Source: Alcaligenes sp. SORT26 (lineage in GTDB: Bacteria; Pseudomonadota; Gammaproteobacteria; Burkholderiales; Burkholderiaceae_B). From it: a stretch of DNA of 64,000 bases. The notes under the pieces were generated by a model. It was given only the letters and a program-made list of their open reading frames with translations, did not search any database and was not told where the DNA came from. This document shows positions 1 to 64,000 of the stretch, one piece after another (the stretch's first letter is position 1; the number at the start of each line of letters is the position of its first letter). The translations under genes and the position numbers were made by a program. The stretch spans positions 2,294,001 to 2,358,000 of the forward strand of contig NZ_CP070975.1 in NCBI RefSeq assembly GCF_017377875.1, in the 5' to 3' direction.

Positions 1-20
1 GATGTAGGCGTATGACTCAT
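1..20 (-). CDS. Amino-acid ABC transporter permease, second subunit (first 6 codons only)
   Basis: An ATG on the minus strand begins directly after the stop codon of the preceding permease gene and reads M-S-H-T-P-T before the window ends. In Aap-type general amino-acid importers the order is aapJ-aapQ-aapM-aapP, so this is most likely the start of aapM. Only six codons are visible, so the identity rests on gene order alone. Confidence 0.4.
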
Positions 21-1208
21 TTAGCGCTCCACCAAGGCAATACGGTTGTTGTACCAGTTCATGAAGACCGAGATCGACAGGCTGACTGTCAGATAAGCCG
101 CCATGATGATCAAAATGCCTTCAATCGCCTGCCCGGTCTGGTTCAGAGTGGTATTCACTACAGACACAATATCCGGATAGCCAATAGCCACCGCCAGGGA
201 GCTGTTCTTGGTCAGATTCAGGTACTGGCTGGTCATGGGCGGCACAATCACACGCAATGCCTGGGGCAGGACCACCAGACGCATCATGCGACCACGCGAC
301 AAACCCAGTGCTTGTGCGGCTTCCCACTGTCCTTTACCTACAGACTGGATACCGGAGCGCACCACTTCAGCCACGAAAGCCGAGGTATAGGTAATCAGAC
401 CGGCCAGCAACGCTGCAAATTCAGGTGATAAGGTCAGACCACCAACAAAGTTGAAGCCTTGCAAACGCGGGACATCCAAAGCTAAAGGCCCGGGACTCAG
501 GAGCAAACCCAAGGCTGGCATCAACACCAGCAACAGCAGGCCAACGCGAATCGTGGGGAAAGGACGGCCCGTTTTTTCCAGACGGCGACGCGCCCAGTGT
601 GCCATCACTACCCACAGCACCACGGCCACGCCTAGACCCATAAAGATCCAGTCCATGCCGTCGCCCTGCAAGGTAGGCAACTTCAAACCACGATTAGATA
701 GGAATACGCCGCCTATAGGATTCAAAGCCTGCCGGGGTCCGGGCAAGGTTTCGGTAATCAGGGCGTACCAGAAGAACAGTTGCAGCAGCAGTGGCACGTT
801 GCGCATCACTTCCACGTACAAGCCCGCCAGCCGGGAAATCAGCCAGTTCTTGGACAAGCGTGCAATGCCCAGCAAGGTGCCAAACACAGTGGCGGCAATG
901 ATGCCGATGACCGCTACTTTCAGCGTATTGACCAGACCGACCAGAATGGCCCGCCCATACGTATCCGAAGGTTTGTATTCCAGGGCCGATTCGCCAATGG
1001 CGAAACCTGCCTCTCGATTCAGAAAGTCAAAACCGGTAGAAATATTGCGAACAGCCAGATTGTGCAGGGTATTGGAGACCAGATACCACACACAAAAACC
1101 GAGCACACCCAAAATCAGCACCTGGTAAATAATGCCGCGTGTGAACGGATCATTCCAGGACAAGCGCCGTTTAGGGGGGGCTGGCGCGGCAGGTGTATTT
1201 TGTGCCAT
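21..1208 (-). CDS. aapQ: General L-amino-acid ABC transporter permease AapQ
   Basis: This 395-residue inner-membrane permease of the HisM/GltJ family forms part of a polar amino-acid importer. It has a hydrophilic N-terminus, a first membrane span near residues 30-48, and a C-terminal permease domain with the EAA-type loop (around EAAQALGLSRGRMMRLVVLP) that contacts the ATPase. Its length and the long insert between the first spans fit AapQ rather than the shorter HisQ/GlnP. The upstream gene encodes the matching periplasmic binding protein and the next gene starts right at its stop codon, so this is an operon read leftward. Family assignment is confident; substrate range is inferred from the Aap family. 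Confidence 0.9.
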   Translation of the reverse strand: MAQNTPAAPAPPKRRLSWNDPFTRGIIYQVLILGVLGFCVWYLVSNTLHNLAVRNISTGFDFLNREAGFAIGESALEYKPSDTYGRAILVGLVNTLKVAVIGIIAATVFGTLLGIARLSKNWLISRLAGLYVEVMRNVPLLLQLFFWYALITETLPGPRQALNPIGGVFLSNRGLKLPTLQGDGMDWIFMGLGVAVVLWVVMAHWARRRLEKTGRPFPTIRVGLLLLVLMPALGLLLSPGPLALDVPRLQGFNFVGGLTLSPEFAALLAGLITYTSAFVAEVVRSGIQSVGKGQWEAAQALGLSRGRMMRLVVLPQALRVIVPPMTSQYLNLTKNSSLAVAIGYPDIVSVVNTTLNQTGQAIEGILIIMAAYLTVSLSISVFMNWYNNRIALVER

Positions 1209-1258
1209 AGCGTAAAACCCATGGATGCAGCACTACGCGTAGCCCTGCGAGGTGGCGC

Positions 1259-1280
1259 GCGTCTGGCCGAAGCCAGACGC
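1259..1280 (-). promoter_or_regulatory. Intergenic mRNA hairpin between aapJ and aapQ
   Basis: A perfect 9-bp stem (GCGTCTGGC with its complement) closes a 4-base loop in the 98-bp gap between the binding-protein gene and the permease gene. No run of T follows on the minus strand, so it is not a good intrinsic terminator. Such hairpins commonly stabilise the upstream message and let binding protein be made in excess over permease. The role is inferred. Confidence 0.5.
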
Positions 1281-1306
1281 AACAACAAACAGTGAAGATC
1301 GAAATC

Positions 1307-2323
1307 TTAACGCACTGGCCAGCCGTACATCACACCACCGTCACGCCATTGTGCATTCAAACCGCGATCCAGCTTCAATGCAGTCGATTTACCGAGGTTC
1401 CGATCAAAGCTTTCGCCGTAATTGCCGACCTGTTTAATTATGTTGTAGGCCCACTTGTTATCCAGCTTCAGACCTTTGCCCAGCTCGCCGGACACGCCCA
1501 AAATACGCTGAATATTCGGATTATCGCTCTTGGTCTTTTCATCCACGTTAGCGCTGGTGATGCCGTACTCTTCGGCTTCCAGCATGGCGTTCAGAGTCCA
1601 GCGCACCAAGGTGAACCAGTCCTCGTCACCCTGACGCACGAACGGGCCCAGAGGTTCTTTGGAGAAGTCTTCGGGCAGGATGTCGAACTCATCAGGTGTA
1701 GCCTGGGCGGCACGCATGGCAGCCAACTGAGATTTATCGCTGGTAAAGCCGTCGCAACGACCGGAGGTGAAGGAGCGCATCGCCTCTTCAGGGTTGTTGA
1801 TCACCACAGGGTTGAACTTGATGCCTTGACCTCGGAACCAGTCGGCCAGATTCAGCTCAGTCGTGGTGCCAGGCTGTACGCATACAGCGGCCCCATCCAG
1901 TTCTTTAGCGCTTTTCACGCCCAGGGATTTTTTAACCATCACGCCCTGGCTGTCATAGTAGTTAATGCCAGTGCTGACCAAACCCAAGGTCGTATCGCGA
2001 GAGATCGTCGCGGTGGTGTTACGGGTCAGCACATCGACCTCACCCGATTGCAGGGCTGTAAAGCGCTGCTGGGTGGTCAAGGGCGTGACTTTGAATTTTT
2101 TGGCATCACCAAAAACAGCAGCGGCGATCGCACTGCACATGTCCACGTCAATGCCGGACCAGACGCCCTTACTGTCTGCCAGCGAAAATCCTGCAATACC
2201 GGTTGAGACACCGCACTGAACAAAGCCTTTCTTCTTCACCGAGTCCAGGGTTTCACCTGCCTGTGCATTAGCGGCCAGGGCCATCAACGCAACACTACAT
2301 GCAATGGTTTTCACTAAGGTCAT
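1307..2323 (-). CDS. aapJ: General amino-acid ABC transporter substrate-binding protein AapJ
   Basis: This 338-residue periplasmic binding protein captures L-amino acids and delivers them to the AapQM permease. A signal peptide ends at about residue 22 (ANAQA). The mature part opens with the family pattern around GFVQCGVSTGIAGFS and contains the SBP_bac_3 fold, with IDVDMCSAIAAAVFGD and later LTRNTTATISRDT. The start is secure because a very strong ribosome site, AGGAGGTGAT, lies just upstream of the ATG. It is the first gene of the leftward aap operon. The promoter must lie in the roughly 220 bp shared with divergent ftsE. Confidence 0.92.
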   Translation of the reverse strand: MTLVKTIACSVALMALAANAQAGETLDSVKKKGFVQCGVSTGIAGFSLADSKGVWSGIDVDMCSAIAAAVFGDAKKFKVTPLTTQQRFTALQSGEVDVLTRNTTATISRDTTLGLVSTGINYYDSQGVMVKKSLGVKSAKELDGAAVCVQPGTTTELNLADWFRGQGIKFNPVVINNPEEAMRSFTSGRCDGFTSDKSQLAAMRAAQATPDEFDILPEDFSKEPLGPFVRQGDEDWFTLVRWTLNAMLEAEEYGITSANVDEKTKSDNPNIQRILGVSGELGKGLKLDNKWAYNIIKQVGNYGESFDRNLGKSTALKLDRGLNAQWRDGGVMYGWPVR

Positions 2324-2543
2324 GGAATATCACCTCCTGTTTACTTTTGGTAAATGGATGCAGATTACAATTGCAGCTAAGCTGTGGTGTCCAATCGTAG
2401 AGCCAGTCTGTGCAATCACAAATCGGGGGTTTCCCTCTAACAGTCTGACTAATACTTTTACCTACGCCGACATTTTCATGCGGGCCCCCAGGTTTATTCC
2501 ATAGGGGCTTTCCAAGCAGATTCCTCTTTAATTGTGCGTCGCG

Positions 2544-3215
2544 ATGATCGAGTTCCAACACGTTTTCAAATCGTATGGCCGCAGTAAAAATATTCTAGCC
2601 GACATTAATTTTCGCATTGATGACGGCGAATTCATTTTTGTGTCCGGCCCCTCGGGAGCAGGGAAATCCACCCTGCTGCGTCTGATCGGCGGCCTGGAAC
2701 TGCCTAGCCGTGGCTCGGTTCAGGTCAACGGGCACAGGCTGGACAAGCTCCCTGCCCGCGCACGACCGTATCTGCGCCGCGCTGTGGGCGTGGTTTTACA
2801 GGATACGCACCTGCTGCAAGACCGCAGCGCATTGGCCAATGTGCTGCTGCCTTTGGCTGTCATGGGTCTGGAGCCCAGCACGGCCCAAGCACGGGCTCGC
2901 GCCGCCATGGAAAAAGTGGGTCTGCGCGGTAAAGAAGATTTGAAGCCGGTAGAAATGTCCGGTGGTGAACAACAACGTCTGGCCATTGCCCGCGCCATTG
3001 TGAATCGCCCCGCTATTTTGATTGCGGACGAACCCACCGCCAATCTGGACGCTGATAACGCCAAACGCATCATGGATGTATTGATGGACTTTAACCGGGT
3101 GGGTGTCACCACCCTGATTGCCTCCCACGATCTGAATTTGATGGCCCGCTATGCCCGTCGAACCTTATTGATTCAGGACGGCCGTTTTTCCGATCACCCC
3201 GGAGTGCTGGCATGA
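2544..3215 (+). CDS. ftsE: Cell-division ATP-binding protein FtsE
   Basis: This is the cytoplasmic ATPase of the FtsEX complex, which controls septal peptidoglycan hydrolases at the divisome. Visible motifs are Walker A GPSGAGKST, the ABC signature MSGGEQQR, Walker B ILIADEPT and the switch His in ASHDL. I start at the ATG at 2544 (MIEFQHVFKSYG), giving 223 residues, the usual size. An in-frame TTG at 2532 would add four residues and looks less natural. The stop overlaps the ATG of ftsX by four bases, so the two are translationally coupled. Confidence 0.95.
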   Translation: MIEFQHVFKSYGRSKNILADINFRIDDGEFIFVSGPSGAGKSTLLRLIGGLELPSRGSVQVNGHRLDKLPARARPYLRRAVGVVLQDTHLLQDRSALANVLLPLAVMGLEPSTAQARARAAMEKVGLRGKEDLKPVEMSGGEQQRLAIARAIVNRPAILIADEPTANLDADNAKRIMDVLMDFNRVGVTTLIASHDLNLMARYARRTLLIQDGRFSDHPGVLA

Positions 3216-4120
3216 GAACCTGGCTGCGCCATCATCAATACGCCTTTCTGGTGGCCCTGCGCCGCCTGAAGGTGCAACCCTTCTCCTCCCTGTCCAACCT
3301 GCTGGTCATTGCCCTGACCCTGGCGGTGCCGGTTCTGGGGGCCAGTATCTTGCTGGCTGCACAACCTGTCGTGCGCGAAATCCCAACTTCGCCCGAAATG
3401 ACGGTGTTCATGAAACAGAACAGCACGCTGGAACAGGCTCAGGCCTTCAGCAAGGCGCTAGGCAAGGAATTCCAAACTGAACTGGCCCAGATCAGGCTGG
3501 TCAGCAAAGAACAAGCACTCAAACAATTACAGAGCAACCCTAGCTGGACAGACGCTTTGGGCGCCTTGCCTAGCAACCCCTTGCCGCACGCCATTGTGCT
3601 GACCCTGCATGAAACCCCGGATCTGGTGACACGTGCAGACACCCTGGCCAAAACGCTACAGGGCCGCGAAGGCGTGGATAGCGTGCTGCTGGATAGCGAA
3701 TGGGTGCAACGTCTGGCCGCAATTCTTAGCTTTATCCGCATTGGCTTGTGGATTTTGATGGCAGGCGTAGGCGTGGTGGTCATTGCCACCGTATTCAACA
3801 CGGTCCGTCTGCAAGCCCTGAACCAGCGCGAAGAAATTGCCGTGGCCCGTCTGGTGGGCGCGACTGAAGCTTTTGTGCGCCGCCCTTTCCTGTACATGGG
3901 CGCGCTAACCGGCCTGCTTGCCAGCGCCCTGGCCTGCGCACTGGCCTTGCTGGCCCTGACACCACTGAACAAAGCCTTGTCCAGTCTGGCCCAAAGCTAC
4001 GGCGTCCAACTGACGCTAAGCCTGCCGGAATTTTCACTGTTACTGACAGCCGCTATTTTGGTCGCCATTTTGGGCGCACTGGCGGCTCGCTGGTCTGTTA
4101 CCCGTAGTACCCAATATTGA
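3212..4120 (+). CDS. ftsX: Cell-division permease-like protein FtsX
   Basis: This inner-membrane partner of FtsE has 302 residues. A cytoplasmic N-terminus leads into one span at about residues 28-50. A periplasmic domain follows, containing the hallmark pattern around QIRLVSKEQALKQLQ. Three more spans lie in the C-terminal half (from about residue 170), with the NTVRLQALNQREEIAVARLVGA stretch typical of FtsX. It transmits ATP hydrolysis by FtsE to periplasmic amidase activators. It overlaps ftsE upstream and shares its last base with the mutY start codon. Confidence 0.94.
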   Translation: MRTWLRHHQYAFLVALRRLKVQPFSSLSNLLVIALTLAVPVLGASILLAAQPVVREIPTSPEMTVFMKQNSTLEQAQAFSKALGKEFQTELAQIRLVSKEQALKQLQSNPSWTDALGALPSNPLPHAIVLTLHETPDLVTRADTLAKTLQGREGVDSVLLDSEWVQRLAAILSFIRIGLWILMAGVGVVVIATVFNTVRLQALNQREEIAVARLVGATEAFVRRPFLYMGALTGLLASALACALALLALTPLNKALSSLAQSYGVQLTLSLPEFSLLLTAAILVAILGALAARWSVTRSTQY

Positions 4121-5211
4121 TGTCACTTCCTGAACCCTGTCCCAAACATCTGGCCGAAAAAGTGGTGGCCTGGCAAAAAACCTCCGGCCGCCACCACCTC
4201 CCCTGGCAGAACACGCAAGACCCTTACCGCGTCTGGCTTTCCGAGATCATGCTGCAACAAACCCAGGTCGCCACCGTCCTGGGTTATTACGAGCGTTTTC
4301 TGGAACGCTTCCCCACCGTCAAGGATCTGGCTGCGGCCGAGCAAGACGAAGTCATGCCCTATTGGGCCGGTTTGGGCTATTACGCCCGTGCCCGCAACTT
4401 GCACCGCTGTGCCCGTGAGGTCATGGAAAAATGGGGTGGCAGTTTTCCTGGCAATGCCTCCGATCTGGCGACTTTGCCCGGCATAGGCCGCTCCACCGCC
4501 TGTGCTATCGCCGCCTTCTGTTTTGGCGAACGCAGTCCCATCATGGATGGCAACGTGAAACGTGTGTTCACGCGCTATTTCGGGATTTACGGGCCCACGC
4601 AGAAAAAGGCCGTAGAAAACACCTTGTGGACCAAGGCGGATGAGGTGGTAGAACTAGCCCCTGCCGACCTGGATATGGCAGCTTACACACAAGGGCTGAT
4701 GGACCTGGGCTCGCAATGCTGTACGCGCAGCAAACCGACCTGTAGCCTCTGTCCGCTGCAAAGCGACTGCTATGCCCATAGCCATCAGGCACAATCCGAG
4801 CTACCCAGCCCTAAAGAGCGCCTCCGCCAGGATGAACGCTACGCGCATGTGTTGATTCTTGAGTTGAACGGTCAGGTACTGCTGGAGCAGCGCCCGGATC
4901 AAGGCATCTGGGGTGGTCTGCTGACCTTGCCTCAATTCGAGGATGCCATGAGCCTGCACACCGCGGCACTGCATTGGTCCAATGAAGAGGCGATTGCTCT
5001 GGCCTCCTTCCAGCACGTGTTCTCGCACTTCAAACTGCACATCACGCCTTGGCTGTTGCAAGTAGACGAATCCATCCTGGCCGAGCCGGTAGCAGGCCAG
5101 CAATGGCAGGATCATGAAGCACTGGAGCAGACCGCTTTACCAGCGCCCATCCGCAAGCTGCTGCTAGGTTTGTACCAGAGCAAAGATAGTGAACAGTTGA
5201 TATTGAGCTAA
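4120..5211 (+). CDS. mutY: A/G-specific adenine glycosylase MutY
   Basis: MutY removes adenine mispaired with 8-oxoguanine in DNA. The 363-residue product has the helix-hairpin-helix and Gly/Pro loop (LPGIGRSTACAIAAFCFGE) followed by the catalytic-region sequence IMDGNVKRVFTRYF. A [4Fe-4S] cluster motif C-x6-C-x2-C-x5-C (CTRSKPTCSLCPLQSDC) lies near residue 198. The C-terminal third is a Nudix-like domain that recognises 8-oxoG. The ATG at 4120 overlaps the ftsX stop (TGATG). An in-frame TTG one codon earlier is possible but less likely. Confidence 0.95.
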   Translation: MSLPEPCPKHLAEKVVAWQKTSGRHHLPWQNTQDPYRVWLSEIMLQQTQVATVLGYYERFLERFPTVKDLAAAEQDEVMPYWAGLGYYARARNLHRCAREVMEKWGGSFPGNASDLATLPGIGRSTACAIAAFCFGERSPIMDGNVKRVFTRYFGIYGPTQKKAVENTLWTKADEVVELAPADLDMAAYTQGLMDLGSQCCTRSKPTCSLCPLQSDCYAHSHQAQSELPSPKERLRQDERYAHVLILELNGQVLLEQRPDQGIWGGLLTLPQFEDAMSLHTAALHWSNEEAIALASFQHVFSHFKLHITPWLLQVDESILAEPVAGQQWQDHEALEQTALPAPIRKLLLGLYQSKDSEQLILS

Positions 5212-5217
5212 GAGTCG

Positions 5218-5240
5218 CTCCCCCGGCGATGCTGGGGGAG
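5218..5240. terminator. Hairpin between convergent mutY and rodA
   Basis: A 7-bp GC-rich stem (CTCCCCC paired with GGGGGAG) sits in the 35-bp gap between the two convergent stop codons. There is no T-run on either side, so termination by this hairpin alone is uncertain. Confidence 0.35.
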
Positions 5241-5246
5241 ATTGAA

Positions 5247-6389
5247 TCAGGTCGGCCGCGCTGGCTTATCGTTGCTGATGCTCATCAGCATCCCGCAGGC
5301 CACACCCAGGGTCATCAAGGCCGTACCGCCATAGCTCAGGAAGGGCAAAGGCACACCCACCACGGGCAGAATCCCTGTCACCATGCCTATGTTCACGAAC
5401 ACATAGACAAACAGCATCATGGACATGGAACCGGCCAACAGACGGCTGAACTGTGTGTGAGCCACGGCGGCAATGGACAAGCCGCGCAGAATCAGCAAGG
5501 CATAGAGCACCAGCAGCATGATGCCGCCATACAAACCGAACTCTTCAGCAAATACGGCAAAAATGAAGTCAGTCGTACGCTCTGGAACAAAGTCCAGATG
5601 GGACTGCGTGCCCATCATGTAACCCTTGCCGTACACACCGCCCGAGCCAATCGCAATCATGGACTGGATAGTGTGAAAGCCTCTGCCCAGACGGTCACTA
5701 CCGGGATTAAGCAATGTGCAGACCCGATGTTTTTGATAGTCGTGCAGCACTACCCAATCCAGGTCGGGTACGCAGATATAGTCTTCGTAATACAGCAAGG
5801 CACTGATGCCCAGCACCAGCACCACCACAATCGGCACGATCAGCTTGAAGGACAGGCCTGCAAAGTAAATCACGCAGAAACCCGCCGCAAACACTAGCAA
5901 AGCAGTACCCAAGTCAGGCTGACGCACGATCAGCAGGAACGGAATCATCAGCAAGATGCCGGCCACCATGAAGTCCAGCAGACTCATCTTGGGCCGCTGG
6001 TAACGGTGGAAATACCAGGCCAGCATCAAAGGCACCGAGATCTTGAGCATTTCCGAGGGCTGAATACGGGCCACGCCCAGGTCTAGCCAGCGCGTTGCAC
6101 CCTTGCTGGTTTCGCCAAAGAACTCTACCCCCAGAAGCAGCACAACCCCGATCGAATACACCACCGGGGCCAGCTTCATCCACAAGGCTGGGGGAATCAG
6201 GGCGGCCACCCACATCACACCAAAGGCCAACAGGAAATTACGCACCTGGTCGGCAAAGCGCCAGTCCGTACCGCCTACGGCTGAATGCATGACCGTCATG
6301 CCCAGCGCGGCCATCAGCACCAGCAACAACAGCAAGGGCCAATCAAAGGCAGTGACGGCTCTCAGGCCCAGTTGCAAAAGTCGCTTCAT
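5247..6389 (-). CDS. rodA: Rod-shape peptidoglycan polymerase RodA
   Basis: RodA is the SEDS-family glycosyltransferase of the elongasome and polymerises lipid II together with PBP2. The 380-residue protein is almost wholly hydrophobic, with about ten spans. It carries the SEDS C-terminal signature near LPVVGVPLPFLSYGGTALM, where the conserved Pro, Ser and Tyr residues are intact. It overlaps mrdA by four bases and is the last gene of the mreB-mreC-mreD-mrdA-rodA cluster. Length and motifs are normal for the family. Confidence 0.95.
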   Translation of the reverse strand: MKRLLQLGLRAVTAFDWPLLLLLVLMAALGMTVMHSAVGGTDWRFADQVRNFLLAFGVMWVAALIPPALWMKLAPVVYSIGVVLLLGVEFFGETSKGATRWLDLGVARIQPSEMLKISVPLMLAWYFHRYQRPKMSLLDFMVAGILLMIPFLLIVRQPDLGTALLVFAAGFCVIYFAGLSFKLIVPIVVVLVLGISALLYYEDYICVPDLDWVVLHDYQKHRVCTLLNPGSDRLGRGFHTIQSMIAIGSGGVYGKGYMMGTQSHLDFVPERTTDFIFAVFAEEFGLYGGIMLLVLYALLILRGLSIAAVAHTQFSRLLAGSMSMMLFVYVFVNIGMVTGILPVVGVPLPFLSYGGTALMTLGVACGMLMSISNDKPARPT

Positions 6390-8245
6390 TGCATCTGCCC
6401 TCGTTCCACCAACCAGTAATCAAAAACCTTGCGCACAATGGGTGCCGCAACCGAACCGCCCCAACCCGCATTTTCTACAATCAAGGCCACTGCGATTTTG
6501 GGGTTCTCTGCCGGAGCGTAGGACATGAACAAAGCGTGGTCGCGCAAACGCTCGTCAATAGCGTTGGCGTTGTACTTGGCGCCGCGCAAGCTAAAGACCT
6601 GTGCCGTCCCCGTCTTGCCAGCCGCCTGATAAGCCGCACCCGCAAAGGCGCGACGGGCCGTACCCAGGCGCACCACATCCACCAGAGCGCGTTTGACCAC
6701 ATCCACATTAGCCTGCTTCAAGGGAATCAGCTTGGCATCAATACGCACAGGCTGTTCAATCTCCGGGTCATGTGGGTTCAAGGTCTGGGTGACCAGGTGT
6801 GGAGGCCGCACAATGCCATTGCTAGCCAGCACGGCAGTCGCATGCGCCAGTTGCAGCACAGTAAAGGAGTTATAGCCCTGCCCCACCGCCACCGAGATAC
6901 TTTCTCCGGCATACCAGCGCTGCTGGGCCGGTTTTTTGTAGGCCTGACGTTTCCACTCAGTAGAAGGCAGAATGCCTTGGCGCTCGCCATCCAGGTCAAT
7001 ACCCGTCTGCTGGCCAAAGCCAAACTGCTTCATGAAGTCGTGCAGATTATCAACGCCGATTTCCGGGCCCAAGGAATAGAAGTAGGTATCCGAGGAAACC
7101 ACCAAGGCACGGTGCATGTCGGTAGAGCCGTAGACCGCGCCACCTGCGTTACGGAAACGCTGGCCACCAAATTCAAAATAGCCAGGATCGGAAATACGGT
7201 CCGTTGCCTTGCGCTTGCCGGTTTCCAGAGCCGCCAAGGCCACAAAAGGCTTGTAGGTCGACCCGATAGGATACGTGCCGTACAGCGGGCGGTTAATCAG
7301 CGGGTGATCAGGCGAGTCGTTCAGCTTGCGCCAGTTTTCTACATCAATCCCGTCGATAAACAGGTTCGGGTCAAAAGACGGGGCCGACACAAAAGCCAGC
7401 ACTTCGCCTGTGCTGGGCTCAATCGCCACCAAGGCACCGCGTCGCCCTGTGAACATGGCTTCGGCCATTTTCTGCAAGCCAATATCCAGAGACAGACGCA
7501 AGCTGGCACCGGGCACCGGGTCTACGCGGCTAAGTGTACGTACGGGACGGCCCGAGGCAGCCACTTCTACTTCCTCGATACCCGTACGGCCATGCAGCGT
7601 TTTTTCCCAGGTTTTTTCAATTCCTTTCTTACCGATAACCTGCGTGCCACGGTAATTACCGGTTTGCCCGGTTTCTTCCAGCCTTTGCTGGTCGCCCTCG
7701 GAAATACGGCCTACATAACCCAGCACGTGGGCAGCGGCCTCGCCTTGGGGGTACTCACGCACCCAACGGGCTTGCAGAGTCACACCGGGGAATTTGAAGG
7801 CATGGGCAGAAAACCAGGCGGCTTCATCATCGCTCAGGTTATTGCGCAGCAGGATTTCGGAGTAACGGCTATTTTGAGCGACGTTCTGCTTGAATCGACG
7901 CCGATCGCGTGGACTGAGCTCCACCAGCTCGCCGACACGATCCAGCATATCGTCCAGAGGTTCACCCAGACTGGCTGGCACGGCGGACAAGGTGTAGTCC
8001 CGGTAATTACGGGCCAGCACCTCGCCATTACGGTCCAGAATCTCGCCACGACGGGGAGTAATCGGGATCACAGCAATACGGTTCTGATCGGCTCGGGCCG
8101 CAAAACCTTCGTAGCGCACCACCTGCAAATACCACAGGCGCACGCCCAGGACCCCTAACAATACGCAGGCCAGAACCGCCGCTACCAGGGCGCGGAAAAG
8201 AATGCGCTGGCGCAACTGATGCGAGGTTTTTTTGAATTCAAACAT
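6386..8245 (-). CDS. mrdA: Penicillin-binding protein 2 (elongasome transpeptidase)
   Basis: This 619-residue monofunctional class B PBP crosslinks peptidoglycan during side-wall growth. It has a single N-terminal membrane span (about residues 17-38), a PBP dimerisation domain, and a transpeptidase domain with all three active-site motifs. These are the nucleophile motif STYK, the SxN-type motif SSD (in VVSSDTYFYSLG) and KTGT in AAGKTGTAQVF. It couples to rodA through a 4-base overlap and follows mreD by 14 bases. Everything looks functional. Confidence 0.95.
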   Translation of the reverse strand: MFEFKKTSHQLRQRILFRALVAAVLACVLLGVLGVRLWYLQVVRYEGFAARADQNRIAVIPITPRRGEILDRNGEVLARNYRDYTLSAVPASLGEPLDDMLDRVGELVELSPRDRRRFKQNVAQNSRYSEILLRNNLSDDEAAWFSAHAFKFPGVTLQARWVREYPQGEAAAHVLGYVGRISEGDQQRLEETGQTGNYRGTQVIGKKGIEKTWEKTLHGRTGIEEVEVAASGRPVRTLSRVDPVPGASLRLSLDIGLQKMAEAMFTGRRGALVAIEPSTGEVLAFVSAPSFDPNLFIDGIDVENWRKLNDSPDHPLINRPLYGTYPIGSTYKPFVALAALETGKRKATDRISDPGYFEFGGQRFRNAGGAVYGSTDMHRALVVSSDTYFYSLGPEIGVDNLHDFMKQFGFGQQTGIDLDGERQGILPSTEWKRQAYKKPAQQRWYAGESISVAVGQGYNSFTVLQLAHATAVLASNGIVRPPHLVTQTLNPHDPEIEQPVRIDAKLIPLKQANVDVVKRALVDVVRLGTARRAFAGAAYQAAGKTGTAQVFSLRGAKYNANAIDERLRDHALFMSYAPAENPKIAVALIVENAGWGGSVAAPIVRKVFDYWLVERGQMQ

Positions 8246-8259
8246 GGCCGCCCTACCAA

Positions 8260-8847
8260 TCAGGACGAACCGGAGTCGGACTCGTCCAGACGTCGCTGCG
8301 GCAAGAACAGCACACTATCGGCCAGGGGCCACAAAGCGGCTGTCAACAAAGTGCCACCAGCCCACTCCCAGCCAGACCACTCACCCACCAGCCAGGCGTG
8401 CAGGACCCGTACGATCAGCTGTGCCAGCAGCATGACAACCGCCATGTGCAGGAAGTGGGTCCACATGCCAAAGTTCAGAATTCGTTTACGCAATACCAAT
8501 GCGCCATACACGACCAGGATATAAGCCAGGGCGTGTTCGCCCAACAGGCTGCCATCGTGTACATCGACCAGAATACCCAGCACAAATGCCAGGGACATGG
8601 GCACCCGGCGCGGCTCGTGCACGGCCCAGAAGGCCAACACCAGCATCAACAGATCGGGGGCAAAAGGCAAAAGCCGCCACGGCAGCATGGAGCTTAGCCA
8701 CATCAGCAGAATCGAGCCCCACACCAGCCAAGGACTGGACGCACGCGAAAACGGGCTGCTATCGATGGGCTGCAAGCTACCCAGAGACGAGGTCCGGGTT
8801 TTGCGGCCAGAGGTATCCGAGGACTCAGCGCGTCGCATCATTGGCAT
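8260..8847 (-). CDS. mreD: Rod-shape-determining membrane protein MreD
   Basis: MreD is a small integral membrane member of the elongasome. The 195-residue product has about 40 hydrophilic residues, then five or six hydrophobic segments including LPFAPDLLMLVLAFW and FVLGILVDVHDGSLLGEHAL, the latter being the family hallmark. Three ATG codons cluster at the start (8847, 8841 and 8838). I list the first, which overlaps the mreC stop region by 23 bases, but the exact start is uncertain. Confidence 0.88.
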   Translation of the reverse strand: MPMMRRAESSDTSGRKTRTSSLGSLQPIDSSPFSRASSPWLVWGSILLMWLSSMLPWRLLPFAPDLLMLVLAFWAVHEPRRVPMSLAFVLGILVDVHDGSLLGEHALAYILVVYGALVLRKRILNFGMWTHFLHMAVVMLLAQLIVRVLHAWLVGEWSGWEWAGGTLLTAALWPLADSVLFLPQRRLDESDSGSS

Positions 8848-9706
8848 CGTCCTGTTCCAGGGAGCGTTCGCTCTCGGGCACCAGCAAAATCAGAAAATGG
8901 CGATAACGCTCGGGGTGCGACAAGGGCGTGACCATAGCCAGGGCAAAGCCCGAGGCATCATCGCGCTCAATACTGCTGACCGTACCAACCGGCAAACCCG
9001 CCGGGAACAAACCGCCAATACCACTGGTGATCAGGGTATCGTCGGGCTCCAGGTCCACATCACTGGTCAGGAAACGCACTTCCACCTTGCCTCCGGGATT
9101 GCCCCCAAAGGCAATCAGGCGCAGGCCATTGCGCAGCACCTGTACCGGGACCGAGACTTTATCGTCGGTAATCAGCGCGGCTTCGGAGGTAAAGCGCGTA
9201 ACCCGCACCACCTGGCCCACTACTCCGCCCTCATCAATCACCGGCATGCCGGGACGAATGCCACTGGCCGAGCCTTTATTGAAAATCAGATGACGAGCGT
9301 AGCCATTGGGAGGTTCATACAGAACTTCCACTGCAACAGACGGTTGGGTGACGGTATCGGCCACTTGCAGCAAACGGCGCAATTGCTCGTTTTCTGCAGA
9401 AAGCTGGGCAGCATGGGTAGAGAGCTGAGCCAGTTCGATACGCTGGCGTTGCAAGGCTTCTTTTTCAGAGCGTGCGGTCGAGGCCGCATCGGTCCAGCTA
9501 CTGAAGTAAGTAACCAGATCGCGCGGGGCCAGCATGACGCGCTGAAAAGGATACAACACGGCAGCCACGGCCTGACGCACCGGTTCGAGCACCGCATAAC
9601 GAGCATCCGTGATCAACAAGCCCACGGCCAGCACCAAAAGAGCGGCCAGACGCAGCTCGGGAGATGAGCCACGTCTAAATAGCCGGATGGAGCCTTGTTC
9701 TCGCAT
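8825..9706 (-). CDS. mreC: Rod-shape-determining protein MreC
   Basis: MreC is a bitopic periplasmic scaffold that activates PBP2-RodA. The 293-residue protein has a short cytoplasmic tail, one span at about residues 18-35, a coiled-coil region near 70-110 rich in Glu, Gln and Leu (SENEQLRRLLQ), and a C-terminal beta domain containing GMPVIDEGGVVGQVVRV and DTLITSGIGGLFPAGLPVG. It lies between mreB (62 bp upstream) and mreD (overlapping). Confidence 0.93.
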   Translation of the reverse strand: MREQGSIRLFRRGSSPELRLAALLVLAVGLLITDARYAVLEPVRQAVAAVLYPFQRVMLAPRDLVTYFSSWTDAASTARSEKEALQRQRIELAQLSTHAAQLSAENEQLRRLLQVADTVTQPSVAVEVLYEPPNGYARHLIFNKGSASGIRPGMPVIDEGGVVGQVVRVTRFTSEAALITDDKVSVPVQVLRNGLRLIAFGGNPGGKVEVRFLTSDVDLEPDDTLITSGIGGLFPAGLPVGTVSSIERDDASGFALAMVTPLSHPERYRHFLILLVPESERSLEQDDANDATR

Positions 9707-9768
9707 TAATCAAACACTCGATCACTTGCCCCCACAGGCAATACATTGCCGTGGGGGCCAAGCAAAGA

Positions 9769-10908
<1,140 letters not shown>

Positions 10909-11083
10909 TCAAAAATACCTGGGAAGGAAACGGTCAATGATAACTTATAATTGCTCTACATTAGGACTGTTTTAATGGTCAGTTAAGTTCTGTAACCCCC
11001 GCATTTGCTGTAAAAGTGCCAAACTGTCCCTAACTGACGGATTTCCGCTTTTTTTTATTACTCATTTTCCAGTACCCACCCAC

Positions 11084-11392
11084 ATGTCTATCACTGAACA
11101 GGATGTTGCCCGTATAGCGCAACTGGCGCGCCTTGATCTTTCCGCTGAACAGGCCTCCCAGGTCGAGCACGATTTGACGCGCATCCTGGGCCTGATCCAG
11201 ACCTTGCAAACCGTTGATACTCAAGGCGTTGAGCCTATGGCCCATCCTTTGTCCGCCCGCCAGCAGATCAGTCTGCGTCTGCGCGAGGACAAGGCCCTGC
11301 CTTCCGGAACGGTAGAAAGCCGCCAGGCCATGATGCGCAACGCCCCCGCCGAGCAGGATGGCCTGTTTCTGGTGCCCACGGTCATCGAATAA
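11084..11392 (+). CDS. gatC: Asp-tRNA(Asn)/Glu-tRNA(Gln) amidotransferase subunit C
   Basis: GatC is the small stabilising subunit of the GatCAB amidotransferase, which makes Gln-tRNA(Gln) and/or Asn-tRNA(Asn) from mischarged tRNAs. The 102-residue product opens with MSITEQDVARIAQLARLDLS, typical of the family, and ends with a C-terminal belt around GLFLVPTVIE. No good ribosome site is visible before the ATG. It is the first gene of gatC-gatA-gatB, with gatA nine bases downstream. Confidence 0.94.
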   Translation: MSITEQDVARIAQLARLDLSAEQASQVEHDLTRILGLIQTLQTVDTQGVEPMAHPLSARQQISLRLREDKALPSGTVESRQAMMRNAPAEQDGLFLVPTVIE

Positions 11393-11401
11393 AGCAAAAC
11401 C

Positions 11402-12922
11402 ATGTCTTTTACCCCTGAATTCGCGACTATTGCAGCGCTGCGACTAGCCCTGCAAAACAAAACTGTCAGTGCCCGCGAGCTGGCCCAGCAAGCCCTGGAC
11501 AATAGCGCCCGTCAAAAAGAGCTCAATGCCTTTGTGCAGCAGGACGCTGCCCTGACCCTGGCCCAGGCCGATGCCGCTGATGCCCTGATTGCTCAAGGCA
11601 AGGCCGGTCCACTGACCGGTATCCCTATCGCCCACAAAGATTTGTTTGTCACCAAGGATTGGCAGACTACCGCCTGCAGCAAAATGCTGGAAGGCTATGT
11701 CAGCCCCTTTGACGCTACGGTCGTGACCAAGCTGCAGGCAGCCGGTGCTGTCTCGCTGGGCAAACTGAACTGTGACGAGTTCGCCATGGGCTCGCGCAAC
11801 GAAAGCTCGGTCTTTGGCCCTGTGCGCAACCCTTGGGACCATTCCATGGTTCCCGGTGGCTCCTCGGGTGGCTCCGCTGCTGCAGTTGCTGCTGGCCTGA
11901 TCGCTGGTGCCACTGCCACGGATACCGGCGGTTCGATTCGACAGCCAGCCGCCCTGTGTGGCGTCAGCGGCATCAAGCCCACCTACGGCACGATTTCCCG
12001 CTTTGGCATTATTGCGTACGGCTCCAGCCTGGATCAGGCCGGTCCTATCGCCCGCAATGCCCGCGACTTGCTGGATCTGCTGGAAACCATGTGTGGTTTT
12101 GACCCGCAAGATGCCACTAGTTTGGAATTCTGCGACGATCAGCCCAATAACGGCGCGCGCATTCGTCAGCAGTTTGAACAGCAGCAGTCCCAGCAAGAAG
12201 CCCAAGGCAGCCAGCCACTGAAAGGCTTGCGTATTGGTGTGCCCGCACAGTTCTTTGGCCCCGGCCTGGACCCGGTTGTCGCCGACGCCATCGAAGCCGC
12301 GCTGAAAACCTACGAAAGCCTGGGTGCAGAGCGCGTCAGCGTGCAACTGCCCCTGACAGAACTGTCTGTCCCTACTTATTACGTCATCAGCCCGGCTGAA
12401 GCCTCGACCAACCTGTCGCGCTTTGACGGCGTACGCTTTGGCCACCGCGCCAATCAGTACACCGACCTGAGCAGCATGATTTCGCGTTCGCGCTCGGAAG
12501 GCTTTGGACCTGAAGTGGTGCGTCGAATCCTGGTGGGCACCTATGTGCTGTCCCACGGTTACTACGATGCCTACTATCTGCAAGCCCAACGCGTACGCCG
12601 CATGATTGTGGACGACTTCCAGAAAGTCTTTGAACAGTGCGACCTGATCCTTGGCCCGGTCACCCCGGCCCTGGGCCGCAAGCTGGGCACAACGATTGAA
12701 GACCCAACGACCGACTGGCTGGGTGATGTCTACACCCTGGGCGTCAGCCTGGCTGGCCTGCCCGCCATGTCCATCCCCTGCGGTTTCAGCAACGATGAGC
12801 AGCCCTTGCCCATCGGCCTGCAAATTATTGGCAATTACTTCCGCGAAGGCCAATTGCTGGCTTTTGCCGACCGCTTCCAGCAAGTCACCGACTGGCATCA
12901 ACGTCAACCAGGACAACAATAA
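11402..12922 (+). CDS. gatA: Asp-tRNA(Asn)/Glu-tRNA(Gln) amidotransferase subunit A
   Basis: GatA is the glutaminase subunit that releases ammonia for GatB. This 506-residue amidase-signature enzyme shows the catalytic Lys in [10 protein letters not shown] and the cis-Ser/Ser nucleophile stretch [15 protein letters not shown] followed by [16 protein letters not shown] Gln/Ser-rich insertion near residues 258-275 (QQQSQQEAQ) is longer than usual and probably a surface loop. The stop codon shares its last base with the gatB ATG. Confidence 0.95.
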
Positions 12923-14379
12923 TGGAATGGGAAATTGTGATCGGGCTGGAAACCCATACCCAGCTCTCGACCGAATCCAAAATCTTCTCCAGCAGCAGCA
13001 CCCGCTTTGGTGCCTTGCCCAACACGCAAGCCAATGAAGTGGACATGGCCCTGCCCGGCGCACTGCCTGTTTTTAACCGTGGCGCTGCCGAACGGGCCAT
13101 TCGCCTGGGTCTGGCCGTAGGCGGGCACATTGCCCCCCGCTCCGTGTTTGAACGCAAAAACTACTTCTACCCGGATCTGCCCAAGAACTACCAGATCAGC
13201 CAGATGGAAATCCCCGTCATCAGCGGGGGCACCATCAGCTTCATGCTGGGCGACGAGGAAAAGACCATTAATCTGACTCGTGCCCACCTGGAAGAAGATG
13301 CCGGTAAATCCCTGCATGAAAACTTCCGTGGCCCTTACGGCGAATCCAGCACCGGGATCGACTTGAACCGCGCGGGCACGCCGCTGCTGGAAATCGTGTC
13401 CGAACCTGAAATGCGCTCGGCTGCCGAAGCCGTGGGCTATGCCCGCGCCTTGCACAGCCTGGTTGTCTGGCTGGGTATTTGTGACGGCAATATGCAGGAA
13501 GGCTCGTTCCGCGTGGACGCCAACGTCTCGGTACGTCCCAAGGGCCAGAAGGAACTGGGCACCCGCTGCGAACTGAAAAACATCAACTCCTTCCGCTTTC
13601 TGGAACGCGCGATTCAGTACGAAGTGCGCCGTCAGATCGAGCTGATTGAAGATGGTGGCAAAGTGGTTCAGGAAACCCGCCTGTACGACTCGGACCGCGA
13701 CGAAACACGCAGCATGCGCAGCAAAGAAGACGCGCATGATTACCGCTACTTCCCCGACCCGGATCTGCCACCGCTGTTGATCAGCGAAGAATGGATCGAG
13801 CAAGTTCGTCAGGACATGCCCGAGCTGCCTGCTCAAAAACTGGCTCGCTTCGAGCAAGAGTTTGAGCTGAGCCGTTACGACGCCTCGCAACTGACAGTAG
13901 ACCGCGCCACATCAGACTTCTTTGAAGCCATTTTGCAAGCAGGCTCCAGCGCCAATGCCAAACTGGCTGCCAACTGGGTGCTGGGCGAGCTGTCGGCTGC
14001 CTTGAACCGTGAAGAAATCAGCATTGAGCAATCCAAAGTCAGCCCAGCACAACTGGCCCAACTGATTGCCCGTATTGCTGACGGCACCATTTCGAACAAG
14101 ATTGCCCGTGACGTATTTGCGGCGCAATGGGACGGCGAACTGAACGGCGATGTGGATGCCATCATCGACTCCCGTGGCTTGAAGCAAATCAACGATGCCG
14201 GTGCTATTGGCGCCATGGTGGACGAAGTTCTGGCCGCCAACCCCAGCATTGTCGAACAGCACCGTGCTGGCAAGCCAAAGGCTTTCAACGCTTTGGTCGG
14301 TCAAGTGATGAAGGTTGCCAAGGGCAAAGCCAATCCGCAGCAGATCAATGAAATGCTCAAGCAAAAGCTGGATGCCTGA
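12922..14379 (+). CDS. gatB: Asp-tRNA(Asn)/Glu-tRNA(Gln) amidotransferase subunit B
   Basis: GatB carries the kinase/amidase-transfer active site that activates the tRNA-bound acid and adds ammonia. The 485-residue protein contains the GatB/PET112 signature around [18 protein letters not shown], the conserved [15 protein letters not shown], and a C-terminal YqeY-like tail for tRNA binding ending in [10 protein letters not shown]. It is the last gene of gatCAB and is followed by a strong intrinsic terminator. Confidence 0.96.
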
Positions 14380-14410
14380 ATTCAGGCTCTGCACTTAGCG
14401 GATACAAAAA

Positions 14411-14438
14411 CACCAGGCCAAGGCCTGGTGTTTTTTTT
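14411..14438 (+). terminator. Intrinsic terminator after gatB
   Basis: A perfect inverted repeat CACCAGGCC/GGCCTGGTG is followed immediately by eight T residues. It lies 31 bases after the gatB stop and before the convergent pyrE gene. The A-run on the left arm suggests it could also work for pyrE on the minus strand. Confidence 0.9.
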
Positions 14439-14469
14439 ACTGCTCAATATGGCTAACTAAGGCTGGTGA

Positions 14470-15144
14470 TCAAACACCGTAGCGATCACGGTAGGCTTTT
14501 ACCTGAGGGGCATGGGCCGCCAAAGTAGTGTCGTCAGCCAATACCGCCATGATGTCCGCCAGCGAGGCAATGCTGATCACTGGAATACCGTAAGTCTGTT
14601 CCACTTCCTGCACAGCAGAATGTGCGGACAGTTCCTGGTCATTACCAGCGCGTTCCATGCGATCCAGAGCAATCAGCACCGCTGCAGGTTCTGCACCCGC
14701 AGCCTTGATGATCTGCATGGATTCACGCACGGACGTACCCGCTGTGATCACGTCATCAATAATCACGACTTTGCCTTGCAAGGGTGCGCCCACCAGGGTG
14801 CCGCCTTCGCCATGGTCTTTGGCTTCTTTGCGGTTGAAGGCAAAGGGCACGTCACGATCACCGATTTGAGGATGCTCGGCCAGCGCAATCGAGGTCGCTG
14901 CTGCCAATGGAATACCTTTGTAGGCAGGCCCGAACAGCATGTCAAACGACACGCCCGAATCCAGCAAGGCCTGGGCATAGAAGCGAGCCAGTTGGCCCAC
15001 GCTACGTCCCGTATTGAACAGGCCGGCATTGAAAAAGTAAGGGCTCAAACGGCCAGACTTGACCTTGAATTCCCCAAAGCGCAGTACTCCCTGTTCCAGG
15101 GAAAAGCGCACAAAATTACGACGATTATCGTTAGTAGCCGACAT
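14470..15144 (-). CDS. pyrE: Orotate phosphoribosyltransferase PyrE
   Basis: PyrE joins orotate to PRPP to form OMP in pyrimidine synthesis. I start at the ATG at 15144 ([19 protein letters not shown]), giving 224 residues. Upstream codons do not look like protein. The PRPP-binding motif [13 protein letters not shown] and the catalytic loop near [15 protein letters not shown] are intact. The gene is convergent with gatB and lies downstream of a LysR gene on the same strand. Confidence 0.94.
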
Positions 15145-15197
15145 GACAGAGTATGAAAAAGATAGAGACGAAAGGCATTTTAGCGTGTTGTTAGCCA

Positions 15198-16088
15198 TCA
15201 CTTGCCAGCTTCGGCCAGTTCTTCTAACAAGAAGTCGATAAAACTGCGTACTTTAGGCGTCAAATAGCGACGACTGGCATAGACGGCATGCAATTGCTGC
15301 AGCTCTTCAGTGTAGTCAGGCAAGAGGCGAAGCAGACGGCCACTGTCCAGATCATCCATTACCAACCACTCAGGCAAGTAGGCCAGCCCTGCTCCGCCCA
15401 AGGCGCTGTAATAGGTCAGATTTGTATTGTCCGAACGCATAAAAGGATTCAGACGCAAGGACTCGGGCCCATCCGGCCCCAGAAACTCGAAGCTGGGCTG
15501 CTGCAAATAACTGGGACTGATCGCAGGCAGACGCATCACCTCCGCACAGTTGCGCGGCATACCATGTTGGGCCACAAACTCCGGGCTGGCCACCAGATGA
15601 AACGGCGTGGGGCAAATAAGACGCGCAATCTGATGCGGGGCAGGTTCACGCATGACCCGCAGGGCCAGGTCAAAACCTTCTGCCACCAAATCCACCTTGT
15701 GATTACTCAAGCTCATATCCAAGGTGACCTCAGGAAAGCGAGTTTGGTAATCCTGCAACAACTGGGCCACTTTGCGGTTTGCAAACCACACGGGCGCCGT
15801 CACCCGCAACACCCCTTGGGGCTGATGCTCTGGACCCGACAAAGCCTGCTGGCCCCGCTCCAGAGTATCGAGCGCCTGCAAACAATAATCAAAGTAGGTC
15901 TGCCCCAATTCCGTCAGGCTCAAACGACGACTGCTGCGATGGAGCAAGCGCGTACCAAGCTGCTTTTCCAGACTGGCCAAATGCTTGCTGACCATAGGCG
16001 CGGACATATCCAGACGTTGTGCCGCCGCAGCAAAACTGCCCGCTGCCACGATTTCTCGAAACACCCGCAAACTCTGAATCGTATCCAT
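15198..16088 (-). CDS. LysR-family transcriptional regulator
   Basis: The 296-residue protein has a winged helix-turn-helix in residues 1-60 ([27 protein letters not shown]) and a periplasmic-binding-protein-like effector domain. It belongs to the common subgroup that begins MDxxxSLRVFxxIVxxGSFxAAA. It is divergent from the doxX-dioxygenase pair across 220 bp, and LysR proteins usually control such divergent neighbours, so that pair is the likely target. The effector is unknown. Confidence 0.9.
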
Positions 16089-16308
16089 GCTTTCCTAATA
16101 AGAAAGTAACTAATGAAAATAGGCCTGTTTATTTCCTGATAGTAATTGATTAATCTTAAACGAGCGCTACACCGGTGCCTGTCTGGGCCTTGAATGGGCG
16201 GGACCAGCACCAGGCTGACTCCAGGTCATGATTGACGCAGATCCTCTGTCACCACACCGAGCCAAGCGCTTTGTTTACCGATACTGTCAACTTTCCAAAG
16301 GAAAATAC

Positions 16309-16710
16309 ATGAGCGCCCTTACCTCTAGCTGGACTCCTCGCATTCTTAGCCTGCTGCGCATCGTCACAGGTTATTTGCTGCTGACACACGGTACTGCCAA
16401 GATCCTGGGTTTCCCCAAAGTAGACATGTTTGCCAACCTGCAAATCAGCTCCATATACGGTATTGCGGGCATTCTGGAACTGGTTCTGGGTGTCTTGCTT
16501 GTCATTGGTCTGTTCTCGCGTTTTGCTGCCTTTATTGCTTCCGGCCTGTGCGCTTTCGCCTACTTTATTGGCCACGCCAGCGCCAGCACCGTTGCCACTC
16601 CCATCCTGAATGGCGGTGAAGCGGCCGTCCTGTTCTGCTTTACCTTCCTGTACCTGGCCTTTGCAGGCCCAGGCCCATGGAGCGTAGACGCTGGCCGCGG
16701 TAAAGCCTGA
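16309..16710 (+). CDS. DoxX-family membrane protein
   Basis: This 133-residue membrane protein has four hydrophobic segments and the DoxX pattern (LRIVTGYLLLTHGTAKILGFP near the N-terminus, then GIAGILELVLGVLLVIGLFSRFAAFI). I start at the ATG at 16309, preceded by AAAGGAAA. DoxX proteins often occur with oxygenases and redox stress genes, but their exact role is not settled. It is followed by a dioxygenase gene 59 bp downstream and is divergent from a LysR gene. Confidence 0.88.
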   Translation: MSALTSSWTPRILSLLRIVTGYLLLTHGTAKILGFPKVDMFANLQISSIYGIAGILELVLGVLLVIGLFSRFAAFIASGLCAFAYFIGHASASTVATPILNGGEAAVLFCFTFLYLAFAGPGPWSVDAGRGKA

Positions 16711-16730
16711 CGCCTTATTCAACCCCTTAT

Positions 16731-16754
16731 CCCCTGCCCCTCTCAGGGCAGGGG
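16731..16754 (+). promoter_or_regulatory. Intergenic hairpin just before the dioxygenase ribosome site
   Basis: A 9-bp stem (CCCCTGCCC with GGGCAGGGG, 6-base loop) ends one base before the AGGAG ribosome site of the next gene. There is no T-run. It may adjust the ratio of the two products or access to the ribosome site. The role is inferred. Confidence 0.4.
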
Positions 16755-16769
16755 CAGGAGATCATCATC

Positions 16770-17579
16770 ATGACAATGCCCACCTATTTCATCTCGCACG
16801 GTGGCGGACCCTGGCCCTGGATGCCTGAAGCGCAAACCATGTACGCTCCGCTGCGTGCTGCCTTGCAGGATATTCCACGCCAATTGGGCCGTACGCCCAA
16901 AGCGATCCTGATGGTCTCCGCTCACTGGGAAGCTCAACAGGCGAATTTACTGGTCGCCTCTGCCGCACACCCCAGCATGGTGTACGACTACTACGGCTTT
17001 CCCTCCCATACCTATGAAATTCATTACCCCGCACCAGGCGATCCCGCACTGGCGCAGCAAGTCTGTGGCCTGCTGGAAGGTGCCGGTCTGCCCACTCGGC
17101 TAGATGCGGAACGCGGCTTTGACCACGGTGCCTTTGTGCCTGCGTATGTGATTTATCCGCAAGCCAAAGTGCCTATGGTGCAACTGTCCATTCACGCCAA
17201 TTACGACCCTGCCCTGCACTACGCCATGGGCGAGGCACTTGCCCCTTTACGGGACGAAGATGTGCTGATTATTGGCAGCGGCCTGAGCTATCACAACCTG
17301 CGCAATATGGGACCCGGCGGTGTGGAGCCTTCTGCCCAGTTTGATGCCTGGTTGCACCAAAGCCTCAGCCTGGAAGATCCTGCCGCTCGTCGTCAGGCCC
17401 TGATGAATTGGGAACAAGCCCCAGCCGCACGTATTGCTCACCCCCGTGAAGACCATCTGGTTCCTGCCATGGTGGCGGCTGGTGCTGCGCGTGGAGATAC
17501 GGCGCATCGCTTCCACCATGAAACCCAGGCCTTTGGCGGTTTGACCGTATCCAGTTACTGCTTTGGTTCGGCCACGTAA
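16770..17579 (+). CDS. ygiD: DODA-type extradiol aromatic ring-opening dioxygenase
   Basis: This 269-residue enzyme of the LigB/4,5-DOPA dioxygenase family opens catechol-type rings with molecular oxygen and a metal ion. It has the N-terminal metal-site motif FISHGGGPWPWM, the conserved SAHWEA near residue 50, FDHGAFVPAYVIYP, and SGLSYHNLRNMGPGG. AGGAG precedes the start by nine bases. It is probably co-transcribed with doxX and controlled by the divergent LysR. The natural substrate is unknown. Confidence 0.88.
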   Translation: MTMPTYFISHGGGPWPWMPEAQTMYAPLRAALQDIPRQLGRTPKAILMVSAHWEAQQANLLVASAAHPSMVYDYYGFPSHTYEIHYPAPGDPALAQQVCGLLEGAGLPTRLDAERGFDHGAFVPAYVIYPQAKVPMVQLSIHANYDPALHYAMGEALAPLRDEDVLIIGSGLSYHNLRNMGPGGVEPSAQFDAWLHQSLSLEDPAARRQALMNWEQAPAARIAHPREDHLVPAMVAAGAARGDTAHRFHHETQAFGGLTVSSYCFGSAT

Positions 17580-17651
17580 CAAGCTCTGACGGCCACTGAC
17601 ATCGAAGCAGATTACGGGTTACAGTGCTGACGCTATAAGGAGAATTGCCAC

Positions 17652-18446
17652 GTGTTACGCGTCACCTCGTTAAACGTCAACGGTATTCGGGCTGCCTTTC
17701 GTAAAGGCCTGCCCGCCTGGCTGGAAGCCCAGAAACCCCATATTGTCTGCATGCAGGAAATCAAGATCAGCGAGCCTGATCTGACGCCTGATCTGACTCA
17801 CCCTGGTGAGTATCACGGGCATTTCCACCATGCCCAGAAAAAAGGCTATAGCGGCGTCGGTCTGTACTTGAACCACAAGGCAGAAACCGTGGCCGAAGGC
17901 ATGGCCTGCGAAGAGTTTGATGCCGAAGGCCGCATCATCCGCGCCGACTGGAACGACCTTAGTGTGATCAGCGCCTACCTGCCTTCCGGCTCGTCAGGCG
18001 ACGAACGCCAAACGGCCAAGTACCGCTTTCTGGATCATTTTGAACAGTGGATTGGTGGCTTGATGCAGGAACACCGCGATACAGGCCGCGAGTTCATTAT
18101 TTGTGGTGACTGGAATATTGCGCACCACGAAGCCGATTTGAAGAACTGGAAAGGCAATCTGAAAAACAGCGGCTTTCTGCCTGAAGAACGCGCCTGGATG
18201 ACGAAAGTGCTGGGCGAGCTGTCTTGGGTGGATGTGTACCGCAGCCTGCATCCTGACACCACGGACGAGTGCTACACCTGGTGGAGCAACCGTGGCCAGG
18301 CTTGGGCCAAAAATGTGGGGTGGCGCATTGATTATCAAATTGCCACCCCAGGTATTGCTGCTAAAGCGCGTAGTGCCACGGTCTACAAAGAAGAGCGTTT
18401 CAGCGACCACGCGCCACTAACCGTTGATTACGACTGGAGCTTGTAA
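17652..18446 (+). CDS. xthA: Exodeoxyribonuclease III (AP endonuclease)
   Basis: XthA cleaves abasic sites and degrades DNA 3' ends during base-excision repair. The 264-residue protein shows the family's metal and catalytic motifs: LNVNGIRAA, the Glu in MQEIKI, GDWNIAHHEADLKN and the terminal SDHAPLTVDY. Translation starts at GTG, supported by an AAGGAGAA ribosome site upstream. It reads toward the cytochrome c gene, and the two share a hairpin at their ends. Confidence 0.95.
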   Translation: MLRVTSLNVNGIRAAFRKGLPAWLEAQKPHIVCMQEIKISEPDLTPDLTHPGEYHGHFHHAQKKGYSGVGLYLNHKAETVAEGMACEEFDAEGRIIRADWNDLSVISAYLPSGSSGDERQTAKYRFLDHFEQWIGGLMQEHRDTGREFIICGDWNIAHHEADLKNWKGNLKNSGFLPEERAWMTKVLGELSWVDVYRSLHPDTTDECYTWWSNRGQAWAKNVGWRIDYQIATPGIAAKARSATVYKEERFSDHAPLTVDYDWSL

Positions 18447-18455
18447 GCCCAGCCT

Positions 18456-18485
18456 GAAAAGGTCAGTGTCTTAGCTGGCCTTTTC
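18456..18485. terminator. Hairpin shared by convergent xthA and cytochrome c genes
   Basis: GAAAAGGTCAGT pairs with GCTGGCCTTTTC (one G-T wobble) across a 6-base loop. The right arm overlaps the stop codon of the cytochrome c gene. A short TTTT lies within the stem rather than after it, so it is a modest bidirectional terminator. Confidence 0.5.
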
Positions 18486-18800
18486 AATCATGTAGCGCAC
18501 GACGCTGCGCAGTTGCTCGTCAGTGGCCTTGGGAGCTGCGCCACGCGGTGGCATGGCACCCTTGCCATTGATGACCACTTCCATCAAGGCATCCTCGCCT
18601 TGTGCAATCAGGGGCTCCCAACGAGCCTTATCGCCCAGACGGGGTGCATTGGCCATGCCTGATGCGTGACAGACCATACACGAGGACTTGTACAGCTTGA
18701 GAGCTTCTTCCGAGTCGGCATGAGCTGCAGGTGCAGCAGCCAACAAGAGCAAAGCGGCCATTGCGGAGTGCATCATGGTGGCGGGTCGATAGGTTCTCAT
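18471..18800 (-). CDS. Cytochrome c5-like periplasmic monoheme cytochrome
   Basis: This 109-residue class I cytochrome c has a signal peptide ending near residue 28 (PAAHA), one heme site CMVCH and a likely axial Met in GKGAMPPRG. I use the ATG at 18800, which has GGGTAA upstream and starts MRTYRPATMMHS; the upstream in-frame extension lacks a signal-like sequence. It lies directly downstream of nirK on the same strand. That makes it a plausible periplasmic electron donor to the copper nitrite reductase, though this is inference from context. Confidence 0.88.
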   Translation of the reverse strand: MRTYRPATMMHSAMAALLLLAAAPAAHADSEEALKLYKSSCMVCHASGMANAPRLGDKARWEPLIAQGEDALMEVVINGKGAMPPRGAAPKATDEQLRSVVRYMIEKAS

Positions 18801-18934
18801 GGGTTTACCCTTTAAACAGTCGGCATGAACGCATGCCAGGCTGATACTTCGTTTTCTGAACAAGAGGCCCGGTTTTCATGACTCGAACCTCCTGCTTGTT
18901 CCTTAGCTAATCACTATCCAGGTACTGCTTTGAA

Positions 18935-18985
18935 ACCCGGGCGGAATTGAGTGGTACCGCTGTCTATCAATTCCGCTTACCGGGT
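18935..18985. repeat. Interrupted inverted repeat downstream of nirK
   Basis: GCGGAATTGA pairs with TCAATTCCGC, and the flanking ACCCGG pairs with CCGGGT after a 3-base bulge. There is no T-run on either strand. It lies just past the nirK stop and may end or stabilise the nirK message. Confidence 0.4.
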
Positions 18986-18997
18986 ACTACCCCCTGA

Positions 18998-20143
18998 TTA
19001 GCCCTTGATGGGGCCGGGAGGGCTGACTTGCTTCATCAAGTCGTCGTTCCAGTCGCCTTCGACCAGTACGTGACCTGCTGCGCCCAGTTCCATGGCTTCG
19101 ATCAGGTTATGGTTCACGTAGGCGTACACACCAGGCTGCTTGAAGGTGTAGATCGCCACGCCAGCCGAACCGCCGCGGATGAACCAGGTTTCCAGGTTCT
19201 TGGCTGGTGGGTCATCAAATTTACCCAGCTCCCAAACCCAGTCACCGTGACCACCGATCAGGTGAGGACGTGTATCGCGGTTAGCCTGCGAGTGGATGAA
19301 CATGACGGTCTCGCCCACGTTTGCTTTCATGGCACCGTCGCCCATCAAGGCACCGACTTTACCGTTGAACACCACGTGGCTGGGGATCAGACCACGCATG
19401 GCTTCCAGGGTGTCGCCGTAGCTTTCAGCCGAAGAACCATATTTTTTGAAGTTGCCCTTTTCATCACGGGGGATGTAGAGGTCAAATTCACCAATGGTGT
19501 AGACACGGTCGTAATGCAAGCTGTTGCCAGCCGAGTCTTTCAGGCCATCGCGTGGCAGCACCATGACGGTACCGTGCATGCCCTGAACCACGTGCCAGGC
19601 TACCGAGCCTTCAGGTGCGCAGTGGTACACAAAGGTACCGGTGCGGTCGGCCTTGAAGCGCAGTGTGGCTTGTTCACCAGGGTTCACGTTGGTCAGCTTG
19701 GCACCGCCCAGCGCGCCGGTCGAGGCGTGAAAGTCGATGTTGTGCGGCATGGTGTTGCTGGCTGGGTTGATCAGCGTCAGCTCCAAGTAGTCACCTTCAT
19801 GCACAACCATGGTGGGGCCGGGCATGGAACCGTCAAACATCATGGCGTGCATGGTTGTACCATCACGATCGACCACGATCTCTTTTTCGGTGATGCTCAT
19901 GCGGAATTCCACCACACGGGGCTCGGGGCCGACTTTTTGCTCATGCTTGTGGACCATAGGAGGCGCAACCAGATCCACCTTGACCCGCTCCAGCTTGGCA
20001 ATCTGGGCTTCTGTACGCGCAGCCATCCAGGGCGCGTTCTTTTTTGGTGCGGCCGTCTCGCGGGCTTGTACTTGAGCCGCCAGCAAAGTCGTTCCTGCGG
20101 CGACACCTAGGCCAGCACTTTTCAAGAAATGACGACGTTCCAT
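18998..20143 (-). CDS. nirK: Copper-containing nitrite reductase NirK
   Basis: NirK reduces nitrite to nitric oxide in the periplasm. The 381-residue precursor has a twin-arginine signal (RRHFLK, ending near AQVQA). The two cupredoxin domains keep all key residues. Type 1 copper ligands are His134, Cys175, His184 and Met189. Type 2 ligands are His139, His174 and His345. Catalytic Asp137 and His294 are present. The sequence resembles the well-studied Alcaligenes enzyme closely from memory. A GGAGG ribosome site precedes the ATG. It lies downstream of norB but is separated by a terminator, so it has its own promoter; I saw no clear Fnr-type box there. Confidence 0.97.
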
Positions 20144-20275
20144 ACTACCTCCGGTTTGATCCAGGCGTGATGCCTGCTGATTAAATGTTATTCAGATCTA
20201 ACAGTTACTGAATGTATTGGACCGCAATCAGACTGCGCACTCTTTGCTGCAGCGCAAGCATCTCGTATAAGCAAC

Positions 20276-20304
20276 AAAAAAAACCGCCCGAAGGCGGTTT
20301 TTTT
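20276..20304 (-). terminator. Intrinsic terminator after norB
   Basis: The stem AAACCGCC/GGCGGTTT closes on a CGAA tetraloop. It is flanked by A-runs on the left and T-runs on the right, so it works in both directions. It ends norB and separates it from the nirK promoter. Confidence 0.88.
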
Positions 20305-20349
20305 GATAGACGGAATCTCACAGAAGAAAGAAACCGTCTCGTAAAAACA

Positions 20350-22629
20350 TCAGGATGTTTTTATTGCACCTGCAGCATTCGCCGAAGCACCACGACGCCC
20401 GGCCGAAATACGTACCCAAACTTGCTGGAACACAATCAGGGCACCGGCAATAAATACCACGTCACCCAAAGTGCGCCACCAGCGCAAGGACTGCAGGATA
20501 GGCTGTTGCATGAACTCTTCGCTACGGGCGTACCACATCCCTTCCGAGATGCTGGCCCAGGCCTGAATAATCCCGGCAGGCAGCAAACTGACGAACATCA
20601 TCAGCACCAGACCGATATTCAGCGTCCAGAAGCCCCAGCTCATCAGACGGTCGTTGTAGCGCACCTCTGGCGAGATATAACGCACCACCAGCAAGACAAA
20701 GCCCAGGGACAGGAAGCCATACACCCCGAACAAGGCAGCGTGAGCATGCAATGGCGTGGTATTCAGCCCCTGGATGTAGTACAGCGAGATAGGTGGGTTG
20801 ATCAGGAAACCAAACACACCAGCACCGAGCATGTTCCAGAAGGCCACAGCCACAAAGAACATGACAGGCCAGCGCAGATCGCTCATCCAGCTTGCTTGTT
20901 TTTGCATCTTCCAGTTATGGAAGGCTTCGTAACCCAGCATGATCAAAGGCACTACTTCCAAGGCACTGAAGGAAGCACCGATAGCCATGATGGGTGTGGT
21001 CGTACCCGAGAAGTACAGGTGATGCAAAGTACCAGGCACACCACCGACCAGGAACAGCGAGGCGGCAGCCAGACCAGCAATAGTGGCACTGCGCTTGGAA
21101 ACCAGACCCAGAGTCAGGAAGATAAAGCCCATGGCAACGGTGGCAAAGACCTCGAAGAAGCCCTCAACCCACAGGTGAACCACCCACCAGCGCCAGTACT
21201 CCATGATGGTGATATTGGTGTGCTCGCCGTAGAACAAGCCAGTACCGTAGAACAGGCCAATGGCCACAGTGGAGATGGTCAGCAGAATCAGCAAGTGATT
21301 GTCGCCTTTGTCGCGACGCAAGGCAGGCCACATGCCACGCAGCATCAGCAAGAGCCAGAAAGCCAGACCAATGAACTTGATGATCTGCCAGAAGCGACCC
21401 AGATCCAGGTATTCATAGCCCTGATGACCAAACCAGAAATTCAGCTCGGGCGGCAGGATGTTCTTGATGGCCAGGAAGTTACCGGCAAAAGAACCAATAA
21501 AGAGCACAACCAGAGCACCGAACAGGACATCTACGCCCAGGCGCTGGAACTTGGGATCCTCGCCCCCGTTAATCAAGGGCACCAGGAACAGACCGGCAGT
21601 CAAAAAGCCGCTGGCAATCCACAGCAGGGCCGCCTGAATGTGCCAGGTACGGGTCAGGGAATAAGGGAACCACTGCGACACGTCTATGCCATAGAACATC
21701 TGGCCTTCAACCGTGTAGTGCGCGGTAAAGCCGCCCAGAAAGACCTGGATGACAAACAGGGCAACCGTCAGGAAGGCATACTTTTTCAGGGCTCGCTGCG
21801 AAGGTGTCAGGCGGAAAGCCAGAACCGGATCGGTAGCCGGTGCAACAGGCGCTTCCTCTTCTTTGTGCGTAAAGGACCAGATCCAGACCAGCAAGCCAAT
21901 ACCGGCCAGCAAGAGCACGATACTGACAATGGACCACACAATATTGGCGGTGGAAGGATGGTTATCCACCAGGGGCTCGTGCGGCCAGTTGTTGGTATAG
22001 CTGACAGTGGTGCCGGGACGCTCGGTCACGGTAGCCCAGGACAGCCAGAAGAAAAAGCGGGTCATGTCCTGACGACGCTGCAACTCTGGCAGGGTGTTGT
22101 CCTTCATGGCGAAACTTTCGCGGCTGGATTTCAGCTCGGGCGCATCACCAAACAGGTCAATGTAGTACTGGGCCGTTGTATCAATGGCCTGCGCACGGCG
22201 CTCACTGATTTGCAGCACGCCTGTCGCTTCATCAATGCGATTGGGGCGGTACTCGTCCTGCAACTCCTGGCGCAAGGTCGCCTGCTGACTGGACGTCAGT
22301 TGATCGTAGCTCAGGGAATAGGTTTTCTGGGCAGCCAGATCCAGCCAGGCCAGCGCTTCGCGGTGCAGCCAGTCTGCACTCCAGTCCGGTGCCTGGTAGG
22401 CGCCATGCCCCCAGATCGAACCCAGTTGCATCCCACCGGTACTTTGCCAGGCGGACTGGCCACGGTGGATCTGTTCCTGTGAGGTAAATTCACGGCCATC
22501 GGGTGTGACTACCTTGGTGGGCATGGGAGGTGCCTGACGATACACCTCCACACCCGTCCATCCCAGAATGGCAAAGGTGACCATGGTGACTGCCACCAGG
22601 GACCACCATAGTTTTTTGTAGCTACGCAT
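20350..22629 (-). CDS. norB: Quinol-dependent nitric oxide reductase (qNOR)
   Basis: This 759-residue single-subunit NO reductase turns two NO into N2O with electrons from quinol. The N-terminal 220 residues form the periplasmic cytochrome-c-like domain without a heme-binding CxxCH, which separates qNOR from the two-subunit cNOR. The remainder is the heme-copper-oxidase fold with about 12 more spans and conserved stretches such as HLWVEGFFEVFATVAMGFI and HAHAALFGVYGFLSLGFVLL. The GGAGAA ribosome site lies inside the preceding 54-codon ORF, whose stop overlaps the norB start by eight bases. Transcription starts from the sigma-54 promoter at 22824-22839. Confidence 0.96.
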   Translation of the reverse strand: MRSYKKLWWSLVAVTMVTFAILGWTGVEVYRQAPPMPTKVVTPDGREFTSQEQIHRGQSAWQSTGGMQLGSIWGHGAYQAPDWSADWLHREALAWLDLAAQKTYSLSYDQLTSSQQATLRQELQDEYRPNRIDEATGVLQISERRAQAIDTTAQYYIDLFGDAPELKSSRESFAMKDNTLPELQRRQDMTRFFFWLSWATVTERPGTTVSYTNNWPHEPLVDNHPSTANIVWSIVSIVLLLAGIGLLVWIWSFTHKEEEAPVAPATDPVLAFRLTPSQRALKKYAFLTVALFVIQVFLGGFTAHYTVEGQMFYGIDVSQWFPYSLTRTWHIQAALLWIASGFLTAGLFLVPLINGGEDPKFQRLGVDVLFGALVVLFIGSFAGNFLAIKNILPPELNFWFGHQGYEYLDLGRFWQIIKFIGLAFWLLLMLRGMWPALRRDKGDNHLLILLTISTVAIGLFYGTGLFYGEHTNITIMEYWRWWVVHLWVEGFFEVFATVAMGFIFLTLGLVSKRSATIAGLAAASLFLVGGVPGTLHHLYFSGTTTPIMAIGASFSALEVVPLIMLGYEAFHNWKMQKQASWMSDLRWPVMFFVAVAFWNMLGAGVFGFLINPPISLYYIQGLNTTPLHAHAALFGVYGFLSLGFVLLVVRYISPEVRYNDRLMSWGFWTLNIGLVLMMFVSLLPAGIIQAWASISEGMWYARSEEFMQQPILQSLRWWRTLGDVVFIAGALIVFQQVWVRISAGRRGASANAAGAIKTS

Positions 22630-22786
22630 TTTCTTCTCCGTCTCGCTGATGAATCAAACGACCCAATCCAAACAGGTCCTGGCACGGCCCAGCTACCTGG
22701 TCAAAACCTGTTTGGGTACGGCCCCAACGCGGGGGACGGACCGAAGTACAAGCTTGGTAGCGATGTTCTGCTAATTCGGGGGTCAT
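22622..22786 (-). CDS. Small ORF (54 codons) leading the norB transcript
   Basis: An ATG at 22786 has AAGGA seven bases upstream and opens a 54-residue reading frame whose end overlaps norB by eight bases. The sigma-54 promoter places the transcript start near 22812, so this is the first ORF of the message. The longer in-frame version starting at 22813 would begin at or before the transcript start and is rejected. The product is hydrophilic and basic, has two Cys residues (QACTSV and AGPCQD), and has no signal peptide or membrane span. I do not recognise it. It could be a real small protein or a leader that couples translation into norB. Confidence 0.6.
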   Translation of the reverse strand: MTPELAEHRYQACTSVRPPRWGRTQTGFDQVAGPCQDLFGLGRLIHQRDGEENA

Positions 22787-22823
22787 GTCATAGTCCTTAA
22801 AAATGTATGACAAAACCTATAAA

Positions 22824-22839
22824 GCAAAGACCGTGCCAA
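22824..22839 (-). promoter_or_regulatory. Sigma-54 promoter for the norB operon
   Basis: The minus strand reads TTGGCACGGTCTTTGC, an almost ideal -24/-12 sigma-54 element with GG and GC ten bases apart. Transcription should begin near 22812, about 26 bases before the first ATG at 22786. It lies 40 bp downstream of the nearest NorR box, as expected for a sigma-54 enhancer-binding activator. Confidence 0.9.
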
Positions 22840-22878
22840 GTCGCAGACGATATAGATCAATGGTTTGCCACCAGCCTG

Positions 22879-22891
22879 GGTATAAACTACC
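22879..22891. promoter_or_regulatory. NorR-binding site 1
   Basis: GGT-ATAAACT-ACC fits the GGT-N7-ACC palindrome known for NorR of betaproteobacteria. It is the box closest to the norB sigma-54 promoter. Confidence 0.82.
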
Positions 22892-22903
22892 CCCACAAAA
22901 CTG

Positions 22904-22916
22904 GGTATTTTTCACC
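22904..22916. promoter_or_regulatory. NorR-binding site 2
   Basis: GGT-ATTTTTC-ACC has the same spacer as site 3. Its centre is 25 bp from site 1. Confidence 0.82.
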
Positions 22917-22921
22917 ATAAG

Positions 22922-22934
22922 GGTATTTTTCACC
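22922..22934. promoter_or_regulatory. NorR-binding site 3, abutting the norR start codon
   Basis: GGT-ATTTTTC-ACC ends one base before the norR ATG. Its centre is 18 bp from site 2. NorR bound here would cover the norR translation start region, so self-repression is likely. Confidence 0.8.
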
Positions 22935-22935
22935 C

Positions 22936-24477
22936 ATGCTAGATCTCCTGATTGCCGACCTTGCAACCGAAATTCCGGGGCCATTACGCCTGCAACGCAT
23001 GGTTCATTTACTCGCCCGTCACTTCGGCTGTGATGCGGCTGGCCTACTCAAATTGGACGACACCGTACTGCGCATCGTGGCGGCCAGTGGTCTGGGCAAC
23101 GACACATTGGGGCGTCACTTTGTGATTGCCGATCACCCACGGCTGGCCCGCATTCTGAGCACGGCCAACCTGACCCGCTTTGAGCCCAACTGTGGCTTGC
23201 CCGACCCCTACGATGGCCTGCTGGATGACAAGCTGGGGCAGCCCTTGCCCGTGCATGATTGCGTGGGGGTGACCCTGCAAGTGCAAGGTGCACCCTGGGG
23301 GATACTCACCCTGGATGCCTTACGACCCGGCACCTTTTCAGCCTCCATGCTGGTCGAGCTGAAACACTGGTGCCTGGTGCTGGAAAGTGCGATTCGCATC
23401 AGCGAACTGGAAGAAGAAAACCGCAGCCTGCGTTTGCTGTCCACCTTGCCGCCCGATTATTTATCCCGCAGCAACTCGGCCGCCATCATCGGCAACAGCA
23501 AATCCTTGCTGGAAGTGATTCAGCTTCTGGACACCGTGGCGACGTCGGAGCTGCCTGTTTTGTTGTTGGGCGAAACTGGCGTGGGTAAAGAGCTGTTTGC
23601 GCAGCGCCTGCACCAGCGTTCCCCACGGCACAGCAAGCCGCTGATCTACGTGAACTGTGCGGCTCTGCCGGAGTCCCTGGCGGAAAGCGAGTTGTTTGGC
23701 CATGTCAAAGGGGCATTTTCAGGCGCTCATGAACACCGCGCGGGGCGGTTTGAGGCGGCTCAAGGTGGCACGCTCTTTCTGGATGAGATCGGTGAGCTGT
23801 CTTTGACCATTCAGGCCAAGCTGCTGCGTACTTTGCAAAATGGCGAGATCCAGCGCCTGGGGGCCGACCACCCCATCCGACTGAATGTGCGTCTGGTCGC
23901 TGCTACCAATCGGGACCTGAGCCAGCAGATTGCCCAAGGCGGTTTTCGGGCAGACCTGTTTCACCGCCTGTCGGTTTTCCCCCTGACCATCCCCGCCTTG
24001 CGCGAACGTCACCAGGACATCCTGCTGCTGGCCGGCCATTTTTTGGAAACTAACCGCTCTCGTTTGGGATTGCGCGGAATTCGTCTATCACCCGACGCAG
24101 AAGCTGCTTTACTGGCTTATCATTGGCCAGGTAATGTTCGCGAACTAGAACATTTAATCAGCCGGGCAACCATCCGCCTGCTGGTCGATACGCCAGATCG
24201 TAACCAAATATTTACGCTTAGCGCCGATAATCTCAATTTGTTACCTTCTACCCACGAGCCCGTCGCACGGACCAAGCTGGTCATTGGAACCCCGAACCAG
24301 TCCTTGCGTCAGTCCGTTGAACAACTGCAAAGCCAGTTGATTCGGCAAGCTCTGGACCAGAACGAAGGCAACTGGAGCCAGGCTGCCCGACAGCTAGGCA
24401 TAGACCCCAGCAATCTGCACAAGCTGGCCAGCAAACTAGGGCTTAAAACCCGCTCAGAAAGCTTAAGTGATGACTGA
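22936..24477 (+). CDS. norR: Nitric-oxide-sensing sigma-54 activator NorR
   Basis: NorR senses NO through a mononuclear iron in its N-terminal GAF domain (residues 1-170) and then activates sigma-54 promoters. The family-typical GLPDPYDGLL is present near residue 94. The AAA+ domain has Walker A GETGVGKE, the sigma-54-contact loop GAFSGAH and Walker B TLFLDEIGEL. A Fis-type helix-turn-helix ends the 513-residue protein (WSQAARQLGIDPSNLHKLASKLG). It is divergent from the norB operon with three NorR boxes between. No clear ribosome site precedes the ATG, so expression may be low. Confidence 0.96.
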   Translation: MLDLLIADLATEIPGPLRLQRMVHLLARHFGCDAAGLLKLDDTVLRIVAASGLGNDTLGRHFVIADHPRLARILSTANLTRFEPNCGLPDPYDGLLDDKLGQPLPVHDCVGVTLQVQGAPWGILTLDALRPGTFSASMLVELKHWCLVLESAIRISELEEENRSLRLLSTLPPDYLSRSNSAAIIGNSKSLLEVIQLLDTVATSELPVLLLGETGVGKELFAQRLHQRSPRHSKPLIYVNCAALPESLAESELFGHVKGAFSGAHEHRAGRFEAAQGGTLFLDEIGELSLTIQAKLLRTLQNGEIQRLGADHPIRLNVRLVAATNRDLSQQIAQGGFRADLFHRLSVFPLTIPALRERHQDILLLAGHFLETNRSRLGLRGIRLSPDAEAALLAYHWPGNVRELEHLISRATIRLLVDTPDRNQIFTLSADNLNLLPSTHEPVARTKLVIGTPNQSLRQSVEQLQSQLIRQALDQNEGNWSQAARQLGIDPSNLHKLASKLGLKTRSESLSDD

Positions 24478-25168
24478 CATTTCCTACCCCTCCTTGTTAG
24501 CCAGCCTGCCCGTGTTCTCTGATCTGGATGCGGCCAGCATCGACGAACTCTGGCAAGAGGGACGCCTGATCCACTACGACAAGGACAGCCAGGTCTTTCG
24601 GCAAGAGCAAAGCAGCGACCATTTTTATGTACTGCTGCAAGGCCTGATCAAAGTCGTACGCACCATGCCCAACGGCTCGCAGTTACTGGTGCGCTTTGCC
24701 TTGCCCGGCGATGTAATTGGCATTGCCCCTGCCCTGCGCCGTCGCAACTACCCGGCTACAGCCATCAGCGTGACGACCAGTGCCGCTCTGGCCTGGCCAG
24801 AAAAATCCTGGGACAGCCTGACGCAACGCTTCCCCTGCCTGCTCAGCTCTGCGCAAGACACGGTCGCACGCAGGCTAAGCGATGCAGATGATCGCTTGCT
24901 GGAAATTCACAGTTTGGAGGTGGAGCAACGGCTGGCCCACAGCCTGCTGCGTCTGATTCGACAAGTAGGCCAAAGCGGTGCGGAAGGGACGTCCTTGAGT
25001 ATTCCGGTGACCCGGCAAGATCTGGCGGATCTGGCCGGAACCACCTTGTATACAGCCAGCCGCGTGGTCAGCAGTTGGGATCATCAGGGTTTGATCCTGG
25101 CAGGCCGCAAACAAATTACGATTGCGGACCTGGATAAATTTGCACAAACCGTACTGGAACAAGGCTAA
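24470..25168 (+). CDS. Crp/Fnr-family regulator (Dnr/NnrR-like)
   Basis: This 232-residue regulator has an N-terminal cyclic-nucleotide-binding-type beta barrel and a C-terminal helix-turn-helix (VTRQDLADLAGTTLYTASRVVSSWDHQGLI). It lacks the N-terminal Cys cluster of Fnr, so it is not a [4Fe-4S] oxygen sensor and fits the NO- or nitrite-responsive Dnr/NnrR type by context. It overlaps the end of norR by eight bases, so the two regulators are co-expressed. A GTG one codon earlier (24467) is an alternative start. Confidence 0.85.
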   Translation: MTDISYPSLLASLPVFSDLDAASIDELWQEGRLIHYDKDSQVFRQEQSSDHFYVLLQGLIKVVRTMPNGSQLLVRFALPGDVIGIAPALRRRNYPATAISVTTSAALAWPEKSWDSLTQRFPCLLSSAQDTVARRLSDADDRLLEIHSLEVEQRLAHSLLRLIRQVGQSGAEGTSLSIPVTRQDLADLAGTTLYTASRVVSSWDHQGLILAGRKQITIADLDKFAQTVLEQG

Positions 25169-25176
25169 GCGCTGGC

Positions 25177-25980
25177 TTAGTCCTCGGTAACCAGACGCAG
25201 GCCCAAGTAGCGCGGTGGCACCCCAACCGAACACGCCCCGGTTTTAGGATCGCGGATAAAGTCGGGCATCACCGCAATATGCTCCCCGCCCAAGGTACGT
25301 ACGCCGCAGTTTTCCAGCCGGGATTCAGCACGCGGCATGCTGATGCGGTGTACTCGCACGTGGCAGGTATTAGTCCATTCGGCGACCTGACCACCGGCAT
25401 CAAAGACGCCATACGCATTAGCAACACCCTGCCCCAAAGGGGCCAGGGGCACTTCCTGCTCCTGCTTGCGCTTGTAGCTGTCCTGATATTCCTGCAGCCA
25501 CAAGGCAGCCTGCTCATTTTCATCCAGACCGCTCTGAGCAGACTCGGGCACTTTCTGGTCTGCAAAGTAGCTCCATTCCAGATAATCCGGCAAACGGAAT
25601 TTCTTGCCGGTACGCTCGCTTAGCCAGGCGGCGTAATCCTGCCCGTCCTGCCAGCTAACCCCCACCACCGGCATATTCTTGGCCTGCCCTTGACCTACCG
25701 CATCAGCGGCTTTGCATCGCTCGGCACGAACGCATTGGTCGTATTCATACTGGCTGACCTGATACTTCATGGCCTTCAAGGTGGGAACGGGGGCGTACAT
25801 CACGGTATCTGATGCAATCAAGCGGCCATCCAGCAGGAACTCGCCTGCCTGCATGACTTCGCGTGCCGGGCCGGCTACTTCAACCAGTTCTGGCAGACCG
25901 GCTTGATTACTGGACTCGCCAGCCGAACATCCGGCCAGAATGGCCACCAACAGCACTGATCCCACTACATGGCTTCGCAT
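25177..25980 (-). CDS. nirV: NirV-like SUMF1/formylglycine-generating-enzyme-family lipoprotein
   Basis: The 267-residue protein begins with a lipoprotein signal (LLVAILAGCSAG) and has the SUMF1 fold, with the pattern VSQYEYDQCV, PVVGVSWQDGQDYAAWLSERTG and RLPDYLEWSYFAD. NirV proteins of this family are often found near nirK in denitrifiers, and their role is not established. The ATG at 25980 has AGGGAG upstream; the longer frame lacks support. The C-terminus differs from true formylglycine enzymes, so sulfatase activation is unlikely. It reads toward the Crp/Fnr gene. Confidence 0.8.
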   Translation of the reverse strand: MRSHVVGSVLLVAILAGCSAGESSNQAGLPELVEVAGPAREVMQAGEFLLDGRLIASDTVMYAPVPTLKAMKYQVSQYEYDQCVRAERCKAADAVGQGQAKNMPVVGVSWQDGQDYAAWLSERTGKKFRLPDYLEWSYFADQKVPESAQSGLDENEQAALWLQEYQDSYKRKQEQEVPLAPLGQGVANAYGVFDAGGQVAEWTNTCHVRVHRISMPRAESRLENCGVRTLGGEHIAVMPDFIRDPKTGACSVGVPPRYLGLRLVTED

Positions 25981-26118
25981 TGTGCACTCCCTAGAGACAA
26001 TCACAATTGAAGCGCAGCTACGTCCTGGCGTCCTTGCGCCAAGGCAAACAGAAGATAGAACAGATCAATAAGTTTCAGGGCTGGAAGTGTGAATAAACCG
26101 CAAGTAAAACCGGCACCC

Positions 26119-26170
26119 AAAAAAATGGCTCTCAATCTGCCTGGACTCTTGTCCAGGCAGATTGAGAGCC
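26119..26170 (-). terminator. Very long-stemmed terminator after gltS
   Basis: A perfect 20-bp inverted repeat (26127-26146 and 26151-26170) with a 4-base loop is followed on the minus strand by seven T residues. It lies about 50 bases past the gltS stop and also isolates nirV. Confidence 0.93.
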
Positions 26171-26220
26171 AAGCGATTCAGGCTGCGTATTAGTTAACGC
26201 AAGGCGCCTGGAATGCCGTG

Positions 26221-27441
26221 TTAGCTCAATACCTTCAAGAAGCCCGTGATAATGACGGCATTGAAGAAATCAATAAACAAAGACCCCACCAGAGGAATCA
26301 CAAAGAAGGCCTTGCGCGACGGGCCATTATCCTCGGTAAAGGCTTGCATATTGGCCATGGCATTGGGCGTGGCACCCATACCAAAACCGCAATGCCCGGC
26401 CGACATCACAACCGCGTCATAGTCTTTACCCATGACTTTGAAAGTGACATAGGTGGCGAAAAAGAACATTAATACCGTCTGGGCGATCAGGATCAGCAAG
26501 AGTGGACCTGCCACCTCTGCCAATTGCCACAGTTTCATGACCATCAAGGACAAGACCAGGAAAAAAGCCAGGGAGACATTACCGATAGTCTCAAACTCTT
26601 TTTCGGGCAAGCGATAGCGGCGCCAGTCGATGATATTGCGTATAGCGGCTGCGATCAGCATGGAGCCAAGATACTCGGGCAAGACAATTTTGTAGTGAGC
26701 CAGGAAATCAATGATCACGCTACCAATACCAATGGCGACGCAGAGCAGTACGACCGCGTAAACCGGCATATCAAAACCACCATCCTCAACCTGGGTGGTT
26801 TCAGTCACCGTTTTTGCAGGCGCTTCTTTGCCCTCGTGCTGACGGCGATGACGGCGATGTGGCTCAGGCCCCGAAATACTGTATTTCCTCATCAGGCGCT
26901 TGCCCAAAGGCCCACCGATGACACACCCCATCACCAGTCCCCAGGTCGAGGCAGCAATGGCGGCAGGCAAGGCACCCACAGCCCCCGCTTTTTCCAGCAA
27001 AGGACCAAACGCACCCGAGGTACCGTGGCCACCGGTCATGGATACGGAGCCTGCGGCCAAACCCAGCAAGGGGTTGGCATCCAAGAGCATCGCCAAAGAA
27101 ACGCCCAGTATATTTTGCAGAACGATCAAACCGACTGCACAGCCCAGAAACAGAGCAACAGCAACACCGCCTTTTTTCAACAACTCAAAACTGGCTGAAA
27201 AACCAATCGTGGTGAAGAAGGCCATCAATAGGAAATGGCGTATATCGTCATTGAACTCAAAGGTAAAAGTGCCCGTTTGATAGCCGATCAGAGCGATCAG
27301 AGAAAAGACCAGGCCACCAATAATCGGACTGGGAATGAAATAGCGGGCCAAGATAGCCACGCGATTTTTTATGTACTCCCCAATCACGAGAAAAACAGCG
27401 GCCAGCCCGACCGTCTGTGCAATATCGAGTTGAATATTCAT
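26221..27441 (-). CDS. gltS: Sodium/glutamate symporter GltS
   Basis: GltS imports glutamate with sodium across the inner membrane. The 406-residue protein has about ten spans in two inverted halves. The re-entrant loop motifs with Gly and Ser are visible in SVSMTGGHGTSGAFGPL and in MSAGHCGFGMGATPNAMANM. A charged cytoplasmic loop of about 40 residues (around residues 190-225, rich in His, Arg and Lys) separates the halves and is the variable part of the family. It is monocistronic, with a strong terminator. Confidence 0.94.
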   Translation of the reverse strand: MNIQLDIAQTVGLAAVFLVIGEYIKNRVAILARYFIPSPIIGGLVFSLIALIGYQTGTFTFEFNDDIRHFLLMAFFTTIGFSASFELLKKGGVAVALFLGCAVGLIVLQNILGVSLAMLLDANPLLGLAAGSVSMTGGHGTSGAFGPLLEKAGAVGALPAAIAASTWGLVMGCVIGGPLGKRLMRKYSISGPEPHRRHRRQHEGKEAPAKTVTETTQVEDGGFDMPVYAVVLLCVAIGIGSVIIDFLAHYKIVLPEYLGSMLIAAAIRNIIDWRRYRLPEKEFETIGNVSLAFFLVLSLMVMKLWQLAEVAGPLLLILIAQTVLMFFFATYVTFKVMGKDYDAVVMSAGHCGFGMGATPNAMANMQAFTEDNGPSRKAFFVIPLVGSLFIDFFNAVIITGFLKVLS

Positions 27442-27655
27442 CTATCCGTATTTCCTTACATCTTTTGGATAAGGCAACGCCTCTTGCTGCTGCATGGCAC
27501 AGGTGAAAGCCACATCCTTCAGAGCGCGTATCAATCAGGTGCGAGCCAGTCACAGACTAGTAAGACTCGCATAGAAATCATAGTAATGGGCTAGAAAAAT
27601 AACATGATCGGCTGCCTACACACGCGAAAACACGTAACTTTCGGGCTCTTCTTAC

Positions 27656-27682
27656 AAAAAAAGCCCGCCTGATGGCGGGCTT
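27656..27682 (-). terminator. Intrinsic terminator after ispB
   Basis: The 9-bp stem AAGCCCGCC/GGCGGGCTT has a TGAT loop and is followed on the minus strand by a T-run. It lies 15 bases after the ispB stop. Confidence 0.9.
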
Positions 27683-27697
27683 GATTTCGTATGGCGC

Positions 27698-28663
27698 TTA
27701 ACGATCTCGTTGAACCGAGAATGCGCACAAATCCAGCAAGACTCGTTTGAACTCGCTGTCTGGCACGGAAGCCAGCGCTTCCACCGCCAACTGAGCTTCT
27801 GCCTGTGCAGCCTCACGGGTATACGTCAGTGCATCGGTCTGTTCAATAGCCTGGGCGACAGCGGCAAAATCCGCATCGCCGGTTTCAATCGCTGATTTGA
27901 TCAGTTGAACCTGCTCGGGCGTGCCAACTTCCATGACACGGATCAGTGGCATGGTGGGCTTGCCTTCGCGCAGATCGTCACCCACGTTCTTGCCCAGAGC
28001 CTGAGCATCGCCGGTGTAATCGAGCACGTCGTCGACCAATTGGAAGGCCGTACCCAAGTGGCGACCATAGGCGGCCATGGCTTCTTCCATCTCGGCCGAA
28101 GCACCCGCCACAATGGCACCGACCTGTGCGGCCGCTTCAAACAGCTTGGCTGTTTTGTAGCGCACCACTTGCAGGTAACGCTCCAGCGAAACGTCCGGGT
28201 CGTGTACGTTCAGCAGTTGCAACACCTCGCCTTCGGCGATGACGGTGGTGGCCGCCGACAAAACCGCCATGGAAGGCATGGAATTGGACTGCACCATCAT
28301 TTCGAAAGAACGCGAGTACAGGTAGTCACCCACCAGCACGCTGGCCGCATTGCCGTAGACCGCATTGGCCGTGTTACGGCCGCGACGCATATCGGACTCA
28401 TCGACCACATCATCGTGCAACAAGGTAGCGGTATGGATGAATTCCACCACACCAGCCAGCAAATGATGCGTGGTTCCCTTGTAGGCCAGGGCGCGGGCGA
28501 CCAGCAAGAGCAGCGCAGGACGCATGCGCTTGCCACCGGCACCAACAATGTATTCGCCGATTGTGCGTATCAGCACCACATCCGAATTCAAGCGCTCACG
28601 AATGACGACATCAAGAGCCTTCATGTCGTCGGCAATAGGTTCAATCAGGGTGGACAGGTTCAA
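27698..28663 (-). CDS. ispB: Octaprenyl diphosphate synthase IspB
   Basis: IspB builds the long isoprenoid tail of ubiquinone from FPP and IPP. The 321-residue enzyme has both Asp-rich motifs of trans-prenyltransferases, LLHDDVVDESDMRRG and LVDDVLDYTGD. The motif GGKRMRPALLLL is also intact. The chain length (C40) cannot be read reliably from sequence, but IspB is the usual single long-chain enzyme in these bacteria. It is divergent from the DUF815 gene. Confidence 0.93.
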   Translation of the reverse strand: MNLSTLIEPIADDMKALDVVIRERLNSDVVLIRTIGEYIVGAGGKRMRPALLLLVARALAYKGTTHHLLAGVVEFIHTATLLHDDVVDESDMRRGRNTANAVYGNAASVLVGDYLYSRSFEMMVQSNSMPSMAVLSAATTVIAEGEVLQLLNVHDPDVSLERYLQVVRYKTAKLFEAAAQVGAIVAGASAEMEEAMAAYGRHLGTAFQLVDDVLDYTGDAQALGKNVGDDLREGKPTMPLIRVMEVGTPEQVQLIKSAIETGDADFAAVAQAIEQTDALTYTREAAQAEAQLAVEALASVPDSEFKRVLLDLCAFSVQRDR

Positions 28664-28836
28664 AACAGAATTCCGGACGAGTAAGGGAGGGGGCCAATAT
28701 CGGCCAACCGTAACTGGATGATTATACGATTTTGAATCGCTTTGGGCCCATTGTTACGCGTCAGGCGCAACAGTGATGGCAGAAAAAGATGCCAAATTAG
28801 CGATAATAAGCATTTAACCCTGAAACGGAGACTGTC

Positions 28837-29703
28837 TTGAGTTCGCAAGACCTAAGTACCCTGATCAGCCGGGCTGAGCGCGTTCTTGCTCAACTGGAAG
28901 CCTGGCTGCCCCCTGCTCCACCCCCCATCAACTGGGATGCACATGCTTTTCGCTGGCGCACTAACGGCGCACGCGGCTGGCTGGAAGGTGTTCAGCATGT
29001 GGCCTCTATCCACACTGAAGACCTGCATCACATTGAACGCCAAAAAGGCATTATCGAGCGCAACACCCGCCATTTCCTGGCTGGCAAACCCGCCAATAAC
29101 GTCTTGATGACGGGCGCTCGCGGCACGGGCAAAAGCTCGCTGGTCAAAGCCATGCTGGCCAAATTTGCCGACCAGGGCCTGCGCCTGATTGAAGTAGACA
29201 AGTCCGACCTGGGTGATCTGGGCACGATCATTGACCTGATCAGCGGCCGCCCCGAACACTTCATCATCTTCAGCGACGACCTGTCTTTTGAAGAAGGCGA
29301 AGCAGGCTACAAGGCGCTCAAATCCGTGCTGGACGGCTCCCTGGCCTCCCCCGGCGACAATGTGCTGATCTACGCCACATCCAACCGCCGTCACCTGATG
29401 CCCGAGTACATGAAGGAAAACCTGAGTACCTCCACGTCCGCAGACGGCGAGATCCACCCCGGTGAAGCGGTAGAAGAAAAGGTATCCCTGTCCGAGCGCT
29501 TTGGACTATGGTTGTCGTTTTACCCCTTTAAACAAGACGACTACCTGGACATTGTGTATTACTGGCTTGGCGCTTCGGGTTGCCCGGCAGAACACATTGA
29601 AAGCTCGCGCATGGAAGCCTTGCAATGGGCTTTGGAACGCGGCTCACGCTCCGGCCGGGTAGCACGTCAATTTGCAAGAGATTGGACCGCTAGACATGTC
29701 TAA
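28837..29703 (+). CDS. DUF815-family AAA-type ATPase
   Basis: The 288-residue protein contains Walker A GARGTGKSS and an ATP-binding core with FIIFSDDLSFEEGE as the likely Walker B region, which is the DUF815 pattern. Function is not established for the family. Translation appears to start at TTG at 28837, six bases after ACGGAG. The gene overlaps the Nudix gene by eight bases, so three genes (28837-31419) are coupled. Confidence 0.87.
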   Translation: MSSQDLSTLISRAERVLAQLEAWLPPAPPPINWDAHAFRWRTNGARGWLEGVQHVASIHTEDLHHIERQKGIIERNTRHFLAGKPANNVLMTGARGTGKSSLVKAMLAKFADQGLRLIEVDKSDLGDLGTIIDLISGRPEHFIIFSDDLSFEEGEAGYKALKSVLDGSLASPGDNVLIYATSNRRHLMPEYMKENLSTSTSADGEIHPGEAVEEKVSLSERFGLWLSFYPFKQDDYLDIVYYWLGASGCPAEHIESSRMEALQWALERGSRSGRVARQFARDWTARHV

Positions 29704-30697
29704 ACCCACGTTGGAAGTGGCCGTTGGCGTTTTACTGAACCAACACGGCCAAGTGCTACTGGGAAAACGCCCAGCCGATAAACCCTGGCCAGGCTGGTGG
29801 GAACTACCAGGCGGCAAGATCGAATCGGGCGAGAGCGTCATACAGGCGCTGGTACGGGAACTGCGCGAAGAACTCGGCATTGAAACCACCCAAGCACACC
29901 CCTGGGTCACCTATACACACGAATACCCCAAGAATTTCGTCAAACTCTCTTTCTGCCTGGTGCGGGAATGGGAAGGCGAACCGCAGTGCCTGGAAGGCCA
30001 GGAGCTTGCCTGGGTCAACCCAAAAGGTCCTCTGGAAGTAGGCCCTGTCCTGCCCGCCACCGAGCCTCCGCTGAAATGGCTGCAACTGCCCGAACGCTAT
30101 CTGATTACCAACATCGACGAGCCGGCCCGCTTACCCGCCTATCTGGAACAACTGGAACATGCCCTGCAACAAGGCCCGGCATTAGTCCAGTTTCGTGAGC
30201 CAGCCTGGGCTGCCCGGCCCGATGCCGAATTCCATCTGCACCAAGCGTTCCTGCAAGTGGTGAACCTGTGCCAGCGCTACCAAGCCCGCTGCCTGGTCAA
30301 TAGCCTGCACCCCGAAAGTTGGTGGGACCACGCCGATGGTGTGCATTTGCGCGCCAGCGATGCTCAAGCCCTGTCCGCGAAATGTCACGACACCCTGACG
30401 ACATTTCCTGCGATCAGCAAAGGCTTGATCGGCATGTCCACGCACAATGAAAGTGATATTGGAATAGCCCGCAAAATCCAGGCGGACTTTCTGGTTCTGG
30501 GCCATGTCCTGGAAACCTCCTCCCATCCCGGCGATCCCGGCATGGGCTGGGCCCGTTTTGCCAGCCTGGCAGAAAACGCTGGCCTCCCTGTGTTTGCCAT
30601 CGGCGGACAATCGGCCCACACCCTGGCCGACGCACGCGAGCACGGCGCACACGGTATTGCCGGTATTCGCCATATGTTGGACAACGATCCGGCATGA
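29696..30697 (+). CDS. Nudix hydrolase fused to a ThiE-like domain
   Basis: This 333-residue protein has an N-terminal MutT-type Nudix domain with a complete Nudix box, from GGKIESGES to REELGIE, likely cleaning oxidised nucleoside triphosphates. A C-terminal half resembles thiamine-phosphate synthase/TenI barrels (YLITNIDEPARLP, then FLVLGHVLETSSHPG and FAIGGQSAHTLADAREHGAHGIAGI). The start at 29696 overlaps the DUF815 gene. The function of the second domain is unclear; this architecture occurs in proteobacterial MutT proteins. Confidence 0.88.
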   Translation: MSKPTLEVAVGVLLNQHGQVLLGKRPADKPWPGWWELPGGKIESGESVIQALVRELREELGIETTQAHPWVTYTHEYPKNFVKLSFCLVREWEGEPQCLEGQELAWVNPKGPLEVGPVLPATEPPLKWLQLPERYLITNIDEPARLPAYLEQLEHALQQGPALVQFREPAWAARPDAEFHLHQAFLQVVNLCQRYQARCLVNSLHPESWWDHADGVHLRASDAQALSAKCHDTLTTFPAISKGLIGMSTHNESDIGIARKIQADFLVLGHVLETSSHPGDPGMGWARFASLAENAGLPVFAIGGQSAHTLADAREHGAHGIAGIRHMLDNDPA

Positions 30698-31419
30698 CGC
30701 CACACGTCACTATTTCGGAACACGAAGGCGTACGCTACCTGCACCTGGGCTCTGCCTGGGTGCAGGGCGCCATGCGCCTGGATGCGCCCGATCAGCTAGA
30801 GCTGCACTACATCCGACAGATGATGATCTGGACCTTGTTCCAGGCCGAACCCCGTCGCATTGCCCAGCTTGGTTTGGGCGCAGGCAGCCTGACGCGCTTT
30901 TGCTACCAGCACTTCCCCCAGACGCGTATCGACGCTGTGGAAATCAACCCGGAAGTCGTGCAAGCCAGTCGTCTGCTGTTTAATCTGCCGTCCGACGACG
31001 AGCGCCTGAACGTACACACGGTAGACGCGCTGGACTATCTGGATGCCGTGCATGGCGAACTGGATGTGCTGCAAATTGACGTGTATTCCGATCAGGCCGA
31101 GCACCCTGCGCTGGAAAGCGAAGCCTTTTATCAGGCCTGCCGCAAAGCACTGAGCCCGCAAGGACTGCTGACGGTGAATTTGCTGGGGTCGGAGCTGGTA
31201 CATGCGCGTAATCTGCATGCACTGCAAGAGAGTTTCCCGGCCGTGGTCTGGTTGCCTGAAACGCACGATGGCAACCTGGTTGCTCTGGCCTTTGCCGACC
31301 CGCCACAAATTGATTTTGATGATCTGTACGAACGGGCCGAGCTGATTCACGCCACCTTAGGCTTGGCAGACGGCAAAGAATGGGTAGATGGGCTGTATGC
31401 CTGGATGGATCAGGACTGA
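30694..31419 (+). CDS. Spermidine-synthase-like methyltransferase-fold protein
   Basis: The 241-residue protein has the Rossmann core of the spermidine synthase family, with the nucleoside-binding stretch RRIAQLGLGAGSLTRFCYQ and the acidic VEINPEVVQASRLLF. It is shorter than true SpeE and lacks the usual N-terminal beta-domain, so polyamine synthesis is uncertain. It overlaps the Nudix gene by four bases (ATGA). Confidence 0.8.
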   Translation: MTPHVTISEHEGVRYLHLGSAWVQGAMRLDAPDQLELHYIRQMMIWTLFQAEPRRIAQLGLGAGSLTRFCYQHFPQTRIDAVEINPEVVQASRLLFNLPSDDERLNVHTVDALDYLDAVHGELDVLQIDVYSDQAEHPALESEAFYQACRKALSPQGLLTVNLLGSELVHARNLHALQESFPAVVWLPETHDGNLVALAFADPPQIDFDDLYERAELIHATLGLADGKEWVDGLYAWMDQD

Positions 31420-31499
31420 GGCGGTTTCCGTGGACCTTCAAGCGATGATGCGGGCATCGCTGTTGAATGACAGCCAAGCCAAGCCAAGCTAAGCCCAAA

Positions 31500-31526
31500 G
31501 CCTGACTAGAGCAGATCCAGTCAGGC
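31500..31526. terminator. Hairpin in the convergent gap before the outer-membrane channel gene
   Basis: GCCTGACT pairs with AGTCAGGC over an 11-base loop. A smaller hairpin (GCGATG/CATCGC, 31442-31460) and a CCAAG-type pentanucleotide repeat (31472-31495) fill the rest of the 112-bp gap. No T-run follows, so termination is only probable. Confidence 0.4.
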
Positions 31527-31531
31527 CGACG

Positions 31532-33007
31532 CTATTCTGCTTTGGCGGCTGGATCAGCCTCTACAGCTTTCGGCTCTTCGGGATTCAGACCTGTCGCTAC
31601 ATCCCAACCGCCGCCCAAGGCCACCATCAGCTTGACCGAAGCCCGCAGACGTTGAGACTCCAGATCCAAAGCCTGCCGCTCTGCCGACAAAGCCGTGGCC
31701 TGGGTTTGCGCCAAGCTCAGGAAGTCCACCAGACCAGCATCAAACTGGTTACGCGTCAGTTGCAAGGACTCGCGTGCTGCAGCCAGCGCGCGCGCCTGGC
31801 TGGCTTGCTCCAGCTCCAGGCCATTGCGTTCAGACAAGGCATCTTCCACCTCTTTCAGCGCATTCAGCACCGTCTGGCGGTAGGTGGCCAATTGTTCGTC
31901 ATAGCTGGCCTCGGCCTGCTCAACCTGAGCACGACGTGCGCCAAAATCCAGCAAAGTCAGGGCGAAAGCAGGTCCCAAGGACCAGACACGCGCAGGGGCC
32001 GTCAACCACTCGCTTAAATCACTGCTACTAAAACCTCCACTGGCTTTCAGGCTCAGGCTGGGGAACCACGCCGCTTTGGCCACACCAATCTGGGCATTAG
32101 CCTGTGCCATGCGTCGCTCGGCGCGAGCCACATCCGGACGACGTTCCAGCAAGCTGGACGGCAAGCCCACGGGTACATCCGGGGCAACCGGCCAAGGCGC
32201 ATTAGGCACCACTTCAAACTGGGACGGCGCGCGGCCCACCAAGACGGCCATCGCGTGCTGATACGTGGCTTTTTCCCGATTCAGAGCCAAGCGCTGGGTG
32301 CGTGCACCTTCAAGTTGGCTCAAGGCTGCCGCCACATCTCCCGGCGCCGAAAAACCGGCGTCCAGGCGATTCTGATTAATCTGCAAAGAGCGCTCGTAGG
32401 CTGCCACAGTTTGATCCAGCACTCGTTCGCTGGATTCAACACTGCGGTACTGCAAATAGGTTTGCGCCAATTGAGACTGCAGGCTCAAACGGGTAGCGGC
32501 CATATCAGCAGCACTGGCTTGCAGACCCGCATCACCCGCCTCGACCTGACGACGAATTCGCCCCCACAAATCCACTTCCCAATTCACGGTAATACTGGCG
32601 TCGTAAGCGCTGCTGCTTTGGCTAGTATCGCCCGAGCCACTGCCACGCCGTGTCGTGCCGACCGAACTGCCCACTTGCGGGAACTGAGTCGAGCGCGTGT
32701 TGGACAAGGTAGCCTGCGCCTGACGGACGCGTGCCTGTGCTTGCTGCAAGGTGAAGTTCTGTTCGTTCAGGCTTTGCATCAAGGCGTTGAGCACGCCGTC
32801 ATTCAGGCTTTCCCACCAGGGTCCCCGATCCTTCAAATCAGCCGGTTCCGCCTGCTTCCAGGCCGTGGAGCGTACCTCTTCCCGAAAGTGCTCGCCAAGC
32901 GGCGCATCAGGTCGTTGATAATCCGGTCCAACAGCACATGCGGACAAGAGCAGCACCATCCCAGCCAGTGCAAAGCGCGGAAACATCGTGGCAGTAGAAA
33001 TAGGCAT
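31532..33007 (-). CDS. RND efflux outer-membrane channel lipoprotein (NodT/OprM family)
   Basis: The 491-residue protein is a TolC-like channel with two OEP repeats. It has a lipoprotein signal with Cys in LLLSACAVGPDYQRP, the standard OprM/NodT start. Long amphipathic helices rich in Gln and Ala (VRQAQATLSNTRSTQFPQVG) build the periplasmic tunnel. It is the last gene of the mdtABC-type operon, six bases after mdtC, so it should serve that pump. Confidence 0.92.
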   Translation of the reverse strand: MPISTATMFPRFALAGMVLLLSACAVGPDYQRPDAPLGEHFREEVRSTAWKQAEPADLKDRGPWWESLNDGVLNALMQSLNEQNFTLQQAQARVRQAQATLSNTRSTQFPQVGSSVGTTRRGSGSGDTSQSSSAYDASITVNWEVDLWGRIRRQVEAGDAGLQASAADMAATRLSLQSQLAQTYLQYRSVESSERVLDQTVAAYERSLQINQNRLDAGFSAPGDVAAALSQLEGARTQRLALNREKATYQHAMAVLVGRAPSQFEVVPNAPWPVAPDVPVGLPSSLLERRPDVARAERRMAQANAQIGVAKAAWFPSLSLKASGGFSSSDLSEWLTAPARVWSLGPAFALTLLDFGARRAQVEQAEASYDEQLATYRQTVLNALKEVEDALSERNGLELEQASQARALAAARESLQLTRNQFDAGLVDFLSLAQTQATALSAERQALDLESQRLRASVKLMVALGGGWDVATGLNPEEPKAVEADPAAKAE

Positions 33008-33013
33008 ATCAGC

Positions 33014-36000
33014 TTATGTATTCAAGTTTGTCTGGTTCTTGCGGCGCATGAAGCGGTGTCGCAAACGATCCAGATAAAGATAAACCACGGGCGTGGTGTA
33101 CAAGGTCAGGATTTGACTGAGCACCAAACCACCCACAATGGTGACCCCCAAGGGCTGGCGCATTTCCACGCCGGGCCCGGACGCCATAATCAAAGGAATA
33201 GCCCCGAAGATGGCAGACAAGGTCGTCATCATGATGGGACGGAAACGCACCAGGCAAGCCTCGTAGATGGCCTCACGCGAATCCATGCCGCGCTCACGCT
33301 CCATCTGCAAAGCGTAGTCCACCATCATGATGGCGTTTTTCTTGACGATACCAATCAGCAAGAACACCCCGATCATGGCAATCAGGTTGAACTCGCCACT
33401 GGTCATCATCAGGGCCAGCAAAGCCCCAATCCCGGCAGAGGGCAAGGTCGACAGAATGGTGAGCGGGTGCATATAGCTCTCGTACAGCATCCCCAGCACG
33501 ATATACAAGGCCACCAAAGCGGCCAGGAACATCATGGGCTGCTTGGCCAGGGCATCGAGCATCTGCGCGGTATTGCCTTCAAACCCGGCCTGAATCTCGC
33601 GGGTAGGCAGTTGAATACGTGCCATAGCCTGCTCAATCGCTGCCGTCGCTTCGCTAAGGGTGACACCTTCAGCCAGGCCAAAAGACACCGACTCGGCCAC
33701 TAACAAGCCCATATGATTAATACTGCGCGGGGCCGTGCCAGTCGTGAAACGGGTAAAAGCGGACAAGGGCACTCGGGTGCCGTCCTTGGCAACTACTTCA
33801 ATTTCCTTCAGGGACTCCAGGTCCTGGGCAAAGCGCGGCTCTACCTCCATGACCACGTAATACTGGTTCAAGCGGCCAAAAATCGTGGAAACCTGGCGCT
33901 GGGAGAAGGAGTTGTTCAAGGTGCCCGCCACCATAGACATATCAATGCCCAGGCGAGTCGCCATATCACGATCAATCTCCAACTGCACCAAACCGGCCTT
34001 GTCGTCGGTGCCTGTGTCCACGTCTACCAGCTCCGGCAATTCAGCCATCGCCTGCTGTACCTTGGGCAGCCAGGTTTTCAGCAACTCCAGATCGCTACCC
34101 AGCAAGGAATAGTCGTAAGAGCCACTACGCCCACCGCCCCCGCTACCCACTGGGATATCCTGCTGCGGCACCATGAACATGCGTGCGCCCGGTGTCGTCG
34201 ATAAAGGATCACGCAGGCGGTTCACGATATCCGTGGTACTGGCCTTGCGCTCATCCATAGGCTTGAGTTCAACCAGAATAAAGGACGAGGTACTGCCACT
34301 ACGACCACCGGCAAACACGGCCACCGAACGAATATCCGGGTCCTGATTCAGAATGGAACGGAAGTATTCCAGCTTGGGCACCATGGACTGAAAGGAAGTA
34401 CCCCTGTCGACCCGGAAAAAGCCCATTAACTGGCCAGTGTCCTGCTGCGGAAACAAGCCCTTGGGCACCACGGTGTAGAGATACACATTCAGGCCAATGG
34501 TAGCGAACAGGGAGAACAGCATCAGACGATGATGCTTCAGCGCCCATTGCAAGGAGCGACGATAGCCCCGCCAGCTAACACTGCCTATCCAGCCCAGGAA
34601 ACGGCTGACAGGATGATTCGATTCATGCTCTTGCGGCCCCGAACGCAGCAAGCGTGCCGACATCATGGGAGTCAACATCAAAGAGATCACCAGCGACACC
34701 AGCACGGCCGTACACAAGGTGACGGCGAACTCCATGAACAAGCGTCCGGCCAGCCCCCCAATCAACCACAAGGGGATGAACACCGCGACCAGCGACAAAC
34801 TCATGGCCGTGACCGTAAAGCCCACCTCGCGCGTTCCTCGCAAGGCAGCCCTCATGGGGGACAAGCCTTTTTCCAGGTAACGCATAATGCTTTCCAGCAC
34901 CACGATGGCGTCATCGACCACAAAGCCGGTCGCCACAATCAAGGCCATCAAGGAAATGGTGTTCAGCGTAAAGCCAAACAAATGCATGAAGGCAAAGGTG
35001 CTGATCAGGGAAGCAGGCACCGCAATGGCTGGAATCAAGGCTGCGCGCCAGTTTCGCAGGAATAACAAGACCACCAGCACCACCAGTGCCACTGCAATAA
35101 TCAGGGTGAGCTGGGCCTCTTCCAGCGTGGCCCGAATACTGGGGGTGCGATCCTGTGCCACCGTCAACTGCGCCTGGCTAGGCAGCATTTCTTCAATATT
35201 GGGCAAGCGCTCGCGAATGGTGTTCACGGTCTCGATAATATTGGCACCGGCCTGACGCCGCACAATCAACAGAACCGCTTCCTGATTATTCCAATAACCC
35301 AGGCTATGAATGTTCTCGACCGAGTCCTCGACCGTGGCTACATCACCCAAACGGATAATCTGCCCATCCTGATTTTTCAGGACCAGAGGATCAAAAAAAC
35401 GGGCCTGATTGTATTGCTTGCCGGAATTGATCTGCCACTGACCCTGATCGCTTTCCAAGTAGCCGTTAGGTCGCAGGCTGTTCGCGTTATTGATGACCGC
35501 GCGCACATCATCCAGCGCGATTCCGGCCGATGCCAAGGCTTTGGGGTTCAAACCTACCCGGACCGCAGGCAAGGAGCCTCCGCCCACATCGACCGAACCC
35601 ACACCCGGAATCTGAGCCAGCTTCTGCTGCACAATGCCACTGGCCATATCAAAAAGCTGAGCTTTGTTCGCTGTCTGCGAGGTCAATGCCAGCACCATGA
35701 TGGGCATGGACGAAGGGTTAACTTTCTCGTAAGTCGGCACACTGGACATGCCGGACGGCAACATGGGCCGGGCCTGATTGATAGCGGCCTGCACATCACG
35801 TGCAGCCCCCTCAATATCCCGATCCAGTTCAAAGACCAGCATGATCTGGGCGGAGCCCTCGCTACTGCGAGAGCTCATCTCGGACACACCCGCGATAGAG
35901 CCTAAAGCCTGTTCCAGCGGCGTTGCCACACTGGAAGCCATGGTTTCAGGGCTGGCACCGGGCAAATTGGCCGAGATCGCAATCACCGGAAAATCCATTT

Positions 36001-36118
36001 CCGGCAAAGACGCCACAGGCAAGAGTCGCAAGGCCAATGCGCCCACCAGAACCATCGCCAGTGCCAGCAGACTGGAGCCCACTGGCCGGAAAATAAACAG
36101 CCCTAGCAAGCGTTTCAT
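33014..36118 (-). CDS. mdtC: RND multidrug efflux transporter MdtC
   Basis: This 1034-residue proton-driven pump subunit of the RND family has the classic two-times-six span layout with two large periplasmic loops. The N-terminal region (LPVASLPEMDFPVIAISANLPGASPETMASS) matches MdtC rather than MdtB. The proton-relay region around GFVVDDAIVVLE carries the key Asp residues. MdtB and MdtC form a heterotrimer. The start overlaps mdtB by four bases. Confidence 0.93.
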   Translation of the reverse strand: MKRLLGLFIFRPVGSSLLALAMVLVGALALRLLPVASLPEMDFPVIAISANLPGASPETMASSVATPLEQALGSIAGVSEMSSRSSEGSAQIMLVFELDRDIEGAARDVQAAINQARPMLPSGMSSVPTYEKVNPSSMPIMVLALTSQTANKAQLFDMASGIVQQKLAQIPGVGSVDVGGGSLPAVRVGLNPKALASAGIALDDVRAVINNANSLRPNGYLESDQGQWQINSGKQYNQARFFDPLVLKNQDGQIIRLGDVATVEDSVENIHSLGYWNNQEAVLLIVRRQAGANIIETVNTIRERLPNIEEMLPSQAQLTVAQDRTPSIRATLEEAQLTLIIAVALVVLVVLLFLRNWRAALIPAIAVPASLISTFAFMHLFGFTLNTISLMALIVATGFVVDDAIVVLESIMRYLEKGLSPMRAALRGTREVGFTVTAMSLSLVAVFIPLWLIGGLAGRLFMEFAVTLCTAVLVSLVISLMLTPMMSARLLRSGPQEHESNHPVSRFLGWIGSVSWRGYRRSLQWALKHHRLMLFSLFATIGLNVYLYTVVPKGLFPQQDTGQLMGFFRVDRGTSFQSMVPKLEYFRSILNQDPDIRSVAVFAGGRSGSTSSFILVELKPMDERKASTTDIVNRLRDPLSTTPGARMFMVPQQDIPVGSGGGGRSGSYDYSLLGSDLELLKTWLPKVQQAMAELPELVDVDTGTDDKAGLVQLEIDRDMATRLGIDMSMVAGTLNNSFSQRQVSTIFGRLNQYYVVMEVEPRFAQDLESLKEIEVVAKDGTRVPLSAFTRFTTGTAPRSINHMGLLVAESVSFGLAEGVTLSEATAAIEQAMARIQLPTREIQAGFEGNTAQMLDALAKQPMMFLAALVALYIVLGMLYESYMHPLTILSTLPSAGIGALLALMMTSGEFNLIAMIGVFLLIGIVKKNAIMMVDYALQMERERGMDSREAIYEACLVRFRPIMMTTLSAIFGAIPLIMASGPGVEMRQPLGVTIVGGLVLSQILTLYTTPVVYLYLDRLRHRFMRRKNQTNLNT

Positions 36119-39100
36119 GACGGTTTGTGCACCGACTTAGCGCTACGACGGGTAAAGCGATCAAAGAACAGATAGATCACCGGAGTCGTAAATAGCGTCA
36201 GCACCTGGCTGGCCAGCAGACCACCCACCATGACCAGGCCCAAGGGTTGACGCAACTCGGCACCAGAGCCGGTAGCCAGCATCAATGGAATCGCACTGAA
36301 CAAGGCCGCCAGGGTCGTCATCAGGATGGGACGGAAACGTAGCAAGGCCGCTTGATGAATCGCCTCTTGAGGGCTGGCACCCTGCTCCCGCTGCGCCTCC
36401 AATGCGAAGTCGATCATCATGATGGCGTTCTTTTTCACGATACCGATCAACAGAATGATCCCGATGACCCCGACCATATCCAGATCTCGTCCCGCCAGCA
36501 GCAAAGCCAACAACGCACCAATAGCAGCAGAAGGCAAAGTGGACAGAATCGTGATGGGGTGAATATAGCTTTCGTACAAAATGCCCAGCACGATGTACAT
36601 GGTCAGCACCGCAGCCAACATCAACCACAGTGTGCTGGACAAGGAAGCATGAAAGGCCTTGGCGGCACCCAAGTAGCGGGTATCCACCGAAGAGGGCATA
36701 CCGATCTCATCAGGCACGGTTTCAATGGCTTCAATCGCATCGGACAAGGAATACCTATCAGCCAGGTCAAAAGACACATTGACCGACGGGAACTGCCCCA
36801 ACCGCTCTACCGATAGCGTTGTCGGCACCAGTTGCACACGCGCCAGGGAGGTAATGGGGACGGGCGTACCAGCCGTCGTCATCACATGGATGTTTTCCAG
36901 ATCCTGTGGGCCTTGGCGATACGCATCCTGCACTTCCAGCACGACCCGGTATTGAGCAGACTGCGTATAAATCGTGGAGATCAAACGCTGCCCGAAAGCG
37001 TCGTACAAGGCATCATCAATATTGGCTTTGGTCACCCCCACACGGGCAGCCGCGTCACGGTCAATATCCAGCAGCACTTGCAAACCATCGTTTTGCAAGC
37101 TCATGGAGGCATCTTTAATCTGCGGCAAGGCATTGACGGCATCCAGCCAGCGCGGCATCCAGGTCTTCAGCACTTCTGTTTCCGGATCCGACAAGGCCAT
37201 CTGGTACACATTGCGGCTGATCTGGTCGTCCACCGTCAGTTCCTGAATGGACTGCTGGTACACCGACAAACCGGGAATATCTTTCAGGCGCTCATCCAGC
37301 CTGCTCATGATCTCATTGGCACCCGCTCGGCCCGAGCCGATGGGCTTCAGGGCAATTTGCAGACGGCCATTATTCAAGGTGGCATTGGTGCCATCGACCC
37401 CAATAAAAGAGGTGACTGCTTCCACATCCGGGTCCTCCAGCACAATGGCAACAGCCTGCTGCTGCAACTGCCCCATCGCCCGGAACGAGGCCGTTTGCGG
37501 CCCTTGGGTAATGGCTTGAATCAGGCCAGTGTCCTGTTGAGGGAAGAAACCTTTGGGGACGACGATATACAGCAGACCCGTCAAGGCGACGGTGCCCAGG
37601 GCCACCCACAAGGTCAAGGTCTGGTGCCGTAGCACGACAACCAGACCGCGATCGTAAGCCGCAATAAGTCGGTCCATCTGAGCGCCCAACCACGTGGTGA
37701 AGCGACCATACTGACGCTCGTCTTCGGGCTTGAGCATACGCGCGCACATCATGGGTGTCAGCGTCAGGGAGATGAACAGGGACAGCAAGATGGCCACGGC
37801 CAAGGTAATGGCAAACTCACGGAACAGACGGCCGATCACATCGCTCATGAACAAGAGCGGGATCAGTACCGCGATCAGGGAAATGGTCAGCGACAAGAGC
37901 GTAAAACCAATCTGCGCAGCGCCCTTCAAGGCGGCTTGCATAGCGGTTTCGCCTTTTTCAATATAGCGAGCGATGTTTTCGATCATCACAATCGCATCAT
38001 CGACCACAAAGCCGGTGGCAACCGTCAAGGCCATCAAGGTCAGATTATTAATGCTGAAGCCCCACATCAGCATGATGGCAAAGGTTGCGATCAGGGAAAT
38101 AGGCACCACGATGCTGGGAATCAGTGTCGCTGTCCAGGTGCGCAGGAACACGAAGGTCACCAGCACCACCAGCACAATCGCCAGCATCATTTCCTTTTGC
38201 ACATGGTCCACCGAATCCCGAATGGTCTGGGTACGGTCGGTAGCCACTTCCACATCCACACCTACCGGCAAGGAACGGCGAATCTCGGGCAGCAAGCTGT
38301 GAATCTGGTCCACCACATCGATGACGTTGGCTCCGGGCTGACGTTGAATATTCAGCAAAATCGCGGGGACCGTGCCCATCCAGGCCGCCTGACGTACGTC
38401 CTGCGCATCACGTACCACTTTGGCCAATTCGCCCAGGCGTACAGCGGCACCGTCTTTGTAGCTGACGATCAGGTTTTCGTAGTCTTGTACTGTTTTTAAC
38501 TGCTCGTTGGCACCAATGCTGGTGGAGCGTTGAGGGCCATCCAGATTCCCTTTGGGCTGATTCACGTTGGCCGCCACCACGGCTTGCCGCAGATGGCTCA
38601 AGGTCAGATTGCGCACCGCCAGCGCATTGGGATTGGCCTGAATACGCATGGCCGGTTCCTGCCCACCCGCAATACTGACCAGACCCACACCGGTAACCTG
38701 CGAGAGCTTCTGTGCCACCCGCACATCAATCAGGTCGCGCACCTCGTGCAAGGGCATATTGGGCGAGGTCACCGCCAGGGAAATGACAGGGGTATCGGCC
38801 GGATTGACCTTGTTATAAATAGGCGGTGCAGGCAAATCATTGGGCAGCATATTGGAGGCTGCATTAATCGCCGCCTGCACCTCTTGCTCGGCCACATCCA
38901 GCGACAGACCCAAATCAAACTGCAAAGTAATGCGCGATGCCCCGCCCGAGCTGGACGAGATCATCTGCGACAGGCCCGACATACTGCCGAAGCGCCTCTC
39001 CAGGGGTGAGGTAATCAGGGCTGCCACCACATCCGGGCTGGCCCCCGGGTACAAGGTGACCACCTGGATAGTGGGATAGTCCACCTGCGGCAAAGCGGCC

Positions 39101-39201
39101 ACAGGCAACATGCGATAGGCCAGCAAGCCGGACACCAGCAAGGCCACCATCGCCAAGGTGGTAGCTACCGGGCGCAGAATAAAAAGACGCGACATGCTCA
39201 C
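36115..39201 (-). CDS. mdtB: RND multidrug efflux transporter MdtB
   Basis: This 1028-residue partner of MdtC begins with RLFILRPVATTLAMVALLVSGL and VDYPTIQVVTLYPGASPDV, which are MdtB-specific. Proton-relay Asp residues are present in GFVVDDAIVMIENI. It sits three bases after the adaptor gene and overlaps mdtC. MdtABC pumps export bile salts, novobiocin and similar compounds in enterics; the substrates here are inferred from family only. Confidence 0.93.
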   Translation of the reverse strand: MSMSRLFILRPVATTLAMVALLVSGLLAYRMLPVAALPQVDYPTIQVVTLYPGASPDVVAALITSPLERRFGSMSGLSQMISSSSGGASRITLQFDLGLSLDVAEQEVQAAINAASNMLPNDLPAPPIYNKVNPADTPVISLAVTSPNMPLHEVRDLIDVRVAQKLSQVTGVGLVSIAGGQEPAMRIQANPNALAVRNLTLSHLRQAVVAANVNQPKGNLDGPQRSTSIGANEQLKTVQDYENLIVSYKDGAAVRLGELAKVVRDAQDVRQAAWMGTVPAILLNIQRQPGANVIDVVDQIHSLLPEIRRSLPVGVDVEVATDRTQTIRDSVDHVQKEMMLAIVLVVLVTFVFLRTWTATLIPSIVVPISLIATFAIMLMWGFSINNLTLMALTVATGFVVDDAIVMIENIARYIEKGETAMQAALKGAAQIGFTLLSLTISLIAVLIPLLFMSDVIGRLFREFAITLAVAILLSLFISLTLTPMMCARMLKPEDERQYGRFTTWLGAQMDRLIAAYDRGLVVVLRHQTLTLWVALGTVALTGLLYIVVPKGFFPQQDTGLIQAITQGPQTASFRAMGQLQQQAVAIVLEDPDVEAVTSFIGVDGTNATLNNGRLQIALKPIGSGRAGANEIMSRLDERLKDIPGLSVYQQSIQELTVDDQISRNVYQMALSDPETEVLKTWMPRWLDAVNALPQIKDASMSLQNDGLQVLLDIDRDAAARVGVTKANIDDALYDAFGQRLISTIYTQSAQYRVVLEVQDAYRQGPQDLENIHVMTTAGTPVPITSLARVQLVPTTLSVERLGQFPSVNVSFDLADRYSLSDAIEAIETVPDEIGMPSSVDTRYLGAAKAFHASLSSTLWLMLAAVLTMYIVLGILYESYIHPITILSTLPSAAIGALLALLLAGRDLDMVGVIGIILLIGIVKKNAIMMIDFALEAQREQGASPQEAIHQAALLRFRPILMTTLAALFSAIPLMLATGSGAELRQPLGLVMVGGLLASQVLTLFTTPVIYLFFDRFTRRSAKSVHKPS

Positions 39202-39204
39202 GGC

Positions 39205-40476
39205 TTACTCGCTTGCAGGACGTGGACGGCGGCCCTCACCCGTGCGTTTGCCTAGCTCTGGTTTGGCGGGCGTATCAGCTTGGGCAGGCGTTTCCTTGGC
39301 CTTGCCATCCAACTGCATCACCTCGACCTCCGAGCCTTCACGCAAACGGTCTGTGCCTTCGACCACCACACGATCGCCCTCTTTCAGGCCGGTTTTAATC
39401 AGCGTGGATTCCAGGGTCGCCGTACCCAGCTCAACGACCTGAATATGAACTTTGTCCTCGGTATCCAGGGTGTACACATAGGTCCCGACCGAACCGCGTT
39501 GCACGGCATGCGATGGAATCAGCAAACCATTTTCCTGCCCCAGGAACACACGGGAATTCACAAACTGATTGGCAAACAAGGTTTCATCAGCGTTATCAAA
39601 CTCGGCCTTCACCTTCAAGGTGCCGGTATTGAGGTCAATCTGGTTATCCAGCGCCTGCAAGCGGCCTTTGTCCGACAAGAGCAGGCCTTTGCTATCAATC
39701 AAGGACACTCGCAAAGGCGACTCGTTTTGCTTCATGGCCTCCAGCAAACTGCTTAACTGGTTCTGCGGCAGAGAAAACTCCACACCAATAGGGTCGATCT
39801 GGGTAATAGTGACAATCCCATCCGTATTCCCGGCTGACACCAGATTACCCTGGTCCAGTTTGCGCAAGCCCAGGCGACCATCCAAAGGGGCCGTGATGCG
39901 CGTACGATCCAGTTGCACCTGCGTACGGGCGACTTCAGCTTGACTGGCCTTGATCTGTGCCTGCAATTGCTGAACCGCTGTTTCCTTGGTTTCCAAGGCC
40001 TGGCGAGCAATCGAGTTCTGCTGGAACAGCACGCGGTGGCGCGCCAGTTCCTGCTGCGCCCCTTTCAGTTGGGCCTGATTCTGCGCCAGTTGTCCACGGG
40101 CCTGATCCAGTTGCACCTGATAGGTACGTGGATCAATCTCGGCCAATAAATCGCCCGCCTTGACGCGCTGACCGTCCTTGAAATGGATGCGCTCGAGCAC
40201 GCCATCGACTTGACCGCGAATCGCGACCGTCTGCAAAGGTTTAACCGTGGCAATGGCATTGACCGTCTGATCGATCAAACCGGTTTGCACCGTGACCACC
40301 TGAACCGGGACTTTTGTCGCCCCCATCATGCCGCGTGGCCCACGCATGGGACTAGCAGTGGGCGAGGGGGAAGACAGGGCGTAATAAACGAGACCTGCTG
40401 TAATCAGCAGACCTACCATCACCCAGACATAGAAAGATCGGGACCGCCGACCCCTGCCTGCGTTCAACTCCGACAT
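39205..40476 (-). CDS. mdtA: RND periplasmic adaptor MdtA
   Basis: This 423-residue membrane-fusion protein has one N-terminal span (about residues 16-33), a lipoyl/barrel-sandwich domain (IRGQVDGVLERIHFKDGQRVKAGDLLAEID), a helical hairpin of about 70 residues, and beta-barrel and membrane-proximal domains. It bridges MdtBC to the outer-membrane channel. It is the first gene of the operon mdtA-mdtB-mdtC-channel. No regulator gene lies beside it, unlike enteric mdtABC with baeSR. Confidence 0.92.
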   Translation of the reverse strand: MSELNAGRGRRSRSFYVWVMVGLLITAGLVYYALSSPSPTASPMRGPRGMMGATKVPVQVVTVQTGLIDQTVNAIATVKPLQTVAIRGQVDGVLERIHFKDGQRVKAGDLLAEIDPRTYQVQLDQARGQLAQNQAQLKGAQQELARHRVLFQQNSIARQALETKETAVQQLQAQIKASQAEVARTQVQLDRTRITAPLDGRLGLRKLDQGNLVSAGNTDGIVTITQIDPIGVEFSLPQNQLSSLLEAMKQNESPLRVSLIDSKGLLLSDKGRLQALDNQIDLNTGTLKVKAEFDNADETLFANQFVNSRVFLGQENGLLIPSHAVQRGSVGTYVYTLDTEDKVHIQVVELGTATLESTLIKTGLKEGDRVVVEGTDRLREGSEVEVMQLDGKAKETPAQADTPAKPELGKRTGEGRRPRPASE

Positions 40477-40619
40477 GAAAACTCCCCGGCTAAAACTTGA
40501 TTGTCTCTGCGCCCGGTCTAAAGAAGCGTTTAAGCACTCACAAAACAGCTACTCACGCTAGACCAAGCTGGCACGGCAAGTATAAAAGCGACTGTCTGAA
40601 CCGTATATGAACAGCGTTT

Positions 40620-41375
40620 TCAGCCGAAGTTGCAACGAGCCAGCCGAAAGGGGATATCCACGGTAACGGCCTGCGGTTTCAATTGATTGTCTTGCTGCAC
40701 AAAGCGTATCCAGATCACATACCGGTTAGCGCTCATTTCCGGATAGATACACGCACCGGCATCCACCCAGACACGCAGCAACTGGAAGGTCTTGCCTGCC
40801 AGCATTTCTTGATAGGAACCGTCACGGGCCACTTGATCGGCCGAGTCACCGGACTGGCGCAGCAAACGCAAAATCAGGGCCAGGCCTTGATACAAGGGCA
40901 AGAAGGATTCGGACCAACGGCGCAAATCCTGCACGCGGTCGGTGTCAGAGCGCTGCTGCCATGAATAATACGAGGGCATATCCACCTGGGACGTACCGCC
41001 AGGCACCGCCACCCTGCCTCGCAAGCTGGTCAGCCATTCATTGTCGCGCAAGCCCTGCCCTACCCGCCCTTGAGCCGACAGGTCGGCGGCAGCACGCACA
41101 ATTTGCTCAATCATCTTGTCCAGCGCCTCTAACTGGACACCGGGGTGTTCACGCAGCGCAGCCAGCGCCACGCGCTGGCGCTCCAGATCTTGCAGGACGG
41201 CAGAACGTAAATCGGTTCGATCCGCAATGTCCAGCAAATCAAACAAGGTCGCGACAGCGATCTGATGCGAGTACGCATCCTGGTTGGCCGAAAAATGAAA
41301 CAGCCTATCGAACAAGTATTCGACTCTCAGTAAAGCCCGGACACGCTCATTGCAGGGGTATTCGTATAGAGTCAC
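40620..41375 (-). CDS. zapD: Cell-division protein ZapD
   Basis: ZapD crosslinks FtsZ filaments at midcell. The 251-residue DUF1342 protein begins MTLYEYPCNERVRALLRVEYLFDR, the family's typical opening, and ends with the beta-strand region QAVTVDIPFRLARCNFG. It follows coaE by 50 bases on the same strand, the usual coaE-zapD pair. Length and ends look complete. Confidence 0.93.
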   Translation of the reverse strand: MTLYEYPCNERVRALLRVEYLFDRLFHFSANQDAYSHQIAVATLFDLLDIADRTDLRSAVLQDLERQRVALAALREHPGVQLEALDKMIEQIVRAAADLSAQGRVGQGLRDNEWLTSLRGRVAVPGGTSQVDMPSYYSWQQRSDTDRVQDLRRWSESFLPLYQGLALILRLLRQSGDSADQVARDGSYQEMLAGKTFQLLRVWVDAGACIYPEMSANRYVIWIRFVQQDNQLKPQAVTVDIPFRLARCNFG

Positions 41376-41425
41376 GCGTTTAAAAACCTTTATTTGTCGA
41401 CTGGGGGGTCAGACACATCGCGCTG

Positions 41426-42028
41426 TCAGGCAGTCAGGGCACACCAGTTCTGGTGCACGGCCCACGCCCGCTCTTGCAACAAGGGCAAAGTAGTCTGTCC
41501 ATCATTCAGAACAACATCATCGGCCACGGCCAAGCGCTGCTGACGTTGCGCCTGTGCCGCCATGATACGTTCAATTGTGGCCACTGCCAGCCCGCTGCGT
41601 TGCTGAACACGCGCAATCTGGGTCGCTTCATCACAATCCACAACGCAAATCCGGTCTACACGGTCGCGCCATCGTCCTGATTCCACCAGCAAGGGTACAA
41701 CCACAACAAGATAACATCCTTGCGCTTTCAAGGTCTGTGCTTTTGTTACGTTCCAAATCAGGGGATGAATGATCGCTTCCAGGCGATGGCGGGCCTTGGG
41801 GTCTGCAAATACACAGGCACGCATCCAGTCCCGGTCCATCGAACCATCCGCGGCCAGCGCCTCCGCACCAAACGCCTCGCGAATCGGAGCAATAGCCAGG
41901 CCACCCGGAGCCGTCAGCTCATGCGCGATCACATCCGTGTCCACCACGGCCGCCCCCCACGAGGCGAAAAAATCGGCCACTTTGCTCTTGCCCGATCCTA
42001 TTCCACCGGTCAGCCCAATCGTCAGCAT
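41426..42028 (-). CDS. coaE: Dephospho-CoA kinase CoaE
   Basis: CoaE performs the last step of CoA synthesis, phosphorylating dephospho-CoA. I start at the ATG at 42028 (MLTIGLTGGIGSGKS), giving 200 residues. A TTG at 42052 would add eight residues not seen in the family. The P-loop GLTGGIGSGKS is at the N-terminus, and VVDTDVIAHELTAPGG and VVVVPLLVESG are conserved. No strong ribosome site is visible. Confidence 0.92.
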   Translation of the reverse strand: MLTIGLTGGIGSGKSKVADFFASWGAAVVDTDVIAHELTAPGGLAIAPIREAFGAEALAADGSMDRDWMRACVFADPKARHRLEAIIHPLIWNVTKAQTLKAQGCYLVVVVPLLVESGRWRDRVDRICVVDCDEATQIARVQQRSGLAVATIERIMAAQAQRQQRLAVADDVVLNDGQTTLPLLQERAWAVHQNWCALTA

Positions 42029-42163
42029 GCGCAATCCACGGATAAAAAACAAAACTGTAACGTACCCGCGCCAATCCTCCTACCCTGGGATAGACCTGAT
42101 ACTGTCCTGCTGCCCCTGGTCTAGCGTAGAATTCAGCTATCAACCCGTCTACGGAAGCCCGCC

Positions 42164-42802
42164 ATGTCTTTCACCAAGATTTCCCCTCTGCGTTCCCTGA
42201 CCTTGCTGTCAGTTGTTTTGCTGGCTGCATGTGCACAAGCACCCGTCCAGACCGCCCCCAACGAGGGTCGTGACTCCACACAGAAAGACGCCCTGCGCCA
42301 GGCACAAGGCAGCGGTACTACCCGTGCCCCCTCGCAAATCAACCTGGGCTTTGGTAACCAGGAAGGCCTGCACGCCATCACCCCGGCTCGCGTAGAACAG
42401 CCTGCCGCCCAGGCTGACCGCAGCGTCCCCGAACTGGCCGAACCCAAAACCTTTCTGGGCACCCTGTCCTGCCCACCTCAAGGCGGCGCATGTGAGCCCT
42501 ACAAAATCAGCGTGACCCTGGCTCCCGCCGGTCAATGGCGCTTGCGTGCCACCCCGGTGGCTGCTGGCGAAGAGCATCGCATGAGCGGTTGCTGGGTACC
42601 CATCGGCACACAGCCTACCCGCATCGCCCTGCTCGCCAACAACGACTCCACACTGGCAGACCTGAGCTTTGTGAACAACAACGTCTTGCGCATCAACACC
42701 TTTAATCAGCAGCGTCCTACCCTGGAAAGCCATCTGACCCGCCAAGCCGACATTGATCCGGTCAGCGAACTGGACGGCCAGGCCACTCCAGCCTGCCGCT
42801 AA
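42164..42802 (+). CDS. Predicted outer-membrane lipoprotein, NlpE-like
   Basis: The 212-residue protein begins with a lipoprotein signal (LLSVVLLAACAQAP). After a disordered stretch of about 70 residues, the C-terminal part follows the NlpE pattern: FLGTLSCPP, GQWRLRATPV, a GCWVPIGTQPTRIALL strand, then VLRINTF and LESHLTRQ. NlpE senses envelope and copper stress in enterics; equal function here is inference. Four Cys beyond the lipobox (two in SCPPQGGACE, one in GCW, one at the C-terminus) could form disulfides. It is convergent with the LuxR-type gene, one base apart. Confidence 0.65.
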   Translation: MSFTKISPLRSLTLLSVVLLAACAQAPVQTAPNEGRDSTQKDALRQAQGSGTTRAPSQINLGFGNQEGLHAITPARVEQPAAQADRSVPELAEPKTFLGTLSCPPQGGACEPYKISVTLAPAGQWRLRATPVAAGEEHRMSGCWVPIGTQPTRIALLANNDSTLADLSFVNNNVLRINTFNQQRPTLESHLTRQADIDPVSELDGQATPACR

Positions 42803-42803
42803 G

Positions 42804-43139
42804 CTAAGGCACCGCCAACCCGCCCACCAGACTGGGCGGGAGCACATCCCGCAAGTCCGGCTCGCTGAACACAAAGCGAGTCAATTCAACTGCATTGCGC
42901 ACGCGTAACTTCTGAAAAACGCGTGCCCGATGCGCCTCCACCGTGCGCTGGGAAATCTCCAATTCAGCCGCAATAACCTTATTCGCCTTGCCAATGGCGA
43001 TATAAGAGAGCACGTCGCGCTCGCGCGGCGTCAAACTTTCAAACAGCACGGCAGCAGGAAGGTGACCATTCAATACCATGTCAGTCTCGTATATCTGTGC
43101 CAGGCGAACAGGCCGCCTGCGATGTGAAAAGTTAACCAT
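42804..43139 (-). CDS. Small LuxR/FixJ-type DNA-binding regulator
   Basis: The 111-residue protein is essentially one LuxR-type helix-turn-helix (LTPRERDVLSYIAIGKANKVIAAELEI, then SQRTVEAHRARVFQKLRVRN), with about 30 residues before it and no receiver domain. This resembles the output domain of FixJ/NarL regulators. The start may be 43139 or the internal ATG at 43079. It could be a stand-alone regulator or a shortened response regulator. No target is evident. Confidence 0.8.
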   Translation of the reverse strand: MVNFSHRRRPVRLAQIYETDMVLNGHLPAAVLFESLTPRERDVLSYIAIGKANKVIAAELEISQRTVEAHRARVFQKLRVRNAVELTRFVFSEPDLRDVLPPSLVGGLAVP

Positions 43140-43409
43140 AGACAGAGTTTGTCATTTTAGGCGCGGCCACCGCGACTGTTAACTTATACGGGATGTTTTT
43201 GTCACGGGACTAATATAGGGACGAGAATTTCAATGCGCCGGAAAACAGCCATTTCAGCCGACAAATTGGCGATAAGCACAGGCCAAACCAGTCTTTTATC
43301 ACCCACTCAAAATACATCAATCACCTAGGTCAAAATCACCTAGCGGGCAGGCACGAACACAAAACCCCACCCATAAACTGCCAACAAAGCGAGCAATCTC
43401 CGGCTATGA

Positions 43410-43640
43410 GCCACTCTGGCGCGCGGCTCAGGGGGACGGCGATTCAGACTACTTGCCGCGGGCGAGAGCTAGCGCAGGGGTGCAAGCATCCTGCTGTTTG
43501 AACCCGACGCTTGTACTTGGTCCGGGGGACCAAGTACCGGGTGAGTTCAGGATGCGCCCGGAGCTAGCTCTCGCCAAGGGCACCGGTGCGCAGCACCGGC
43601 AAGTAGTCAGCCGCCCCCCTGAGCCGCGTGCCAGAGTGGC
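43410..43640. repeat. 231-bp nearly self-complementary element (long nested inverted repeat)
   Basis: The two halves pair through most of their length. The outer 11 bp (GCCACTCTGGC) are perfect. The next 20 bp pair with one A-C mismatch and one G-T wobble. Then come 11 bp (GACTACTTGCC) and 13 bp (GGCGAGAGCTAGC), both perfect. The apex holds an 8-bp stem (GCATCCTG/CAGGATGC) and a 10-bp hairpin (TACTTGGTCC) with a GGG loop. The right half has an extra 22-base insert that can form its own small hairpin. There is no target duplication, no ORF of quality and no copy elsewhere in this window. It is richer in GC than its flanks. It could be a structured RNA, a MITE-like element or a DNA cruciform. 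Confidence 0.85.
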
Positions 43641-43744
43641 GTCGTACTGAGTGCATCCATGGCATGAATAAGCGCAAGGTCGCTACTACTAACAACCAGC
43701 AAAACAGACGCAGACTTACAAAGCTCCCCCTGTAGGTATAAAAA

Positions 43745-43766
43745 AAGCACAGTAAAAACTGTGCTT
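43745..43766. terminator. Bidirectional terminator after panC
   Basis: AAGCACAGT/ACTGTGCTT closes on an AAAA loop, with A-runs on the left and TT on the right. It lies 24 bases after the panC stop. On the plus strand it would also end any transcript passing through the 231-bp element. The rest of the gap 43140-43789 shows no gene I can support. Confidence 0.85.
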
Positions 43767-43789
43767 TTCTCACCAAACAACACAAGAAA

Positions 43790-45519
<1,730 letters not shown>

Positions 45520-45537
45520 AGGCGCAGGTGTACAGAT

Positions 45538-45729
45538 TTAGTTGTTTTCGTAGTACACGTAAGGTTTCTGAGGTGTGCGAGCAGCCTTGTAACCGTCTTG
45601 CAGTTCCTGATCAATCTGCTTGTCCCACAGACGATAGCGGCCTTCACGCTGCCGTGCTTCGGTATCCGCATTCTGATCTTTATACTGTTTAAGAAACTGG
45701 GTAATTTCGGATTCGAAATTCTTTGCCAT
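45538..45729 (-). CDS. DUF3460-family small protein
   Basis: A 63-residue protein starting at the ATG at 45729 (MAKNFESEITQFLKQYKDQ) matches DUF3460, a short betaproteobacterial family with a TQFL and RQREGRxxLWDK core. Function is unknown. It precedes scpA and panC on the same strand, a typical arrangement in Burkholderiales. The upstream in-frame extension shows no family match. Confidence 0.85.
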   Translation of the reverse strand: MAKNFESEITQFLKQYKDQNADTEARQREGRYRLWDKQIDQELQDGYKAARTPQKPYVYYENN

Positions 45730-45806
45730 AATACCTGTACGCCTAAAATAAATTGGATAACAGAAAAGTTTGAGTTTACTGCACCGCACACCAGAGAGTT
45801 CGCCGC

Positions 45807-47267
45807 ATGGCATCTGAACAGACCGAAGCCGCCAAACCGGCGACCATGTCCCCTCAAGAGCGTCGAGCTATCCGCATCATTCCCTACATCGTGGGATGTG
45901 CATTATTCATGCAGATGCTGGACTCTACGGTTGTCGCCACTGCCCTGCCCACGATGGCCTTGTCGCTGGATACCAGCGTCATACGCATGAATACCATCAT
46001 TACCAGCTACCTGCTGGCCGTGGCTGTATTCGTTCCTATCAGTGGATGGGCTGCAGACCGCTTTGGCGCGCGCAAGGTGTTCCTGGCCGCCATTCTACTC
46101 TTTACCGCCAGTTCTGTTGCATGTGCCCTGTCCCAGACCCTACCCCAACTGGTCATTTCCCGCGTGATACAAGGCATGGCGGGGGCCATGATGGTGCCGG
46201 TGGGACGCATTATCTTACTGCGGCGCGTGCCTAAAGATCAGCTTTTAAGCGCCATGGCAGTACTAACCTTGCCCGCCTTGTTAGGCCCCATCATCGGCCC
46301 GCCCGTGGGTGGTTTTTTAGTCACGTACGCGAGCTGGCACTGGATTTTCCTGATCAATATCCCCGTAGGGATACTGGGCATCGCCCTGGTGCTGCGCTAT
46401 ATACGCGAGGACTACCCCACCGAGCGACCGCCACTGGACTGGCTGGGCTTCCTATTAAGTGCTATTTGTCTGGCCACATTGGTAACAAGCTTCGAGAACG
46501 TAGGTCACGGCACCATTAGCTGGGCCACCCTGGGCTGGCTGACCCTGGCGGGTCTGGTCGCCGGAGCATGGTACATCTGGCATGCACGGCAAGTAGCCTA
46601 TCCCATTATTGATTTGTCCTTGCTACGTACCAAAACCTTTGCCATTTCCGTGCTGGGTGGCAATCTGTGCCGCTTCTCGCTCGGGGCCGCGCCATTCCTG
46701 TTAGCGATCATGCTGCAAACCAACTTTGGCATGAGCGCCCTATCGGCGGGTCTGATCACCTTTACCGGCGCGATTGGTGCTCTGGGCATGAAGCTGGTGG
46801 CTCCCCCCATCATCCGGCGCTACGGTTTTCGCAAAGTCCTGATCGTCAACGCCTGGCTGACGGGCTTGTTCATCGCCCTGTGCGCCATGTTCCAGGCGAC
46901 CACTCCTATGTGGCTGATGATCGCCGTGCTAACCGCAGGCGGCTTTTTCCGCTCCCTGCAGTTCACCGCCGTCAATACCCTGACCTATGCCGACCTGGAG
47001 TCTGAAGCCATGAGCCAGGCCAGCAGTTTCGCCGCCATGGCGCAGCAACTGGCTATCAGTCTGGGCGTGGCATGTGCAGCGGTGACCTTGAATGTCAGCA
47101 TGTCCCTGCGTGGCGCGACTAGCGTGGCAACGCAAGATACGATCTGGGCTTTTCTGATCTTGGGTGCGATTACGGCGATATCGAGCCTGTCCTTCGCGCG
47201 TCTATCCGCTACAGACGGTGAAGCTTTGCAGCAAGCACCTCGCAAAGCAAAAAAAGTTAACGGTTAA
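45807..47267 (+). CDS. MFS drug/proton antiporter (DHA2, EmrB/QacA-type)
   Basis: The 486-residue transporter has about 14 spans. It shows the DHA2 signs: motif C-like LGPIIGPPVGGFLVTYASWHWIFLINIPVG, and LDSTVVATALPTMALSL in the first span. It probably exports hydrophobic or cationic drugs by proton exchange. No membrane-fusion partner (EmrA) lies beside it. It reads toward the XRE regulator, which may control it. Substrate is unknown. Confidence 0.9.
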   Translation: MASEQTEAAKPATMSPQERRAIRIIPYIVGCALFMQMLDSTVVATALPTMALSLDTSVIRMNTIITSYLLAVAVFVPISGWAADRFGARKVFLAAILLFTASSVACALSQTLPQLVISRVIQGMAGAMMVPVGRIILLRRVPKDQLLSAMAVLTLPALLGPIIGPPVGGFLVTYASWHWIFLINIPVGILGIALVLRYIREDYPTERPPLDWLGFLLSAICLATLVTSFENVGHGTISWATLGWLTLAGLVAGAWYIWHARQVAYPIIDLSLLRTKTFAISVLGGNLCRFSLGAAPFLLAIMLQTNFGMSALSAGLITFTGAIGALGMKLVAPPIIRRYGFRKVLIVNAWLTGLFIALCAMFQATTPMWLMIAVLTAGGFFRSLQFTAVNTLTYADLESEAMSQASSFAAMAQQLAISLGVACAAVTLNVSMSLRGATSVATQDTIWAFLILGAITAISSLSFARLSATDGEALQQAPRKAKKVNG

Positions 47268-47282
47268 GCCAGAGTGAGGGAG

Positions 47283-47306
47283 ACAGCCTGTCAAACAGGC
47301 TGTTTT
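47283..47306 (+). terminator. Intrinsic terminator after the MFS gene
   Basis: ACAGCCTG/CAGGCTGT forms an 8-bp stem with a 5-base loop and is followed by TTTTCTT. It lies 15 bases after the stop. Confidence 0.8.
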
Positions 47307-47362
47307 CTTCGGCTAAACCAGTGCCAGGACTCTCAACGATCCTGATACGCCACCTTAGATCA

Positions 47363-48205
47363 CTACTCCAATGGTGGTATTTGATCATTCAACAGCATGA
47401 CCAGCTTGCAATCGGGCCGTATCGCCAGACGAAAAGTAAACTGTTGAAAACGCCGGACACCTTCTTTGGGGTGTCGGAAATCCCGCAAGCCCCCTTCCCG
47501 TTCCACCACGGTCTGGCGTCCCCACCAGAAAGCGAATACCTGGCTTTGATGCGCCAACTCCTGGATCAAGGCCTGTACATCAGCTTCGTCCGCGTGTGCG
47601 CCTACATCGGCGCGGAACTCGGCCACGACGCGGCTGGCGCGCTGTTCCCAGTCCACCACCAGCTCACGCGCGGCGGGGTCCAGAAAGATATAGCGTAATA
47701 AATTGGGCTGCTCGCTGCGGTCCGGCCAGCCATCGAACAGGCTGAGCAAAGCTTCGTTGCGGGCCAAGACGTTCCAGCTACGATCCAGAATATAGGCAGG
47801 TGCCAGAATGCTATCCACGCAGGCGCTCAAGCCTTGCGGCAAGGGTTGGATATCGCCTTGCCAATGTTCGGGATCAGCGCAATCTGCCAGTTCAAACAGG
47901 TAGTGGCGCTCGGCACGGGCCAGCTTCAGAACGGTAGCCAGACGAGCGCATACGGTGGGCGACACGGTCACATCGCGGCCCTGCTCGATCCAGGTGTACC
48001 AGGTGGTGCTGATGTCGCACAACTGAGCGACTTCTTCGCGACGCAGACCCGGCGTGCGACGGCGCACGCCGGGGGCCAACCCCAGGTCCACAGGTCGGAT
48101 ACGTTCCCGCGCATGGCGCAAGAAACGGCCCAAAGCCTGACGCCGGGTTTGGGATGCGCTCTCGGCGCCTCCCGGATTAGCCCCTGTCTGCCCCGTCGTT
48201 CCCAT
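47363..48205 (-). CDS. XRE-type regulator with MmyB-like ligand domain
   Basis: The 280-residue protein (ATG at 48205) starts with an XRE helix-turn-helix (RRTPGLRREEVAQLCDISTTWYTWIEQG). It continues with the MmyB-like sensing domain, which contains DPAARELVVDWEQRASRVVAEFRADVG. Such regulators bind fatty-acid-like ligands in one solved member and usually control a neighbouring transporter or reductase. It lies one base after metH on the same strand and faces the MFS pump. The start is chosen for fit, as no strong ribosome site is seen. Confidence 0.87.
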   Translation of the reverse strand: MGTTGQTGANPGGAESASQTRRQALGRFLRHARERIRPVDLGLAPGVRRRTPGLRREEVAQLCDISTTWYTWIEQGRDVTVSPTVCARLATVLKLARAERHYLFELADCADPEHWQGDIQPLPQGLSACVDSILAPAYILDRSWNVLARNEALLSLFDGWPDRSEQPNLLRYIFLDPAARELVVDWEQRASRVVAEFRADVGAHADEADVQALIQELAHQSQVFAFWWGRQTVVEREGGLRDFRHPKEGVRRFQQFTFRLAIRPDCKLVMLLNDQIPPLE

Positions 48206-48206
48206 A

Positions 48207-51200
48207 TCAGCCCAGAACGCCCGACAAGGTACGGCGTACGTCTTCTTCTGTACGGCCACTACGCTGGATGTAGTCTTGCAATTGATCCTCGCCGATATTG
48301 CCCACGTTGAAGTACTTGGACTGCGGGTGGCTGAAGTAGAAACCCGAGACGCTGGAAGCCGGAATCATGGCGTAACTGTCGGTGATGAACATATCAATAT
48401 CCTCACACTGCAAGACACGGAACATTTCGTGTTTGACTACGTGCTCCGGGCAGGCCGGGTAGCCGGGTGCGGGGCGAATGCCCTGGTATTTCTCGTCAAT
48501 CAGTTCTTCGTTGGACAGACGTTCGTCCGTCACGTAGCCCCACAAGTCCGTGCGCACGCGAGCATGCAGACATTCTGCAAAGCCTTCTGCAAAACGGTCG
48601 CCCAGTGCTTTGATCATCAGGTCGGAGTAATCGTCACCAGCGGCCTGGAAACGCTCGGACAGTTTGTCTACGCCGATCCCACCGGTGACGGCAAACATAC
48701 CGATGTAATCCGCCACGCCGCTTTCTTTAGGGGCGATGTAGTCGGCCAGACACTTGCTGTCCACGCCTTCACGCTTGACGCCTTGCTGGCGCAGATTTCG
48801 CCAGGTGAACAGCACTTCGCTGCGCGATTCGTCTGAGTAAACTTCGATATCTTCGCCGTTGACGGTATTGGCGGGGTAGAAAGCAATCACGCCATTTGCC
48901 GTCAACCAGCGGCCTTCAATGACTTTTTTCAACATGGCCTGCCCTTCGGCAAACAATGTCTTGGCCTGCTCCCCCACCACCTTGTCTTCCAGAATGGCCG
49001 GGTACTTGCCAAACAGGCTCCAGGTCTGGAAGAACGGCGTCCAGTCGATGAACTGGGCAATATCCGCCAGGTCGTAATTCTTGAAGGTACGACGGCCAAT
49101 GAACTTGGGGCGCGGCGGCACGTAAGTAGACCAGTCGATGACGGGTTTGTCTTCGCGTGCTTTTTCCAGAGAGATCAGCGGTGTGGCTTTGCGATTGGCA
49201 TGGCGCTGACGCACCTGCTCGTATTCCTCGCGTACCTCGGCCAGAAAATCTTCCACGTTATCCGACACCAATTGGGTTGCTACACCGACACAGCGGCTGG
49301 CATCAGGCGTGTAGATTACCGGGCCCTCGTAGTGCGGGGCAATTTTTACGGCGGTATGCACGCGGCTGGTAGTGGCACCACCAATCATCAAGGGGATATT
49401 GCGTTCGCGGAAGTAAGGATCGCGCTGCATTTCCGAGGCCACATAGGCCATTTCTTCCAGGCTAGGGGTGATCAGGCCTGACAAACCTACGATATCGGCG
49501 TCCACCTCTTTAGCCTTGGCCAGAATCTCGGCACAAGGCACCATCACGCCCATATTGACCACTTCAAAGTTATTACACTGCATAACCACGGACACAATGT
49601 TCTTGCCGATGTCGTGGACGTCGCCTTTCACGGTGGCAATCACCATGCGCCCCTTGGAGCGCACATCACCACCAGCCGCTTCAATCTGGCGCTTTTCTTC
49701 TTCAATGAAGGGAATCAAGTGGGCCACGGCCTGTTTCATCACGCGGGCAGATTTCACGACCTGTGGCAGAAACATCTTGCCCTGACCGAAGAGGTCTCCC
49801 ACCACGTTCATGCCGTCCATCAAGGGACCTTCAATCACGCTGATGGGACGTCCGCCCTGGGCATCAATTTTCTGCCGGACTTCTTCGGTATCTTCCACGA
49901 TGAAGCTGGTAATGCCGTGTACCAAGGAGTGAATCAGGCGCTGCTCAACAGTCGTTTCACGCCAGCTCAAGTCTTCTTCTTTCTTGGCACCCGAGCCTTT
50001 CACGCTTTCGGCCATTTCAACCAGGCGCTCGGTGGGGGTGCGCTCGTCTGCCGGATCGGTTTTACCTTTAGGCTCGGCCCGGTTCAGGATCACGTCTTCA
50101 ATCAGATCGCGCAAACGCGGCTCGATATCGGCGTACACACCCAACTGGCCCGCATTCACGATACCCATCGTCAGGCCTTCCTGAATGGCGTAGTACAGGA
50201 AGACGGTGTGAATGGCCTCGCGCATGGCTTCGTTGCCACGGAAGGAGAAGCTGACGTTGGAAATACCGCCAGACAAGCGGGCATGGGGCAGATTCTTGTG
50301 AATCCAGCCTGCTCCACGGATAAAGTCCAGACCGTAATTAGCGTGCTCGTCCATGCCGGTTGCGACCGCAAAGACGTTGGGGTCGAAAATAATGTCTTCA
50401 GGCGGGAAGCCGACTTCGTCTACCAGCAGGCGGTAGGCGCGTTCGCAAATCTCCACCCGGCGTTCGTAGCTATCGGCCTGACCTTGCTGGTCAAAAGCCA
50501 TTACGACTACGGCCGCCCCGTATTTACGGCACAGGCGCGCGTGTTCCAGGAAGGGCTCAACGCCTTCCTTCATGGAAATGGAGTTCACAATTGCCTTGCC
50601 CTGCACACAGCGCAGACCCGTTTCGATCACATCCCACTTGGAGCTGTCGATCATGATGGGCACACGGGCAATGTCCGGCTCGGAAGCGATCAGGTTCAGG
50701 AAACGATGCATACAGGCGGCTGAGTCCAGCATGCCCTCGTCCATATTGATGTCGATAATCTGCGCGCCGTTTTCTACTTGCTGGCGGGCAACCGACAAGG
50801 CTTCCTCGTAATTTTCCTGCTGAATCAAGCGCAAAAACGCCTTGCTGCCGGTGACGTTGGTACGTTCGCCCACGTTCACAAACAAGGTGTCTTCGTCGAT
50901 ATTCAAGGGTTCCAAACCCGAGAGGCGGGTTTTAACTGGAATCTCGGGTACGACACGGGCTGGCAGTTTGCGGCACAGCTCGGCAATAGCCGCAATGTGT
51001 TCAGGCGTCGTTCCGCAACAGCCGCCCACCATATTCACCAAACCCGCCTGGGTAAATTCCTGCAGCAGGCTGGAGGTGTCGGCAGGCGTTTCATCAAAGC
51101 CGGTTTCCGCCATCGGGTTGGGCAAACCTGCGTTGGGGTAGACACACACATAGGTGTCGCAAATCTTGGACAGCTCGGCCACGTATGGGCGCATCAAGGC

Positions 51201-51980
51201 GGCACCCAGGGCACAGTTCAGACCAATCGTGATTGGGCGGGCATGACGCATGGAGTTCCAGAAGGCCTCCACAGTCTGGCCAGACAAGATACGGCCAGAG
51301 GCGTCCGTCACCGTACCCGACACCATGACGGGAACACGCTCGCCCCGTTCATCAAACACCGACTCCAAGGCAAACACGGCCGCTTTGGCGTTCAAGGTAT
51401 CGAAAACGGTTTCGATCAGCAGCACATCCACGCCACCGTCCAGCAAAGCATGTACCTGCTCGGTATACGCCACGCGCAACTGCTCAAAGGTGACGTTACG
51501 GGCAGCCGGGTCGTTCACATCTGGAGAAATAGAGGCTGTTTTAGGCTGTGGGCCCAAGGCACCGGCCACAAAGCGCGGCCATTCAGGTGTGCTGAAGGCA
51601 TCGCGCGCCTGACAGGCCAGTTGGGCCGAGGCCAGATTCAGGTCATAGCTGATGCCCTGCAAATCGTAATCGCCCTGGGCAATATCCGTTGCACCAAAGG
51701 TATTGGTACTGATGACGTCGGCCCCAGCAGCCAGGTACTTCTCGTGAATTTCCCGAATGATGTCCGGGCGCACCAGCGACAGCAATTCGTTATTGCCCTT
51801 CACATCTTTGTGATGATCCGCAAAACGCTCGCCCCGGAAGTCGGCCTCACCCAGCTTGTAGCGTTGAATCATGGTGCCCATCGCACCGTCCAGAATCAAA
51901 ATCTGTTGACCCAGGCGGCGAGCAAATTCTGCACCACGCGTGTAGGCAGAGATCGGGTAAGGCAAGGCAGGATAGGACAC
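48207..51980 (-). CDS. metH: Cobalamin-dependent methionine synthase MetH
   Basis: MetH moves a methyl group from methyltetrahydrofolate to homocysteine through cobalamin. I start at GTG at 51980 ([14 protein letters not shown]), with GGAG six bases upstream, giving 1257 residues; the longer frame is not protein-like. Domains in order are homocysteine-binding (to about 340, with zinc Cys in [14 protein letters not shown]), pterin-binding (about 370-630), cap, cobalamin-binding with the [10 protein letters not shown] motif that supplies the lower His ligand, and the AdoMet activation domain. It is divergent from the btuB operon. Confidence 0.96.
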
Positions 51981-52130
51981 TAAAAGCTCCGTAACACGAA
52001 ACGGGACGTTGACGGCATCTGGCAGCAAGAGCCGCGAGAATGGTGGATTGACGCCACAATTGTAGCGCTTTGTACGGTAATTCCGCCCTAAACACTTAAC
52101 CTTTGCCCCCGCGGCATGTAACATTTTCCG

Positions 52131-52275
52131 CTCGGAAAGAGGTGCTTTCCGGTCCACGCCAAGTTGGACCTGGGAAAGTCAAATGGGAAACGTGATCTGT
52201 TCACACCCGAACAGCCAAACGTGCTGCCCCCGCAACGGTACCTGCTACGCGCAAAGCCCGACACCAGCCTGCTTA
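52131..52275 (+). promoter_or_regulatory. Cobalamin riboswitch upstream of btuB
   Basis: The conserved blocks of the B12 aptamer occur in order: AGAGGTGC near 52138, GGGAAACGTG at 52185, GCTGCCCCCGCAACGGTA at 52223 and the B12-box stretch AGCCCGACACCAGCC at 52255. Between the aptamer and the btuB start lie two short stems (52296-52310 and 52327-52340) that may form the expression platform near the ribosome site. B12 binding should switch off btuB and the following gene. The rest of the 51981-52130 gap probably holds the metH promoter. Confidence 0.94.
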
Positions 52276-52357
52276 TCGACCCTGAATTCATGGCCGCCCC
52301 ACCAAGGGGCAGCTTCGCTTACTGGTGTGCGGGGACGCACATCCCACAGGAATTTCC

Positions 52358-54241
52358 ATGACTCTACTGTCCATCAGACCTTTGATGGTCGCCCTGGCGG
52401 GCGCCCTGCCTTTCATCGCCACGGCCCAAACTGCCTCTGTCACCAAGCTGGATCAAATTGTTGTTACCCCTAGCCGCATGGCGCAACCACTGAAAAACGT
52501 GGTAGGTGATGTAACGGTGATTGATCAGGAGACCCTGCAGAAAGCGGGTCAAAGCAGCGTGGCTGAAATTTTGCAGCGTCAGCCTGGGGTGGAGATTTAC
52601 AGCAGTGGTGGTCCGCAGACTACAACCGGCGTTTTTTTACGCGGTACTGACCCCAAACATACCCGCGTCATGATTGACGGCATGCGTATCAATAGCCCCA
52701 CCAGTGGTTCGGTAAACTGGCAAGCGATTGACCCTGCCCTGATCGAGCGCATTGAAATTGTGCGTGGAGCAGGCAGCAGCCTGTATGGCTCGGATGCGAT
52801 TGGTGGTGTCATCAACATCATCACGAAAAAAGGTGGCGGTGACCGTGCCTTGAGTGCCTGGGGTAATGTTGGTGTGGGTTCGCAAGACACCTTCAAAGCC
52901 AGCGCCGGTTTTTCGGGGGCGTCTCAAGGTTGGGACTACAGCCTGGCCTCCAGCTACGGTACCAGCGATGGCTTTAATGCTACTAATCCACTTGCAGGTA
53001 TATACACCTATAACCCTGACAAGAACGGCTACACCCAACACGGGCTGAGTGGTTCCGTGGGTTACGAATGGGCGAAAGGCCAACACCTAGGTTTGACCGT
53101 CATGAATAACTATATAGACGGTCAATTCGACAACGGCCAGAAACTAGCCAGTACCCCCACGACACAGGCTCGCCAACAAGCCTATGGTTTAACCAGCACA
53201 AACAAGCTAAGCGAGCTTTGGTCCAGCCGTCTCAACATGTCTTGGGGTAAGGAGACTGTTAACAATCACGCTGAAACAGTGGACTATCCGTTTAGCTCAC
53301 GCTATTCGACCATACAACGTCAATACAGTTGGCAAAATGACCTAACGGTTGCTAAAGGCCACGTAGTGTCTGTGCTAGCTGAACGTCTGGAGGAGCGTAT
53401 GACCCACTCCAACGCTCATACAGCAGACAAACGAAACACCAATGCCTTTGCCCTGATCTACCGTGGCGACATCAATCAACATCACCTGCAGGCCAGTGTC
53501 CGTAACGACAATATTGGCGGCTTTGGTCACAAGGTAACTGGTGGACTGGGCTATGACTTGGATCTCACTACGAATTGGACGGTCGGTGTGGCCGCCAATA
53601 CAGGCTTCCGTGCAGCCTCTTTTGCAGACCTCTACACTCCCTACCAAGCAAGCGACTATGGTAGTTTTGTTGGTAACCCCAACCTTAAGCCTGAAAAATC
53701 CCGCAACATCGAAGGCAATATCCGCTATACAGACGACACGACTGAATTAGCCCTAGTGGTTTATCAAAACAATATTCGTGACTTCATTAACACTTATAAC
53801 TGCGACGCTGCCTTTAACTGTACTACTACGAATACGGAGAGGGCCCGTATCACAGGCCTAACACTAACTGCCATGAAGCAATTGGGCGACACCACGCTGA
53901 CTGCTAGTGCCGACTTTACCGACCCCAAAGATAGGAACACCGACAAGCAGTTGGTACGCCGTGCCAAGCAAAACTACAAAGTGGCCGTGGAGCACAAGTT
54001 CGGTGATCTGAAAACTGGTGCCGAATACCTGTTCGCTTCCCACCGTTATGAAGACGCAAAGAATGAGCAACGTCTGGGCGGCTACGGCCTGCTAAACCTG
54101 ACTGCCAGCTACCCGCTGACTTCCAGCCTGGAAGCGCAACTGCGCTGGAACAATGTGCTCGACAAGGACTACAACCTGGCCAGCCGTGGTTACAACAACG
54201 CAGGCTCCAGCGTGTTCCTGAACTTTGCCTGGCGCATGTAA
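52358..54241 (+). CDS. btuB: TonB-dependent vitamin B12 receptor BtuB
   Basis: This 627-residue outer-membrane receptor takes up cobalamin using TonB energy. The start is ATG at 52358 with AGGA upstream; GTG at 52325 is in the riboswitch platform. A signal peptide ends near residue 24 (IATAQT). The TonB box is in DQIVVTPSRM, the plug domain contains LQRQPGVEIYSSGGP and VRGAGSSLYGSDAIGGVINI, and the barrel ends in LNFAWRM. Base use in the central barrel (about 53100-53960) is more AT-rich than the two ends. Confidence 0.94.
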   Translation: MTLLSIRPLMVALAGALPFIATAQTASVTKLDQIVVTPSRMAQPLKNVVGDVTVIDQETLQKAGQSSVAEILQRQPGVEIYSSGGPQTTTGVFLRGTDPKHTRVMIDGMRINSPTSGSVNWQAIDPALIERIEIVRGAGSSLYGSDAIGGVINIITKKGGGDRALSAWGNVGVGSQDTFKASAGFSGASQGWDYSLASSYGTSDGFNATNPLAGIYTYNPDKNGYTQHGLSGSVGYEWAKGQHLGLTVMNNYIDGQFDNGQKLASTPTTQARQQAYGLTSTNKLSELWSSRLNMSWGKETVNNHAETVDYPFSSRYSTIQRQYSWQNDLTVAKGHVVSVLAERLEERMTHSNAHTADKRNTNAFALIYRGDINQHHLQASVRNDNIGGFGHKVTGGLGYDLDLTTNWTVGVAANTGFRAASFADLYTPYQASDYGSFVGNPNLKPEKSRNIEGNIRYTDDTTELALVVYQNNIRDFINTYNCDAAFNCTTTNTERARITGLTLTAMKQLGDTTLTASADFTDPKDRNTDKQLVRRAKQNYKVAVEHKFGDLKTGAEYLFASHRYEDAKNEQRLGGYGLLNLTASYPLTSSLEAQLRWNNVLDKDYNLASRGYNNAGSSVFLNFAWRM

Positions 54242-54311
54242 GCAGTAAAATCAGCTTCGCTTGATTCTGGCGCGGTTCTGCTCAAGAGCCGCGCCATTTA
54301 CTTAAAGGCGC

Positions 54312-55394
54312 ATGATGCCCTCTTTGCCTGCGACGTTTCGTCTCCAACACCCGAAGCGCTCTGTCTGGAGCGGATTAGGGCTATGGGCTTTACTTGGCCT
54401 GTTCGTCCTGCTTTCGGGATTGCCCATCCTGACGCAAGCGCAGGAGCAAGACCCGCTGCAATCACAGGCGCAGATTCAAGCACAGCCCAAGGCACAAACA
54501 CAGACACAGACACAGACACAGACAAGCACAGAACAAAGCACTCAAGAAGTACAAAACAAGCAGCAAGATCAACAAGTACAAAAAGCCTCAACAGACCAAG
54601 AGGCGCTGTACACACCAACTACCGCTCCTGCCCGCGCAATCAGTCTGGCCCCTCACATCACTGAGATCCTGTTTGCTGCCGGTGCTCAAGACCACTTGAT
54701 CGCTGTGGACAGTTCCAGCGACTACCCGCCTGCTGCCAAGGATCTGCCCCGCGTTGGGGACGCCTTGCGCGTCAACCCCGAACGACTACTGGAGCTGAAA
54801 CCTGATCAGGTCTGGGCCTGGCAGTCCAACCAGATCGGGCCTGAGCTACAGCGCCAGCTAGAGCAAACCCATATCAGCCTGATTTTTGCTGCCCCAAAAA
54901 AACTGGACGATATTCCCGCCTTTATCCGTCTGGCAGGAGACAGCCTGGATACGGCTGATGTGGCCGTTCCTATCGCCGCCTTGCTGGACAATCAGATTGC
55001 CGCCCTGCGTCAGAACAGCCGCTTGGGCGAGACTGTCAGCGTGTTTCTGGAAATCGGCTCCGAGCCTTTGTACACCCTGGCGCGCGATCCCTTGATTCAG
55101 GATGTGTTGACCACCTGCAAGGCGCAGAATATCTACGCCCATCATGCCGCCGTCGCCCCCACCATCAGCTTGGAAGATGTGCTGCACAAGCGCCCACAGG
55201 TCGTGATCATGGCCTACCGTGATCCGGCACAATTGCGCACCCGTCATCTGTTCTGGGAAAAGCATCTGGGCCTGAGCCCCCACGCTTTGCTGAACCTGAA
55301 CCCGGATGCGCTGTACCGCCCTGGCCCCAGGCTGATAGAGGCGACTCGCGAACTGTGCGAGCAGTTGGATCGCTATCGAGCCCAGGTGTCCTAG
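54312..55394 (+). CDS. BtuF-like periplasmic cobalamin-binding protein with Gln/Thr-rich linker
   Basis: The 360-residue protein has an N-terminal signal or anchor (about residues 19-43), a Gln-, Thr- and Ala-rich spacer (about 44-105), and a BtuF/TroA-type binding domain (AISLAPHITEILFAAGAQDHLIAVD, RVNPERLLELKPDQVWAWQSN). It follows btuB by 70 bases, so it shares the cobalamin riboswitch. No btuC or btuD permease/ATPase gene is next to it. The spacer has a hexanucleotide repeat. Confidence 0.85.
   Translation: MMPSLPATFRLQHPKRSVWSGLGLWALLGLFVLLSGLPILTQAQEQDPLQSQAQIQAQPKAQTQTQTQTQTSTEQSTQEVQNKQQDQQVQKASTDQEALYTPTTAPARAISLAPHITEILFAAGAQDHLIAVDSSSDYPPAAKDLPRVGDALRVNPERLLELKPDQVWAWQSNQIGPELQRQLEQTHISLIFAAPKKLDDIPAFIRLAGDSLDTADVAVPIAALLDNQIAALRQNSRLGETVSVFLEIGSEPLYTLARDPLIQDVLTTCKAQNIYAHHAAVAPTISLEDVLHKRPQVVIMAYRDPAQLRTRHLFWEKHLGLSPHALLNLNPDALYRPGPRLIEATRELCEQLDRYRAQVS
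54498..54524 (+). repeat. In-frame ACACAG hexanucleotide repeat
   Basis: Four perfect ACACAG units plus a partial fifth encode alternating Gln and Thr in the linker of the BtuF-like protein. Gain or loss of units would change linker length without changing the frame. Confidence 0.9.
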
Positions 55395-55412
55395 ACGCTT
55401 GTCAGCTCTGGC

Positions 55413-57836
55413 TTAGAACTGATATTTCACCGCCAGCATCATGTTGCGCGGCTCGCCCCAGGTATAGGTGCTGTACCAGGAGAACATGGAGTAATAGCGC
55501 TTGTCGAACAAGTTATTGACGGTAAAGGTGGCCGACAAATTCTTGTTGAAGCGATAACGTGCCATCGCATCCACCAGCCAGTAACCCGAGACCGTATGCT
55601 GCACCTTGCCCGGCGATCCTGGTCGGCTGACATCGCCCCAGGTCTTGCTTTGCCAGCGCGCACCGCCACCTAGCGTCAGACCATTCAGCTCACCCTCGAA
55701 ATCATAGGTGGTGTAAATATTGAACTGATGCTCAGGCGATAAGGTCGACACCTTTTCACCATCGCGACGCGACAGCTTGTAGGCATAGCCCGCGTGCATC
55801 TGCCATTGCGGCGTCAACTGGCCAGCCACTTCCAGCTCTACCCCATTCGTACGCACGCCCTGGGTCGCCTCGTAGGCAATGCCGCCTGATGGTGTGCGCC
55901 CCCCCGTTTCCTTGCCAAAGTTATCCTGACGCAATTGGAAGTAAGCCACGCTCGACGTCAAACGCCCCCCCAGGAACTCGCCTTTGACACCGACCTCGTA
56001 GTTGTCACCACGCAAGGGGTCCAGCGTACGGCCGCCTTCGTCCCGCAGGTCTTGAGGCTGGAAGATGTTGGTGTAGCTGGCATAGACCGAGAAGTTGTCG
56101 TTCAGGTCGTACACGGCCCCAAAGTAAGGCACCCATACGCCCGTCTCACGCATATCCATCTTGTTGTAGTTGGCGTAGCGAGTACCGAGCAGCAGCTTCA
56201 AGTCATCACGCAGGTTCAGGCGCGTGCTGACGTACACGCCATTTTCCCGTGTCACTTCCCGATCATCGCCCAGATGCTCCCAGTTCATGCGCGGCCAGCG
56301 GCCATCCCATTCGTAGTAATTCGGGACATCGGTATTGCTGCTTTCTCCATAAGACGCATTGGTCCAGCGACGGCGTGATACCCCACCCCCGACCACCAGT
56401 TCATGCTCACGCCCAAATAGTTCAAAGGGGCCAGTCGCATAGAAGTCAGCCGTATTGGAGACCGTCTTGCCTACGTAGCGCCCGGACCATAAGGAAGTAC
56501 CTTTGCCGGTCAGAGGATCAGGATTTCCAGCAGCCACCGAAGCCAGTTCGGAGTCGTAGCCATTGATCAGGTGGTTAAGCTGCACCTTCGCCATCCAGCC
56601 GCTGTCGAACTCATGCTCCAGCGTGGCAAAGGCCGAACGGGTGTACTGGTTCCAGCGACTCCAGCGCGTACCGTTATTAAAGGAACGGTCCATATCGTTG
56701 AAATTGCCTTGCGCGTCATAGATCGGGATGCCGCCCCAGGTCGAGCCTTTGGGGTCGTTATCCTGCAAGTCCGCCCCCAGGGTCAGCCGGGTATCCGGTG
56801 TCAGGTCGGCTTCTACAATGCCGTACAACACCAAGGTCTGGCGCTGGTAGTGGTCCAACTGGCTTTTCTTGTCCTGATAGGCACCGACCATACGGCCACG
56901 TATAGAGCCTGTCTCGTTCAAGGGACCGGAGAAATCCACCTCACCACGATAGTTGTCCCAAGTGCCTGCACCCGCACTGGCATGGCCCTGAAACTCTTGC
57001 GTCGGCTTTTTACGAATCATATTGATCGTGGCGCCGGGGTTACCACTGCCGGTCAGCAGGCCAGAGGCCCCTTTCAAGACCTCGACACGATCATAAATGG
57101 CCATATCGCTGAGGGTGTTACCCGCGGAGTATGGCGAATCCCGCAAGGTGGGGATGCCGTCGTACTGGAAGTTCTTGATATCGAAGCCACGTGCCTCGTA
57201 GGCGGTACGCTCACTGTCGTACGTAATGATGCTGACACCTGGGGTATGGCGCACCACATCATCAATGCTGGTCAGATTGAAGTCGTCCATCATCTTGCGT
57301 GTGGTCACACTGATGGCCTGCGGTGTCTGGCGTGGCGTCAAGCGCAAACGGGTTGCCGTCGCAATCGTACCGGCAGCATAAGTGCCTGAACCTTCGGTAA
57401 TGTCGCCCAGTGCATTGCGGCGCACTTCAATACGCGACAAAGATTGCACACCCGCCTCATCAGCCAGGGTGTCGCTATCAGACAAGGCAATCAAGACATA
57501 GCCCTGATCCCGACTTTGAACCTGAAACGGCTGCCCGGCCAGCAAGGCGGCAAAACCTTCCTGTACCGAATACTGGCCTTGCAAGCGCGGCGCGCTCAGG
57601 CCCTGTAATCGCGAGGAATCCATCACCAAGGCCACCCCAGCCTGTTGAGCAAACTGGCTCAAGCGGCTGGCCAGATCACCGGCCTCCAGAGAATAGGCTT
57701 GCGTGTTCTGGGCCGATACCGGGGCCACATTCAGCATCAATGCCCCCACCACAGCCAAGCCCAGCAGGCGGCGATAAGTAGCAGGCATGAGCGGCGTCTT
57801 CACAAGCGCCAAAGGCGGCGCATTCTTCGGGACCAT
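55413..57836 (-). CDS. TonB-dependent siderophore receptor with STN signalling domain
   Basis: This 807-residue outer-membrane receptor starts at ATG 57836 (MVPKNAPPLALV) after a strong AAGGAG. It has a long signal region ending near VSAQN, an STN domain (residues about 50-115) that signals to FecR, a plug (TRKMMDDFNLTSIDDVVRHTPG) and a barrel ending in MMLAVKYQF. This is the FpvA/FhuE-like ferric-siderophore type. It is the last gene of the sigma-FecR-receptor operon. The siderophore is unknown. Confidence 0.93.
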   Translation of the reverse strand: MVPKNAPPLALVKTPLMPATYRRLLGLAVVGALMLNVAPVSAQNTQAYSLEAGDLASRLSQFAQQAGVALVMDSSRLQGLSAPRLQGQYSVQEGFAALLAGQPFQVQSRDQGYVLIALSDSDTLADEAGVQSLSRIEVRRNALGDITEGSGTYAAGTIATATRLRLTPRQTPQAISVTTRKMMDDFNLTSIDDVVRHTPGVSIITYDSERTAYEARGFDIKNFQYDGIPTLRDSPYSAGNTLSDMAIYDRVEVLKGASGLLTGSGNPGATINMIRKKPTQEFQGHASAGAGTWDNYRGEVDFSGPLNETGSIRGRMVGAYQDKKSQLDHYQRQTLVLYGIVEADLTPDTRLTLGADLQDNDPKGSTWGGIPIYDAQGNFNDMDRSFNNGTRWSRWNQYTRSAFATLEHEFDSGWMAKVQLNHLINGYDSELASVAAGNPDPLTGKGTSLWSGRYVGKTVSNTADFYATGPFELFGREHELVVGGGVSRRRWTNASYGESSNTDVPNYYEWDGRWPRMNWEHLGDDREVTRENGVYVSTRLNLRDDLKLLLGTRYANYNKMDMRETGVWVPYFGAVYDLNDNFSVYASYTNIFQPQDLRDEGGRTLDPLRGDNYEVGVKGEFLGGRLTSSVAYFQLRQDNFGKETGGRTPSGGIAYEATQGVRTNGVELEVAGQLTPQWQMHAGYAYKLSRRDGEKVSTLSPEHQFNIYTTYDFEGELNGLTLGGGARWQSKTWGDVSRPGSPGKVQHTVSGYWLVDAMARYRFNKNLSATFTVNNLFDKRYYSMFSWYSTYTWGEPRNMMLAVKYQF

Positions 57837-57899
57837 GAAATCTCTCCTTCTTTGGCAAGGTCTATCTGTTAAAGACGCACGAACCCAAAAAAGCGGCAA

Positions 57900-58877
57900 T
57901 CAAGGCCTGAAAGTAATCGTCAATATTTCGTCCGGCGTGTTCTGCACCTGCAAGCCGGGATACAGATCCTTCAGCAAGGCCAGGGCCGACAAAGGCTGAT
58001 CAGCAGGCAAGACGGCACTGACCGTCAAACCTGTCATCCCTTGTGGATTGACCTGTGTTTTGCCGGGGTATTGGCGGGTGATCTGCTCCAAAGCCTGTGT
58101 CAGCGGCATATGCTCCAGCACCAGTTGTCGCTGATCCCAATTACGCTTGCTACGCTCTACATCGGTCTGGCGATTCGCACCCAAACCTTGCGCATCAATC
58201 TGCACCTGATCCCCTGGCCCCAGCTCGCGTGCAGCTTGTGGGCCTTGGGCTCGTGGATAGGCCAGAACCCGAGAGGACAAGACGGTCAGCAAGGTGCCTT
58301 GCGGCTGCTCTTGCACAATGAACTCAGTGCCCAGAGCCTGCGAGACAGCCTGACTGCTTAATACCCGCAAGGGTCGATCCGGCTGTTTGGCGACCACCAC
58401 ACGAACCTGCCCTTCCAGCAGCTCAATATCCCGGTACTGTTTGCTGTACAGAATTTTTACCCGCGATGCACCCGCCAATTCCAGGCGAGAGCCATCTTCC
58501 AGCACCACGCTGCGCCATTGCCCAGCAGCGGTGTGCAAGGACTGATTCGACCAAGGAAACAGAAAGGCCAGGATTGGCAAGATAATCGCCAGCGCCCAGA
58601 GCGAGAGCATCATGCCCTGACGCCAATCGCGTAGCAGCTTGCGCCGTGCCGACAAGCCTGCATCCAGAGCACTACGTCCCGGAGCGTTATTTGCTTGTAC
58701 GGCCAGTTTTTTCACCGTACCCAATACGGTTTCCATCCCGGCGGCCGCCGCTTCGTGACGAGGATCCTGGGCACGCCAGGCTCTGAACTCGGCCTGGGCC
58801 TGCTCGGTGAATTGTTCGGGGTCAGACAGAAGCACTACCCATTGGGCCGCCTGTCGTTCAATTTCCGTACTGGACAT
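57900..58877 (-). CDS. FecR-family anti-sigma regulator
   Basis: The 325-residue protein has the N-terminal sigma-binding region (QAAQWVVLLSDPEQFTEQAQAEFRAW), one membrane span near residues 94-115, and a periplasmic FecR domain (LEDGSRLELAGASRVKILYSKQYRDIELLEGQV) with a C-terminal STN-contact part. It carries the receptor's signal to the sigma factor. I use ATG 58877; a TTG at 58886 that would overlap the sigma stop is possible. Confidence 0.9.
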   Translation of the reverse strand: MSSTEIERQAAQWVVLLSDPEQFTEQAQAEFRAWRAQDPRHEAAAAGMETVLGTVKKLAVQANNAPGRSALDAGLSARRKLLRDWRQGMMLSLWALAIILPILAFLFPWSNQSLHTAAGQWRSVVLEDGSRLELAGASRVKILYSKQYRDIELLEGQVRVVVAKQPDRPLRVLSSQAVSQALGTEFIVQEQPQGTLLTVLSSRVLAYPRAQGPQAARELGPGDQVQIDAQGLGANRQTDVERSKRNWDQRQLVLEHMPLTQALEQITRQYPGKTQVNPQGMTGLTVSAVLPADQPLSALALLKDLYPGLQVQNTPDEILTITFRP

Positions 58878-58882
58878 GAAAC

Positions 58883-59395
58883 TCAAGCAGGAATCAAGGT
58901 CTGGATATGGAGCAAGGCCTGCACCAGATCATTGCGCACGGTGCGTTCGCTGACGCCCAGGCGCTGAGCCACCACTGACTGGGTTTCCCCATCCAGATAG
59001 CAGCTTAAAAATGCCATGCGCGTCCGTTCAGGTAGCTCGTCCAGGGCTTGGGCCAACAAGGCCAGGGCTTCCAGGGTTTGAGCACACTGCTCTGCCGAGG
59101 GCGCTTGAGCCCCTTCGGCCAGCGTGGCCGCCAAGGCATCCAGATAGGCCTGCTCTACCGCCAGACGTCGGCTGCGATCAATCAGAAGCCGTCTGGCCGT
59201 GGTGGCCAGAAACGCACGGGGGTGACGTAAATGATGAACAGCGGACGGTGCCAGAAGCAGACGAACAAACGTGTCCTGAACCAGATCTTCCGCTGTAAAG
59301 CTGCAATGCAGGCGCGCACGCAACCACCGCAGCAACCAGCTACGGTGATCTTGATAGAAATCTCCCATTCCTATGGGCGCTGCCGGATAGTCCAT
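58883..59395 (-). CDS. FecI-type ECF sigma factor
   Basis: This 170-residue ECF sigma factor has region 2 (FTAEDLVQDTFVRLL and RAFLATTARRLLIDRSRR) and region 4 (ELPERTRMAFLSCYLDGETQSVVAQRLGVSERTVRNDL), the iron-starvation group pattern. It should drive the receptor gene when FecR releases it. The ATG at 59395 (MDYPAAPIG) is chosen; GTG 59410 and ATG 59368 are alternatives. A Fur box lies just upstream. Confidence 0.92.
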   Translation of the reverse strand: MDYPAAPIGMGDFYQDHRSWLLRWLRARLHCSFTAEDLVQDTFVRLLLAPSAVHHLRHPRAFLATTARRLLIDRSRRLAVEQAYLDALAATLAEGAQAPSAEQCAQTLEALALLAQALDELPERTRMAFLSCYLDGETQSVVAQRLGVSERTVRNDLVQALLHIQTLIPA

Positions 59396-59412
59396 ATCCC
59401 CTACACGCACTA

Positions 59413-59431
59413 ATCAATAATCATTCTCATT
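59413..59431 (-). promoter_or_regulatory. Fur box
   Basis: The minus strand reads AATGAGAATGATTATTGAT, which fits overlapping GATAAT-type hexamers of the Fur consensus. It lies 18 bases before the sigma-factor start, so iron-replete repression of the whole operon is expected. Confidence 0.8.
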
Positions 59432-59586
59432 CCAAAATTATGACATGAAAAAGTGAGGATGCCGCGCGCATGCACGGCAAGCGTCGTCTTGCCACGACAG
59501 ATGGCAACAGAAAACGCCTTTTAGCCCCGGGGAGGCAGACAGAAAACCGAAAGTGGGGACAGATTCAGACCTGAATCAAGACAGAA

Positions 59587-59613
59587 CAGGCACCACCCAA
59601 AGGGCGGTGCCTG
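59587..59613 (-). terminator. Hairpin after the 105-residue unknown gene
   Basis: CAGGCACC pairs with GGTGCCTG, continued by CCC/GGG around an AAA loop with one A-C mismatch. A short T-rich stretch follows on the minus strand. It starts 12 bases after the stop. Confidence 0.6.
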
Positions 59614-59624
59614 CAAGCTGAGCC

Positions 59625-59942
59625 TTACATCATGAAAGAAGGCAAAGTCAGCACAGCATGGGTGGGTGGACGACGGAAGCCTTCTGCATCGTTCAGACGG
59701 GCTTGAGCACGACGGGACAGATGTTTGAGGACTTGGCTACGCTCCACCGTAGGCAGCGTGGACAGTGCGTTTTCAATGGTGCGACCGGACAGGTCGTTGA
59801 GGGCGTAAGCAAACTCTCGAGCACCGTGAGTTTGCAGCAGCTCCAGCAGATAGCCTTGGCGCTGGCGGGATGCAGCCAAGCGCAGAGCGTCTTGCAGAGC
59901 ATTGTTGTGTGGAGCGGAACGGAACAGGTTGAGGCGGAACAT
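59625..59942 (-). CDS. Hypothetical protein (105 residues)
   Basis: A reading frame starting at ATG 59942 (MFRLNLFRSAPHNNALQDAL) has an ideal AAGGAG six bases upstream and a hairpin after its stop. The product is basic and probably helical, without signal peptide or membrane span. It is rich in Arg, Ala and Leu, with a middle part EFAYALNDLSGRTIENALSTLP. I do not recognise a family. The 389-bp gap upstream (59943-60331) holds a terminator near 60120 and nothing else I can support. Confidence 0.7.
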   Translation of the reverse strand: MFRLNLFRSAPHNNALQDALRLAASRQRQGYLLELLQTHGAREFAYALNDLSGRTIENALSTLPTVERSQVLKHLSRRAQARLNDAEGFRRPPTHAVLTLPSFMM

Positions 59943-60108
59943 AGCATTCTCCTTCGGACACAGGGGCCCAGAAAGAGTGCTCACCTCATCAGAGGGGCCC
60001 GCTTTGTGGTCCAGCGTCCAATTGACTGGTCATTGAGGAGGCTTGTCCTTTACAGGAACAAAGCCATAAAGAAGGATCAGGGTCCATTTACTTTTAAACG
60101 TGAGTAGT

Positions 60109-60138
60109 TAAAAAAGAAGGTGCAACGGTTTTTGCACC
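60109..60138 (-). terminator. Intrinsic terminator downstream of the ATPase-porin frame
   Basis: GGTGCAA/TTGCACC forms a 7-bp stem. On the minus strand it is followed by TTCTTTTTT. It lies about 195 bases after the stop of the fused frame, leaving a long 3' untranslated region. Confidence 0.72.
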
Positions 60139-60331
60139 AACGATATTTTCGCATCTGGGTATGGGCTTGTCTGCCAGGCATTGGCACACCTTTCATCGCC
60201 CTATAGCCATCAAATTTATACTTAGGGATAGGTGGGTAAGCCGCGTATCCCCAAGTATCTGCTCCCTTGCAGATCTCCTGCCCTTGAGCCTGATCCATGA
60301 ACAGCCCAAGCGCAGGAAAGCAGCACGCTAC

Positions 60332-62047
60332 TTAGAAGTGGTGCGTCAGACCAAAGGCCACACGGCTGCTACGCGGTTCGCTGGCGTTGGCAGCGGTTTC
60401 CATATCAAAGCGACGTCCTTGAGCCGCAAAGGCATAGACACTGGTGCGGGGCGACAAAGCATGCACATAGCCCACAGACATCACCTGAATGCGACGTGCG
60501 CGCTCGTCGGTATCCTCCCAGGTCCAGTTCGGACGGCCCAACGACCACTGCAACTGAAACTCGCCCTTGCCCACTGGAATCGCCGTGCCGACATACCAGG
60601 TATCCAGACGGCCACCGTTAATGAATTCTGCCGGGCCCAAACCTCCCAGCCCTTTGTCTTCCAGATGGGCCGGGCCATCATCACCATTCAGACCCACAAA
60701 ACCATTGCTCTGACGGCTCCAGCCAGCAGCAAGGCGGGCCACCTCAAAGTCATAGCTGGCCCCTAATTGCCAGGCCGTAGGACGATTGGATTCAACACGG
60801 CTCAGGCTTTCATAGCTGGCGCCCAGCAACCAAGGGCCATCCTCGTAACGCAGGGCCACGCTATAGAGTTTGGTCCGTGAGCCACCCATACCCTGCTCAC
60901 CCACATCTGCGCTGTAGCTGGCACCTAACTGCATGCCCGCCCATTCGGGGCTGCGCCAACTGAACTGATTGGAGATCTGATAATTATCGGAAGCGCGCAT
61001 CAAGGCGCCCATACCAAAGCCTTTCCAGGAACCCACTTCCACCGCAGAAACAAACTCCTGACCAACGGTGTACTGGCGTCCAAAACGCAGCTCCCCCCAG
61101 TGCTCACTGCCCAGACCTAGCCAGGCCTGATAGTTGAACAGACGATCTGATTCTTCAGCCCGGCCCGTCGCCAGATCAATGCCACTTTCCAGATTGAAGG
61201 TCGCGCGCAGGCCATCGCCCAAATCTTCATGGCCGCGAATCCCCCACAGAGAGTCCGTCTGCCCGCCGCTCAAGACCTCGCGCTGCGAGCCTTCGCCGCT
61301 AATGCGTGTCCAGCCCAAACCGGCATCCAAAATGCCATACAGTTGCACCGAAGTTTCAGCATGGCTGTGGCTAGGCAGCAGCAAACCAGCCATACCGGCC
61401 AGCGCCACACCCGCTGCCAGCGAGGCGGCTTTACTCAATTGAAAAGGGCTGAATTCCAGCACACGACGCCAGCCAGAAACGGCCGGAGCAGGTTCACGCA
61501 TCAAAATCCCCAATAAAGTTTTATTCCCCGTTGCCACAACCACTCCCTGTGCCGTGCCTGCTACTACCCGGTCGCCCATGGCGCAGGTATCCGGTGCCGC
61601 CTGCAAAATAGCGCGGTTCAAAATCAGGTGATCCTGCTGAATCAGGCGCAGATCGGCGGGCACATAATCCCCTGCCGATAACAGCACCACATCGCCCGTC
61701 ACCACCATGCGAGCGGGTACACGGGACTGGTGATCGCGCGCCAGATCGTACATGGTCAAATCACGGCGCACCTGACACGTTTGTTTTCTTAAAGTCTGGG
61801 CCAACTGGAGCAGATCACCGGGGCTGGAGCGCAGCGCCCGGATTTGATTGGGGCCGTTCTGAATCAGACGGCGCAAGACTTCATCAAAGGCCAGGCCGTG
61901 GCGCTGGGTATTCAGGGCTTGCAACACTTGCGGCACGCTGCGGGTGGCGTAGTAGCTCAGCGCACAGTGGGCGCGGCGCACCAGACGCACCGGGCTCTGG
62001 TGTACGACGGCGCTGTGATCGGGATGGAAAAACTGGCTTGCATTCAT
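60332..62047 (-). CDS. Fused frame: degenerate MgtA-type ATPase fragment plus outer-membrane porin
   Basis: A single 571-codon frame has two unrelated parts. Residues 42-185 resemble MgtA-type P-type ATPases: the N-terminal cation-ATPase region (LNTQRHGLAFDEVLRRL, NGPNQI) and the actuator domain (VTGDVVLLSAGDYVPADLRLI, VVAGTAQGVVVATGNKT). The first two membrane helices are missing, the TGES loop is replaced by AILQAA, and there is no phosphorylation (DKTGT) or nucleotide domain. Residues 204-230 form a signal peptide (cleavage after SHSHA), followed by a betaproteobacterial porin (ETSVQLYGILDAGLGWTRI) ending in Phe. The ATG at 62047 has AGAGG. An inner ATG at 61501 with GGGGA could make the porin alone (388 residues). 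The ATPase part may be a remnant or a leader. Confidence 0.85.
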   Translation of the reverse strand: MNASQFFHPDHSAVVHQSPVRLVRRAHCALSYYATRSVPQVLQALNTQRHGLAFDEVLRRLIQNGPNQIRALRSSPGDLLQLAQTLRKQTCQVRRDLTMYDLARDHQSRVPARMVVTGDVVLLSAGDYVPADLRLIQQDHLILNRAILQAAPDTCAMGDRVVAGTAQGVVVATGNKTLLGILMREPAPAVSGWRRVLEFSPFQLSKAASLAAGVALAGMAGLLLPSHSHAETSVQLYGILDAGLGWTRISGEGSQREVLSGGQTDSLWGIRGHEDLGDGLRATFNLESGIDLATGRAEESDRLFNYQAWLGLGSEHWGELRFGRQYTVGQEFVSAVEVGSWKGFGMGALMRASDNYQISNQFSWRSPEWAGMQLGASYSADVGEQGMGGSRTKLYSVALRYEDGPWLLGASYESLSRVESNRPTAWQLGASYDFEVARLAAGWSRQSNGFVGLNGDDGPAHLEDKGLGGLGPAEFINGGRLDTWYVGTAIPVGKGEFQLQWSLGRPNWTWEDTDERARRIQVMSVGYVHALSPRTSVYAFAAQGRRFDMETAANASEPRSSRVAFGLTHHF

Positions 62048-62161
62048 GGGTACCTCTACACATTGGTACAGGGACGGCCACCCCGCTCTGAAAGGCTAAG
62101 GATGTGTTTACCGTCGCAGTGGAAAGACAAAAATCGCTGATTGATTCGGGTAGGAATTACC

Positions 62162-62192
62162 GCCCGCTGGCTTGCATTCAGAACCAGCGGGC
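62162..62192 (-). repeat. Hairpin in the gap between the CorA-like and ATPase-porin genes
   Basis: GCCCGCTGG pairs with CCAGCGGGC across a 13-base loop, about 105 bases past the CorA-like stop. There is no T-run. It could be a weak terminator or part of a metal-responsive leader for the downstream gene; I could not match a known riboswitch. Confidence 0.45.
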
Positions 62193-62296
62193 ACTATCTC
62201 GTGGTCATCGGCCATCGACACCTCTGTTTCGTTCAATGAGTTCTTCAACAAACAGCCTGCGTGTCGCACTACCGGGCCAACACACAGCGTTCTCCC

Positions 62297-63199
62297 TCAA
62301 CGCAATGCGCCCGATTTTTTGATTGTCCATATCGGCACCGCCGTCAAAGCCAGAACGGTCACCAACTGCACCCACATTGTGCCTTCCCAAGATAACTCGG
62401 GCATGACATGAAAGTTCTGACCATACCAGTTAATCAAGGCCGTGCCGGGCACCAGCAAGGCCCACAGCACGGTAAAGACTTTGGTCACGTTCAGATCACT
62501 CATGGCCACGGATTCGCCTGCAGCACGCCAATGAAACCGTTGACGCTCAATGGCAAAATGCGCACGGCGCTGCATCCCTTCAATGGCGGCAATCAGCTCG
62601 TCCACGCGGCTCAAGGCCATGCTTTGTCCCTGATACACCAAGCGGCGCAAACGCTGTGCGGCCTGCTCCAGATCGTCAATCGAATGCATGACGTAAGACA
62701 GCGGCTTGTGCAGGGTGGCCATATGGCTATCCAGATCAATCATGTCCTCGGCACCGCGCGAATAATCCGTGCCTACATTGGATAGAAAGCCGCGCAGGGA
62801 CAAGGTGGAGACGCTCAAGCCCTGATCAATGCGATCCAGCACTTGAGAGGTCTGGGCCAACAGTTGATACAGCAGCGTCAAGGCCAAGGCATGCGAGCTG
62901 GCCAAAGACATTTCCTGCGCACTCAGGCGTTCCAGCGCCTGGCCTGGACGCAGCAGGCGATACCCCGTTTCCACGGTGTACAGCGGCTGTTCATCCTCTC
63001 CCAAGCGCCAGACCAGGTCAGAAACCTGTACCTGATCCTCCTGCAGGCGCACACAGCGGATACGGGTACTCATGCCCAGGCTGGCCTGAGTCTGCGGCAC
63101 CAGATCCACGCGGTACAACTTGCCCAAGTCCTCCAGTGCCTGACGGTCGGGGGCCTGCAAGCGCCGCCAGGAAGCCATATCCTTGAAACGGGCCGTCAT
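62297..63199 (-). CDS. CorA-family transporter-like protein with GQN motif (second copy)
   Basis: This 300-residue protein has the CorA layout: a long cytoplasmic alpha-beta and helical region and two C-terminal spans (about 240-258 and 275-292). The CorA signature before the last loop reads YGQNFHVMPEL (residues 259-269), with Gln in place of the Met of the conserved GMN selectivity motif. The start ATG overlaps the previous stop (ATGA), so it is coupled to the first copy. Transport of magnesium, cobalt or another divalent ion is inferred. Confidence 0.87.
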   Translation of the reverse strand: MTARFKDMASWRRLQAPDRQALEDLGKLYRVDLVPQTQASLGMSTRIRCVRLQEDQVQVSDLVWRLGEDEQPLYTVETGYRLLRPGQALERLSAQEMSLASSHALALTLLYQLLAQTSQVLDRIDQGLSVSTLSLRGFLSNVGTDYSRGAEDMIDLDSHMATLHKPLSYVMHSIDDLEQAAQRLRRLVYQGQSMALSRVDELIAAIEGMQRRAHFAIERQRFHWRAAGESVAMSDLNVTKVFTVLWALLVPGTALINWYGQNFHVMPELSWEGTMWVQLVTVLALTAVPIWTIKKSGALR

Positions 63200-64000
63200 C
63201 GCATCCACCCTTTGCGTTTCACGTAGGCCAAAGGAGCCAAGGCAAAAATGGCGGTCATGCCCATCACCAGCCACTCGCCGCTGACAATTTCCAGCTCGGG
63301 CATATTCGCAAAGTTCTGGCCGTAGAACGCAGCGATCAGCGTGGGCGGCAGGAACACGGCGGTCACCACCGTAAAGACCTTGATCACCTGGTTTTGCTTC
63401 AAATCCAATGTGGTCATCAAGGACTGCTGCAGATTGCGGATTTTGTCGTGCTGGAAACGGGCATAGCGGCGCAAGCTTTGAATGTCCGAAAGCAGCATGG
63501 ACAGGTTCTCTGCACTTTCACCACCGGGGGTACGACGCAGCCAGCGGCCCGCTCGTGCGAGCATCAACTGACCTTCCACGGTTTTAGCGACCAGCTCTTC
63601 CGCCTCACCCAAACCGATGGCGGTGCTGGCGATATCTGCTACCCCGGCCTGACGTCCCGAGGTATCAAAGCCGCCACTGGCCGCCGCGACCGTATCGCTG
63701 CGCTCGTCCAGACGACCGGCCACGTCAGAAATCGTGGCGCGAGCCTGATCGTTCAAGGCCTGCAAAATCATGAACAGAATCGACGCGGGGCTGGGTGCAG
63801 GCTGGCCCGAATCCACCAGGGCATGCAATTGCTGGCTGACCCGCTCCAGCGTATCCACACGTACGTCCTGCTCCACACTGATCAAACGATCTTTACCCAA
63901 AGCAAACAACAGACTGGTTTCCCGATACTGCTGTCCTTGGCGTATCACCATTTCCACGGGAATCAGAATAAAGCCTGCCTCTTCGGCGGCGGCACGGCCC
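63196..64000 (-). CDS. CorA-family transporter-like protein with GQN motif (first copy, 5' end outside window)
   Basis: The visible 268 residues are the C-terminal part of a CorA-like protein; the frame stays open to the window edge, so the start lies beyond it. The last part, VFTVVTAVFLPPTLIAAFYGQNFANMPELE, is the CorA pore helix and signature, again GQN rather than GMN. The tail ends in KRKGWMR, like CorA. It is followed by an overlapping second copy of the same family, which points to a tandem duplication or a two-subunit channel. Confidence 0.87.
   Translation of the reverse strand, partial: GRAAAEEAGFILIPVEMVIRQGQQYRETSLLFALGKDRLISVEQDVRVDTLERVSQQLHALVDSGQPAPSPASILFMILQALNDQARATISDVAGRLDERSDTVAAASGGFDTSGRQAGVADIASTAIGLGEAEELVAKTVEGQLMLARAGRWLRRTPGGESAENLSMLLSDIQSLRRYARFQHDKIRNLQQSLMTTLDLKQNQVIKVFTVVTAVFLPPTLIAAFYGQNFANMPELEIVSGEWLVMGMTAIFALAPLAYVKRKGWMR

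Follow-up and report, generated by a model that had tools for sequence, protein, structure and literature searches.

In Alcaligenes sp. SORT26, a single reading frame of 571 codons joins a shortened piece of the magnesium pump MgtA to an outer-membrane porin. The frame was found in a window of 64,000 nucleotides, the whole stretch of DNA analysed here, and is real, with no assembly error behind it. As judged from sequence comparison, a porin with the actuator (A) domain of a pump ahead of its signal peptide, on the side that faces the cytosol, is a real entity, present in five genera, kept by selection, and linked with magnesium. The features of the locus are listed in Table 1.

Table 1. Features of the fusion locus, in positions of the window
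Feature	Position	Strand	Remarks
Fusion gene (MgtA actuator piece, signal peptide, and porin)	60332..62047	minus	571 codons, open from ATG at 62047
AGAGG, likely ribosome site of ATG 62047	62053..62057	minus	five bases ahead of the ATG
Cation_ATPase_N remnant	61838..61948	minus	residues 34-70; Pfam PF00690 above cut-off
Actuator (A) domain without TGES loop	61496..61780	minus	residues 90-184; PF00122 above cut-off on the N-part alone
Codon 183 (ATG), candidate internal start	61499..61501	minus	ATG in 4/5 Alcaligenes copies
Codon 171 (GTG), second candidate internal start	61535..61537	minus	GGAG five bases ahead
Internal signal peptide, predicted cut between SHA and ET	61358..61435	minus	residues 205-230, read by eye
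Mature porin	60332..61357	minus	residues 231-571 and stop, terminal Phe; Pfam PF13609 6.8e-46 on the whole frame
CorA-like protein (trio 1, third)	62297..63199	minus	Pfam CorA 1.8e-10, above cut-off
CorA protein (trio 1, second)	63196..64000	minus	continues beyond the window end; Pfam CorA 1.6e-40 on the full frame L065:7197-8150
Small ORF after the fusion gene, weakly MgtE_N-like	59625..59942	minus	MgtE_N E 0.14 only

Architecture of the joined frame

An earlier note on this DNA had described a continuous frame of this length, with a first third derived from MgtA that lacks the membrane helices, the TGES loop, and the phosphorylation and nucleotide domains, followed by a porin with an internal signal peptide, in the neighbourhood of CorA-like genes. 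This description was borne out by Pfam, NCBIfam, and the alignments reported below, as the frame is open from its ATG and recurs in other genomes, and the neighbours match CorA above the cut-off. Pfam recognizes Cation_ATPase_N (residues 34–70), E1-E2_ATPase (105–184), and Porin_4 (220–545) in the frame, all above curated cut-offs, with PF13609 scoring 157.9 bits against a cut-off of 27. The MgtA-type models of NCBIfam give 67.2 and 48.5 bits and do not reach their cut-offs of 975 and 610.75, so that the frame is far from a whole MgtA. Since an intact mgtA of 900 codons is present elsewhere in the genome, which is one contig of 4.08 Mb, the fusion frame is not the sole MgtA-like gene of the cell; that gene is situated ~60 kb beyond the edge of the window, at a distance of 120 kb from the fusion. 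AGAGG is also found ahead of the same start in all five Alcaligenes fusions, as well as ahead of the start in G001, an Alcaligenes genome that has no fusion.

In an alignment of the ten fusions with the N termini of 14 pumps (alignment A3), TM1–2 and the TGES loop are missing from all fusions, as is everything from TM3 onward, with the signal peptide in place of the TM3 start. The nucleotide domain and the phosphorylation domain (motif DKTGT) are also missing, and the sequence runs into the porin instead. Both the core GD.V.L.AGD.VPAD.R and the second half, G..V..G.A..VV.TG, are kept, and the best 19-residue hydropathy in the N-terminal part is 1.06–1.82. The fusion resembles MgtA, a Mg2+-transporting P-type ATPase (P3B), in its N-terminal helices and actuator fold, and its two parts correspond to the mgtA and porin genes that adjoin each other in relatives, but it has none of the membrane helices, TGES, phosphorylation, or nucleotide domains of the pump and cannot pump. 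By sequence, the N-terminal part is of MgtA-type origin, shortened yet conserved.

The structure predicted for residues 1–230 from an alignment of the ten fusions and 14 pump N termini has a mean pLDDT of 76.7, with 111 of the 230 modelled residues at or above 90. Ten of the 15 ten-residue blocks from residue 31 to 180 average above 90, a result to which the pump N termini in the alignment contribute. A model of the full-length chain was of low quality, with a mean pLDDT of 49. When the model was compared with the PDB by Foldseek, the best 50 of 378 matches were all P-type ATPases; E. coli MgtA came ninth and tenth among them (8uy7: 4.2e-10, query TM-score 0.55). According to the model, an actuator-domain fold is present in the N-terminal part.

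The places of MgtA residues D191, E173, E220, and D204 in the fusions were set through the E. coli MgtA sequence. The D191 place is acidic in all ten fusions, whereas the E173 place is occupied by Arg or Lys in eight of them, the stretch bearing E220 is deleted, and an acidic residue near the D204 place is off by one. The cytosolic Mg2+ sites of MgtA use residues of the A domain, with the ligand residues named in two papers (PMC10925321, PMC13174805). Measured against those ligands, sensing of Mg2+ by such sites is not supported for the fusion, most of the A-domain ligands being gone.

The terminal Phe571 of the porin is invariant in the ten fusions, all of which also have a net positive stretch ahead of the signal-peptide core. 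The signal peptides and their putative cut sites were judged by eye; the latter read SHA in seven fusions and SLG, AHA, and AQA in one each, with small residues at –3 and –1 throughout. The likeness to the general porins of Gram-negative bacteria (Porin_4) includes the whole barrel, as recognized by the profile, the signal peptide, and the terminal Phe, the difference being the ~200 residues that precede the signal peptide in the fusion. The signal peptide stands at the place of the TM3 start in the MgtA of the window's own genome (alignment A3). In P-type pumps, TM3 passes from inside to outside, as does a signal peptide, so the topology fits for one protein. The objection that a single protein would make no topological sense, raised in the earlier note, does not hold against this position of the signal peptide, its positive flank, and its small –3 and –1 residues, and topology, as read from the sequences, is no obstacle. 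Cytochrome b–c1, encoded by fbcH of Bradyrhizobium, exemplifies the bacterial polyproteins that are split at a signal peptide within the chain. The fusion is similar in that such a peptide links a membrane or cytosolic part to one that is exported, but here the exported part is an outer-membrane barrel, and the part ahead of it derives from another enzyme, of which it is a single domain.

Distribution, selection, and origin

A search of the family for the same joined architecture, as proposed in the earlier note, found the joined frame open in 10 of 268 genomes and in 5 of 43 genera (profile of the N-terminal part, E 1e-18). Within the genus Alcaligenes, five of ten genomes have the whole joined frame, namely the source and four others at 92–93% identity, and the N-terminal parts of the five fusions from other genera are 31–50% identical to that in the window. 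The length of the linker differs between the fusions, yet the frame is kept. A single-sequence search of the family (E 1e-6) matched 31 of the 268 genomes, i.e., the same ten and 21 others, in which the matches lie within frames of 837–1031 codons, the size of a whole pump. An order-level draw of 399 genomes, partly of this family, yielded no further joined frame; at E 1e-15, the five matches besides the genome itself were all in frames of 901–925 codons. Among the best 80 of 541 relatives in the named collection, Alcaligenes faecalis AU14 (92%) matches residues 1–182 of the N-terminal part, ‘Alcaligenaceae bacterium 429’ (52%) matches residues 18–182, and the remaining 78 are at most 45% identical. 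The plasmid search gave only one short P-type ATPase match, PADLOC found nothing, and the fusion is not described among the matches listed in the literature searched.

Values of dN/dS were calculated by the Nei-Gojobori method for the ten pairs of the five Alcaligenes copies. They are 0.025–0.17 for the A domain (residues 104–182) and 0.027–0.10 for the porin, with a looser region at residues 71–103 (0–0.66) and 0.06–0.34 in the signal peptide. For G182 compared with G177 the values are 0.018 for the A domain and 0.012 for the porin, and for G060 compared with G202 they are 0.30 and 0.18, so that selection is less plain in that pair. The fusion gene is under strong selection and looks like that of a working two-compartment protein, not like a broken gene. 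The N-terminal part had been called degenerate; with its low dN/dS and its retention in five genera, it is better described as shortened and conserved.

To trace the origin of the fusion, 23 of 69 rows of unfused porins were read. Eleven of these loci have an intact mgtA immediately upstream of the porin and in the same orientation, always with a small MgtC_C-like ORF ahead of mgtA; four have such an ORF ahead of the porin without mgtA, one has mgtA on the other side of the porin, and seven have no mgtA in the stretch. The MgtC_C-like ORF (L074:5467-5859, L202:10772-11143, and others), present in these 15 of the 23 unfused loci, is mostly 118–142 codons long from its first start; the copy of G060, the sole one given to Pfam, has an E of 0.016, below the cut-off. 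The order in G060 and G202 is MgtC_C-like ORF, an ORF of 172–173 codons with no known identity, fusion, MgtE, and MgtC. G092 has an mgtA–porin pair and also the fusion. Because mgtA is found directly upstream of the porin so often, the fusion is probably what remained of such a gene pair after the middle and end of the pump had been lost. Relatives with separate, intact mgtA and porin genes, which had been considered as a sign that the frame came from an error of sequencing or assembly, do exist, but such an error, or a recent accident, is ruled out by the ten genomes in five genera.

In the porin tree (33 rows, with a very long outgroup row left out), eight fusions and G001 form one clade (100/100), with G060 + G202 and G121 branching unresolved beside that clade and 19 unfused rows. 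The fusion label needs three changes on this tree, and the fusions form one undivided group in 0% of the bootstrap trees. In the tree of N-terminal parts, the ten fusions stand apart from the 14 pumps (86/80), subject to a long-branch warning. Since the porin of G001 falls within the clade formed by the eight fusions, and its frame is still open between M1 and the signal peptide, this genome has probably lost the A domain. One gain with losses would fit these trees, and two gains are also possible.

Magnesium transporters in the company of the fusion

The fusion is linked with extra Mg2+ transporters, eight genomes having a CorA trio and two having MgtE–MgtC beside the fusion, which supports, as a link to Mg2+ transport, the metal-linked unit suggested in the earlier note. 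The Alcaligenes fusion belongs to an operon-like run of small ORF, small ORF, CorA, small ORF, CorA, CorA-like, fusion, and small ORF; the second and fourth ORFs are small, with a membrane helix seen by eye. The CorA genes are absent from the fusion locus of G005. When CorA copies were counted in 15 genomes, four were found in each of eight fusion genomes (all but G060 and G202), and one in each of G060, G202, and the five fusion-less Alcaligenes, including G001. A marker of trio 1 (its third, CorA-like protein, E 1e-20) is present in five of the 268 family genomes and a marker of trio 2 (E 1e-40) in three; all eight are fusion genomes, with no overlap between the two, and the association refers to these two marker types across 268 genomes, CorA trios of other kinds having been sought in 15. 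In G005, ~17 kb separate trio 2 from the fusion; in G182 and G177, the trio is on a different contig. It is preceded by an M-box Mg2+ riboswitch in G005 and G182, and the contig of G177 starts within the trio. The M-box (RF00380) leaders ahead of the CorA trio in G182 and G005 (L232:1450-1620 and L233:2430-2600) are 90.8% identical between the two genera, and the two of the three CorA genes that were compared are 83–84% identical.

Downstream of the fusion, MgtE and MgtC were identified by Pfam in G060 and by likeness to the G060 genes in G202. A search of 21 genomes found three copies of MgtE in G060 and two in G202, one of which adjoins the fusion in each case. Of nine other genomes from the genus of G060, seven have one match and two have two, with one of the matches below the cut-off in one genome and one in two pieces in the other; the four others from the genus of G202 have one each. 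Two copies of MgtE are also found in G000 (the genome of the window), G001, and G121, and MgtE–MgtC lies ~6 kb from the unfused porin of G121, which counts against a tight link with Mg2+ transporters. The counts of co-occurrence are also dependent, as half of the ten fusion genomes belong to one genus and some clusters look transferred. The uptake genes, CorA and MgtE–MgtC, are in sum neighbours or companions of the fusion, one type of trio carrying an M-box, and their partners described so far are not known to include such a fusion.

According to Rfam, the M-box is absent from the stretches around the ten fusions and G001, and nothing related to Mg was found at the fusion loci, which counts against a role in Mg2+ uptake. 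Other matches above the gathering score, elsewhere in the stretches, were asX6, a group II intron, and a cobalamin riboswitch. A 111-base element lies ahead of the fusion operon or gene (L065:10636-10746, minus strand, corresponding to 2360635-2360745 of the genome, outside the window), with 39 invariant columns in eight loci of two genera, G001 included, and a TATACC..TATA dyad. It is possibly an operator; an RNA structure is not well supported, with an unfavourable covariation term of +0.59 and 4 of 24 pairs changed on both sides. The Alcaligenes operon is flanked by two similar small ORFs, the one that follows the fusion gene (Table 1) and L065:9899-10246 (minus), which are 41% identical; no Pfam match was found for the latter, and ORFs like the former occur in six Alcaligenes loci and, weakly, in G092. 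Genes like those of a TonB receptor, FecR, and FecI, judged from their translations, lie beside the locus (55413-59410, minus).

Possible translation and roles of the joined frame

There is no stop between the two parts, so any chain begun at M1 includes the porin, and its simplest path would be membrane insertion through the internal signal peptide, followed by cleavage. The match to a ribosome site ahead of M1 has five bases in all five Alcaligenes fusions, four in G182, G177, G060, and G202, and three in G092. We infer that the frame is translated as one chain, inserted in the membrane, and cut, and that its first piece has a regulatory role. In the account that we favour, with rather less than even confidence, the single polypeptide would be cut at the signal peptide to yield two products, a porin and a pseudo-actuator that is tethered to the membrane in the cytosol and serves the uptake of magnesium. 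The first ~185 residues of the chain would fold in the cytosol as a catalytically dead actuator domain of MgtA type, and the signal peptide, in the place of TM3, would enter the inner membrane in the N-in/C-out orientation. After cleavage by signal peptidase, the porin would be released to the outer membrane, and the actuator piece, made 1:1 with it, would remain at the cytosolic face, with the helix of the signal peptide as its tether. There it might act as a partner or regulator of the co-occurring inner-membrane Mg2+ channels (the CorA trio or MgtE–MgtC), a doubtful proposal and the weakest step of the account. We can speculate further, at the price of still greater doubt, that the product is a two-membrane polyprotein, in which the actuator of a gutted pump has become a cytosolic subunit, made in fixed ratio with a porin, that gates foreign Mg2+ channels (CorA trios, MgtE) and so ties together the permeability of two membranes.

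A single chain is favoured because the joined frame is kept in five genera with frame-preserving changes in the linker, dN/dS is low in both the A domain and the porin, a ribosome site precedes M1 in most fusions, no single internal start is common to all ten, and pLDDT exceeds 90 in most blocks of the N-terminal part. The mgtA–porin pairs in relatives, together with the co-occurrence of extra Mg2+ transporters, favour the account as a whole. G001, inside the fusion clade, has M1 and the signal peptide in one frame with the A domain absent, so that even this genome retains a chain running from M1 into the porin.

It is unlikely, in our estimate, that two starts are used, with translation of most of the porin starting internally (in Alcaligenes, at GTG171 or ATG183) and the chain from M1 either minor or cytosolic, its A domain acting there. 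GTG171 has a ribosome-site match of four to five bases in all five Alcaligenes copies, ATG183 is preceded by AGGAG in two of the four copies that have it (G005 and G008) and by a weaker site in the other two, and TTG177 follows GGAG in G182 and G177, with a few other candidates having at least four matching bases in single or paired genomes. An internal start is thereby possible in seven of the ten fusions, and these candidates, as well as the three-base match at M1 of G092, weaken the case for a single chain. On the other hand, codon 183 is TTG in G007, G092, G060, and G202 have no internal candidate with at least four matching bases, and the bases ahead of codons 171 and 183 also code for conserved residues, so that the matches may be due to chance. 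The start of the porin at 61501, proposed in the earlier note, is possible in Alcaligenes and does not extend to the fusions in general; the other option given there, a purely regulatory leader, would leave the selection on amino acids unexplained.

A role of the A domain in export of the porin, as an extreme form of extended signal-peptide region whose folding in the cytosol would delay or gate the insertion step, is fairly improbable. The A domain does stand directly ahead of the signal peptide in all ten fusions, and the best 15-residue hydropathy of the signal-peptide core is 1.77–2.25 in the fusions compared with 1.39–2.04 in six unfused porins, but neither the co-occurrence with CorA trios or MgtE–MgtC nor the retention of a pump domain would be explained, and a short leader suffices in G001. 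Still less probable is an A domain acting as a decoy or inhibitor of intact MgtA by competing for its P and N domains. Eight of the ten fusion genomes have an intact mgtA, and a domain without the TGES loop would be a dead competitor, but G060 and G202 carry the fusion with no MgtA found at E 1e-100, and three of the five fusion-less Alcaligenes keep MgtA. That the gene is a mere relic or artefact of a recent fusion or faulty assembly is hardly credible in view of its spread, low dN/dS, and predicted fold, even with the hallmark motifs of MgtA missing, and would require the same error in all ten assemblies.

If the favoured account of one chain cut at the signal peptide is true, a single protein, half of it meant for the cytosol and half for the outer membrane, has been kept across genera, and an actuator domain can outlast its pump and gain a new job. 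A natural series for comparison is formed by the relatives in which mgtA adjoins the porin, those that have the fusion, and G001, whose porin belongs to the fusion clade and lacks the A domain, and the fusion would offer a handle on how magnesium uptake is coordinated through the outer and inner membranes.
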